Part shown: positions 1 to 42,907 of the stretch, piece by piece
Layout: every line of letters starts with the position of its first letter
Numbering within the stretch: position 1 is the stretch's first letter
Assembly: GCA_024763175.1 (NCBI GenBank)
Contig: JANTGA010000006.1
Coordinates: forward strand, 1 to 42,907
Direction of reading: 5' to 3'
Length of the DNA stretch: 42,907 bases
From: Sulfurovum sp.
Lineage (GTDB): Bacteria > Campylobacterota > Campylobacteria > Campylobacterales > Sulfurovaceae
Made by a program: the position numbers and the translations under genes
The notes under the pieces: model-generated
What the model was told of the DNA's origin: nothing
Database searches by the model: none
What the model saw: the letters and a program-made list of their open reading frames with translations, nothing else

Positions 1-1517
1 CTGGCGGCACCTTTGGCACGATGGGCTTTGGCGTCGAGTTTTTCTTTGGCGATGGCGATCACATCGAGATAGGTATGGGACTCGCGAAGGAGTTTTTGTG
101 CCAGCGAGAGATTGGCTTGGCCGCCATCGAGGATCCACAAGTCGGGGGCCGGGTGTGCCTGGAAATCCTTGATCCTGCGCGTGAGCATCTCCCGCATCTG
201 TCCATACTCATCGCGTTCGTGCAGTTTATAGCGGCGGTAACTTGCCTTGTTCCATTTTTCCTCATCCCATACGATCATCGCTCCGACTGTTGCAGCACCC
301 ATCATATGGGAGTTGTCGAAGGTTTCGACCCGATAAGGAATCGCAGAGAGCGAGAAGAGTTCGGCGATCTGCTGCTCGATGTAGTTGTGGCTGTTCTGTT
401 TTTTGAGAAGTTCCCGTGCATTCTGGAGTGCGAGGGATGTCAATCTCGCTTTGGGGCCTTTGAGAGGTGTGACAAGATCGATCTTTTTCCCGAAACGTTT
501 GCTGAGTGTCGCGGCAATCTCCCGGCGTTCAGTGAAGTCATGGGCGACCAGAACCGTACTGCAGAGTTGTGGCAGGTCGATATGGTAATACTCCAGAAGT
601 GCCTGCTTGTAGGCTTCGTTCTCATCAAAGATGTGGGTATGCCGAAAATAGTTGAACGTGCTGGAGATGATCCTGCCATGCCGCAAAAAGAGTTTGACCA
701 CTACGCCGCGTTCGTCACCGTTGAGAATTGCAAAGATATCCAGATCCGTATCATGGGCCAGGTCGATAGGTGAGGCAAGTGCCAGTGCTTTGATGGCCTC
801 TGTCCTGTCCCGGAGCTCGGCAGCCTCTTCAAATCGCTCCTGTTCGGCAAGCTGATACATCTTCTGCTCCAGCATCGATGTCAGTTTTCTGCGTTTGATG
901 ATCGCCTCTTTCGCTTCTGTGATGATCTGCGCATAGCGTTGGGTGCTTATCTTGCCTTCACAGGGGGCGAGACAGCGTTTGATCTGATAAAAAAGACACG
1001 CTTTCCCCTCCTTGAGACACTTTTTTCTCTGCACCAGGGGAAAGCAGTCATAGAGAGCATCGAGCAGTGCTTTCCCGCCGCTGGGAAAAGGGCCGTAGTA
1101 GGTGAGGTTCCTGCCTTTTTGAATTTTGCGTGTCAACTCAAACCTTGGGAAGGGGTCACGCTCATCAATGGAGATATAGGGGTAGGTTTTGTCGTCACGC
1201 AAAAGAATGTTGTATTTGGGTTTGAGCTGTTTGATCAGAGCGTTTTCCAGGATCAATGCATCTTCTTCGCTCTCTACGATGATATAGTCCAACCGATGTG
1301 CTTCGTGAAGCATCTTCAAGATACGGGGCGAGAGGCTGGGGTTTGGTTTGAGCTCCGGTGTGAAACGAAAATAGCTTCTGACACGGTTTTTGAGATTTTT
1401 AGCTTTGCCGATATAGAGCAATCTCTCTTTTGTATCGTAATAGTGATAAACGCCCGGTGAATCGGGAAGCATAGAGAGTGTCCGGGCGAGCGGGTCCGTC
1501 TCGGTTGCCTGAGGCAT
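1..1517 (-). CDS. uvrC: Excinuclease ABC subunit C (partial, runs off the left edge)
   Basis: Reverse strand from the ATG at 1517 reads MPQATETDPLARTLSMLPDSPGVYHYYDTKERLLYIGKAKNLKNRVRS, a typical UvrC GIY-YIG N-terminus. The frame stays open to the window edge. Confidence 0.93.
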   Translation of the reverse strand, partial: MPQATETDPLARTLSMLPDSPGVYHYYDTKERLLYIGKAKNLKNRVRSYFRFTPELKPNPSLSPRILKMLHEAHRLDYIIVESEEDALILENALIKQLKPKYNILLRDDKTYPYISIDERDPFPRFELTRKIQKGRNLTYYGPFPSGGKALLDALYDCFPLVQRKKCLKEGKACLFYQIKRCLAPCEGKISTQRYAQIITEAKEAIIKRRKLTSMLEQKMYQLAEQERFEEAAELRDRTEAIKALALASPIDLAHDTDLDIFAILNGDERGVVVKLFLRHGRIISSTFNYFRHTHIFDENEAYKQALLEYYHIDLPQLCSTVLVAHDFTERREIAATLSKRFGKKIDLVTPLKGPKARLTSLALQNARELLKKQNSHNYIEQQIAELFSLSAIPYRVETFDNSHMMGAATVGAMIVWDEEKWNKASYRRYKLHERDEYGQMREMLTRRIKDFQAHPAPDLWILDGGQANLSLAQKLLRESHTYLDVIAIAKEKLDAKAHRAKGAA

Positions 1518-1969
1518 TATCTAATTCCCCGGTTGCTCAGGATAGACTTTTTGATCGCTTCAAACTTCTCTTTGATTGCCTTGTCGTCACTGTGGATAGT
1601 GAAGTCAGCTTTGGCTAGCTCGTGGTACTTTGGGGCAGTTGGCAGCTGTGCGTCCGGTGCCGGGACTGCGTACTTGGAGTTGAAGATGACGATCTTGTCT
1701 GCGTGTATCTCTTTGCATGTCTCGTCGTGTTCTTTCAGCATCGTTAATACGCTTTTTAATAAATCTCTATTATAATTGAGCTCCATCTTGTATCCCGGAT
1801 GCGAAAGCGCGAGAAAGAGTGTCGCATTTTGACTGTACATAAATGCAATCGCCTGCTGAAACTTTGGGGGAAGAAGCTGGATAAACTTCCGATAACAGTG
1901 ATGTTGACGGAGGGATCTAAACTGAGGTTGAAAAGAGAGATGAGACAAAATAGAATGAACATTTTCCAT
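1517..1969 (-). CDS. DUF721/DciA-like protein (possible replicative helicase loader)
   Basis: 150 aa ORF. The segment ATLFLALSHPGYKMELNYNRDLLKSVL resembles the DUF721 core. Stop/start overlap (TAATG) with uvrC. Confidence 0.6.
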   Translation of the reverse strand: MENVHSILSHLSFQPQFRSLRQHHCYRKFIQLLPPKFQQAIAFMYSQNATLFLALSHPGYKMELNYNRDLLKSVLTMLKEHDETCKEIHADKIVIFNSKYAVPAPDAQLPTAPKYHELAKADFTIHSDDKAIKEKFEAIKKSILSNRGIR

Positions 1970-2074
1970 CTGGTTATTATAACATCACTTTGCTGTATTG
2001 TGTTGGCCGGATGTGGATATAAAACCCCTTTGGTCTATGTGCCCGATAGCCAAAAAGCCGCAAAAACAAAATAG
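1955..2074 (+). CDS. Small lipoprotein, LptM-like
   Basis: In-frame ATG at 1955 gives MNIFHLVIITSLCCIVLAGCGYKTPLVYVPDSQKAAKTK: signal peptide, lipobox LAGC and a GYKTPL...VP motif. The longer ORF start at 1799 is unlikely. Confidence 0.65.
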   Translation: MNIFHLVIITSLCCIVLAGCGYKTPLVYVPDSQKAAKTK

Positions 2075-2133
2075 GATGCCAAGAGAGAGTTGATGCTTGA
2101 TAGCCAGATATCAAATGAAAAGAAAGGACAGTA

Positions 2134-3591
2134 TTGAAAAAATATGACGTTCTCATCATTGGTGCCGGTATCGCCGGTCTCTATGCTGCGATGAAGCTCC
2201 CGCAGAGTAAGCGTGTTCTGGTCATATGCAAAGATGTTCCATGGGAATGCAACACCTTCTATGCCCAGGGTGGTATGGTGACGGCACTCGATGAAGAGGA
2301 TATACCGCTCCATGTCAAAGATACGATCGAGGCGGGAGCGTTTCACAATGACAAAGAGGCGGTTGAGATCTTGAGCCGTACCAGTCTGAAGACGACAGCA
2401 GATATCATCGCCAGAGGGATGGTGTTTGATACGGATGCGTCGGGAAATATCCTCTATACCAGAGAGGCAGCCCACTCTGCTGAGCGTATCATTCATGCGG
2501 GTGGGGATGCGACCGGCCGCTATATGCACTATTTTATGATGGTACAAAACAAACATGAGTTGCAGAAAAATACACTGGTATATGATCTTTTGATCGAAAA
2601 TGGCCGCTGCTACGGTGTCAAGGCGACTGTCAACTATCAGCCGACAACCATCTATGCCGATGACATTATCATTGCTTCCGGCGGTGTCGGATCCCTCTAC
2701 CAATACAATACAAACTCACGTACCGTCAGTGCCGATATTCAGGGGATTTGTGTCGAGAAGGGCATCGAGCTTGCAGACATGGAGATGATGCAGTTTCATC
2801 CTACTGTCTTTGTCAAGACACCATTTGCAAGGAAGTTGCTGCTGACAGAAGCCCTGCGCGGTGAGGGGGCACATATCGTTAACGAAGCAGGTGAACGCTT
2901 TCTGCTTGATTATGATTCCCGAGGTGAATTGGCAAGCAGAGATATTGTCTCCAGGGCGATTTTTACGTACAAGCGGGAGCATCCGGGAGAAGAAGTTTAT
3001 CTTGACTTCAGTATGTTTGATGAGACATTTTTTCATCATCGTTTTCCCAATATTACGAAGAAGTTTTTCTCGCTTGGATACCGGTTTCCACAAGACAGAG
3101 TACCTATCTCACCGGCATTTCACTATGCCGTGGGCGGTATCAAGAGTGATACCCATGGAGTGATCGACGGCATAGAAGGTCTCTATGTGATCGGAGAAGC
3201 GGCATCGACAGGAGTACATGGCGCCAATCGTCTGGCATCCAACTCACTTTTGGAGGGTGTGGTCTTCGCTACCAGAGCCGTGGAACATCTCCTGGGCAAG
3301 GTACAGCCAGGCGACAAAACACCGGACTTTGATAAAGATTACGGTAACATTCTACACAAAGCAAACGACAAAGAATACAAGCAGAAACTGCGACAGGTTA
3401 TGTGGGATGATATCGGTATTATTCGCACCAGAAAGGGGCTGCATGAAGCCAAAAATTTGATCTACGATATGAAGAACAAAGAGATCGGCCGTTTGCTTGA
3501 ACTGAGACTCAATACCGCATCAGCGATCGTCGATGCGGCGCTTGCACGGAAAAAGTCTCTGGGAACACATTACATAGAAGAAGATGTATAG
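2134..3591 (+). CDS. nadB: L-aspartate oxidase
   Basis: 485 aa with FAD-binding GAGIAGLYAA and HxAxGG / HGANRLASNSLLEG motifs. TTG start. Confidence 0.93.
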   Translation: MKKYDVLIIGAGIAGLYAAMKLPQSKRVLVICKDVPWECNTFYAQGGMVTALDEEDIPLHVKDTIEAGAFHNDKEAVEILSRTSLKTTADIIARGMVFDTDASGNILYTREAAHSAERIIHAGGDATGRYMHYFMMVQNKHELQKNTLVYDLLIENGRCYGVKATVNYQPTTIYADDIIIASGGVGSLYQYNTNSRTVSADIQGICVEKGIELADMEMMQFHPTVFVKTPFARKLLLTEALRGEGAHIVNEAGERFLLDYDSRGELASRDIVSRAIFTYKREHPGEEVYLDFSMFDETFFHHRFPNITKKFFSLGYRFPQDRVPISPAFHYAVGGIKSDTHGVIDGIEGLYVIGEAASTGVHGANRLASNSLLEGVVFATRAVEHLLGKVQPGDKTPDFDKDYGNILHKANDKEYKQKLRQVMWDDIGIIRTRKGLHEAKNLIYDMKNKEIGRLLELRLNTASAIVDAALARKKSLGTHYIEEDV

Positions 3592-4927
3592 AAACATCGA
3601 CTATTATATCAGCACAGGAGATGAGATGCACGGAATTGACTTGACAACGAGCTGGGTGGGGATACTTGCCCTCGCTGTTTTTGTGATCGGGTACTACTTT
3701 ATCGCGACAGAAGAGAAATATGAGATCAACAAGGCGAAACCGGCACTCTTTGCCGGTACGTCTATGTTTATGCTGATCGGGATATATTATGCTTTCAATG
3801 GCATGGATCCCAAGCCACTGCACCATGAAATGAAATTGTTGATTGAAGAGATCGCCGAAATCTTCTTCTTCCTCTTTGTCGCGATGACTTATATTGAGAC
3901 ATTGATCGAACGGGGTGTTTTTGAATCATTGAAGTTTCAGCTTGTTTCCAAGGGCTATACTTACAAGAAGCTCTTCTGGTTGACAGGATTGCTGGCATTC
4001 TTCATTTCGCCGGTCGCAGACAACCTGACGACAGCACTGATCCTCTCGACAGTGCTGTTTACGATCGACAAAAAAAATCATGCCTTTTTGGTTCCCGGCG
4101 CGATCAACATCGTCGTAGCCGCCAATGCCGGCGGTGCATGGAGTCCCTTTGGTGATATCACCACCCTGATGGCGTGGACGGCGGAGAAAGGTGAGTTTGC
4201 CGACTTCCTTTTCCTCTTTGTGCCTTCCATTTCCGGCTGGGCGGTTACAGCCTGGCTCCTCAGTATGGCTGTTCCGAAAGGGCAGCCTCCTTTTGATGCG
4301 GAGTCTGAAAAGAAACCCGAGATCCGAAAGGGTGGGATGGTAGTCGTCTGGCTGGGCGCATCAACGATCCTGATCGCTGTATTGGGGCATCAATTTTTCC
4401 ACTTCCCTGCGATGTGGGGTATGATGTTTGGATTGGCGCTGCTGAAGCTCTACTCTTATCGTTTGACAGCACGCAGTACAGATGGATTTGATGTTTTTAT
4501 CAATATGGAGAAGATCGAGAACGATACGCTGCTCTTCTTCTTTGGTATCCTCTCTGCTGTCGGCGCGTTGCACTATCTGGGCTTTTTGAACTATATCCAT
4601 GACCTCTATGGTCTTATCGGTCCGACTGCATCCAATATCGGTGTCGGATTCCTCTCTGCAATCGTTGATAACGTTCCTGTGATGAGTGCGATCCTGAAGG
4701 CAAGCCCCGAAATGGGTCTGGATCAGTGGATGCTTGTCACGATGACTGCCGGTGTCGGAGGCAGCCTGATCAGCTTTGGCTCTGCTGCCGGTGTCGGTGT
4801 GATGGGCCGACTTAGAGGGATCTATACCTTCGGCTCTCATATGAAGTTTGCCTGGACGATTTTGGCAGGATATATTGTTTCGATCGCACTATGGTATGTT
4901 CAGTTTGAAATAATGGGGCTCTATTAG
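3584..4927 (+). CDS. nhaD: NhaD-type Na+/H+ antiporter
   Basis: 447 aa polytopic membrane protein with SPVADNLTTALILSTV and NAGGAWSPFGDITTLM motifs of NhaD/ArsB-type transporters. The start could also be the ATG at 3626. Confidence 0.88.
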   Translation: MYRNIDYYISTGDEMHGIDLTTSWVGILALAVFVIGYYFIATEEKYEINKAKPALFAGTSMFMLIGIYYAFNGMDPKPLHHEMKLLIEEIAEIFFFLFVAMTYIETLIERGVFESLKFQLVSKGYTYKKLFWLTGLLAFFISPVADNLTTALILSTVLFTIDKKNHAFLVPGAINIVVAANAGGAWSPFGDITTLMAWTAEKGEFADFLFLFVPSISGWAVTAWLLSMAVPKGQPPFDAESEKKPEIRKGGMVVVWLGASTILIAVLGHQFFHFPAMWGMMFGLALLKLYSYRLTARSTDGFDVFINMEKIENDTLLFFFGILSAVGALHYLGFLNYIHDLYGLIGPTASNIGVGFLSAIVDNVPVMSAILKASPEMGLDQWMLVTMTAGVGGSLISFGSAAGVGVMGRLRGIYTFGSHMKFAWTILAGYIVSIALWYVQFEIMGLY

Positions 4928-5017
4928 AGAAGATTGAGAGAGATCGGGATAGACAATGATATCGGGGTGAGGGTAATCTCACATATGAATATAAAACAGT
5001 AGAAAGCAGAGGTAAAT

Positions 5018-6559
5018 ATGAAGCAGGTTCCTATTATCGTATTGGATTTCGGGTCACAATATACACAACTGATCGTGAGAAAACTAAGAGAGAGTGGGGT
5101 CTACTGCGAAGTCGTTCCCTATCGGGAAGAGATCGAAGCGATCAAAGCCAGAGCACCCAAAGGCATCATCTTTTCAGGTGGGCCGGCATCGGTTTATGCC
5201 GAAGATGCATATAAACCCGATGAGGGCATCTGGAAACTGGGGCTTCCAATCCTGGGTATCTGCTATGGGATGCAGCTGATTACGCAGCACTTTGGTGGAG
5301 AAGTCATCCCTGCTGATCATCACGAATATGGCAAAGCAGAGTTGAAAATCGTCAAAGAGGATTCGCCGATCTTCAAAAATATCGAAGATCAATCGATCGT
5401 CTGGATGAGCCATGGTGACAAGGCGGAGAGGCTTCCGGATGGCTTTGAGGTGATTGGTACCAGTGAAAATTCACCTTATGCGGCCATTGCGGATGAGAAG
5501 AGACAGATCTATGCTCTCCAGTTCCATCCTGAGGTGCATCACTCTGTCGAAGGTGTCAAGCTGCTCAAAAATTTTGCCAAATATATCTGTGCTTGTGAAA
5601 GTACCTGGAATATGGGAAGTTTCGCTAAAGAGAAGATCGCAGCGATTCAAAAACAGGTCGGTGACAAAAAAGTACTCTGCGGTGTCAGCGGAGGCGTGGA
5701 TAGTTCGGTTGTTGCGGCGATGCTCCACGAAGCCCTGCCTGACGAGCAGCTGATTGCTGTTTTTGTTGATCAGGGGTTGCTGCGTAAAGATGAGGCGGAT
5801 CAGGTGAAGACGATGTTCAAAATGCTGAATATTCCTCTTATCACGATCAATGCCCAAAAAGAGTTTTTGGATAAGCTTGAGGGTATTACAGATCCTGAGC
5901 AGAAACGAAAAATCATCGGAGAGACCTTTATCGAAGTTTTTGATAGAGAGGCACAAAAACATCAAGATGTAGCTTTTCTTGCCCAGGGGACACTCTATAC
6001 CGATGTGATCGAATCCGTCTCAGTCAAAGGTCCATCCAAAACGATCAAATCGCATCACAATGTCGGCGGGCTTCCGGACTGGATGACATTCGAACTGGTC
6101 GAGCCGCTCAGGGAGATTTTCAAAGATGAGGTGCGCAAATTGGGCTTGGAGCTCGGACTCCCCAAAGATATGATCGGCAGACATCCTTTCCCCGGTCCGG
6201 GGTTGGCGATTCGGGTCATGGGAGAAGTCAATGCAGAGGCTTTGAGGCTGCTGCGCGAGTCGGATGCGATCATGCAGGAAGAGCTGAAGGCTACAGGCTA
6301 TTATGACAAAGTCTGGCAAGCTTTTACTGTGCTGCTCAATGTCCAGTCTGTCGGTGTGATGGGAGATAATCGTACGTATGACAATACTGTCTGCATCCGT
6401 ATGGTCGAATCAGTCGACGGGATGACGGCGACCTTTGCGCATATCCCCCACGATGTACTGGAGGGGATGAGTCGCCGGATTATCAACGAAATTGACGGGA
6501 TCAATAGAGTCGTCTATGATATCAGCTCCAAGCCGCCTGCCACCATAGAGTGGGAGTAG
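5018..6559 (+). CDS. guaA: GMP synthase (glutamine-hydrolysing)
   Basis: 513 aa with class I amidotransferase domain ([17 protein letters not shown]) and ATP-pyrophosphatase domain ([13 protein letters not shown]). Confidence 0.97.
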
Positions 6560-6692
6560 ACGAGACAGACTACGCAAGGTGTTTTCCTTACCTTTAGTCG
6601 TCATCGCTAAGCTTTTCTTCGTAAATGCTTGAAATTTATCTCCTTTTTGTGTATAATCCCGAAAAATTATGATAGAAAAAAAGGAGAATACG

Positions 6693-8567
6693 ATGGCAAA
6701 ACATCAATTTCAAACAGAAATAGGTCAGCTTCTTAAGCTGATGACGCACTCACTCTATTCCAATAAAGAGATATTTATACGAGAATTGATTTCAAATGCA
6801 AGCGATGCCTTGGACAAGTTCAACTATATCCGTTTGACGGATGAAAAATTCAAAGAACAAGAGTGGTCCGGAAAAATCAGTATCGGTCTGGACAAAGAGG
6901 ATGGATCTTTAACGATCGGAGATAACGGTATCGGAATGAATGAAGAAGACCTGATCAACAACCTGGGTACGATAGCCAAATCGGGTACAAAATCATTCGT
7001 GGAAAGTCTGACAGGAGATGCCAAGAAAGACAGTAATCTCATAGGGCAGTTCGGTGTAGGTTTTTATTCTGTTTTCATGGTGGCCGATAAAGTCGATGTC
7101 ATCACCAAAAAAGCCGGTGAAGACCAGGCGTATATGTTCAGTACTGACGGAACAGGTGAATATGAGATCAAGCCGGTCACCAAAGAGGAGCATGGGACTG
7201 TTATCTATATCAAGCTCAAAGAAGATGAAAAAGAGTTCCTGGATAAGTGGCGGACCCAAGAAGTGGTCAAAAAGTATTCCAACCATATCGCCTATCCTAT
7301 TGTCCTCAACTACTCCGAAGAGGAGACGACTGGAGAGGGGGATGAGAAGAAAACAGAAACAGTTAAAAAGTCGGAGCAGATCAATGCGGCAACTGCACTC
7401 TGGACACTTCCCAAATCAGAGCTCAAAGAGGAAGATTATGTCGAATTTTATCAATCAATCGCACATGGTGATGATAAGCCATTGACTTATATTCACAACA
7501 AAGTAGAGGGTGCGCAGGAGTTTACTACACTCTTTTATATTCCCAAAACAGCACCGATGGACATGTACAGGGCGGATTATCAGCCGGGTGTCAAGCTCTA
7601 TGTCAAACGCGTTTTCATTACGGATGACGACAAAGAGCTGCTTCCAGCTTATCTGAGATTTGTCAAAGGAGTCATCGACAGTGAAGACCTTCCGCTCAAT
7701 ATCAGCAGAGAGATCCTTCAGGAAAACCGTATCCTTGCCAACATCAAACAAAACTCTGTCAAGAAGATACTCGGAGCTATTAAAAAACTTGATGGTGAAA
7801 AACTTGAAACCTTTACATCACAATACAATAAGGTGATCAAAGAGGGTATCTATACGGACCATACCAATAAAGAGATGCTGCTCGAAATCGTGCGATACAA
7901 GAGCACAAAAGCAGAAGCACTTACATCTCTGGATGACTATCTCAAGCGTGCGGGCGAACGTGAAGGGGAGACAAAAAAAGAGATCTACTATATCATTGGA
8001 GAAGATGAGAACGTGCTGAAACACTCGCCACTTCTTGAAGCATACAGGAAAGCGGATATCGAAGTACTTGTCATGGACGACAAGGAGATCGATGAGATTG
8101 TTACGCCTGCGATCGGAAGCTATAAAGAGTGGGAGTTCAAAGATGTCACTACGATCGATGCGCCGGACAGCCTCAGCAAAGAGGAGAAGGAGGAGCTCAA
8201 TAAAGAGTATGAGTCGTTGACCCAAAAAATCAAAGATGTTCTGGGAGATGAAGTCAAGGATGTCACAACAACAACGCGTTTGACCGAAAGCCCCAGCTGT
8301 GTCGTCAAAGATAGCTCCGATCCTATGGCAGGCATGGCACATATGTTCCGCCAGATGGGTCAGGAAGTACCGGAGACTCCCCTGATCCTGGAGATCAACC
8401 CTGAACATCATATGATCAAAAAACTGGGCGACTTGAAAGATGATGCACTCTTCAGTGATATCGCATGGATACTGCTTGACAGTGCCAAGCTCTCTGAGGG
8501 AATGGAGCCCAAAGACAAATCCTCCTTTGCAAGCAGGGTGGCAAAAATTGCAAGCAGAGCGCTGTAA
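6693..8567 (+). CDS. htpG: Molecular chaperone HtpG (Hsp90)
   Basis: MAKHQFQTEIGQLLKLMTHSLYSNKEIFIRELISNASDALDK. The ATG at 6693 is preferred over 6669. Confidence 0.96.
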   Translation: MAKHQFQTEIGQLLKLMTHSLYSNKEIFIRELISNASDALDKFNYIRLTDEKFKEQEWSGKISIGLDKEDGSLTIGDNGIGMNEEDLINNLGTIAKSGTKSFVESLTGDAKKDSNLIGQFGVGFYSVFMVADKVDVITKKAGEDQAYMFSTDGTGEYEIKPVTKEEHGTVIYIKLKEDEKEFLDKWRTQEVVKKYSNHIAYPIVLNYSEEETTGEGDEKKTETVKKSEQINAATALWTLPKSELKEEDYVEFYQSIAHGDDKPLTYIHNKVEGAQEFTTLFYIPKTAPMDMYRADYQPGVKLYVKRVFITDDDKELLPAYLRFVKGVIDSEDLPLNISREILQENRILANIKQNSVKKILGAIKKLDGEKLETFTSQYNKVIKEGIYTDHTNKEMLLEIVRYKSTKAEALTSLDDYLKRAGEREGETKKEIYYIIGEDENVLKHSPLLEAYRKADIEVLVMDDKEIDEIVTPAIGSYKEWEFKDVTTIDAPDSLSKEEKEELNKEYESLTQKIKDVLGDEVKDVTTTTRLTESPSCVVKDSSDPMAGMAHMFRQMGQEVPETPLILEINPEHHMIKKLGDLKDDALFSDIAWILLDSAKLSEGMEPKDKSSFASRVAKIASRAL

Positions 8568-8591
8568 ATAGCCCAAAAGAAAAGGATTTCC

Positions 8592-9536
8592 ATGCCAAAC
8601 AGTATCATGTCGCCACAAAAAAAGGCTACCGTTGTTTCCACTTCTGTGGCAGTTGTTCTGGTGATCGTCAAGCTTGCGATAGGTGTCGCAAGCGGATCGA
8701 TTGCTGTATTGGCATCGGCGATCGACTCGATGCTCGACTCGGTTGTCTCCATCTTCAACTTTTTTGCCATCAAAAAATCAGAAGAGCATCCCGACGAATT
8801 CTTCCAATACGGAAAAGGAAAAATACAGGCACTTGCAGGTGTGATCGAGGGGACCGTGATCACTATCTCCGGTCTCTATATCATCTATGAATCAGTCAAA
8901 AAGATGATCGATGGATCGACGACAGGATTGCTGGGGCCTTCGATCGTGGTGATGCTCTTTTCGATCGCAGTAACCTATTTGCTGGTGCAGTATCTTATGC
9001 GCGTTGCCAAAGAGACAAAGAGTATCGTGATCAAGGCAGATGCACTGCATTACAAAACAGACCTCTGGAGCAATGGTGCGGTTCTGCTGGCATTGGGCTT
9101 GGTGTACCTGACAGGATTGGACATCATTGATGCCCTGTTTGGTTTGGCGATCGGTATGTATATTATCTATTCAGCATACGAGATCATCGAGGAGGGTGTC
9201 ATGATACTGCTCGATCGTGCACTGGACAAAGAGATCGTGGACGAGATAGAAAAAATCATCTCTGAGCACAAGAAGGTGACAGGCTATCATTGGCTGAAGA
9301 CTCGGACAGACGGCACCACAAACTTCATCGAGTTTCATATGGTACTGCGACCCGATATGAACCTGCTCGAAGCGCATCAGATAGCACACGAAGTCGAGAA
9401 TGCGATCATGGCTCTGGAGCCTGAGAGGCGCTGGGTCATCACGCCGCATTTTGACCCCTATGATGACGAAGAGATGAATGAAGCACTATTCCATGGTGTT
9501 CCTGTTACTGAATTGGAAAAGCGGATTGGCAGCTAA
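8592..9536 (+). CDS. Cation diffusion facilitator family transporter (FieF-like)
   Basis: 314 aa with SxAxLASAIDSMLDSVVS in TM2, HYKTDLWSNGAVLLAL in TM5 and a cytoplasmic C-terminal domain. Confidence 0.9.
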   Translation: MPNSIMSPQKKATVVSTSVAVVLVIVKLAIGVASGSIAVLASAIDSMLDSVVSIFNFFAIKKSEEHPDEFFQYGKGKIQALAGVIEGTVITISGLYIIYESVKKMIDGSTTGLLGPSIVVMLFSIAVTYLLVQYLMRVAKETKSIVIKADALHYKTDLWSNGAVLLALGLVYLTGLDIIDALFGLAIGMYIIYSAYEIIEEGVMILLDRALDKEIVDEIEKIISEHKKVTGYHWLKTRTDGTTNFIEFHMVLRPDMNLLEAHQIAHEVENAIMALEPERRWVITPHFDPYDDEEMNEALFHGVPVTELEKRIGS

Positions 9537-10170
9537 TCGTCCCATCTATCTGCTCTCTCCCAAGGCTCGGGAAGGTACGCATTCTCTCCCAATGATCACC
9601 TTTGAAACAGTCGCCGACCGTATTGATTTTTCTGTTTGCGATACGCTCATGTTTACCTCCAAACAGGCGGTTGTGACGGCAGAAGCTATCGATCCGAACT
9701 GGAAAAAATTCCCCTCTATCGCCATTGGCCCGGCGACCAGGAGGCAGATAGAGCGACTGGGAGGCAGCGTGATCTTTCAGCCCGAGAACTTTTATGGGGA
9801 GCAGCTGGCCAAAGATATTGTCAGTTTTCTCCACGATCGTCGTATCCTCTATCTCCGGCCTGAAAAAATATCTTTTGAAAGCAAAGAGTATCTTCATAGC
9901 AGTGGTATCGAACTGCAGGAGCAGACGATCTACCGAACCTCTTGTATCCAGTATCGATCTGACCATCAACCCCCGGAATCATCGGTCATTATCTTCACAT
10001 CACCCTCGACCATCCACTGTTTCCTCGCAAATTTTAACTGGAAGCAGAGCTATACTGCTGTTGTGATCGGCCAATCAACAAAAACACATCTTCCTGCAGA
10101 AAGCAGCTATGTGGTTGCTGATGAGCCCCTGATAGATGCATGTCTCGAAAAAGCATTGGCTTTACCGTGA
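9478..10170 (+). CDS. hemD: Uroporphyrinogen-III synthase
   Basis: 230 aa with HemD-like pattern (ITFETVADRIDFSVCDTLMFTSKQAV; ILYLRPEKIS; VIIFTSPSTIHCF). Overlaps the end of the CDF gene. Confidence 0.8.
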   Translation: MKHYSMVFLLLNWKSGLAANRPIYLLSPKAREGTHSLPMITFETVADRIDFSVCDTLMFTSKQAVVTAEAIDPNWKKFPSIAIGPATRRQIERLGGSVIFQPENFYGEQLAKDIVSFLHDRRILYLRPEKISFESKEYLHSSGIELQEQTIYRTSCIQYRSDHQPPESSVIIFTSPSTIHCFLANFNWKQSYTAVVIGQSTKTHLPAESSYVVADEPLIDACLEKALALP

Positions 10171-10212
10171 TCTTTTTACTCTACTGTAATCTCTAATAGG
10201 CTATAATTTTTT

Positions 10213-10400
10213 ACCTGGATAGTTCGATCACTGTATATGGGGTCCAACATTTAGTTTTTGTGGGATATGTAGTCGGGTCGGTGTGTGGGCATTTCCGTTT
10301 GAGCCGGGTTGCCGGCGAGGATCTGCCCCCTGAAGATCTGCTCTCTCCTGCACCGTTGGCTTATTAGGGCCGACTGATAAACAGAACGGCTATCCGGGCC
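10213..10400 (+). ncRNA. ssrS: 6S RNA candidate
   Basis: TATAAT at 10202-10207. About 185 nt closed by a terminal stem GGATAGTTC...GAAC(gg)CTATCC (10218.. with ..10395), G/C-rich apical arm and a bubble region. Located directly upstream of purD, as I recall for epsilonproteobacterial 6S RNA. Confidence 0.75.
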
Positions 10401-10490
10401 TTATTAACGATTAATAATTTCTACAATTCTCGTGTAAATGTAAATTATTGTCATTCTTAATCGTTAACCACTAATTTTTCGGAGCAAAGT

Positions 10491-11771
10491 ATGGATATAT
10501 TGATCGTTGGGAGTGGAGGTCGTGAGTATTCGATTGGTTTGGCCCTGAAGAGAGATGAAAAGGTAGGTCGTTTGTATTTTGCTCCGGGAAACGGTGCTTC
10601 TGACAAACTGGGTGAAAATGTTGCCATTGATGACTTTTCAAAGCTGGCAGATTTTGTCGAAGCCAAGGGGATTGATCTGACAATCGTAGGGCCAGAAGCA
10701 CCTTTGGTAGAGGGGATAGTGGACCTGTTTCAAGAGAGAGGCTTGACCATTTTCGGCCCTACGGCTCAGGCGGCGCAACTGGAAGGTTCCAAAATCTTTA
10801 TGAAGAATTTCCTGGCGCGTCACAGCGTCCCTACAGCCCGTTATGTCGAGACGGATTCTCTTGAAGATGCCTATGGATTCATCAATAGCCTTGAGATACC
10901 GATCGTTGTCAAGGCAGATGGCCTTTGCGGTGGCAAAGGTGTTATTATTGCACAATCGCACGATGAGGCCAAGAGGGCGGCGGGGGAGATGCTTTCGGGC
11001 AACTCTTTTGGTGATGCGGGTACAAAGATTGTCATCGAAGAGTTCTTGGATGGTTATGAACTTTCTGTTTTTGCTGTGTGCGACGGTCATGACTATGTTG
11101 TGCTCCCTGCTGCACAGGATCACAAGCGTCTTTTGGATAACGATGAGGGGCCCAACACCGGAGGGATGGGTGCTTACGCCCCCACACCACTGGTCAATGA
11201 CACGATCTATCGCAAGCTTGAAGAGCGAGTCATCGAACCTACACTCAAGGGGATGAAAGAAGAGGGGATGCCTTTTACCGGTGTTCTTTTTATCGGTGTG
11301 ATGGTTGTCGGAGGAGAACCGATCATTTTGGAATACAACGTACGTTTTGGAGATCCGGAGTGTGAAGTCCTGATGCCTCTGCTGAAGTCTCCTGCCAGTG
11401 AGCTCTTTTACAAAGCTGCAACGGGCGACCTGAGCAGCGCCCAAATAGCATTCTATGACAAGCATGCGGTTGGTGTGGTGATGGCAAGCAAAGAGTACCC
11501 CTACAAAAGCTCTGAGCCGGCAGAGATCATCATCGATGATATTGTGCACAATGATATCGCGTCCAATGCGCATATCTCGTTTGCAGGAGTAGGGCGTGGT
11601 GAAGAAGATAAGCTTTTTGCTACCGGTGGACGTGTGCTCGTCTGTGTCGGGATCGGGGATACGATTAAAGAGGCACATGATAAAGCATATATGCTCTGCG
11701 GACAGGTGCACTTCATAGGGAAGCAGTGCCGGACAGATATCGCATACCAGGCTCTTGGACTCGAAACATGA
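10491..11771 (+). CDS. purD: Phosphoribosylamine-glycine ligase
   Basis: 426 aa: MDILIVGSGGREYSIGLAL; DHKRLLDNDEGPNTGGMGAYAPTP; EYNVRFGDPECEVLMPLL. Confidence 0.97.
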   Translation: MDILIVGSGGREYSIGLALKRDEKVGRLYFAPGNGASDKLGENVAIDDFSKLADFVEAKGIDLTIVGPEAPLVEGIVDLFQERGLTIFGPTAQAAQLEGSKIFMKNFLARHSVPTARYVETDSLEDAYGFINSLEIPIVVKADGLCGGKGVIIAQSHDEAKRAAGEMLSGNSFGDAGTKIVIEEFLDGYELSVFAVCDGHDYVVLPAAQDHKRLLDNDEGPNTGGMGAYAPTPLVNDTIYRKLEERVIEPTLKGMKEEGMPFTGVLFIGVMVVGGEPIILEYNVRFGDPECEVLMPLLKSPASELFYKAATGDLSSAQIAFYDKHAVGVVMASKEYPYKSSEPAEIIIDDIVHNDIASNAHISFAGVGRGEEDKLFATGGRVLVCVGIGDTIKEAHDKAYMLCGQVHFIGKQCRTDIAYQALGLET

Positions 11772-12208
11772 TACAATCAAATTCTGTCCAAAACCAGGAG
11801 CAGATCGCAGTACCCAAAAAAAGAGTGGGTGCCTTTGTGATCGATGATCTGGTTGTCAGTTTTCTGTTTCTGGCTATTTTCTGGTCACAGCTGGCTTCAC
11901 TTCGGACAGTAGAGGAGGTCAATCTTTTTTTGACGGAAAACTTTTTGATCATTGTGACAATCAAGATCCTCTACCATACCCTATTTGTCTGGCAGAGTGG
12001 AATGACACTGGGAAAATATATGATGAAGATCAAGGTCGTCACACAACAAACAGGTGATATTCCAAAACTGCATATTGCACTCTCGCGTGCTTCTTTGAGA
12101 ATTGTGAGCGAAACCTTCTTTTATTTGGGCTTTGCGATGGCTTTCTTCAACCCTATGGTGCAGACGTTGCACGACAAATTAACAGGATGTGTGGTAATCG
12201 ATGCGTAA
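11768..12208 (+). CDS. RDD family membrane protein
   Basis: ATG at 11768 overlaps the purD stop. Sequence includes KKRVGAFVIDDLVVSFLFLAIFW and LGKYMMKIKVV, typical of RDD proteins. Confidence 0.8.
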   Translation: MIQSNSVQNQEQIAVPKKRVGAFVIDDLVVSFLFLAIFWSQLASLRTVEEVNLFLTENFLIIVTIKILYHTLFVWQSGMTLGKYMMKIKVVTQQTGDIPKLHIALSRASLRIVSETFFYLGFAMAFFNPMVQTLHDKLTGCVVIDA

Positions 12209-14318
12209 ATGTTACTTATTTTTTATACTTTTTTCATCTGCTTTTGCGGCTCAAAATGAAAAAATTGAAATTATGGCGGAAAACCTCTCTGCGACCGACA
12301 ATGTGGTCACGGCTGAAGGCAATGTTGTGGTGCATTATGGCGACAGCACGATCCAGTCGTCATCAGCACACTATGACAAAACAAGTCATATTTTGACACT
12401 TGATGGAAAAAAGAATGAACTCCTTGGTTATAAAGGTAGTCGAATCGAATCCAAAGAGATGAAGATCAATACCGAGTCAAAAAAAGTAACATTCAAAAAT
12501 ATTTTTATGACAGACAATAATGACATCTGGGTTTATTCAGATCATGCGACAAAAGAGGGTCAAAATATGACCTTTGGTCCGACAATGATGTCCAGTTGTG
12601 ACCCCGGCAGTAAAGACTGGTCGCTCTATTCCGGAAGTGCACACTACGATGGAGAAGCACACTATATGACGATGCGGAATGTGAAGATGAAGCTTTGGGA
12701 TGTGCCTCTCCTCTATACTCCCTACCTGGGTTTCACGACGCACAAAGAGAGAAGCTCCGGACTCCTTTTCCCGAGTTTCGGCTATTCCAAAACAGATGGA
12801 TTTGTCTATGAGCAGCCGATCTATTGGGCGGCATCAGAAAACTGGGATGTCGAATTGAGGCCACAGGTGCGCAGTATAAGAGGAGGCGGTATCTATGGAA
12901 CGTTACGCTTTGTGGATTCTCCGTATTCAGGCGGTGCTATCCGTTTGGGATACTTCAAAGATACAGCAGACTACACTGCAGAAAATGATATGAAAAATGA
13001 TTCGCACTATGGACTCGAAGCCCTATACGATTCATCCAGCATACTCAGCCGGCTTTTCCCTGCGGGAAGCAATGTCGTTGATGGCATCTATCTAAATGCA
13101 ATACTCCTCAATGATATTGATTATATCTATCTGCAGAAGAGTCAAATGGGCCACTTTGGCAGCTCTTCTTTTCAGGAGTCCAGGCTAAACTATTTCTTGC
13201 ATAATGAGGATTTTTCCGGAGGACTCTATGCCAAATACTTCTATGACAATCGGGCAGAAGACAATGATGAGACGATGCAGACTCTTCCTACGCTTCAGCT
13301 CCATAAATATCTCAAGTCATTTGTATTGGACCGTTTGACATACAGCTTGGACTTGACGATGAATAACTATACACGTCAAAAAGGGACGACACTGAAAGTG
13401 GCTGAATTTTATGCCCCGATCGAGTATACCCATACTTTTTTTGATGATTTTGTCACACTCTCACTAAAAGAGGATCTTTACTATAATACACTGCTTTTTG
13501 CAAATGGCGAGTTTGCAGAGGATCATTATCAATACTATAATGCCATCAGCCGGATCAAGCTCTATAGTGATTTAACCAAAGAGTATACTGACTTTATCCA
13601 TGTGCTCCAACCCTCTATTGCTTACAGTATTCCGGGCAATGGCGTGGAGTCACCTGTGCCCTTTGAAGAGTTGGAAGAGGATCAGAGGCGTCTCTACGCA
13701 CCCGGATTAGAAGCACAGAACATTGCGCTAAAGCTTAGCCAGTATTTCTATGATAACTCCGGCAATATGGTCTTTTATGAGCGATTTACCCAAAATTACT
13801 ATCCGGAAAAAGAGGAGTATAAGTTTGGGGATTTTGCCCATGAGATGGAGCTCAATTTAGATGATTGGAAGTTCTATAATATTTTGCTTTATAGTTTTGA
13901 GTTTAATAAAATCAAAGAGATGTCAAGTGAAATCAGCTGGTCGCACGATGGATACGGGGCATCATTGAGGCACTCTTTTCAGAGAGGCTATGACTATGAT
14001 GAGAATGATGAGGTTCAAGAGCATAAATACAACAATGATGTCAGCCTTAATGTTGAATTCAAAATTACAGATAAGATTCGTGTTCAGGGCGGCTTTGTCT
14101 ATGATATCGACGAGGAGCTGAGTTCACAGTACCGATTAGGCGTAAGCTACAGTAGAGATTGTTGGAATATTTCTCTGGGTCTCAGGCAGGATATTCGACC
14201 TATCGAAGCAAATGATGGTGCAGATTCTATCTTGGATAATACTTTTACAGTTCAGGTCAATTTTGTGCCTTTTGGCGGAGTGGGACTCTCAAGCAATGAG
14301 ATGGAAAGATATCAATAG
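12201..14318 (+). CDS. lptD: LPS assembly protein LptD (OstA)
   Basis: 705 aa with signal peptide, OstA-like N-terminal domain (IMAENLSATDNVVTAEGNVVVHYGDSTIQSSSAHYD) and LYTPYLGF...RSSGLLFPSFGYS. Confidence 0.9.
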   Translation: MRKCYLFFILFSSAFAAQNEKIEIMAENLSATDNVVTAEGNVVVHYGDSTIQSSSAHYDKTSHILTLDGKKNELLGYKGSRIESKEMKINTESKKVTFKNIFMTDNNDIWVYSDHATKEGQNMTFGPTMMSSCDPGSKDWSLYSGSAHYDGEAHYMTMRNVKMKLWDVPLLYTPYLGFTTHKERSSGLLFPSFGYSKTDGFVYEQPIYWAASENWDVELRPQVRSIRGGGIYGTLRFVDSPYSGGAIRLGYFKDTADYTAENDMKNDSHYGLEALYDSSSILSRLFPAGSNVVDGIYLNAILLNDIDYIYLQKSQMGHFGSSSFQESRLNYFLHNEDFSGGLYAKYFYDNRAEDNDETMQTLPTLQLHKYLKSFVLDRLTYSLDLTMNNYTRQKGTTLKVAEFYAPIEYTHTFFDDFVTLSLKEDLYYNTLLFANGEFAEDHYQYYNAISRIKLYSDLTKEYTDFIHVLQPSIAYSIPGNGVESPVPFEELEEDQRRLYAPGLEAQNIALKLSQYFYDNSGNMVFYERFTQNYYPEKEEYKFGDFAHEMELNLDDWKFYNILLYSFEFNKIKEMSSEISWSHDGYGASLRHSFQRGYDYDENDEVQEHKYNNDVSLNVEFKITDKIRVQGGFVYDIDEELSSQYRLGVSYSRDCWNISLGLRQDIRPIEANDGADSILDNTFTVQVNFVPFGGVGLSSNEMERYQ

Positions 14319-14323
14319 GCAAA

Positions 14324-14588
14324 TGAGATTAGAACAAAAATAAAAAATGCACTTGATATCTTGGGACTCCCCACACTGATCACCAAAGATGATATCAAAA
14401 AACAGTATCGGTTCCTTGCCAAAAAGTATCACCCTGATCAAGGGGGGAGTGCAGAGGATATGGAAAAAATCAATCAAGCCTATGATCTGCTGATGCACTA
14501 TATTGAAGATTTTCGATACGTATTTGACGATGAAGAGATCAGTCGACAGTTTCCAGGAGCGGATTATGCCAAGCGATTCAGATTCTAG
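14324..14588 (+). pseudogene. DnaJ-domain protein with apparent N-terminal frameshift (see finding)
   Basis: J-domain ...ILGLPTLITKDDIKKQYRFLAKKYHPDQGG in one frame. ATG at 14324 gives MRLEQK then stop in the neighbouring frame. One extra A in the A5 run gives MRLEQKIKNALDILGLP. Could be functional, so the pseudogene label is provisional. Confidence 0.55.
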
Positions 14589-15267
14589 TGTGATTTTTCA
14601 AAACAGAGAAGCAGCAGCCGCAGAGCTGATAGAGATCATCCCTTCAAATCTTTTCGAGTCGTTCAGTACGGTCGTGATCGGGGTGAGCGAGGGGGGTGTT
14701 TTTTTTGCGGAGAAGATATCCAGAGCGCTGCATGCCCAGATGGATATCCTTCTCTCAGAACCGATTGTGGCACCCAACAATCCAGAACTTGAGATCGCGA
14801 TCATCAGTGAAACGGAAGATATGGTGATGAACAAAGCACTCATTGATGCCTTTGAAATTGATGAAGATTATGTCTATAGTGAAGCCAATCGTAATTATGA
14901 GGAGAAGGTGCTCTCCTATGTGTATAAGTACCGCAAAGGAATACCGCTCAGAGCTCTCAGGGGAAAAAACGTTATTTTGGCTGACGAGTCTATTGAGACA
15001 GGACTGACGATGACAGTCGCACTCAAATCAATGATCGAGCTGGGCGTCAAAAGTGTTTATGTGGCGGCTCCTGTCCTGGATCAAACGGTTTATGATAATC
15101 TTTTGAGTCTATGTGATGGTGTCTTCTGTCCTTACCGTATTCGTGATTATATTTCGATAGAATACTATTATGAGAGACTTGAAAAAATTGAATTTGACAC
15201 ATTGCAAGAGATCATTGATGCCAATGGTGTAACCGACATGAAGAAGCAATATAAAAAGGAAAATTAG
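14566..15267 (+). CDS. Phosphoribosyltransferase-like protein
   Basis: In-frame ATG at 14566. VVIGVSEGGVFFAEKIS and GKNVILADESIETGLTMTVALKSM (PRTase PRPP loop-like). Confidence 0.75.
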   Translation: MPSDSDSSVIFQNREAAAAELIEIIPSNLFESFSTVVIGVSEGGVFFAEKISRALHAQMDILLSEPIVAPNNPELEIAIISETEDMVMNKALIDAFEIDEDYVYSEANRNYEEKVLSYVYKYRKGIPLRALRGKNVILADESIETGLTMTVALKSMIELGVKSVYVAAPVLDQTVYDNLLSLCDGVFCPYRIRDYISIEYYYERLEKIEFDTLQEIIDANGVTDMKKQYKKEN

Positions 15268-15271
15268 AACC

Positions 15272-17461
15272 ATGAATGAAAAAATTGTAGAGCTCAATGT
15301 GAATCATTTAAACGAACAATACACGTTTGATAAAATAGCCAAACAGAGCAGCGGTGCAGTGATATATCAATCCGGAAAGGCTACGTTGATTGCGGCGGTT
15401 GCCGTTGATCCGAAGCCTGCCGGTGAAGATTTTCTTCCCTTGACTGTGCAGTATGTTGAAAAATCCTACGCTGCTGCAAAAATACCCGGCGGTTTCATGA
15501 AACGTGAAGGTAAGCCGGGTGATTTTGAGACATTGACATCGCGGATTGTAGATCGATCCTTGAGGCCTCTTTTCCCCAAGGGGTTTTACTATCCAGTTGT
15601 GATTACAATTATGGTCGTAAGTAGTGATAGCGAAGTAGATATGCAAGTCGCTGCATTGCAAGCTGCATCGGCTGCACTCTTTGTTTCCGATCTTCCCGTG
15701 ACTCAGAGTGTAGCAGCAGTACGTATCGGCAAGATCGATGGGAAAACCGTCATCAACCCTAAGCTTTCCGAACTGGCAGAGAGTACTCTGGACCTTTATG
15801 TCGTAGGCAGCGGTGAAGATCTCCTGATGATAGAGATGCGCGCTTTGGCTTCAGAGAAGATCGATGATATCGAGATGGATATTATAGACCCTATGATGCC
15901 GGAAGCACCCATCATTTTGGAGCATCAAGAATGCAATGAACTGGGGGAGGCGGAATTGATCGATCTTATTTCAGTGGCTACGGGAGCAATCAAGGAGGCT
16001 ACCCAGAGCTATGAGACGGCATTTCGACCATTTGTGAGGGAGCCTTTGGAGTTTGTGCTGGAGGATGAAAAAATCGATGCCGATCTCTACCATTTTATTG
16101 CCGATCAGTTCAAGGATGATGTCAATGACGCCATCATGTCTATGGCGAAGAGCGAGAGAAGTACCGCATTTTCCAAGCTCAAACAAAAAGTCATTGCCGC
16201 TTGGGAAGCCAGGGGGAGTGAAGGGGATCAAGTGTTGGTCAAGAGAGTGCTGGCAGAGTATAAGAAAAGTATTGTTCGAGAAATGATACTTGACAAAGAG
16301 ATAAGGGCTGATGGACGAGGATTGGATGAAGTGCGCCCGATCTCTATTGAAACCGGTCTGCTTCCCAGTGTTCATGGTTCATGTCTTTTTACCAGAGGTG
16401 AAACACAGGTCTTGGTGACAGCAACACTGGGAGATGCTAAAGATGCACAGCTTTTTGATTTGATCACCAGCAGGAAGAGTCAATCTGAGCGCTTTATGGT
16501 GCATTATAATTTTCCCGGATTCAGTGTCGGAGAAGCAAAGCCGATGAGTTCTCCGGGACGTCGGGAGCTTGGACATGGCAATTTGGCAAAAAGAGCTCTG
16601 GAGCCGGTCATCGACCTGCAGCATGACGGTACGATCCGTCTCGTATCGGAAGTGCTGGAGAGTAACGGATCGTCCTCTATGGCTACTGTGTGCGGCGGTT
16701 CGCTGGCACTGCGGTCTGCAGATGTGGATATCGTCAAGCTCGTTGCCGGTGTTGCGATGGGTCTGGTGAGTGAGGGAGAGCATTATGCCGTTCTGACGGA
16801 TATTATGGGGCTGGAGGACCATGATGGTGATATGGACTTCAAAGTGACGGGAACCAGAGATGGATTTACGGCGCTTCAGATGGATATCAAGCTGGGCGGT
16901 ATTGATTTGAAAGTTTTGGAGGATGCATTAAACAAAGCAAGCAGGGCCAAGAATCATATTCTTGACTTGATGGACAAGGCAGAAGAGTGCGTCCAGCCGA
17001 GTGAAGCATTGCCGAGTACAGAATTTTTCACTATACATCCCGGAAAAATCGTAGATATCATAGGAAAAGCGGGCGCTACCATCAGAGAGATAATCGAAAA
17101 ATTTGAAGTCAGCATCGATCTTGATCGTGAGCAGGGCGGTGTAAAAGTGACAGGTGAAGACAAAGAGAAGGTGCATGCCGCCAAAAAACACATTCTCACT
17201 ATTGCTGATGCACCCATTAAAAAACAATCGATCTACGAATTGGGAAAAGTCTATCATGGAAAAGTGAAAAAAATTGTTGATTTTGGTATTTTCGTAGAGA
17301 TGCCTGACGGTTTTGATGCGCTGCTGCATATTTCTAAAATATCAAAAGAGAGAGTCAGCAATCTCTCCGAACGCTACCGGGAAGGCGATGAGATCGACGT
17401 AGTCGTCATGGATCAAAATGGTAAAAAAGTGGGATTGGCAACACCTGAATATCTTAATTAA
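15272..17461 (+). CDS. pnp: Polyribonucleotide nucleotidyltransferase (PNPase)
   Basis: 729 aa: two RNase PH domains, KH (FFTIHPGKIVDIIGKAGATIREI) and S1 (GKVYHGKVKKIVDFGIFVEMPDG). Confidence 0.97.
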   Translation: MNEKIVELNVNHLNEQYTFDKIAKQSSGAVIYQSGKATLIAAVAVDPKPAGEDFLPLTVQYVEKSYAAAKIPGGFMKREGKPGDFETLTSRIVDRSLRPLFPKGFYYPVVITIMVVSSDSEVDMQVAALQAASAALFVSDLPVTQSVAAVRIGKIDGKTVINPKLSELAESTLDLYVVGSGEDLLMIEMRALASEKIDDIEMDIIDPMMPEAPIILEHQECNELGEAELIDLISVATGAIKEATQSYETAFRPFVREPLEFVLEDEKIDADLYHFIADQFKDDVNDAIMSMAKSERSTAFSKLKQKVIAAWEARGSEGDQVLVKRVLAEYKKSIVREMILDKEIRADGRGLDEVRPISIETGLLPSVHGSCLFTRGETQVLVTATLGDAKDAQLFDLITSRKSQSERFMVHYNFPGFSVGEAKPMSSPGRRELGHGNLAKRALEPVIDLQHDGTIRLVSEVLESNGSSSMATVCGGSLALRSADVDIVKLVAGVAMGLVSEGEHYAVLTDIMGLEDHDGDMDFKVTGTRDGFTALQMDIKLGGIDLKVLEDALNKASRAKNHILDLMDKAEECVQPSEALPSTEFFTIHPGKIVDIIGKAGATIREIIEKFEVSIDLDREQGGVKVTGEDKEKVHAAKKHILTIADAPIKKQSIYELGKVYHGKVKKIVDFGIFVEMPDGFDALLHISKISKERVSNLSERYREGDEIDVVVMDQNGKKVGLATPEYLN

Positions 17462-17637
17462 TAGAGGATTAAAAGCTCTTTGGATATAATCATTTCGTTG
17501 ATTGAAATCAAAGTAGGGAAACAGTGGCATTGATGTGGCTGTTGGTACAGAAGTCTGTATTTACGCAAGCCGAAATGAGTTCGAGATGCAGTCGTAACGG
17601 GGACTCTAAACCCACCAAATCTTATAAGGATATATAA

Positions 17638-17946
17638 ATGAAAAAGTATTTCTTGCTTTTCTTGGCACTTGGTGCTGTTGCTTTCGCTGGTGAAGATGGC
17701 GAATCTATGATCAAAGCGTACTCTGTCGTTGCTGCAGGTGTTGGTCTTGGTCTTGCTGCTCTTGGCGGTGCTATCGGTATGGGTAACGCTTCTGCGGCAA
17801 CCATCGCCGGTACTGCCAGAAACCCTGGTCTTGGCGGTAAATTGATGACAACAATGTTTATCGCATTGGCGATGATCGAAGCACAGGTTATCTATACACT
17901 TGTTATTGCACTGATCGCACTTTACGCTAACCCATTCCTCGGTTAA
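17638..17946 (+). CDS. atpE: F0F1 ATP synthase subunit c
   Basis: Two TM helices with GLAALGGAIGMGNASAATIAGTARNPGL and the ion-binding Glu in ALAMIEAQVIYTLV. Confidence 0.95.
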   Translation: MKKYFLLFLALGAVAFAGEDGESMIKAYSVVAAGVGLGLAALGGAIGMGNASAATIAGTARNPGLGGKLMTTMFIALAMIEAQVIYTLVIALIALYANPFLG

Positions 17947-18032
17947 GAAAAGTCTTCTTAAGCTTGTGACGGTATAATGCCGTCACAACTTTGAATAAGT
18001 GTAGATAGTAGCAGATACTATCAAGTCTACGC

Positions 18033-18115
18033 GGCAGTGGTGGAACGGTAGACACGCTACCTTGAGGGGGTAGTGCCCTACGGGTGTGGAGGTTCAAATC
18101 CTCTCTGCCGCACCA
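18033..18115 (+). tRNA. tRNA-Leu (anticodon GAG), CCA encoded
   Basis: GCGGCAG...CTGCCGC acceptor stem, CTACC-TTGAGGG-GGTAG anticodon arm, long variable arm, GGTTCAAATCC T arm, ACCA end. Confidence 0.95.
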
Positions 18116-18311
18116 TCTTTTAATTTAGCTAGCAAACCTTTTCATACTCTTTTATTCAATAATACTTGACCTTATCCTGGCATACATAAATCAAACTTTG
18201 TGCAATAATCTCTTGAAAACCCCTGTTTATCTGATATAGTGGGATTTTGCTTGTACGAAAAGAGATTTTTTGTTATACTCTATTGATCGAAAATTCATAT
18301 AAGGAAGAAGT

Positions 18312-18590
18312 ATGACAAAAGCGGAATTCATTGAGCTGGTACAAGAAGTTGGCGGCTATGACACGAAAGCGGCAGCAGATAAGGCAGTGAAAGCATTTAC
18401 GGATGCAGTGACTGCGGCATTGGCAAAAAAAGAGAGTGTCTCTCTTGTGGGATTTGGTACATTTTCGACAGTGGAAGTAGCTGAAAAAAGTGGGAAAATA
18501 CCGGGTAAAAATGAGACATATACTAAGCCGGCACATACCGCTCCAAAATTCAAGATTGGCAAAACGCTCAAAGATACAGTAGCAGGGTAA
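18312..18590 (+). CDS. HU family DNA-binding protein
   Basis: 92 aa: MTKAEFIELVQEVGGYDTKAAADKAVKAFTDAVTAAL...VSLVGFGTFSTVE. Confidence 0.93.
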   Translation: MTKAEFIELVQEVGGYDTKAAADKAVKAFTDAVTAALAKKESVSLVGFGTFSTVEVAEKSGKIPGKNETYTKPAHTAPKFKIGKTLKDTVAG

Positions 18591-18725
18591 TTCCTTTCTT
18601 CAAACGATGAGGCTACTCTCTCGTCGTTTATCTCGTATGTCTCTATCAACCTCTTGACACCTTGCTATAAACTTCACTGAGTTATACTATCAATTATCCA
18701 ATAACCAAACAATAGGAAAATCAGT

Positions 18726-19523
18726 ATGAAACTTTTAGATGTAATCGGCTTGGGTGTTGCCGGCAATTTTGCACACCATCTGGAGCAAGCCGGAGAGTTG
18801 AAAGATTTTGAGAATGTGAGCACCAATGAGCCTGATGCACCCAAAGGTATCTTTCCTTTTTATCTGCCTGATCACGAAAGTTTTCTAGGGGTATACCCTG
18901 TCGAGAGAGAAACCTTGACGCTTCCCTCTTATGAAGCCAATGCGCAGGTAGAGCCGGAAATAGCGGTGCATTTTCATATCCATTATGATAAGGATCATAG
19001 CGTTGTTGGATTGGATGCGAAAGCATTTACTTCATTTAATGACTGTACGATACGCAAAGAGGGTGCAAAAAAGATTTCTGAAAAGAAGAGCTGGTCAAGC
19101 GACTCCAAGGGGATAGGGCACAAGTGGGTCGCAATCGACAAATTTTCACAAGGCGGCATTATGGACCACTACCATCTCTGCTCTTTTGTGAAGCGGGATG
19201 GCGTGCTGCATACGTATGGTGTAGATACACCCCTGCTGGGGTATTCATACTTTTATGAGAAGCTTGTCGATTGGCTGATTGAAAAGATGAATGAACAGGA
19301 GGATTTTGGCCCGCTTGAAAATATCCGTATGCATCTGAAGGAGTGCGCCTATCCCAATGAAGCATTGATTACGATCGGTGCTACGGCTTATGCTGATTTT
19401 GGAGAAATGAATTATCTTCAGCCTGGAGATGAGATCTTTGTGATCGCCTATGATGCACGGCATTGTCAGGGTGATCTTGAACATTCGGAAGATAAGATTA
19501 TTCTTCATCAGAAGGTGTTGTAG
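18726..19523 (+). CDS. DUF5718-like protein of unknown function
   Basis: 265 aa: MKLLDVIGLGVAGNFAHHLEQAGE...YLPDHESFLGVYPVERETLTLP. Family name assigned from memory. Confidence 0.6.
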   Translation: MKLLDVIGLGVAGNFAHHLEQAGELKDFENVSTNEPDAPKGIFPFYLPDHESFLGVYPVERETLTLPSYEANAQVEPEIAVHFHIHYDKDHSVVGLDAKAFTSFNDCTIRKEGAKKISEKKSWSSDSKGIGHKWVAIDKFSQGGIMDHYHLCSFVKRDGVLHTYGVDTPLLGYSYFYEKLVDWLIEKMNEQEDFGPLENIRMHLKECAYPNEALITIGATAYADFGEMNYLQPGDEIFVIAYDARHCQGDLEHSEDKIILHQKVL

Positions 19524-20273
19524 ATGAGATATAGTATTCTACTCTTGTTGGCTGTTTTTTTGTTGATGGGGTGCAACCAGGGGGAAAACAAGTCGGTCAA
19601 GATGATCAATGATACCTACCATACAATACCGACGGGATATACTGCATCAACAGCAGTGAAGCGAAAAACACGAGAAGAGAGAGAGGAGAATTACAAAAAA
19701 GAGTTGGCACTGGCAAAACTCAAGACCGAAGAGAATCTTCAGCTGGCAAAGATAGAAGCAGAAGCAAAAGAGAAGGTCAAGCGTATCGAATCTGAAGCCG
19801 AAAAAGAGAAGGTCATTGCTGCAAAAGAGGTTCACTTGCAGGCTCAACAAACACAAAAAGAGATCGCCGCCTCCAAAGAGAAACGTTTGGTACAGACAAA
19901 CGAAAAAGACTTTTTCTTTTACTTGATTGTGACAGCTATGGTGGCCGGAGTCATCCTGATCGCACTCTTGGTATGGTATCTGATCCATCGAAAAAACAAA
20001 CTAGTTGAAGCCAAAATGCATGAGGATAAACTCAAGCATGACGCGATGATGCAGGCAGCGGCACAGCATCATGAAAAGGTAGGCAGGATGCTTGAAATTA
20101 TCGCTGATGAGGGTGCAAACGAGCTTGTGAGGCGTGATTTGGTCGGTATACTCAAAGAGCAGACCATGAGCCAAAATCTAATCGCTTATGAGCCTGATGA
20201 GGTAGAAACTGAAGCGGAGGTAGAGGCAGAAGCAGATGAAGGGGAGGATTCCGAAAAAAAGAGCAAACGTTAA
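19524..20273 (+). CDS. Putative lipoprotein with charged coiled coil and an internal TM helix
   Basis: Lipobox LLMGCNQG; E/K/Q-rich heptad-like region; FFFYLIVTAMVAGVILIALLVWYLI; acidic C-terminus. Confidence 0.6.
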   Translation: MRYSILLLLAVFLLMGCNQGENKSVKMINDTYHTIPTGYTASTAVKRKTREEREENYKKELALAKLKTEENLQLAKIEAEAKEKVKRIESEAEKEKVIAAKEVHLQAQQTQKEIAASKEKRLVQTNEKDFFFYLIVTAMVAGVILIALLVWYLIHRKNKLVEAKMHEDKLKHDAMMQAAAQHHEKVGRMLEIIADEGANELVRRDLVGILKEQTMSQNLIAYEPDEVETEAEVEAEADEGEDSEKKSKR

Positions 20274-20290
20274 ATCCTCTCTGCTTTTAT

Positions 20291-21424
20291 CTACTCTCCC
20301 CTGAACCATCCTTTGACGCGATCAAAAGCATTTTCCAGTGTGCTTTTGTGCGGACTGCTTTCGACACCAAAGCTCTCCTGGAGCTTCAAAAGTAGTTCTT
20401 TCTGCTCCTCATTGAGTTTCTTGGGAAGCTTTAGCTGTACCTGGGCGATGAGGCGGCCTTTTCTTTTGCTATGGACATCAACAACCCCTTCATGGTTGAA
20501 AACAAACTGCTCTTTGTCTTTGGTGCCGGGTTTGAGTTCAAGCTGAAGCTCGCCATCGAGTGACGGTATGGTGATCTCTCCTCCAAGGATTGCCTGGGTG
20601 ACAAAGACAGGTACTTCAATATAGATATCGCTGCCGTTTCGGACAAAGTTTTCATCCTCCTCGACATAAAAAGTAAGGTAGAGGTCGCCTCTGCGGCCGT
20701 GGCGATCTTCATTGCCATGCCCCTGTACTCTAAGCCTGTTTCCGCTATCTACACCGGCTGGGATATCGATAGTGATCGTCTCATCTTTGTTGAGATAGCC
20801 TTTGCCATGACAGGTCGGGCACTTTTCGACAACTTTTTTACCCTGACCATGACACTTGGGGCATGTCTGTGCAAATGTCATAGGCCCCTGTCTCATCACG
20901 ACCTGGCCCTGACCGCCACAATAGTCACAGGTTTGGAGTTTGCCATCTTTGGCACCGGTACCCTTGCAGTCGCCACAGGGTGTCTTGTAGGTGATATCGA
21001 TCTGCTTTTTGCACCCAAAGACTGCCTCATGAAACGCCAGTGAGAGCTCAACTTCGAAGTCAAGTGCATACTTTTGGCTGGGGTCGCGTCTGGCTTGTCC
21101 AAATCCGCCGCCAAATCCGCCACCGCCGCCAAACATGGAGTTGAAGATATCCATCATATCGTCCATGCTTCCGCCGCCAAATCCGCCACCGCCTTGACGA
21201 TTGAGTCCCTCTTTGCCGTAGCGGTCATAGATGGATCGTTTCTCTTCGTCGCTCAAGGCTTGATAGGCTTCGTTAATCTGTTTGAACTTTTCTTCTGCCT
21301 CTTTATCGCCCGGGTTACGATCGGGGTGGTATTTCATCGCCAGTTTGCGATATGATTTTTTGAGTTCTGCTCCGCTGCAATCTCTGCTGACTTCCAGGAT
21401 CTCATAGTAGTCGACATCTGTCAT
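20291..21424 (-). CDS. dnaJ: Molecular chaperone DnaJ
   Basis: 377 aa: J domain with HPDRNPGD, Gly-rich region and four CxxCxGxG-type zinc motifs. Confidence 0.97.
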
Positions 21425-21560
21425 TGTTCTTCTCTTTTATGGTAAATTTTTTTGCGAATTTTACCATAATTTTATTCATTTCTGCATAGCTTAGAGTTTC
21501 ATAGGATATAATAGTGTCTTAAAATTAAACCTGCAGAGTGCGGGCAAAAGGAAAAAAGTA

Positions 21561-21854
21561 ATGGTTGTTCATATTGTGTTATTTGATTTTAAAGAAGAGG
21601 GCAAAAAAGAGCATATGCAAAGAGTCAGTGAAATGCTTCATGCGCTTCTTGAGAGTGTTCCGACACTCAAGAGCATGGAAGTGGGTATCAACTTTTCTGA
21701 CAAAGAGCGTGCGATGGATATGAGTATCATCACGACCTTTGATGATAGAGCCGGGCTGGAAGCCTATGCTATTCATCCAGAGCACTTGAAAGTCGTCGCA
21801 TATCTCAAAAATGTGCTCATAGAGTCCAAAGTGGTGGATTATGTCAAAGAGTAG
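21561..21854 (+). CDS. Dabb (stress-responsive alpha-beta barrel) family protein
   Basis: 97 aa: MVVHIVLFDFKEEGKKEHMQRVSEMLHALLESVPTLKSMEVGINF...YAIHPEHLKVVAYLK. Confidence 0.8.
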   Translation: MVVHIVLFDFKEEGKKEHMQRVSEMLHALLESVPTLKSMEVGINFSDKERAMDMSIITTFDDRAGLEAYAIHPEHLKVVAYLKNVLIESKVVDYVKE

Positions 21855-21881
21855 TATGAGCGCCCAAAAGGTATTTGGCTA

Positions 21882-22451
21882 TTGAAACGGTATCGGGTTG
21901 AAGCATTTGAAAATCTGGTAGAGTCACTGCAGGCATTGCCAAGCATAGGGAAGAAGTCTGCGATACGTTTGGCATACCATATGGCAATGGTCGATGGCTT
22001 CGACGCGATGAAGCTTGCTCACGCGATCGAAACAGCCGTCAATGAGGTGCAGCCCTGTATCCGGTGCCACAATATGAGTGAAGATGAGCTCTGTGCGATC
22101 TGCTCGGATGAACAGCGCGATAGCAATATACTCTGTATTGTGCAGAGTGCCAGAGATATATTGACGATCGAAGAGAGCGGGGAGTTCAATGGTCTCTACT
22201 ATGTGCTCTCCCGCATTGAGGATTTGAATGAATCGCATCTCAAGGATGCAGCAGGAGATGTGGAAGAGGTGATCTTCGCTTTTCCTCCAAGTATCGCTAC
22301 GGATACGATGATCCTCTATATCGAGGATAAGCTTGAGGGATTAAATTTGCGCTTCAGCAAAATCGCCCAGGGTGTACCGACAGGGGTTGATCTGGAAAAT
22401 ATCGACATGGTATCGCTTTCGCGTGCGATGGAAGCGAGGGTACGCGCATGA
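21882..22451 (+). CDS. recR: Recombination protein RecR
   Basis: 189 aa: LVESLQALPSIGKKSAIRLAYHM, Cys4 zinc motif CIRCHNMSEDELCAIC, Toprim region. Confidence 0.92.
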   Translation: MKRYRVEAFENLVESLQALPSIGKKSAIRLAYHMAMVDGFDAMKLAHAIETAVNEVQPCIRCHNMSEDELCAICSDEQRDSNILCIVQSARDILTIEESGEFNGLYYVLSRIEDLNESHLKDAAGDVEEVIFAFPPSIATDTMILYIEDKLEGLNLRFSKIAQGVPTGVDLENIDMVSLSRAMEARVRA

Positions 22452-23617
22452 TAGGCAGGCCAATCAAGAGCATTTTTCTACTGATTCTTTTTTCATTGAT
22501 GCTTTGGAGCGGAGATATCACACCGGCTGCAGCGCGATCCGGTCTCTATCTACCGCTGCTCAAGGGCAAAAGTGTCGCCTTGGTCGTCAATCACTCCTCT
22601 TTGGTGAAAAAGAGACATTTGGTTGATTTCCTTTTGCAAAAAGGTATCAAAGTGCGCAAAATCTTCGCACCTGAGCATGGCTTCCGAGGTACTTCCGATG
22701 CAGGCGAGCATCTCAAAGACAGCCGCGACAGCAAAACCGGTCTGCCGATCGTTTCTCTGTATGGCAAACATAAGAAACCGACCAAAGAGGATCTGAAAGG
22801 GATCGACCTGATCCTTTTTGATATCCAGGATGTCGGTGTCCGCTTTTATACCTATCTCTCCACACTGCATTATGTGATGGAGGCGGGTGCCCAGCAGCAT
22901 ATCCCTGTGATCATGCTTGACCGCCCCAACCCCAATGGGCATTACATCGATGGGCCTGTGCTTGAGAAAAAGTATCGCTCGTTTGTCGGTCTCGATCCGG
23001 TGCCGGTGGTTTATGGTATGACGATCGGAGAGTACGCCCGGATGCTCAATGGAGAAGGGTGGCTCCGGAGTGGCGTGCAGGCGAAGCTCACAGTGATACC
23101 GCTGGCGAACTATACGCACCAGAGTTTCTATTCGCTCCCCGTCAAGCCCTCACCCAATCTACCAACCGATAGAGCTGTCGCCCTCTATCCCTCTCTGGCA
23201 TTTTTTGAGGGGACAGTTTTTTCGGCAGGGCGCGGTACCAAGAAACCCTTTGAGCTTTATGGTGCTCCGGAGTATCGTATCCGGAAGTTCAGTTTTGTGC
23301 CACGATCGAGGGCAGGTGCCAAATACCCCAAGTTCAAGGGAAAAAAATGCTGGGGCGCAGATCTGAGCAGCCGAAGCTTGACAACTATTCGCAGAGAGAA
23401 AGAGCTTAACCTCTCTTATCTGATCGATGCCTACAAAAACTATCCCGATAAGCGCAAGTTTTTCCTAAAAAATAGATTTATGGATAAACTGGCAGGTACG
23501 AGCAGCCTGAGAAAACAGGTGACTTCAGGTCTATCTGAATCAGCGATCAGAAAGAGTTGGCAAAAAGAGCTCAATCACTTCAAGCAGATACGAAAAAAAT
23601 ATCTGCTTTATCCCTAA
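22448..23617 (+). CDS. namZ: DUF1343 exo-beta-N-acetylmuramidase (NamZ-like), exported
   Basis: N-terminal signal, then LLKGKSVALVVNHSSLV...FAPEHGFRG...DIQDVGVRFYTYLSTLHYVMEA...LDRPNPNG, matching the DUF1343/NamZ family. Confidence 0.85.
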   Translation: MIGRPIKSIFLLILFSLMLWSGDITPAAARSGLYLPLLKGKSVALVVNHSSLVKKRHLVDFLLQKGIKVRKIFAPEHGFRGTSDAGEHLKDSRDSKTGLPIVSLYGKHKKPTKEDLKGIDLILFDIQDVGVRFYTYLSTLHYVMEAGAQQHIPVIMLDRPNPNGHYIDGPVLEKKYRSFVGLDPVPVVYGMTIGEYARMLNGEGWLRSGVQAKLTVIPLANYTHQSFYSLPVKPSPNLPTDRAVALYPSLAFFEGTVFSAGRGTKKPFELYGAPEYRIRKFSFVPRSRAGAKYPKFKGKKCWGADLSSRSLTTIRREKELNLSYLIDAYKNYPDKRKFFLKNRFMDKLAGTSSLRKQVTSGLSESAIRKSWQKELNHFKQIRKKYLLYP

Positions 23618-23633
23618 AAACAGAAGGAATTTT

Positions 23634-24299
23634 ATGACAAAAATGATACTTTTTTTTGCCTTTCTCTTGAGTGTAAGCTGGAGTGCAGAGGCGATTCAAA
23701 TCATCGACAAACCGATAGATTTTGGTTCAAAACGCGTGGAGATGACCAAGGCATATATCTTGCAGCACTATGGGAAAAAGGTGAAAGATATTACAATCGA
23801 GCCGAAGATCATTGTACTGCACTGGACAGCAGAGATGAGCTTTGACAAATCATTTCATCGCCTGAAGCCAGAAATGCTTTTAAGCGACCGCAAAGATATC
23901 GTCAAAGCCAGTCTCCTGAATGTTTCGGCACACTATCTGGTAGCCCGTGACGGCACCATCTATCGTTTGATGCCTGACAATCATATGGCCCGGCACGTCA
24001 TCGGTCTCAACTTTTCTGCGATAGGCGTGGAGAATGTCGGAGGCAAAGATAACAAGGAGGATGACCTTACTCCTGCACAACTCAGATCCAATATCGCACT
24101 CGTCAAGTACCTCAAGCAGAAATATCCCACTATCGAGTATCTCATAGGACACCACGAGTATCGACAAATGGAAAAGACGGCACTCTGGCTTGAGAAAGAC
24201 AAGGGGTACAGGACAGTAAAAAGTGATCCGGGAAAACGCTTTATGGATGATGTGCGTAAGGCAGTGAAGCCGTTGCATCTCAAAGCACCACCACAGTAG
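23634..24299 (+). CDS. N-acetylmuramoyl-L-alanine amidase (Amidase_2), exported
   Basis: Signal peptide; IIVLHWTAE, SAHYLVARDGTIYRLMPDNHMARHV, IGVENVGG, LIGHHEYR. Confidence 0.85.
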   Translation: MTKMILFFAFLLSVSWSAEAIQIIDKPIDFGSKRVEMTKAYILQHYGKKVKDITIEPKIIVLHWTAEMSFDKSFHRLKPEMLLSDRKDIVKASLLNVSAHYLVARDGTIYRLMPDNHMARHVIGLNFSAIGVENVGGKDNKEDDLTPAQLRSNIALVKYLKQKYPTIEYLIGHHEYRQMEKTALWLEKDKGYRTVKSDPGKRFMDDVRKAVKPLHLKAPPQ

Positions 24300-24309
24300 A
24301 AGAGAAGAG

Positions 24310-25827
24310 ATGCATAGTGCTTTTACCTCGATAGACTGGATGATCTTCGGCTCCTATTTCCTCATCCTGATCCTCACCTCTGTGATACTCAGTCGCGTGA
24401 AGCTGGAGACGACTCGGGATTATTTTGTGGGGTCCAATTCGATGCCGATGCTGGCAGTGGCGATCTCTGTATTGGCGACCTCCCAGTCCGCCGCGACTTT
24501 CTTGGGAGGACCTGAGTACTCTTATGGGAAAGATTTGACCTTTTTGGGCTTTTATTTTTCTGCTTTTGTTGCCGTTATTTTTGTTGCTTATGTATTGATC
24601 CCCCGATTTTATGCGATCAATGCAGTAACTGTTTATGAATTGCTTGAAAAGCGTTATGGCTCGCGGGCGAAGAAGCAGGCAGGGGTGATGTTCCTGATCG
24701 GGCGACTTTTCGCCAGCGGTGCGCGACTCTACATCGGAGCACTGGCGATCTCGATGATCCTCTTTATGGATATTGCACCGACCCATATCGCCATATCAAT
24801 TGTTATTTTGATGCTGGGGGCGCTGGCATATACCTATTATGGAGGGATCAAATCGGTCATTCTCAGCGATATCATCCAGGCAGTGACTTATATCGGCGCA
24901 GCGATTGCTGTACTGGTCTATCTCTACTACTCTTTGCATACTGATTTCTCGACAATGGTTGACATCCTTGGCAAAGAAGGAAAACTGACTGTTTTGAATG
25001 TGACTTTCAACGGTTTCAAGGGTGGGTTCAATCTCTATACGATCCTTGCTGGTTGGCTCCTGCTCAATATCGCCGCTTATGGGCTTGATCAGGATATGAC
25101 CCAGAGGGTTCTCAGCTGCAAAAACAAAACAGAGGGCGCCAAGTCACTGATCTACTCCATCGTTTTCACTATCCCCGTTGCACTGCTATTTTTGGTCATA
25201 GGGCTGCTGCTCTACCTCTATTATCATCACCCTGAACTCTCCGGTTTTGAGGGTACAGTAGACAAGAATTTCCAGGGCGACAAGATCACGATCATGATGT
25301 ACTATATCCTCAACGAGATGCCTGAAGGGTTGCGGGGACTTGTCACAGTAGGAGCGATAGCGGCCGCCCTTTCGAGTACCAACTCCGTACTGGGCGCGAT
25401 GAGTTCCGTAGCTGTTGAGGACCTCTACCGCCCCTGGAAAGTGGCAAGAGGCGGTGCAGCCGAAACACATTTCCTCAAGGCGGGAAAAATGGGCGTATTG
25501 CTCTTCGCTCTCCTGCTGAGCCTGATGGCGATGCTCAGTTACTATTGGCAGCATGCTACCGATTCGCATCTGCTCACCTTTGCTTTGGGTGTCATGGCCT
25601 TCGCCTATGCCGGCCTGCTGGGCGTCTATTTCGCAGCAGTCTTTACAAAAAGAGGCAGTGAAAAAACGGTATTGTGGGCATTGATCGGCGGTTTTGTCAC
25701 GGTTTTGTTCCTGCAATCGTATGTTTTGGCAATGTTTGGTATCGAATGGAAGATTGGTTTCTCGTGGCAATTGGTGCTGGGGACAGCGGTGTCGTTTGGG
25801 GTGATGATGCTTGGCGGCAAAAGATAG
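24310..25827 (+). CDS. Sodium:solute symporter (SSS family)
   Basis: 505 aa, about 13 TM helices. FVGSNSMPMLAVAISVLATSQSAATFLGGPEYSYG and GAIAAALSSTNSVLGAMSSVAVEDLYRP. Confidence 0.85.
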   Translation: MHSAFTSIDWMIFGSYFLILILTSVILSRVKLETTRDYFVGSNSMPMLAVAISVLATSQSAATFLGGPEYSYGKDLTFLGFYFSAFVAVIFVAYVLIPRFYAINAVTVYELLEKRYGSRAKKQAGVMFLIGRLFASGARLYIGALAISMILFMDIAPTHIAISIVILMLGALAYTYYGGIKSVILSDIIQAVTYIGAAIAVLVYLYYSLHTDFSTMVDILGKEGKLTVLNVTFNGFKGGFNLYTILAGWLLLNIAAYGLDQDMTQRVLSCKNKTEGAKSLIYSIVFTIPVALLFLVIGLLLYLYYHHPELSGFEGTVDKNFQGDKITIMMYYILNEMPEGLRGLVTVGAIAAALSSTNSVLGAMSSVAVEDLYRPWKVARGGAAETHFLKAGKMGVLLFALLLSLMAMLSYYWQHATDSHLLTFALGVMAFAYAGLLGVYFAAVFTKRGSEKTVLWALIGGFVTVLFLQSYVLAMFGIEWKIGFSWQLVLGTAVSFGVMMLGGKR

Positions 25828-25830
25828 CAT

Positions 25831-26934
25831 ATGCCAGCGAGTTGTGAGGTGATAGGTGAAGAACTCTACATCGGCCTCATGTCCGGTACCAGTCTGGATG
25901 GTGTGGATGTGGCGCTGTGCAGGATAAATGAGGTTGATTGCACACTGATTGCTTCATTGGAGTATCTTCTGCCGAGTGAACTCAAAGTAGAGATACTTGC
26001 AGCCATAGAAGGTCAAACAAGTTTGGCAGAGATAGGGGAGCTGGATCATCGGTTGGGGCTTTTGTTTGCTGAGGCAGTGAATGCGCTGATGGAGCAGGAA
26101 GATTTTGAATCTGCTGATATCAGAGCAATAGGCTCTCATGGGCAGACAGTGTGGCACGAGCCTGGCGGGAACTATCCCTTTTCGATGCAGCTGGGTGATC
26201 CCAATATCATCGCAGTGAAGACAGGGATATCTGTGGCAGCGGACTTTCGACGCAAAGATATGGCTCTAGGAGGAGAGGGTGCGCCTTTTGCTCCGGCATT
26301 TCATGCCTTTTTGTTTGCTGATCTGAGTCAGAAGATAGCGGTTGTGAATATCGGAGGCATGGCAAATCTGACTGTTTTTGCTGAGAAGCTGATAGGGTAC
26401 GATACGGGTTGCGGCAATGTATTGATGGATGGGTGGATCACTGAGCACAAAAACTTGCACTATGACAGAGACGGATTGTGGGCGAAAAGCGGAAAGGTAG
26501 ATTATTCTCTATTGGATAAGATGCTGGATGATAGCTATTTCAAAGAGGACTATCCCAAAAGCACCGGCAGAGAAAAATTCAATAAAGAGTGGCTGCGCAA
26601 GCATATCGGTCAAGTCCAGGGTGACGAGCAGCGGCAAGCAGATATCCAAAGAACATTGCTTGAGTTGACTGCCATCAGCATCTCCAATGAAGTATTGAAG
26701 TTTCAAAGAGATCTATTGCTTCTGTGCGGCGGCGGCGCAAAAAATAGTTTTCTAGTCGAACGCATCAAAGTGATGATGCCCAATACCGAAGTGGTGATCG
26801 CAGCCAATGCAGATAGTTTGGAGGCGATGGCATTTGCGTGGTTGGCGTACAAGCGCATCCATAGAGAGCCAGTTGATCTCAAAGATGTCACCGGTGCAGG
26901 GGAGAATAGCGTATTGGGTGGTTTGTATGAATGA
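25831..26934 (+). CDS. anmK: Anhydro-N-acetylmuramic acid kinase
   Basis: 367 aa: YIGLMSGTSLDGVDVALC; IGSHGQTVWHEP; NIGGMANLT; GYDTGCGNVLMDGWI; LLLCGGGAKN. Confidence 0.95.
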   Translation: MPASCEVIGEELYIGLMSGTSLDGVDVALCRINEVDCTLIASLEYLLPSELKVEILAAIEGQTSLAEIGELDHRLGLLFAEAVNALMEQEDFESADIRAIGSHGQTVWHEPGGNYPFSMQLGDPNIIAVKTGISVAADFRRKDMALGGEGAPFAPAFHAFLFADLSQKIAVVNIGGMANLTVFAEKLIGYDTGCGNVLMDGWITEHKNLHYDRDGLWAKSGKVDYSLLDKMLDDSYFKEDYPKSTGREKFNKEWLRKHIGQVQGDEQRQADIQRTLLELTAISISNEVLKFQRDLLLLCGGGAKNSFLVERIKVMMPNTEVVIAANADSLEAMAFAWLAYKRIHREPVDLKDVTGAGENSVLGGLYE

Positions 26935-27865
26935 TATGCAGGCTTGGCTTTCTCGTCTGGGCTATACCGGTTCGCTGCAGGTGGCTTCAGCTGATGCGAG
27001 CTTTCGCAGTTATTACCGGTTGATTGAGAACGAGAAGACCTTTGTCGTGATGGACAGCTCCCTGCAAAAAGAGAGCCTGACTCCTTTTGTCGACATTACG
27101 AAGCGTTTGCTGGCAGTGAGTGTCCATGTTCCCGAGATCTTTGCTGCAAATCTTCAGAAGGGATTTCTGCTGCTTGAGGATCTCGGGAGCCGAGATCTGC
27201 TTCAGGTACTCGACGAGAGCAATGCAGAGTACTATTATAGCGAAGCGATCGATGAAATCATCAAAATGCAGTGCGCCAAAACGGAGGGTTTGCCTCTCTA
27301 TGATGCAGCTTTTCTGCGATTTGAGATGGCGTTGATGCGGGAGTGGTACCTGGAGAAGTATTTGGGCAAGCATCTTGGGAGTCAGGAAAAGGAAATCATT
27401 TCTGATGCAATAGATCAGATCGTAGAGGTCGTCTTGTCTCAGCCTCAAGGGCTCTTTGTCCATCGGGATTTTCATTCGCGCAACATTATGTTGACACCGC
27501 AGGATGAGATCGCAGTGATCGACTATCAGGATGCCAGAGTCGGAGCAGTGACATATGACCTTGTTTCGCTGCTTCGTGACCTCTATATCGCCTTTGACTC
27601 AGCTATGGTTGAGAGGCTGGCATTGCAGTTTCGGGACAAAAAAGGGCTGGATGCGGATAATGAGACTTTTTTGCGATGGTTTGATTTTACAGGATTGCAG
27701 CGGCATATCAAAGTGTTGGGGATCTTTGCGCGGCTGCATCTTCGGGATGGCAAAGATGGGTATCTGAAGGATTTGCCCCAGACTCTGAAGTATATCATCG
27801 AGATCGGAAGCAGATACGAAGAGACCAGGGCACTGGTCACACTACTAAAGGAGAGACAAGAATGA
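26927..27865 (+). CDS. amgK: AmgK-like sugar kinase (aminoglycoside phosphotransferase fold)
   Basis: In-frame ATG at 26927 overlaps the anmK end. SADASFRSYYRLI; LFVHRDFHSRNIM; VIDYQDARVGAVTYDLVSLLRDLY. Immediately precedes murU. Confidence 0.85.
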   Translation: MNDMQAWLSRLGYTGSLQVASADASFRSYYRLIENEKTFVVMDSSLQKESLTPFVDITKRLLAVSVHVPEIFAANLQKGFLLLEDLGSRDLLQVLDESNAEYYYSEAIDEIIKMQCAKTEGLPLYDAAFLRFEMALMREWYLEKYLGKHLGSQEKEIISDAIDQIVEVVLSQPQGLFVHRDFHSRNIMLTPQDEIAVIDYQDARVGAVTYDLVSLLRDLYIAFDSAMVERLALQFRDKKGLDADNETFLRWFDFTGLQRHIKVLGIFARLHLRDGKDGYLKDLPQTLKYIIEIGSRYEETRALVTLLKERQE

Positions 27866-28536
27866 GAGCGATGATACTGGCAGCAGGACTGGGTACACGG
27901 ATGCGACCATTGACAGAACAGACACCCAAGCCGCTGCTTGAAGTAGGCGGCCTTCCCTTGATCGTCTGGCATATTGAAAAGCTTGCATATTATGGTTTCA
28001 GGGAGATCATTATCAATATCGCCCATTTGGGATATCAGATTCCCCAAGCGCTGGGCGATGGCTCCGAGTGGGGCGTCAAGCTCTCCTATTCAGACGAGCA
28101 GGAAGAGGGGGCACTGGAGAGTGCCGGCGGGATCATCAAAGCCCTGCCACTTCTGGGCGAAGAGACATTTTTGGTAGTCAATGGTGATATCTGGTGCGGG
28201 TATGATTTTGATGATCGTCACATGCTTGCCGAAGGTATGCTCGCCCACTTGATCATGGTCTCAAACCCGGAATATCATCCCGAAGGGGACTTTGCGCTGC
28301 GTGGTGATCTGCTCAAAGAGGAGGGAAAACAAAAATATACCTTTTCGGGCATTGGCTACTACAGCCCCAAACTCTTCGAAGGCTTGCCCTATGGCAGGAG
28401 GGCACTGGCTCCTTTGCTCAAAGAAGCTATGAAGGAGGGGAAGGTGACAGGAGAGCTCTTCGGGGGCGAATGGTGGGATATCGGCACACCCGAACGGCTT
28501 GAAGCGATCAATATCCATCTTTTTTCGGAGGATTGA
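27862..28536 (+). CDS. murU: MurU-like N-acetylmuramate alpha-1-phosphate uridylyltransferase
   Basis: MRAMILAAGLGTRMRPLTEQTPKPLLEVGGLPLI nucleotidyltransferase signature; GDIWCGYDF; coupled to amgK (ATGA overlap). Confidence 0.85.
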   Translation: MRAMILAAGLGTRMRPLTEQTPKPLLEVGGLPLIVWHIEKLAYYGFREIIINIAHLGYQIPQALGDGSEWGVKLSYSDEQEEGALESAGGIIKALPLLGEETFLVVNGDIWCGYDFDDRHMLAEGMLAHLIMVSNPEYHPEGDFALRGDLLKEEGKQKYTFSGIGYYSPKLFEGLPYGRRALAPLLKEAMKEGKVTGELFGGEWWDIGTPERLEAINIHLFSED

Positions 28537-28614
28537 TCGTGTCGGGTGCCCTTGTCTGTCTGGCGGGATAGGTTTCTTTGACGCTGATGCTCGTCGGGGT
28601 CAGAGGAGTTCGAC

Positions 28615-29436
28615 CTACAGGGTGCTTTTCAGGTATTTCGCTACAGCATCCTCATCATTGGTATGAGGCAGCACGATATCCGCCTTCTCTTTCACTTCAT
28701 CCAGTGCATTCTTCACGGCGATAGCGGTACCGGCCTTGTCGAACATTCCCAGGTCATTGATACTGTCGCCGAAGACAGTGAAATCCTCTGTCTCTCTGCC
28801 CAGATAGTCTGCGATCGTTTGGAGGGCGTGGGCTTTGTCTCCCTGAGGGTGGAGGATGGTGAGAAACCAGCCATCGGAGTATTTTTCGGGTGAGAGTTTG
28901 TATTCGAGTTCGGCCCCAAAGGTTTGACGGAGATGCTTTGTGAGAGGTTCGAGGATTTCGTGTTGGGCGAAATAGACCAGCTTGAGATTCATCTCCATCG
29001 CACGGATGTTTTGGCACTCCTGCATCCTGGGATCGTTCTTGTAGTTGTCCAGTACGGCATTTTGATGCAGGTTCACATTGGATGGAAAGAGAAAGGCTTC
29101 GTTGAGGTCCATATCTTTCAGTGCGATGATGAAGGGAGAGATGCCAAACTGCAAGCCCTCGTCGATGATGGCATCCCCCAGAGTTTTGTTGACCAGCTTC
29201 AGGTCGATGAGCTCTTTGTCAGGCGTGACGACCATACTGCCATCGAGGAGAATCATCGGTGCAGCCAGGTGAAGTTTTTTGAGAAAATACTGCGTCTTGC
29301 TGAAGCTTCTGGCAGTCGCGACAGAGAGGAGTGCTTCGGTACTTTTTTGATTCCAGATCTTTTGGCTGTAGGCACTGACCGTTTGATCCGTTCGCAGAAA
29401 AGTATGGTCGAGATCGGTCAGGTAGATAGGTTTCAC
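28615..29436 (-). CDS. HAD superfamily (Cof/IIB-like) hydrolase
   Basis: DLDHTFLRTD motif I, ATARS, FGDSINDLGMF motif IV. Confidence 0.85.
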   Translation of the reverse strand: MKPIYLTDLDHTFLRTDQTVSAYSQKIWNQKSTEALLSVATARSFSKTQYFLKKLHLAAPMILLDGSMVVTPDKELIDLKLVNKTLGDAIIDEGLQFGISPFIIALKDMDLNEAFLFPSNVNLHQNAVLDNYKNDPRMQECQNIRAMEMNLKLVYFAQHEILEPLTKHLRQTFGAELEYKLSPEKYSDGWFLTILHPQGDKAHALQTIADYLGRETEDFTVFGDSINDLGMFDKAGTAIAVKNALDEVKEKADIVLPHTNDEDAVAKYLKSTL

Positions 29437-30494
29437 GATGCAGCACGATCCTGAGACGATGTTTTTCTGTCGATGTAGTCCTGGACAAAATCCCTGACTT
29501 TACTGTAGACAAACGAGTCTTTATAATTTTCGACTTTTCCGCCGCTGGCATTGGGGTGTCCGCCGCCCTTGCCGATCTCTGCTGCCATTTTGGAGACATC
29601 GAGCTTGTCATTGCTGCGCAGGGAGAAGTGGCCGCGGAAGTTGATATCCATATAGAAGTCGCAGTCCGGATTAGCCAGGAGGAAGGCATTGCCGATGAGC
29701 GAGCTGCTGCCGACGTTGTAGCCGAGGATTCCTTTGTAGCCACGGTAGTTGATCGTGAGGCGGTGCTTGTCTGCTGTCAGGAGTTTGGTGACATAGGCGG
29801 CGACCAGATTGTCTTTGGTATCGTTTTTGTCTGCCATAAAGAAGGCTTTTTTGCTGGGATGGAGTGCATCATCCAGGAGGATATTGCCCTCTTTTTCCGT
29901 GACAAGCATCCGAGCTTTTTCGATTAGGCTGAGTTTGAGTGCTCGGTCTTCCGAAGGGAAGAGGATACGATTGATCTCTCTGGCGCCAGAGATCATCCCC
30001 AGGCAAACTTTGCCAAACTCGAAGCGTGTATCATCACTGAGCCAGATATCGATGGCATTGATCGCCTGGACGATGTCGGCATAGCGGTTTTCGGGATCAA
30101 AATCGTAGTGCTGTTGCAGCCAATCGTAGGTGATTTTGGTAGCAGACCGTTTGGTATCGAGGAGGTACCAGGCAAAGCGTTCTGCCACCTGTGCGCCTGT
30201 CCCATGATGGTCGAGGAGTTGGAGCTTGGCACCGATGCGGATGGCTTCTTTTTCGATCCAGTTTGCTTCTTTGGTCGTCAAGTTGAGATCGGTGATGAGG
30301 ATCAGCATCTCCTCCGGATCCTTGTTGACAAATCTATCCTGCTCGATTTTTTTGACGATCTCTTCAAGACGGGCTTTGACTTCGGGTCCATAGTTGGCAT
30401 TGTAGCACTCGATCCTGTCGAAACATCGGCTTGTGAGATAGTGGCAGCCATAGCCGTCCAGATCGATATGGGAGAGATGATAGAGATGTTTCAT
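29433..30494 (-). CDS. DHH/DHHA1 family phosphoesterase
   Basis: LSHIDLDGYGCHY, ITDLN, LLDHHGTG (DHH), GKGGGHPNASGG (DHHA1). Confidence 0.87.
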   Translation of the reverse strand: MKHLYHLSHIDLDGYGCHYLTSRCFDRIECYNANYGPEVKARLEEIVKKIEQDRFVNKDPEEMLILITDLNLTTKEANWIEKEAIRIGAKLQLLDHHGTGAQVAERFAWYLLDTKRSATKITYDWLQQHYDFDPENRYADIVQAINAIDIWLSDDTRFEFGKVCLGMISGAREINRILFPSEDRALKLSLIEKARMLVTEKEGNILLDDALHPSKKAFFMADKNDTKDNLVAAYVTKLLTADKHRLTINYRGYKGILGYNVGSSSLIGNAFLLANPDCDFYMDINFRGHFSLRSNDKLDVSKMAAEIGKGGGHPNASGGKVENYKDSFVYSKVRDFVQDYIDRKTSSQDRAAS

Positions 30495-30892
30495 TATAGG
30501 ATATCCTTGAGTGTTAGATGGATGAGAAAGTTATCGATTTTATTTTGAAACTTATGCAGAAATGGAGAGATTGTACAGGTTCCGATACTGCCGTTGGGGC
30601 AGGAGTCGGCATATTGGGTGCAGTCTAAAACAGCAGGCGGTTTGCCTTCTGCAGCCACGATCACACTGTAGAGCGTGATCTCATCCAACTCTTTGGCAAG
30701 CAGAAATCCCCCATGGGCACCTTTTCTGGATTCGAGTATCCCTTCTTTTGCTAAGCTCTGCATAATTTTGGCAAGAAAACTTTTGGGTATATTGAGCTTA
30801 TTTGCGAGGAACACCGCTCCTATCGGCTTGTCGGCTTTGCGTATGGTGTCGAGTGAGAGCAGTGCGTATTCACTTGCACGTGTTAATAACAT
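30494..30892 (-). CDS. Rrf2 family transcriptional regulator
   Basis: MLLTRASEYALLSLDTIRKAD...LNIPKSFLAKIMQSLAKEGILESRKGAHGGFLLAK; C-terminal Cys cluster DCTQYADSCPNGSIGTC. Confidence 0.92.
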   Translation of the reverse strand: MLLTRASEYALLSLDTIRKADKPIGAVFLANKLNIPKSFLAKIMQSLAKEGILESRKGAHGGFLLAKELDEITLYSVIVAAEGKPPAVLDCTQYADSCPNGSIGTCTISPFLHKFQNKIDNFLIHLTLKDIL

Positions 30893-30930
30893 TCAAATCC
30901 TTCATATAATTAGGATAATATTACTCTCAT

Positions 30931-30962
30931 TTAGATTAAAATAAAGTTAGATTAAAATAAAG
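30931..30962. repeat. Perfect 2 x 16 bp tandem repeat TTAGATTAAAATAAAG
   Basis: Two identical adjacent 16-mers, 38 bp upstream of the rrf2 start codon. Confidence 0.95.
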
Positions 30963-31084
30963 AGAGTCTGTAGCATTTAGTGTATATTTATCTTAACATG
31001 GTACTATTTCGATTCCAATTCCAGTCAGGCATTATGCAAGTGATGCTTTGATAAGAAAATTTAATTACCGATCAGGAGGTCACC

Positions 31085-31354
31085 ATGGCTTTGGATAAGG
31101 CGAAAAAAGAAGAGATCATTGCGAAGTACGCAAGAGGCGAGAACGATACCGGTTCTACAGAAGTACAGGTAGCGTTGCTGACAGAGAGAATCAGCTATTT
31201 GACTGAGCACCTCAAAACAAACAAAAAAGATCACTCTTCAAGACTGGGTCTTTTGAAGCTTGTCGGACAAAGAAGAAGATTGATGAGATACCTTAGAAAA
31301 GTCGACTTTGCACGATACAACGCGATCAAAGAGGATCTGGGTATCAGAAACTAA
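31085..31354 (+). CDS. rpsO: 30S ribosomal protein S15
   Basis: 89 aa: [59 protein letters not shown]. Confidence 0.97.
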
Positions 31355-31361
31355 AACGACC

Positions 31362-31385
31362 CCAAAATGTCTCATGGCATTTTGG
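31362..31385 (+). terminator. Hairpin after rpsO
   Basis: CCAAAATG-tctcatgg-CATTTTGG, perfect 8-bp stem 8 nt downstream of the stop. No U tract. Confidence 0.5.
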
Positions 31386-31522
31386 AATCCTCGATCCAGA
31401 CAGAGTGCAAAAAATACAATTGTGCTGCCATTCCCTAAAAACACCCCAAAAAATTCTCATATCCTTTGATATTAAACTTTTATATGCTACACTCTACTCA
31501 TAAATTTATTTTTAGGAGCTGA

Positions 31523-32437
31523 ATGATGTTTTTGGATGGGATAAAGAAAAGCGCCACTCTTTTAGTGGGTGCGGGTCTCTTGAGTTTGATGATGGTGGGA
31601 TGCGGCAGTACCAATGGGGCAGCCGATGTAGGAGCAGCGCCCGTTCCCGGCGGCAATGAACTGGTCGTGATGGATGGTAATAACGCAGATCAGGTACTGG
31701 CATCGTCAGTAAGCACGATAGGTAAAGTTGCCAAAATGATCGATGATCTTGTGGATGATCTGCCCGGTGTGGGCGTGGCAAGCAGTCAGATAGCCCAGGC
31801 TTCACCGGGGATAGACGGTTCTGTGGCTGTATCCAACGATGACGTGGCCTTCTCTCTGGTTTCAAGGGATTGCTCAAAAGGCGGGTCTATCAGCGTGGAT
31901 AGTCTGTCAACTGACGGAGGAACAGTGACGTTCCACAGCTGTCACGAAAAGAGTGTGATCTTGGATGGTACCGTGATGATCACGTACCATGATGGAGAGT
32001 ATGCCGCCAGATTTACCAATGTAAATGCTACGTTCAGTACAGGAAATCTCGTACTGAGCGATGCAGGCCTGACTGCAAAAGGCAGTACGTTTGATTTTGC
32101 GATAGCGTCAGCTTCTGCGATGGTTCAGGGAATCGATATTGGGATAAGGAATATGAAAATCCACAAAGATACTTCCGGGACTACAGTAGATGGTTCTATC
32201 GCAACAGGCTGTATCTGCTGTCAATGGATCAATGTCACAACCGTCTCCCCATTAGGCTTCCAGAAGACAGATTTGGTCAGCGGTACCATAAGACTCAGTG
32301 GAGCAAATGGCACTTATATGGAAGTGATGGCCAACCCTAATTGCTGTGTCACCACCACATTGAACGGGAAGCCATATGCGACGTATGACAGCATCAAAAA
32401 TCTCCCCCAATACAATGCAGTTTGCCCACTACCGTAG
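31523..32437 (+). CDS. Putative lipoprotein, unknown function
   Basis: Signal peptide with lipobox LMMVGCGST; C-terminal Cys-rich segments GCICCQW and NCCVTT. Confidence 0.7.
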   Translation: MMFLDGIKKSATLLVGAGLLSLMMVGCGSTNGAADVGAAPVPGGNELVVMDGNNADQVLASSVSTIGKVAKMIDDLVDDLPGVGVASSQIAQASPGIDGSVAVSNDDVAFSLVSRDCSKGGSISVDSLSTDGGTVTFHSCHEKSVILDGTVMITYHDGEYAARFTNVNATFSTGNLVLSDAGLTAKGSTFDFAIASASAMVQGIDIGIRNMKIHKDTSGTTVDGSIATGCICCQWINVTTVSPLGFQKTDLVSGTIRLSGANGTYMEVMANPNCCVTTTLNGKPYATYDSIKNLPQYNAVCPLP

Positions 32438-32457
32438 ATAATTCTCTATCGATGATT

Positions 32458-32486
32458 GCGGAGGGATAGCTTCGGCTTCCCTCTGC
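32458..32486 (+). terminator. UUCG-capped hairpin downstream of the lipoprotein gene
   Basis: GCGGAGGGAtAGC-TTCG-GCTTCCCTCTGC, about 12 bp stem with one bulge. Confidence 0.55.
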
Positions 32487-32612
32487 CTCTTGCGCAAAGT
32501 ACACTTTCGAATAATCGCTCATACTTTCCTAATCTCCCTAAATTTCAACTTCTTGAAATCCTCTTATGACACTACTTTGCTCTTCTTCTCTGGATATGAT
32601 ATGGCAGTCATT

Positions 32613-32645
32613 AGTATACTTTAGCCTATATGACTAAAGTATACT
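32613..32645. promoter_or_regulatory. Perfect 12-9-12 inverted repeat upstream of the grpE-dnaK promoter
   Basis: AGTATACTTTAG-cctatatga-CTAAAGTATACT. Confidence 0.85.
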
Positions 32646-32667
32646 CTGTAAAAATATTGAATCAAGA

Positions 32668-32698
32668 CTTGACAAAGTAGAACTCAATGTTGTATAAT
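32668..32698 (+). promoter_or_regulatory. grpE-dnaK promoter overlapped by a HAIR-like (HspR) site
   Basis: TTGACA (32669-32674), 18 bp, TATAAT (32693-32698). CTTGACA-N7-ACTCAAT (32668-32688) against HAIR consensus CTTGAGT-N7-ACTCAAG. Confidence 0.7.
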
Positions 32699-32764
32699 GC
32701 CATCAAGCATTGAAAAAGTTACGACTTTAATGCAAATTGAGAAAGAGTAAAAGGAGGTTTCTGG

Positions 32765-33322
32765 ATGAGTGAGAAGCAGGATGAAATGCTTTCCGACGAA
32801 GCCACAGAGGAGCAGAAGATGGAGACGGGCAGTGCAGAAGAGAATGCAGAGGCCGGAGATACTTCACTGGAAGCAATGGAGCAAGAGTTAGCTGAGTGGA
32901 AAGATAAGTATCTCAGAGCGCATGCTGATTTTGAAAATACCAAAAAACGTTTGGAGCGGGATAAGTCATCGGCAGTCTCTTATGCCAATGAGAGTTTTGC
33001 GATGGATATCCTGGCAGTGATCGACTCATTTGAACAGGCGCTGACCTCTATTGAGGGTGCGGATGAGGCAAATGCCTCTGAAGTGCTTGAGAAGATGAAG
33101 GAGGGTGTCTATCTTACCTATGAGCAGCTGAAAAAAGTATTGGAAAAGAATTATATCAAAGAGATCAACTGCGAAGGTGCGTTTGACCCGAATCTTCATC
33201 AGGCGATCATGCAAATCGAGAGTGATGAACACGAGAGCGGGCAGATTGTGCAAACCCTGCAGAAAGGCTACACGATCAAAGACAGAGTGTTGCGGCCTTC
33301 CATGGTAAGCACCAGTAAATAA
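32765..33322 (+). CDS. grpE: Nucleotide exchange factor GrpE
   Basis: LAEWKDKYLRAHADFENTKKRLERDK...FDPNLHQAIMQ...VLRPSMVSTSK, adjacent to dnaK. Confidence 0.95.
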   Translation: MSEKQDEMLSDEATEEQKMETGSAEENAEAGDTSLEAMEQELAEWKDKYLRAHADFENTKKRLERDKSSAVSYANESFAMDILAVIDSFEQALTSIEGADEANASEVLEKMKEGVYLTYEQLKKVLEKNYIKEINCEGAFDPNLHQAIMQIESDEHESGQIVQTLQKGYTIKDRVLRPSMVSTSK

Positions 33323-33346
33323 ATTTAACAATAAAAAGGATAAATA

Positions 33347-35233
33347 ATGGGAAAAGTATTAGGAATCGACTTAGGAACAACCAACTCAGCAATGGCTATT
33401 CACGAAAGAGGTGAAGCGTCTATTATCGCCAACAAAGAGGGTAAAAATACGACACCTTCGATCGTGGCCTATACAGACAAAGGCGAAGTGCTTGTCGGTG
33501 AATCTGCCAAAAGACAGGCAGTAACCAACCCGGAAAAGACCATCTACTCCATCAAGAGAATCATGGGGTTGATGTGTGATGAACCAAAAGCAGCAGACGC
33601 AAAAGATAGACTGCCTTATCACATTGTAGATAGAAGCGGTGCTTGTGCGATCGAAGTAGATGGCAAAACCTACACGCCACAGGAGATCTCTGCGAAAATA
33701 TTGATGAAACTCAAGGAAGATGCAGAGGCTTATCTGGGCGAAACGATCACCGATGCGGTCATTACCGTACCGGCATACTTCAATGATGCGCAGAGAAAAG
33801 CGACCAAGGAAGCAGGAACAGTCGCAGGATTGAATGTCCTTCGTATCATCAATGAGCCGACCTCTGCCGCACTCTCCTATGGTTTGGATAAAAAAGAGTC
33901 TGAACAGATCGTTGTCTACGACCTGGGTGGCGGTACCTTCGATGTGACAGTCCTGGAGACAGGCGACGGTGTCGTTGAAGTGATGTCCACAGGCGGTGAT
34001 GCATTCCTCGGCGGTGATGACTTTGACAACAGGGTGATTGACTATGTTGCCGGCGAATTCAAGAGCGAAACGGGTGTTGATATCAAAGCAGACATTATGG
34101 CACTGCAGAGACTCAAAGATGCAGCGGAAGCAGCCAAAAAAGAGCTCTCCAGCTCCACAGAAACAGAGATCAATCTGCCCTTTATCACAGCAGATGCCAG
34201 CGGCCCAAAACACTTGATTCAGAAGATCACCAGAGCCAAATTCGAGTCACTGGTTTCTGATCTTGTTGAGAGCACGATCAAAACGATCGCATCGGTCCTG
34301 AAGGATGCCGGTGTCAGTACAGGCGATATCAAGCAAGTTGTGATGGTCGGTGGGTCCACCAGAGTACCGCTGGTACAAGAAGAGGTCAAGAAGTTCTTCG
34401 GTAAAGAGTTGAACAAATCAGTCAACCCTGATGAAGTGGTAGCACTCGGTGCGGCGATCCAGGGTGGTGTACTTGCCGGTGATGTCAAAGATGTCCTCCT
34501 CTTGGATGTGACACCTTTGAGCCTCGGTATCGAGACACTGGGCGGTGTCACGACCAAAGTGATCGAGAAGGGGACGACTATCCCGGCGAAAAAATCACAA
34601 GTCTTCTCCACTGCAGAGGACAATCAGCCTGCAGTCAGTATCCACGTCTTGCAGGGTGAGCGCGAATTTGCCAAAGACAATAAGTCTCTGGGTATGTTCG
34701 AGCTGAGAGATATTCCGGCTGCACCGAGAGGTGTACCGCAGATCGAAGTGACCTTCGATATCGATGCCAATGGTATCCTGACGGTCAGCGCACAAGACAA
34801 AGGTACCGGTAAATCTCAAGAGATCAAGATCACCGGTTCGTCAGGACTGAGCGATGAAGAGATCGAAAAAATGGTTCACGACGCAGAGGCGCACAAAGCA
34901 GAAGATGAGACACGAAAAGCACTGGTCGAAGTCAAAAACCAGGCGGATGCACTGATCCACCAGACTAAAAAGTCATTGACTGACCTGGGTGACAACTTTG
35001 ATGCAGGCGAAAAGGCTGGTATCGAAGCAGCGATCGCAGAGTTGGAGACGCTGCTCAAAGATGACTCTGCTACCAAAGAGCAGATCGAAGAGAAAGTGAA
35101 AACGTTGACTGAAAAGAGTCACAAGCTTGCCGAAGCTGTCTATGCCAAAGAGCAGGGACAACAGGCAGGCGGCGGTACCGAAGGTGCCAAAAAAGCAGAC
35201 GATGACGATGTCATCGATGCAGAAGTAGAGTAA
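33347..35233 (+). CDS. dnaK: Molecular chaperone DnaK (Hsp70)
   Basis: [43 protein letters not shown]. Confidence 0.98.
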
Positions 35234-35243
35234 TCCTCCTTCT

Positions 35244-35276
35244 GTGCAAATCATTGCGTTATGTGATGATTTGCAC
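35244..35276 (+). terminator. Hairpin after dnaK
   Basis: GTGCAAATCAT-tgcgttatgtg-ATGATTTGCAC, perfect 11-bp stem. Weak T tract. Confidence 0.6.
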
Positions 35277-35375
35277 TTCATCACTACCCCAATTTTTCAC
35301 GAACCATATGGTTGCCAATTTATCAACTAAAAAAGATAAAATACTACGACTTGATACAAGCGAGAGAGGCAACAG

Positions 35376-35999
35376 ATGGACTTACCCCGAGTTGAGAAAG
35401 AACTAAAAAAGAGAACCGCTTATCCCTATCGCTGGGGCAGAAAACAGTCGGATCGTTGGGATCAGCAAACAAATTTCATCTACACAACCTACAGTATGGC
35501 GATGCTTCTGAGAAAAACAGAGCATTTTCAGGCTGATCTGCGTGATTATGCTTTCAATCGTTGGTATAATTTTTGGTCTGCGATGGCAGTGGAGGATATT
35601 TTTGCTTCACACGAAAGGGTCGATCCCAATCGAAACAGTTATGACAAGCTGGTCGATTTCTCTATCGATCAGATTCCCTTTGATCACAAAACCTCCGTTT
35701 TCCCCAGAGGCTTCAGCCGACCATATAGCGATGCCAGGGAGCATGAGGACGCATTGATCACCTGGCTTTATGCGCACCAGAGTCAGCAGGGCCGAAAGCA
35801 TTTGAAGAACAGGCTTTTTATCATGCTCTACGATGGAGAGACGATGCAGCATTGGAAAATGAAAGCTGAAATCACACGTTTGCAGTCAGCGATAGATCAC
35901 TATGTTGCAAACTTTTCATCAAAGCAGCTATACTGTTTTGATTTTGGGGAGGGAGAGATTTTTTCGGATATGATATGGGTGACCAAAGGAGCAGGATGA
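35376..35999 (+). CDS. Unknown protein, probable PD-(D/E)XK-like restriction endonuclease
   Basis: 207 aa. VDFSIDQIPFDHKTSVFPRGF resembles a D-X(n)-(D/E)XK nuclease core. Coupled by ATGA overlap to a DNA adenine methylase. Confidence 0.55.
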   Translation: MDLPRVEKELKKRTAYPYRWGRKQSDRWDQQTNFIYTTYSMAMLLRKTEHFQADLRDYAFNRWYNFWSAMAVEDIFASHERVDPNRNSYDKLVDFSIDQIPFDHKTSVFPRGFSRPYSDAREHEDALITWLYAHQSQQGRKHLKNRLFIMLYDGETMQHWKMKAEITRLQSAIDHYVANFSSKQLYCFDFGEGEIFSDMIWVTKGAG

Positions 36000-36988
36000 A
36001 CTATATAGGATCAAAATTGAAGCTCTCTGATTTTATCGAGCAGAGTATCTGCGAGACAGTAGGAGAGATGGGAGAGGCGACTTTTTGTGATATCTTTGCG
36101 GGGACGGGGATCGTCGGCCGACGGTTTAAGAGACGGACCAAAAAAGTGATCGCCAATGATATCGAATACTATAGTTATGTCTTAAACCGGAATTATATAG
36201 GCAACACCGGAAATATGGAGCAAGCCTCCCTGCTGGAAGAACTCAACCGGACAGAGGAAACGGAGGGGTTCATCTATCGGCACTATGCACTGGGCGGTCA
36301 CGGAGAGAGGCAATACTTCAGTGATGAAAATGCCAGAAAGATTGATGCGATACGGCAGAGGATCGAAAGCTGGCGGGAAGAGGGGAGGATCGATGAGGAT
36401 CAATACTTTTTTTCCCTGGCAAGCCTGATAGAGTCAGCAGACAAAGTCGCCAATACAGCATCAGTCTATGGCGCCTATCTCAAACAGCTGAAGCGCTCAG
36501 CACAGAAGCCGCTTGTGCTGGAGGCGGCAGAATTTGAGAAAACGGGGGAGGGGCATGAGGTTTACCAGGAGGACGCCAATGAACTGATCGGTAAAATATC
36601 AGGTGATATCCTCTATCTGGACCCCCCTTACAACCAGAGACAGTACGGTGCCAACTATCATCTGCTGAATACGATTGCCCGCTATGATGCGTTCATCCCC
36701 AAAGGCAAAACCGGCTTGAGGGAGTACATCCGGTCAGACTATTGCAAGAAAGCTGTAGTCCTGGAGCGCTTTGAAGCCTTGATCAAACATGCAGATTTCA
36801 GCTATATCTTTCTGAGTTACAACAACGAGGGTTTGATGCAGTCAAGCGAGGTTGAGAAGATCATGCAAAAATATGGCCGGTATCATTTAGCCACCACCCA
36901 ATACCAGAGATTTAAAGCCGATAAGACAGAAAACCGCAACCACAAAGCCGACACTACCACCGAATATTTGCATATTTTGGTGAAATAG
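35996..36988 (+). CDS. D12-class DNA N6-adenine methyltransferase
   Basis: MNYIGSKLKLSDFI; CDIFAGTGIVGRRF; LYLDPPYNQRQYGANYHLLNTIARYD. Confidence 0.88.
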   Translation: MNYIGSKLKLSDFIEQSICETVGEMGEATFCDIFAGTGIVGRRFKRRTKKVIANDIEYYSYVLNRNYIGNTGNMEQASLLEELNRTEETEGFIYRHYALGGHGERQYFSDENARKIDAIRQRIESWREEGRIDEDQYFFSLASLIESADKVANTASVYGAYLKQLKRSAQKPLVLEAAEFEKTGEGHEVYQEDANELIGKISGDILYLDPPYNQRQYGANYHLLNTIARYDAFIPKGKTGLREYIRSDYCKKAVVLERFEALIKHADFSYIFLSYNNEGLMQSSEVEKIMQKYGRYHLATTQYQRFKADKTENRNHKADTTTEYLHILVK

Positions 36989-37001
36989 GTTGTACTGTTG
37001 G

Positions 37002-37030
37002 CTATCAGTTAACCATTGATTTTCTGATAG
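37002..37030. repeat. Inverted repeat CTATCAG...CTGATAG upstream of the sRNA promoter
   Basis: Perfect 7-bp arms, 15-nt spacer, between the methylase stop and the TATACT box. Confidence 0.6.
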
Positions 37031-37057
37031 TTAATCCTTAAGGTGTATACTACTCAC

Positions 37058-37223
37058 AAGAAAGAGAAATCTTTCAAGCGATGTCGCGAGTTTTTTTACT
37101 CCTTGTTCAAACTGTAAACCTTCCTTGTTTGCTCGCGACAATCGTAACTCCCTGAGAAGAAGCGAATTTTCATTTAGCCTTCCTTGTTGTAAATGATCTC
37201 CTTGTTTATCGCTTCTTCTTTTT
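37058..37223 (+). ncRNA. Candidate small RNA: two tandem hairpins with four UCCUUGUU motifs
   Basis: TATACT at 37046-37051. Hairpin 1 stem TGTCGCGAG/CTCGCGACA (37082-37090/37132-37140). Hairpin 2 stem GAAGAAGCGA/TCGCTTCTTC (37156-37165/37209-37218) followed by T5. TCCTTGTT at 37100, 37122, 37181 and 37199. Confidence 0.7.
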
Positions 37224-37332
37224 AGCTCTATTTACCAATTTAAATCATCCTATATTTTGACATCGCGGATGATTTCAGGGTGATATTCGCTATAATGTGC
37301 TCGAATAATCTTGTCAAAACAGAGGAGAACAG

Positions 37333-37632
37333 ATGGAAATGAAAAAATGTCAGACATTGGATGAAGCCAGAGAAGAGATCGATAAGGTTGATGAAAAGAT
37401 TATTGCCTTAATCGCCAAACGAAATGACTATATCAAGCAGATCGCCCATTTCAAAAATTCAGTCGATGAGGTGAAGGCGGAGGATCGTATCGATGCGGTG
37501 ATTTCCCGTGCCAGAGAGCAGGCGATTTCACTGGGACTTTCGCCTAACTTGATCAATGATCTTTATGTGCGCATGATCGATGCGATGGTGGAGAGCGAAG
37601 TTGCCGAATTCAAGAATGCCAAGACTTTCTGA
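37333..37632 (+). CDS. AroQ-class chorismate mutase
   Basis: 99 aa: LDEAREEIDKVDEKIIALIAKRNDYIKQIAHFKNS...VKAEDRIDAVISRAREQA. Confidence 0.88.
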   Translation: MEMKKCQTLDEAREEIDKVDEKIIALIAKRNDYIKQIAHFKNSVDEVKAEDRIDAVISRAREQAISLGLSPNLINDLYVRMIDAMVESEVAEFKNAKTF

Positions 37633-37692
37633 TACCACTGTGTAGTACGTTTTCACACAACCCTGCTATGATCATAACTTGAAAGGGTTGAG

Positions 37693-38346
37693 ATGAAGAT
37701 ATTATTGCTAGAGGATGATGTGATCCTTCAAGAGATCATTGAAGAGTTTTTGCTGGAGCAGGGGTACGAAGTATCGGCATTCTATGATGGAGAGAAAGCG
37801 CTGGATGCGATCGGGGATCATTTTTATGATTTGCTTCTATTGGATGTCAACGTCCCCTCTATCGACGGTTTTGAGATTTTGGCTTACCTCCGTGATATCG
37901 GCAACAGAGTACCTGCGATCTATATCACATCACTTTCGGGTATCGATGATCTCAAAAAAGGCTTTGCGCTTGGTGCCGACGACTATCTCAAAAAGCCCTT
38001 TGACCTCGAAGAGCTTCAAACCAGAATAGAACATATCGCCAAAGTCTACAACCTTGCCGATGAGATCACCTTCGATTCAATCCGATTCAATCCGAAACTG
38101 CACAAGATTTATGATGGGCAGAGAGAGATCAATATGCGGCAGAAAGAGTCTGCCGTACTGGAGTACTTCATCCGCAATCAGAGCAAAGTCATCTCCTGTG
38201 ATGAATTGATCGAAAATCTCTGGAGCGATGATCAGATCCCGACCCATGCAACGATTCGTACCTATATCAAAAACCTGAGAAGACTGTTTGACCGGGACTA
38301 TATCGAAAATATCAAAGGAGAGGGTTATCGTTTTAACATCCTATGA
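37693..38346 (+). CDS. OmpR-family response regulator
   Basis: Receiver domain MKILLLEDDVILQEII, LLLLDVNVPSIDGFEIL, KKPFDLEEL, with C-terminal winged helix. Confidence 0.93.
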   Translation: MKILLLEDDVILQEIIEEFLLEQGYEVSAFYDGEKALDAIGDHFYDLLLLDVNVPSIDGFEILAYLRDIGNRVPAIYITSLSGIDDLKKGFALGADDYLKKPFDLEELQTRIEHIAKVYNLADEITFDSIRFNPKLHKIYDGQREINMRQKESAVLEYFIRNQSKVISCDELIENLWSDDQIPTHATIRTYIKNLRRLFDRDYIENIKGEGYRFNIL

Positions 38347-39496
38347 GAGACGGGCACTCTACCGCTTTTTGGCGCTCTATCTGGGTTCTGTCTTTATTTT
38401 GCTGGCGATTATCGGTTATCTCTTTTTTGAAAACAATGTTGCGATGATGATGAGTTCGACCAAGTATGAGATGATGTATCAGGCGCGTAAAATCTCTTCA
38501 AAGATCGTCATGACAGCGATGGGAGGGGAGCGTGTCGACAAGAAGCGCTATCTGAATGATCTGGACCATCAGCGTTTCAAGGTGGGCTATTATGACAAGA
38601 GGCGGCAAAAGATCTCTGGAACGACCGAGAATTTCGAGAATTTCGACCAAAGTTTTTCGTCTGATAAAAAATCATGCTACGCAGTACTTGAGGACCCGAG
38701 TGAACATCTGGGTGTTCGCTATATCGTACTCAAGGAGAGTAATCTCTCCCGTGAGATCCACGCGATGCGGATGAAAATCGTCGGCTATCTGATCCTCTCT
38801 TTTATCTTTATGGGTGTGATTGGCTATTTTCTGGCACGTCTTTTTCTCGCACCGGTACGCCAAAAGATCGAATCACTCGACCGCTTCATCTCCGATACGA
38901 CCCACGAGCTCAATACCCCTGTCTCCGCTATCCTCATGACGATACAGACACTCAAAGGCTGCGACCCTAGAAAGCTCAAACGCCTCGAAGCGAGTGCCAA
39001 GCGTCTCAGTACGATGTATGGTTCGCTGACCTATCGTCTGGAGGAGAGAGGGAGAGAGCAGCAAGTCGAGCGGCTCTCACTCACAGAGCTCATCGAGGAG
39101 CGGGTACAGTATGCCAAAGCGTTGATCGAATCCAAAGGGCTGCGAGTTGATCTGGATCTTGATGTACTCTACGGCAGAATGGATCGTGAAAGTGCACTCA
39201 GGCTCATCGACAATCTCCTCTCCAATGCGATCAAATACAGCGACCCGGATGGCTCGATCAGGATTGTCGCCAAAAAGAGTCGTCTGATCGTCGAAGATGA
39301 GGGTGTCGGGATCGATGAAGCGGCCCAAAAAGATATCTTCAAGCGCTACAAGCGTGCCAACAAAGAACGCGGCGGTTTCGGTATCGGACTGGATATTGTA
39401 CTGTCGATCTGCAAACGCTATGGGATCAAGATCAAATCGGAGTCGCAGAAGGGAAAGGGAAGCCGCTTTATACTTATGTTTCCCAATGGCACATAG
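38288..39496 (+). CDS. Sensor histidine kinase
   Basis: Two TM helices; SDTTHELNTPVSAILMTIQTL H-box; LLSNAIKYSDPDGSI; VEDEGVGIDEAAQKDIFKRYKR; GGFGIGLDIV. Exact start uncertain. Confidence 0.9.
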   Translation: MTGTISKISKERVIVLTSYERRALYRFLALYLGSVFILLAIIGYLFFENNVAMMMSSTKYEMMYQARKISSKIVMTAMGGERVDKKRYLNDLDHQRFKVGYYDKRRQKISGTTENFENFDQSFSSDKKSCYAVLEDPSEHLGVRYIVLKESNLSREIHAMRMKIVGYLILSFIFMGVIGYFLARLFLAPVRQKIESLDRFISDTTHELNTPVSAILMTIQTLKGCDPRKLKRLEASAKRLSTMYGSLTYRLEERGREQQVERLSLTELIEERVQYAKALIESKGLRVDLDLDVLYGRMDRESALRLIDNLLSNAIKYSDPDGSIRIVAKKSRLIVEDEGVGIDEAAQKDIFKRYKRANKERGGFGIGLDIVLSICKRYGIKIKSESQKGKGSRFILMFPNGT

Positions 39497-39500
39497 ATGC

Positions 39501-39986
39501 CTATTGTTTTTGTTCGGATCTGTGATGAGAAGTACGGGACTCAAGCAAGACAAAAGCCAATGCCGACCCCACCACACAAAAGATAATCGAATAGCCCGTT
39601 GGCAGATCGAGATAGTAGGAGAGGAGCAGTGCAGCGACAATAGCAATCGAACCAAATCCCCAGGCGAAATAGAGTGGCTCAAATCGTCTCTGTATCGTCG
39701 CAGCATAAGAGGGTGCAACCAGCAGCGAAAAGACGACCAGTACGCCGGCACTCTGCACGGAAGAAGTGACTGTCAATGCCAGCGCTGAAAAGAAGACCAA
39801 CTCTTTGACGACGCCGGATGTTTTGGGATAAATGACAAACATGACGATCGCTATCGTACCATAGATCACAAAAGCACCCAGCACATCTTCGGGCATAGTG
39901 AAGAGAATATCCGCAGCACTGAGCTTGTTGGTTGGGCTATCAGGAGAGTATCGGAGGTGCCCTGCCTTAGATTTTCTGGAGCTCAA
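39501..39986 (-). pseudogene. Truncated metal ABC transporter permease (ABC-3/ZnuB-like), C-terminal part only
   Basis: 161 aa: ALTVTSSVQSAGVLVVFSLLVAPSYAATIQRR...LLLSYYLDLPTGYSIIF matches the C-terminal half of ABC-3 permeases. No N-terminal half is seen upstream. Confidence 0.6.
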
Positions 39987-40068
39987 AGGAACCTTTAATG
40001 CTTAAATACTATAATTACAATAATTTTACTGATAGCACCGATAAGTTAATAAATGGTGTTTTGAAAAA

Positions 40069-40476
40069 GTGTCTTGTATTGACAATAAGATTTTTAAAGG
40101 TATAGTGTATCACCCTGTGAGACGGTTACGAGAAAAACTTAATACTATTTTTGCAGTATGGTTGAGTGCCTATCTTGTGGTGTTGCAGTTGGCAACGACC
40201 TCACCGGAACTTCACCATTTCATAGATGGTGCATCATTTCAGCAAAGTATGGAGCATAGTCGTCAGGATACGGTTGCAGATGGTGGGCACGACCATCATC
40301 AGTGTGCCGTTACCTTATTGGCTTTGGGCATATTGCCTACACTATTTATCTCCTATCATTTCGAAACACAACAGACGACAAAGCCTGTTCCGGCACAGCA
40401 TGATCTCTATATTGTTGTGGCCTCAGCAAAAGATTTCAATCCTCGGGATCCTCCCCAAAACTCTCTCTCCCATTAA
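40069..40476 (+). CDS. Small His-rich membrane/periplasmic protein, possible metal-binding partner of the downstream receptor
   Basis: TM helix then LHHFIDGASFQQSMEHSRQDTVADGGHDHHQCAVTLLALG and a C-terminal RDPP motif. Start could be internal. Confidence 0.55.
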   Translation: MSCIDNKIFKGIVYHPVRRLREKLNTIFAVWLSAYLVVLQLATTSPELHHFIDGASFQQSMEHSRQDTVADGGHDHHQCAVTLLALGILPTLFISYHFETQQTTKPVPAQHDLYIVVASAKDFNPRDPPQNSLSH

Positions 40477-40664
40477 TTATAAACAGTGGTATTGCACTAT
40501 CCGAAAAAGCATGTTACAAGCTTGAGAAAGCAAGTGTTGTCACATTGCGAATAGCTCGACAGGCTTGTTAGTAAAAAGTTACTATGCAATAAAGCCAAAT
40601 GAGAGGTGCTATAATTAAGAAGAAATATTAAATATTATTTCGTAAACGCTACAAAAGGAAATCA

Positions 40665-42680
40665 ATGAGAAGAACTATTTACTACAGTATGGCTGCACTG
40701 CTGACATGTGTAGCAGTGCTCAATGCAGAAGAGAGCAGTCAAATGGATGACATTACAGTCACTGCGACCCAAAATCCTAAGCTGAAAACCTATGAGGCAC
40801 CAGTGTCAGTCTCTGTCATAACATCAGAGGAACTCAAAGAGAAAGGTATCGCAAGCACAGAGGATCTCTTCAGACAGACAAGCGGTGTAGATGCAAAGAC
40901 AGCTGGAGGCTCAGTTATGCCTATCGTTCGAGGGCTCTCTGGTGAACAGGTTCTTATACTTGTTAATGGTGTGAGAATCTCAGATGAGAGACCCGGGGGC
41001 AATCATATCCTCTCTATCGATCCTGCGCAGGTTGACAGGGTAGAGATTGTGAAAGGCCCTGGTTCTATACTGTATGGTGCTGGAGCGATAGGTGGTGTTG
41101 TCAATATTATCACCAAAAAAGCCCCCAAAAGAGAGACAGAAGAATTTGTCATAAGCGGTGATGTCTCTGCTGGCTATGGAAGCAACAACAATGCAAAGAA
41201 TATACAGGGACAGTTGAATGCCAGCTCAAAAGATCTCAATCTCTATGTAGGAGGAGTCAAGCGTAAATCGGACAATATCAACTCTCCGGAAGAAGAGGTG
41301 AAGTTTAGCTTCTATGATGGTTATACCGTATGGGGTGGAGGAGACTATACTGTAGAGGCTTGGAATATCGCTGCCAACATTTGGCAGACAAAAGCTGATA
41401 TTGGTATCACTGCACCTAGATCCTTTCTTTCTGACTCCTACAAGGATGAGAAACATACTATGGGAGATGTCAAGATCAGCTATCAATCTGATAGCGGATT
41501 ATTGAGACAGTTTGATCTTCTAGCAGGCTATCAGGAACACAATAGGCATCGAATACGCCAACCAAACGAAAAATTACTTGTTGATATCAAGGTGGACAAG
41601 AAGACACCAACGCTTCGAGGACAGTGGGTTCTTATGCCAAATGAGTCAAATCGTATTACAACGGGATTCGACCTTTTTGATGAAGATCTTACATCGTCTA
41701 GAACCATGAAAGGTTTTCCTCCTGTTATAGCCAAATTTGATGGAGTGCCTGTAATTTCACCATCCTCACGCAAGGGTATCGGTATCTTTCTTCAGGATGA
41801 ATACGCGTTTAGCGAAAAGCTGAACTTTACAGCGGGGATGCGTTATGACTCCATTGAGACTAAGACCGACGGTGCCCCTCCTCCATTCTTTATCACTTCA
41901 CCGCAATCAGATACTGATTCTGCATTCAGCGGTGAGCTTGGAGTTGTTTATAAAACAGGCAAAAACAGCAATATCTATGCCAATATTGGCCGTGCATTCA
42001 GAGCCCCTACACTGATAGAGCGATACTATTTCGGCCCGCACGACGGACCTGCACAGGACAGAGGAAACCCGAATTTGGATCCTGAAATCAGTCTCAATAT
42101 AGATATCGGAGCACGTGTCAAAACAGATGATTATCAGGTCTCAGCATCTCTTTTTCATAATACTGTCCACGATTTGATTCAAAAGGTTCTGATCAATCCG
42201 AATGATCCGGTACCACTGCAAATATATCAGTATCAAAATGTCTCTGATGCTGCACTTTATGGTGGGGAGCTGGATGCAAGCTACTTTATCAATGATGAGT
42301 GGAACCTGTTTGCCTCTGCCTCCTTGACAATTGGCGAGAATAAGAGTGACGACAATCCGCTCAATTCAATACCACCAGCCAAAGTACGCTATGGTGCAAA
42401 CTATGAGACATACTGGAAAGATATGGATATCAACTTGGAACTCTCTGCAGTAAGTGCGGCAAAACAGGACAGGAACGGCATCGGAGAGAAGAAGTCACCG
42501 GGATATACTACAGCTGATTTTAGGGCGAATTTGATATATGATAACGATATTAAAGTTCTCTTTGTAGTTGAAAATATCTTTGACAAAAAATATTATGATT
42601 ATCTCTCCTACGGGTTCCAAGAGCTTGACTATGCCTCTATGGGGAGGAATGTGAAGATAGAAGTAGGATATACTTTTTAA
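40665..42680 (+). CDS. TonB-dependent outer-membrane receptor
   Basis: Signal peptide, TonB box-like MDDITVTATQ, plug domain PIVRGLSGEQVLILVNGVRI...VEIVKGPGSILYGAGAIGGVVNIITK, C-terminal aromatic VEVGYTF-like end. Confidence 0.93.
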   Translation: MRRTIYYSMAALLTCVAVLNAEESSQMDDITVTATQNPKLKTYEAPVSVSVITSEELKEKGIASTEDLFRQTSGVDAKTAGGSVMPIVRGLSGEQVLILVNGVRISDERPGGNHILSIDPAQVDRVEIVKGPGSILYGAGAIGGVVNIITKKAPKRETEEFVISGDVSAGYGSNNNAKNIQGQLNASSKDLNLYVGGVKRKSDNINSPEEEVKFSFYDGYTVWGGGDYTVEAWNIAANIWQTKADIGITAPRSFLSDSYKDEKHTMGDVKISYQSDSGLLRQFDLLAGYQEHNRHRIRQPNEKLLVDIKVDKKTPTLRGQWVLMPNESNRITTGFDLFDEDLTSSRTMKGFPPVIAKFDGVPVISPSSRKGIGIFLQDEYAFSEKLNFTAGMRYDSIETKTDGAPPPFFITSPQSDTDSAFSGELGVVYKTGKNSNIYANIGRAFRAPTLIERYYFGPHDGPAQDRGNPNLDPEISLNIDIGARVKTDDYQVSASLFHNTVHDLIQKVLINPNDPVPLQIYQYQNVSDAALYGGELDASYFINDEWNLFASASLTIGENKSDDNPLNSIPPAKVRYGANYETYWKDMDINLELSAVSAAKQDRNGIGEKKSPGYTTADFRANLIYDNDIKVLFVVENIFDKKYYDYLSYGFQELDYASMGRNVKIEVGYTF

Positions 42681-42734
42681 CTATTTGTTGAGAAGAGTGA
42701 ACAGTGATATACGCAGCAATAGCGGAAAAAAAGG

Positions 42735-42907
42735 ATGAGGATGAATGTAGGGCTTATTAGTGATATGGTGGATTATGGCGTATTGGGATTATTGGGATTG
42801 ATGGGATTCGTGGTCCTCTTTTTCTGGATAGAACGCCTGCTCTACTACCGTACGGTAAAAGTGGAGAACTATACGACAGAGGAGGCACTGGAGCTGGACC
42901 TCTCCAA
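42735..42907 (+). CDS. exbB: ExbB/TolQ/MotA-family proton channel protein (partial, runs off the right edge)
   Basis: MRMNVGLISDMVDYGVLGLLGLMGFVVLFFWIERLLYYRTVKVENYTTEEALELDLS; immediately follows the TonB-dependent receptor. Confidence 0.75.
   Translation, partial: MRMNVGLISDMVDYGVLGLLGLMGFVVLFFWIERLLYYRTVKVENYTTEEALELDLS

What the first reader, a model, noticed from the sequence alone, without database searches (positions are those of the whole stretch)
37058..37223. Candidate small RNA with duplicated hairpins and four UCCUUGUU (anti-Shine-Dalgarno-like) motifs
Between the methylase and the chorismate mutase the sequence forms two successive hairpins with the same design. Each has a long outer stem (TGTCGCGAG/CTCGCGACA; GAAGAAGCGA/TCGCTTCTTC), a short inner A/T stem (TTTAC/GTAAA; TCATTTA/TAAATGA), one UCCUUGUU in the terminal loop and one in the 3' side of the internal loop. 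The flanks swap: hairpin 1 has CTCCTTGTT then CCTTCCTTGTT, hairpin 2 has CCTTCCTTGTT then CTCCTTGTT. A TATACT box lies about 30 nt upstream of the first stem and T5 follows the second. UCCUU matches the anti-SD core, so the RNA could pair with AAGGA ribosome-binding sites. Tandem hairpins with anti-SD loops are known in other phyla (alphaproteobacterial cuckoo-type sRNAs), but I do not recognise this sequence. On the opposite strand the motif reads AACAAGGA, a CsrA-like GGA site, so strand matters.
Basis: partly seen in the sequence, partly recalled or inferred. Interest (0 to 1): 0.85.

Follow-up and report, generated by a model that had tools for sequence, protein, structure and literature searches.

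The report
Multi-copy anti-ribosome-site small RNA family
The window carries one copy of a previously undescribed, multi-copy small regulatory RNA family of Sulfurovum-like bacteria, whose hairpin loops repeat a sequence that can pair with ribosome-binding sites, and one branch of the family sits right behind the ribosomal RNA genes.

Summary
No RNA data exist. The element is one of 91 non-identical copies in Sulfurovaceae: 50 of 175 family genomes at E<=1e-4, 1 to about 6 copies each, and only 2 of 87 genera order-wide. Loops are conserved while outer stems change and stay paired (93% paired against 54% when arms are swapped). Strand is settled as +: a conserved -10 box lies behind 11-bp phased direct repeats of OmpR/PhoB-type architecture, and a terminator-like hairpin follows. 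Subtype A (the window) stands alone; subtype B often lies about 150-400 nt behind 5S rRNA. The genomes tested lack CsrA and Hfq, so a CsrA sponge on the opposite strand is excluded. No Rfam family matches. Most likely function: a trans-acting RNA that blocks translation by pairing CUCCUUGU loops with ACAAGGAG ribosome-binding sites. Genes with the longest match are enriched in porins and other envelope proteins (17/26 against 10/40), including this genome's major porin, but a genome-wide energy ranking supports this only weakly. It works like alphaproteobacterial cuckoo (alpha-r14) RNAs but is not a member. New variant of a known kind.

The parts
36994..37045 (+). Upstream control region: about 11-bp phased direct repeats (TTGGCTATCA-GTTAACCATTG-ATTTTCTGATA-GTTAATCCTTAAG), response-regulator-type box
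   Evidence: Aligned on the -10 box in 32 type A and 41 type B copies; information peaks every 11 bp. PWM score 50.5; no other type A site >14 in the window, 400 kb of G031, 80 chorismate-mutase loci and two G031 loci.
37046..37051 (+). -10 box TATACT
   Evidence: TATAMT/TACAAT at a near-fixed place in most copies.
37060..37075 (+). 5' mini-hairpin GAAAGA/TCTTTC
   Evidence: Near-invariant in 28 type A copies.
37058..37223 (+). Predicted small RNA (about 165 nt; ends inferred, not mapped)
37082..37140 (+). Hairpin 1: outer stem TGTCGCGAG/CTCGCGACA, inner stem TTTAC/GTAAA, conserved core TTTGTTTTACTCCTTGTCCAAANTGTAAACNTTCCTTGTTTG
   Evidence: Core found in 91 non-identical copies; outer stem covaries, 93% paired vs 54% with arms swapped.
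37100..37107 (+). Seed 1, TCCTTGTT in the apical loop of hairpin 1 (CTTGTCC in most relatives)
   Evidence: 80 of 91 cores keep CTTGTCC.
37122..37129 (+). Seed 2, TCCTTGTT in the internal loop of hairpin 1
   Evidence: 83 of 91 copies keep CCTTGT here.
37154..37220 (+). Hairpin 2 / terminator-like stem GAGAAGAAGCGA/TCGCTTCTTCTT with inner stem TCATTTA/TAAATGA
   Evidence: own arms longer than swapped arms in both subtypes.
37181..37188 (+). Seed 3, TCCTTGTT in the apical loop of hairpin 2
37199..37206 (+). Seed 4, within ATCTCCTTGTTT in the internal loop of hairpin 2; 11-nt match to the G000 porin ribosome-binding site
37219..37223 (+). T-run after hairpin 2 (terminator-like end)
   Evidence: a T-run was scored after hairpin 2 in 13 of 31 type A copies.

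Best explanation
A trans-acting small regulatory RNA, one copy of a multi-copy family restricted to Sulfurovaceae. Shown by sequence: its own promoter region behind 11-bp direct repeats, a 5' mini-hairpin, and two hairpins whose stems change freely but stay paired while unpaired CUCCUUGU(CC/UU) seeds are kept. Inferred: a response regulator of the OmpR/PhoB type controls it, and the RNA covers AAGGA-type ribosome-binding sites, preferably ones extended to ACAAGGAG, so that ribosomes cannot start. Likely targets, with lower confidence (about 0.35), are mRNAs of porins and other envelope proteins. Several copies and several seeds per RNA would give dose and multi-target action without Hfq.
For: Relatives in 50 of 175 family genomes at E<=1e-4, all in two genera (order-wide check). 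Conserved loops and 5' hairpin. Hairpin-1 stem of 44 distinct arm pairs 93% paired against 54+-2.6% with 3' arms shuffled, and all 8 positions show double changes; own arms also exceed swapped arms in hairpin 2. Conserved promoter with 11-bp repeats, nearly exclusive to these loci in 1.95 Mb of held sequence. No long complement to 16S/23S/5S, at most 7 nt. Genes with AAACAAGGAGA before ATG: 1-4 per genome; 17/26 exported against 10/40 with control extensions, nominal one-sided p = 0.0013; they include the major porin in G000, G092, G093 and G149, and FadL in G113 and G149. Loop of hairpin 2 to G000 porin site -16.1 kcal/mol, against -8.3 for the 16S tail.
Against: No transcript data. ACA before AAGGA is not enriched among ribosome-binding sites in 400 kb of G031 (6.7% vs 10.3% background), and GGACAAGGA-ATG is no commoner than its reversed control. 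Genome-wide duplex ranking is weak: G092 top 60 has 18 exported against 10.8 expected, but a generic anti-SD separates exported from other genes at least as well; G031 shows nothing. Porin sites read ACAAGGAG in relatives without the RNA too, so co-evolution is not shown. The envelope-target test was refined after seeing part of the data and uses a home-made signal-peptide rule.
Confidence: 0.62

Rival explanations
1. Protein-binding decoy RNA: the repeated UCCUUGU motifs in loops titrate an RNA-binding protein, as CsrB does for CsrA, rather than pairing with mRNAs.
For: Four near-identical motifs in single-stranded positions of one RNA, the CsrB/RsmZ design; conservation of flanking CCAAA beyond the anti-SD core.
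Against: No CsrA or Hfq in 10 genomes tested; no known protein with this specificity (own knowledge); the motif is exactly the complement of ribosome-binding sites.
Confidence: 0.13
2. rRNA-coupled element: the family is first of all part of stable-RNA operons (type B behind 5S), made by read-through and reporting growth rate, the stand-alone copies being derived.
For: 18 of 50 type B copies lie within 1 kb behind 5S, and a further 20 sit less than 500 nt from a contig end; E. coli RrA/B/F sit in the same place (PMC8144298).
Against: Type B copies keep their own -10 box and direct repeats; type A copies, including the window's, are not 5S-linked (0 of 32).
Confidence: 0.12
3. RNA sponge for another small RNA that carries AAGGA/ACAAGGA loops.
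For: Repeated short seeds suit titration as well as mRNA pairing (inference).
Against: No partner RNA was seen; the Rfam gathering scan of 121 kb around copy loci found only rRNA, tRNA and one riboswitch.
Confidence: 0.06
4. Not an RNA gene but a structural DNA repeat (REP- or terminator-like intergenic palindrome).
For: Intergenic hairpins, several copies per genome; some type B stems are A/T-flanked on both sides.
Against: Low copy number (1 to about 6), conserved unpaired loops, conserved -10 box and 11-bp repeats, one-sided conservation.
Confidence: 0.04

Closest known systems
alpha-r14 / cuckoo RNA family of Alphaproteobacteria (e.g. NfeR1; PMC10746234)
   Same: Tandem hairpins, identical anti-SD motif in the unpaired part of each, stems that differ greatly in sequence; sibling copies in a genome.
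   Different: Motif UCCUUGU, not CCUCCUCCC; two hairpins with two motifs each plus a 5' mini-hairpin instead of three hairpins; different phylum; no Hfq in the genomes tested; one branch tied to rRNA operons.
E. coli RrA/RrB/RrF (PMC8144298)
   Same: Small RNAs located directly behind 5S in rRNA operons (compare type B).
   Different: Those are made by read-through between two terminators and bind CsrA and Hfq; the Sulfurovaceae ones keep their own promoter, have no CsrA or Hfq partner, and carry anti-SD loops.
Envelope-regulating sRNAs: NikS/HPnc4160 of H. pylori (PMC8035401), VrrA of Vibrio cholerae (PMC2628432), MicA/RybB (own knowledge)
   Same: Possible function: repression of outer-membrane protein mRNAs; VrrA does not stringently need Hfq; NikS is in the same phylum.
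   Different: No sequence or structural relation known; other regulators; the target set here is a prediction.
Neisseria meningitidis sibling sRNAs (PMC5362039)
   Same: Sibling sRNA copies in one genome; anti-SD is mentioned in that paper (abstract and term counts only).
   Different: Different phylum; details not compared here.

Membership tests
alpha-r14 / cuckoo RNAs | Ultraconserved CCUCCUCCC motif in each hairpin | tested here: not met
   Motif is UCCUUGU; definition from PMC10746234.
alpha-r14 / cuckoo RNAs | Tandem hairpins with conserved unpaired motif and variable stems | tested here: met
   Two hairpins (the cuckoo definition has three); stems covary, loops conserved.
Any Rfam 15 family | Score above the family's gathering threshold | tested here: not met
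   Best 20.6 bits against a threshold of 100 in the window; no family at the copies in related genomes.
CsrB/RsmZ-type CsrA sponges (opposite strand) | Presence of CsrA in the genome | tested here: not met
   PF02599 in 0 of 10 genomes, with positive controls.
CsrB/RsmZ-type CsrA sponges (opposite strand) | Promoter for the GGA strand | tested here: not met
   The conserved -10 box and repeats belong to the UCCUU strand.
RrA/B/F-like rRNA-operon sRNAs | Located behind 5S in the rRNA operon | tested here: inconclusive
   Met by 18 type B copies, not by type A nor by the window copy.
RrA/B/F-like rRNA-operon sRNAs | Transcribed as part of the rRNA primary transcript | not testable with these tools
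   No RNA data; type B copies have their own -10 box.
Hfq-dependent trans-acting sRNAs | Hfq present | tested here: not met
   PF17209 in 0 of 10 genomes.
Trans-acting, mRNA-pairing sRNAs in general | Demonstrated base pairing with a target mRNA | not testable with these tools
   Only predicted complementarity.

The most novel reading that the evidence does not exclude
A Hfq- and CsrA-free regulatory circuit in which a response regulator and rRNA-operon position together set the dose of an anti-Shine-Dalgarno RNA, so that ribosome synthesis is coupled to repression of porin and other envelope mRNAs across Sulfurovaceae.
Probability: 0.2. Interest if true: 0.82.

Novelty: new variant of a known kind. 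Interest (0 to 1): 0.64.

Why it matters
Campylobacterota small RNAs are known mainly from Helicobacter and Campylobacter; their free-living, sulfur-oxidising relatives are nearly blank. This is an RNA family supported by covariation, with a dedicated promoter, in genomes where neither Hfq nor CsrA was found, in which anti-SD loops seem to have been reached independently of the alphaproteobacterial cuckoo RNAs, and of which one branch is anchored behind rRNA genes. It gives a ready test of how multi-seed RNAs work without Hfq and whether ribosome supply and envelope synthesis are linked by RNA.

Tried and rejected
Opposite-strand CsrA sponge: rejected, no CsrA. Pairing with rRNA: at most 7 nt of complement in 16S/23S. 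Linkage to chorismate mutase: none of 80 relatives' chorismate-mutase loci carries the element. Long loop-1 target GGACAAGGA near ATG: no excess over control. Global ACA-extension of ribosome-binding sites: not enriched. Virus-borne copies: three exact hits in viral contigs looked like chance matches, without the hairpins. RNAalifold on the MAFFT alignment found only the 5' hairpin because variable stems were misaligned; anchored arm-swap tests were used instead. Promoter search for other regulon members found no convincing protein gene in the 1.95 Mb held. Two literature searches for Sulfurovum or rRNA-linked epsilonproteobacterial sRNAs gave nothing on this family.

Full report
What is there. 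The + strand fold contains both hairpins (-48.5 kcal/mol, z = -4.3, no shuffle as stable); the minus strand is less unusual. No Rfam family comes near its threshold.

It is a family. The window's genome has a second copy (G000:C130, L009), and DNA similarity alone found copies in several relatives. A sequence-only model of the loop core (R1, built without the outer stems) found matches at E<=0.01 in 63 of 175 genomes of the family, 50 of them at E<=1e-4 by my count of the listed rows, in two genera with 1 to about 6 copies each. In an even draw of 399 genomes of the order it was found, at E<=1e-4, in 2 of 87 genera only, the same two. Fetched loci gave 91 non-identical copies.

Anatomy. Type A (33 copies; the window, L009 and others): -10 box; near-invariant 5' mini-hairpin AAGAAAGA..TCTTTC; hairpin 1 with conserved core TTTGTTTTACTCCTTGTCCAAANTGTAAACNTTCCTTGTTTG; and in most copies a terminator-like hairpin 2 of the design GAAGCGAC-TTTTTCATAT-TTCCTTG-ATATGA-TCTCCTTGTTT-ATCGCTTC. 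Type B (50 copies): a longer outer stem of the kind AGAAAAGGCAGCC..GGCTGCCTTTT, then an AGAAGAGCC..GGCTCTTC hairpin. Eighteen type B copies have a 5S gene within 1 kb upstream on the same strand (core 145 to about 420 nt behind the 5S end); 20 more are within 500 nt of a contig end, so their upstream side cannot be seen; 12 are not 5S-linked. None of 32 type A copies with enough upstream sequence is 5S-linked. Eight copies were not assigned; in G031 and G094 one lies before ubiX, in G094 also behind three tRNA genes.

Structure is conserved as RNA. Swapping 3' arms between copies shortens the best hairpin-1 stem from 8.1 to 6.1 bp (sd 0.15). In 44 distinct arm pairs 93% of positions pair against 54+-2.6% in 1000 shuffles (maximum 62.8%), and all eight positions show double changes. 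Hairpin 2 behaves alike: type A 9.9 vs 8.1, type B 8.8 vs 7.4. In one search arms were anchored on the best stem, so the observed value leans upward; the same search was applied to the swapped arms, which removes that bias.

Strand and control. Aligning copies on the -10 box uncovers 11-bp phased repeats (gTTAtCCATy-gTTAAcCATy-aTTTTCCAA in type A; TTTACNCYYA-TTAACNCYYA in type B). This is the layout bound by OmpR/PhoB-type response regulators (established knowledge of that family; the regulator here is not identified). In 1.95 Mb held, such promoters are almost only in front of these RNAs; several entries first counted as 'other' are themselves copies. This fixes the + strand.

CsrA and Hfq. 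Neither PF02599 nor PF17209 was found in ten family genomes (controls positive), which removes the opposite-strand CsrA idea and the usual chaperone.

What it could bind. The invariant part UCCUUGU is complementary to ACAAGGA, i.e. a Shine-Dalgarno core with ACA before it. rRNA offers at most 7 nt. Genes with RACAAGGAG before ATG looked rich in envelope proteins (27 of 57, against 3 of 19 and 7 of 21 for one-base control extensions; pooled p = 0.03). For the 11-nt match AAACAAGGAGA to hairpin 2 of type A, 16 genomes hold 1-4 sites each before an ATG; 17 of 26 genes are exported against 10 of 40 controls (one-sided p = 0.0013) and 14 of 38 AGGAG genes of G031 (p = 0.023). They include the major porin of the window's own genome (G000:C23), for which the loop pairs at -16.1 kcal/mol against -8.3 for the 16S tail. 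Cautions: the hypothesis was formed on overlapping data; the signal-peptide rule is home-made; strong ribosome-binding sites are themselves commoner on exported genes; porin sites read ACAAGGAG also in genomes without the RNA; G092's own type A copy lacks the hairpin-2 match; and a genome-wide energy ranking gave a weak signal in G092 and none in G031. So the pairing mechanism is likely, the envelope target set only possible.

Comparison. The design matches alpha-r14/cuckoo RNAs (identical anti-SD motif in the unpaired part of each hairpin, stems free to vary; PMC10746234), but motif, number of hairpins and phylum differ, so it is not a member. Position of type B matches E. coli RrA/B/F (PMC8144298), which however depend on read-through and bind CsrA and Hfq. 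If porins are targets, function would resemble NikS (PMC8035401) or VrrA (PMC2628432, abstract).

Verdict. A real, undescribed (not in Rfam 15, nothing in the papers searched), multi-copy small RNA family; a variant of the anti-SD multi-hairpin kind. Shown: family, structure, promoter, strand, rRNA linkage of part of type B, absence of CsrA/Hfq in the genomes tested. Inferred: transcription, response-regulator control, translation block, envelope targets.

Noticed in passing
G031, G092, G094, G100, G124 (L123, L125, L126, L128, L129, L130, L137): Type B copies lie directly behind 5S of rRNA operons on the same strand; G124 has copies behind at least three operons, and L130 shows a further degenerate copy at 5430 with the same repeats.
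   Followed up: partly
36994-37051: 11-bp direct-repeat promoter nearly exclusive to these RNA genes; an OmpR-type response regulator and a histidine kinase lie nearby at 37693-39496, but no link was tested.
   Followed up: partly
35376-36988: A D12-class adenine methyltransferase (PF02086) overlapping the end of a 207-aa ORF without Pfam match, possibly the partner nuclease of a restriction-modification pair.
   Followed up: no
L369, L377 and orthologues: Major porin-like family (MKKTLLLSVVASTMIMAGGDIAPVEP..) without Pfam match in the one member scanned; its leader AAACAAGGAGATTACA-ATG is conserved across Sulfurovaceae genera, also where the RNA is absent.
   Followed up: partly
L130:7131-7209: c-di-GMP-I riboswitch in a Sulfurovaceae genome near a type B copy.
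   Followed up: no
L273 (G092) and a G031 gene: A longer chorismate-mutase-like protein (MTLDELREKIDHIDDTLLKLYNERMELVHQVGELKN..) ranks high as a predicted target in both genomes.
   Followed up: no
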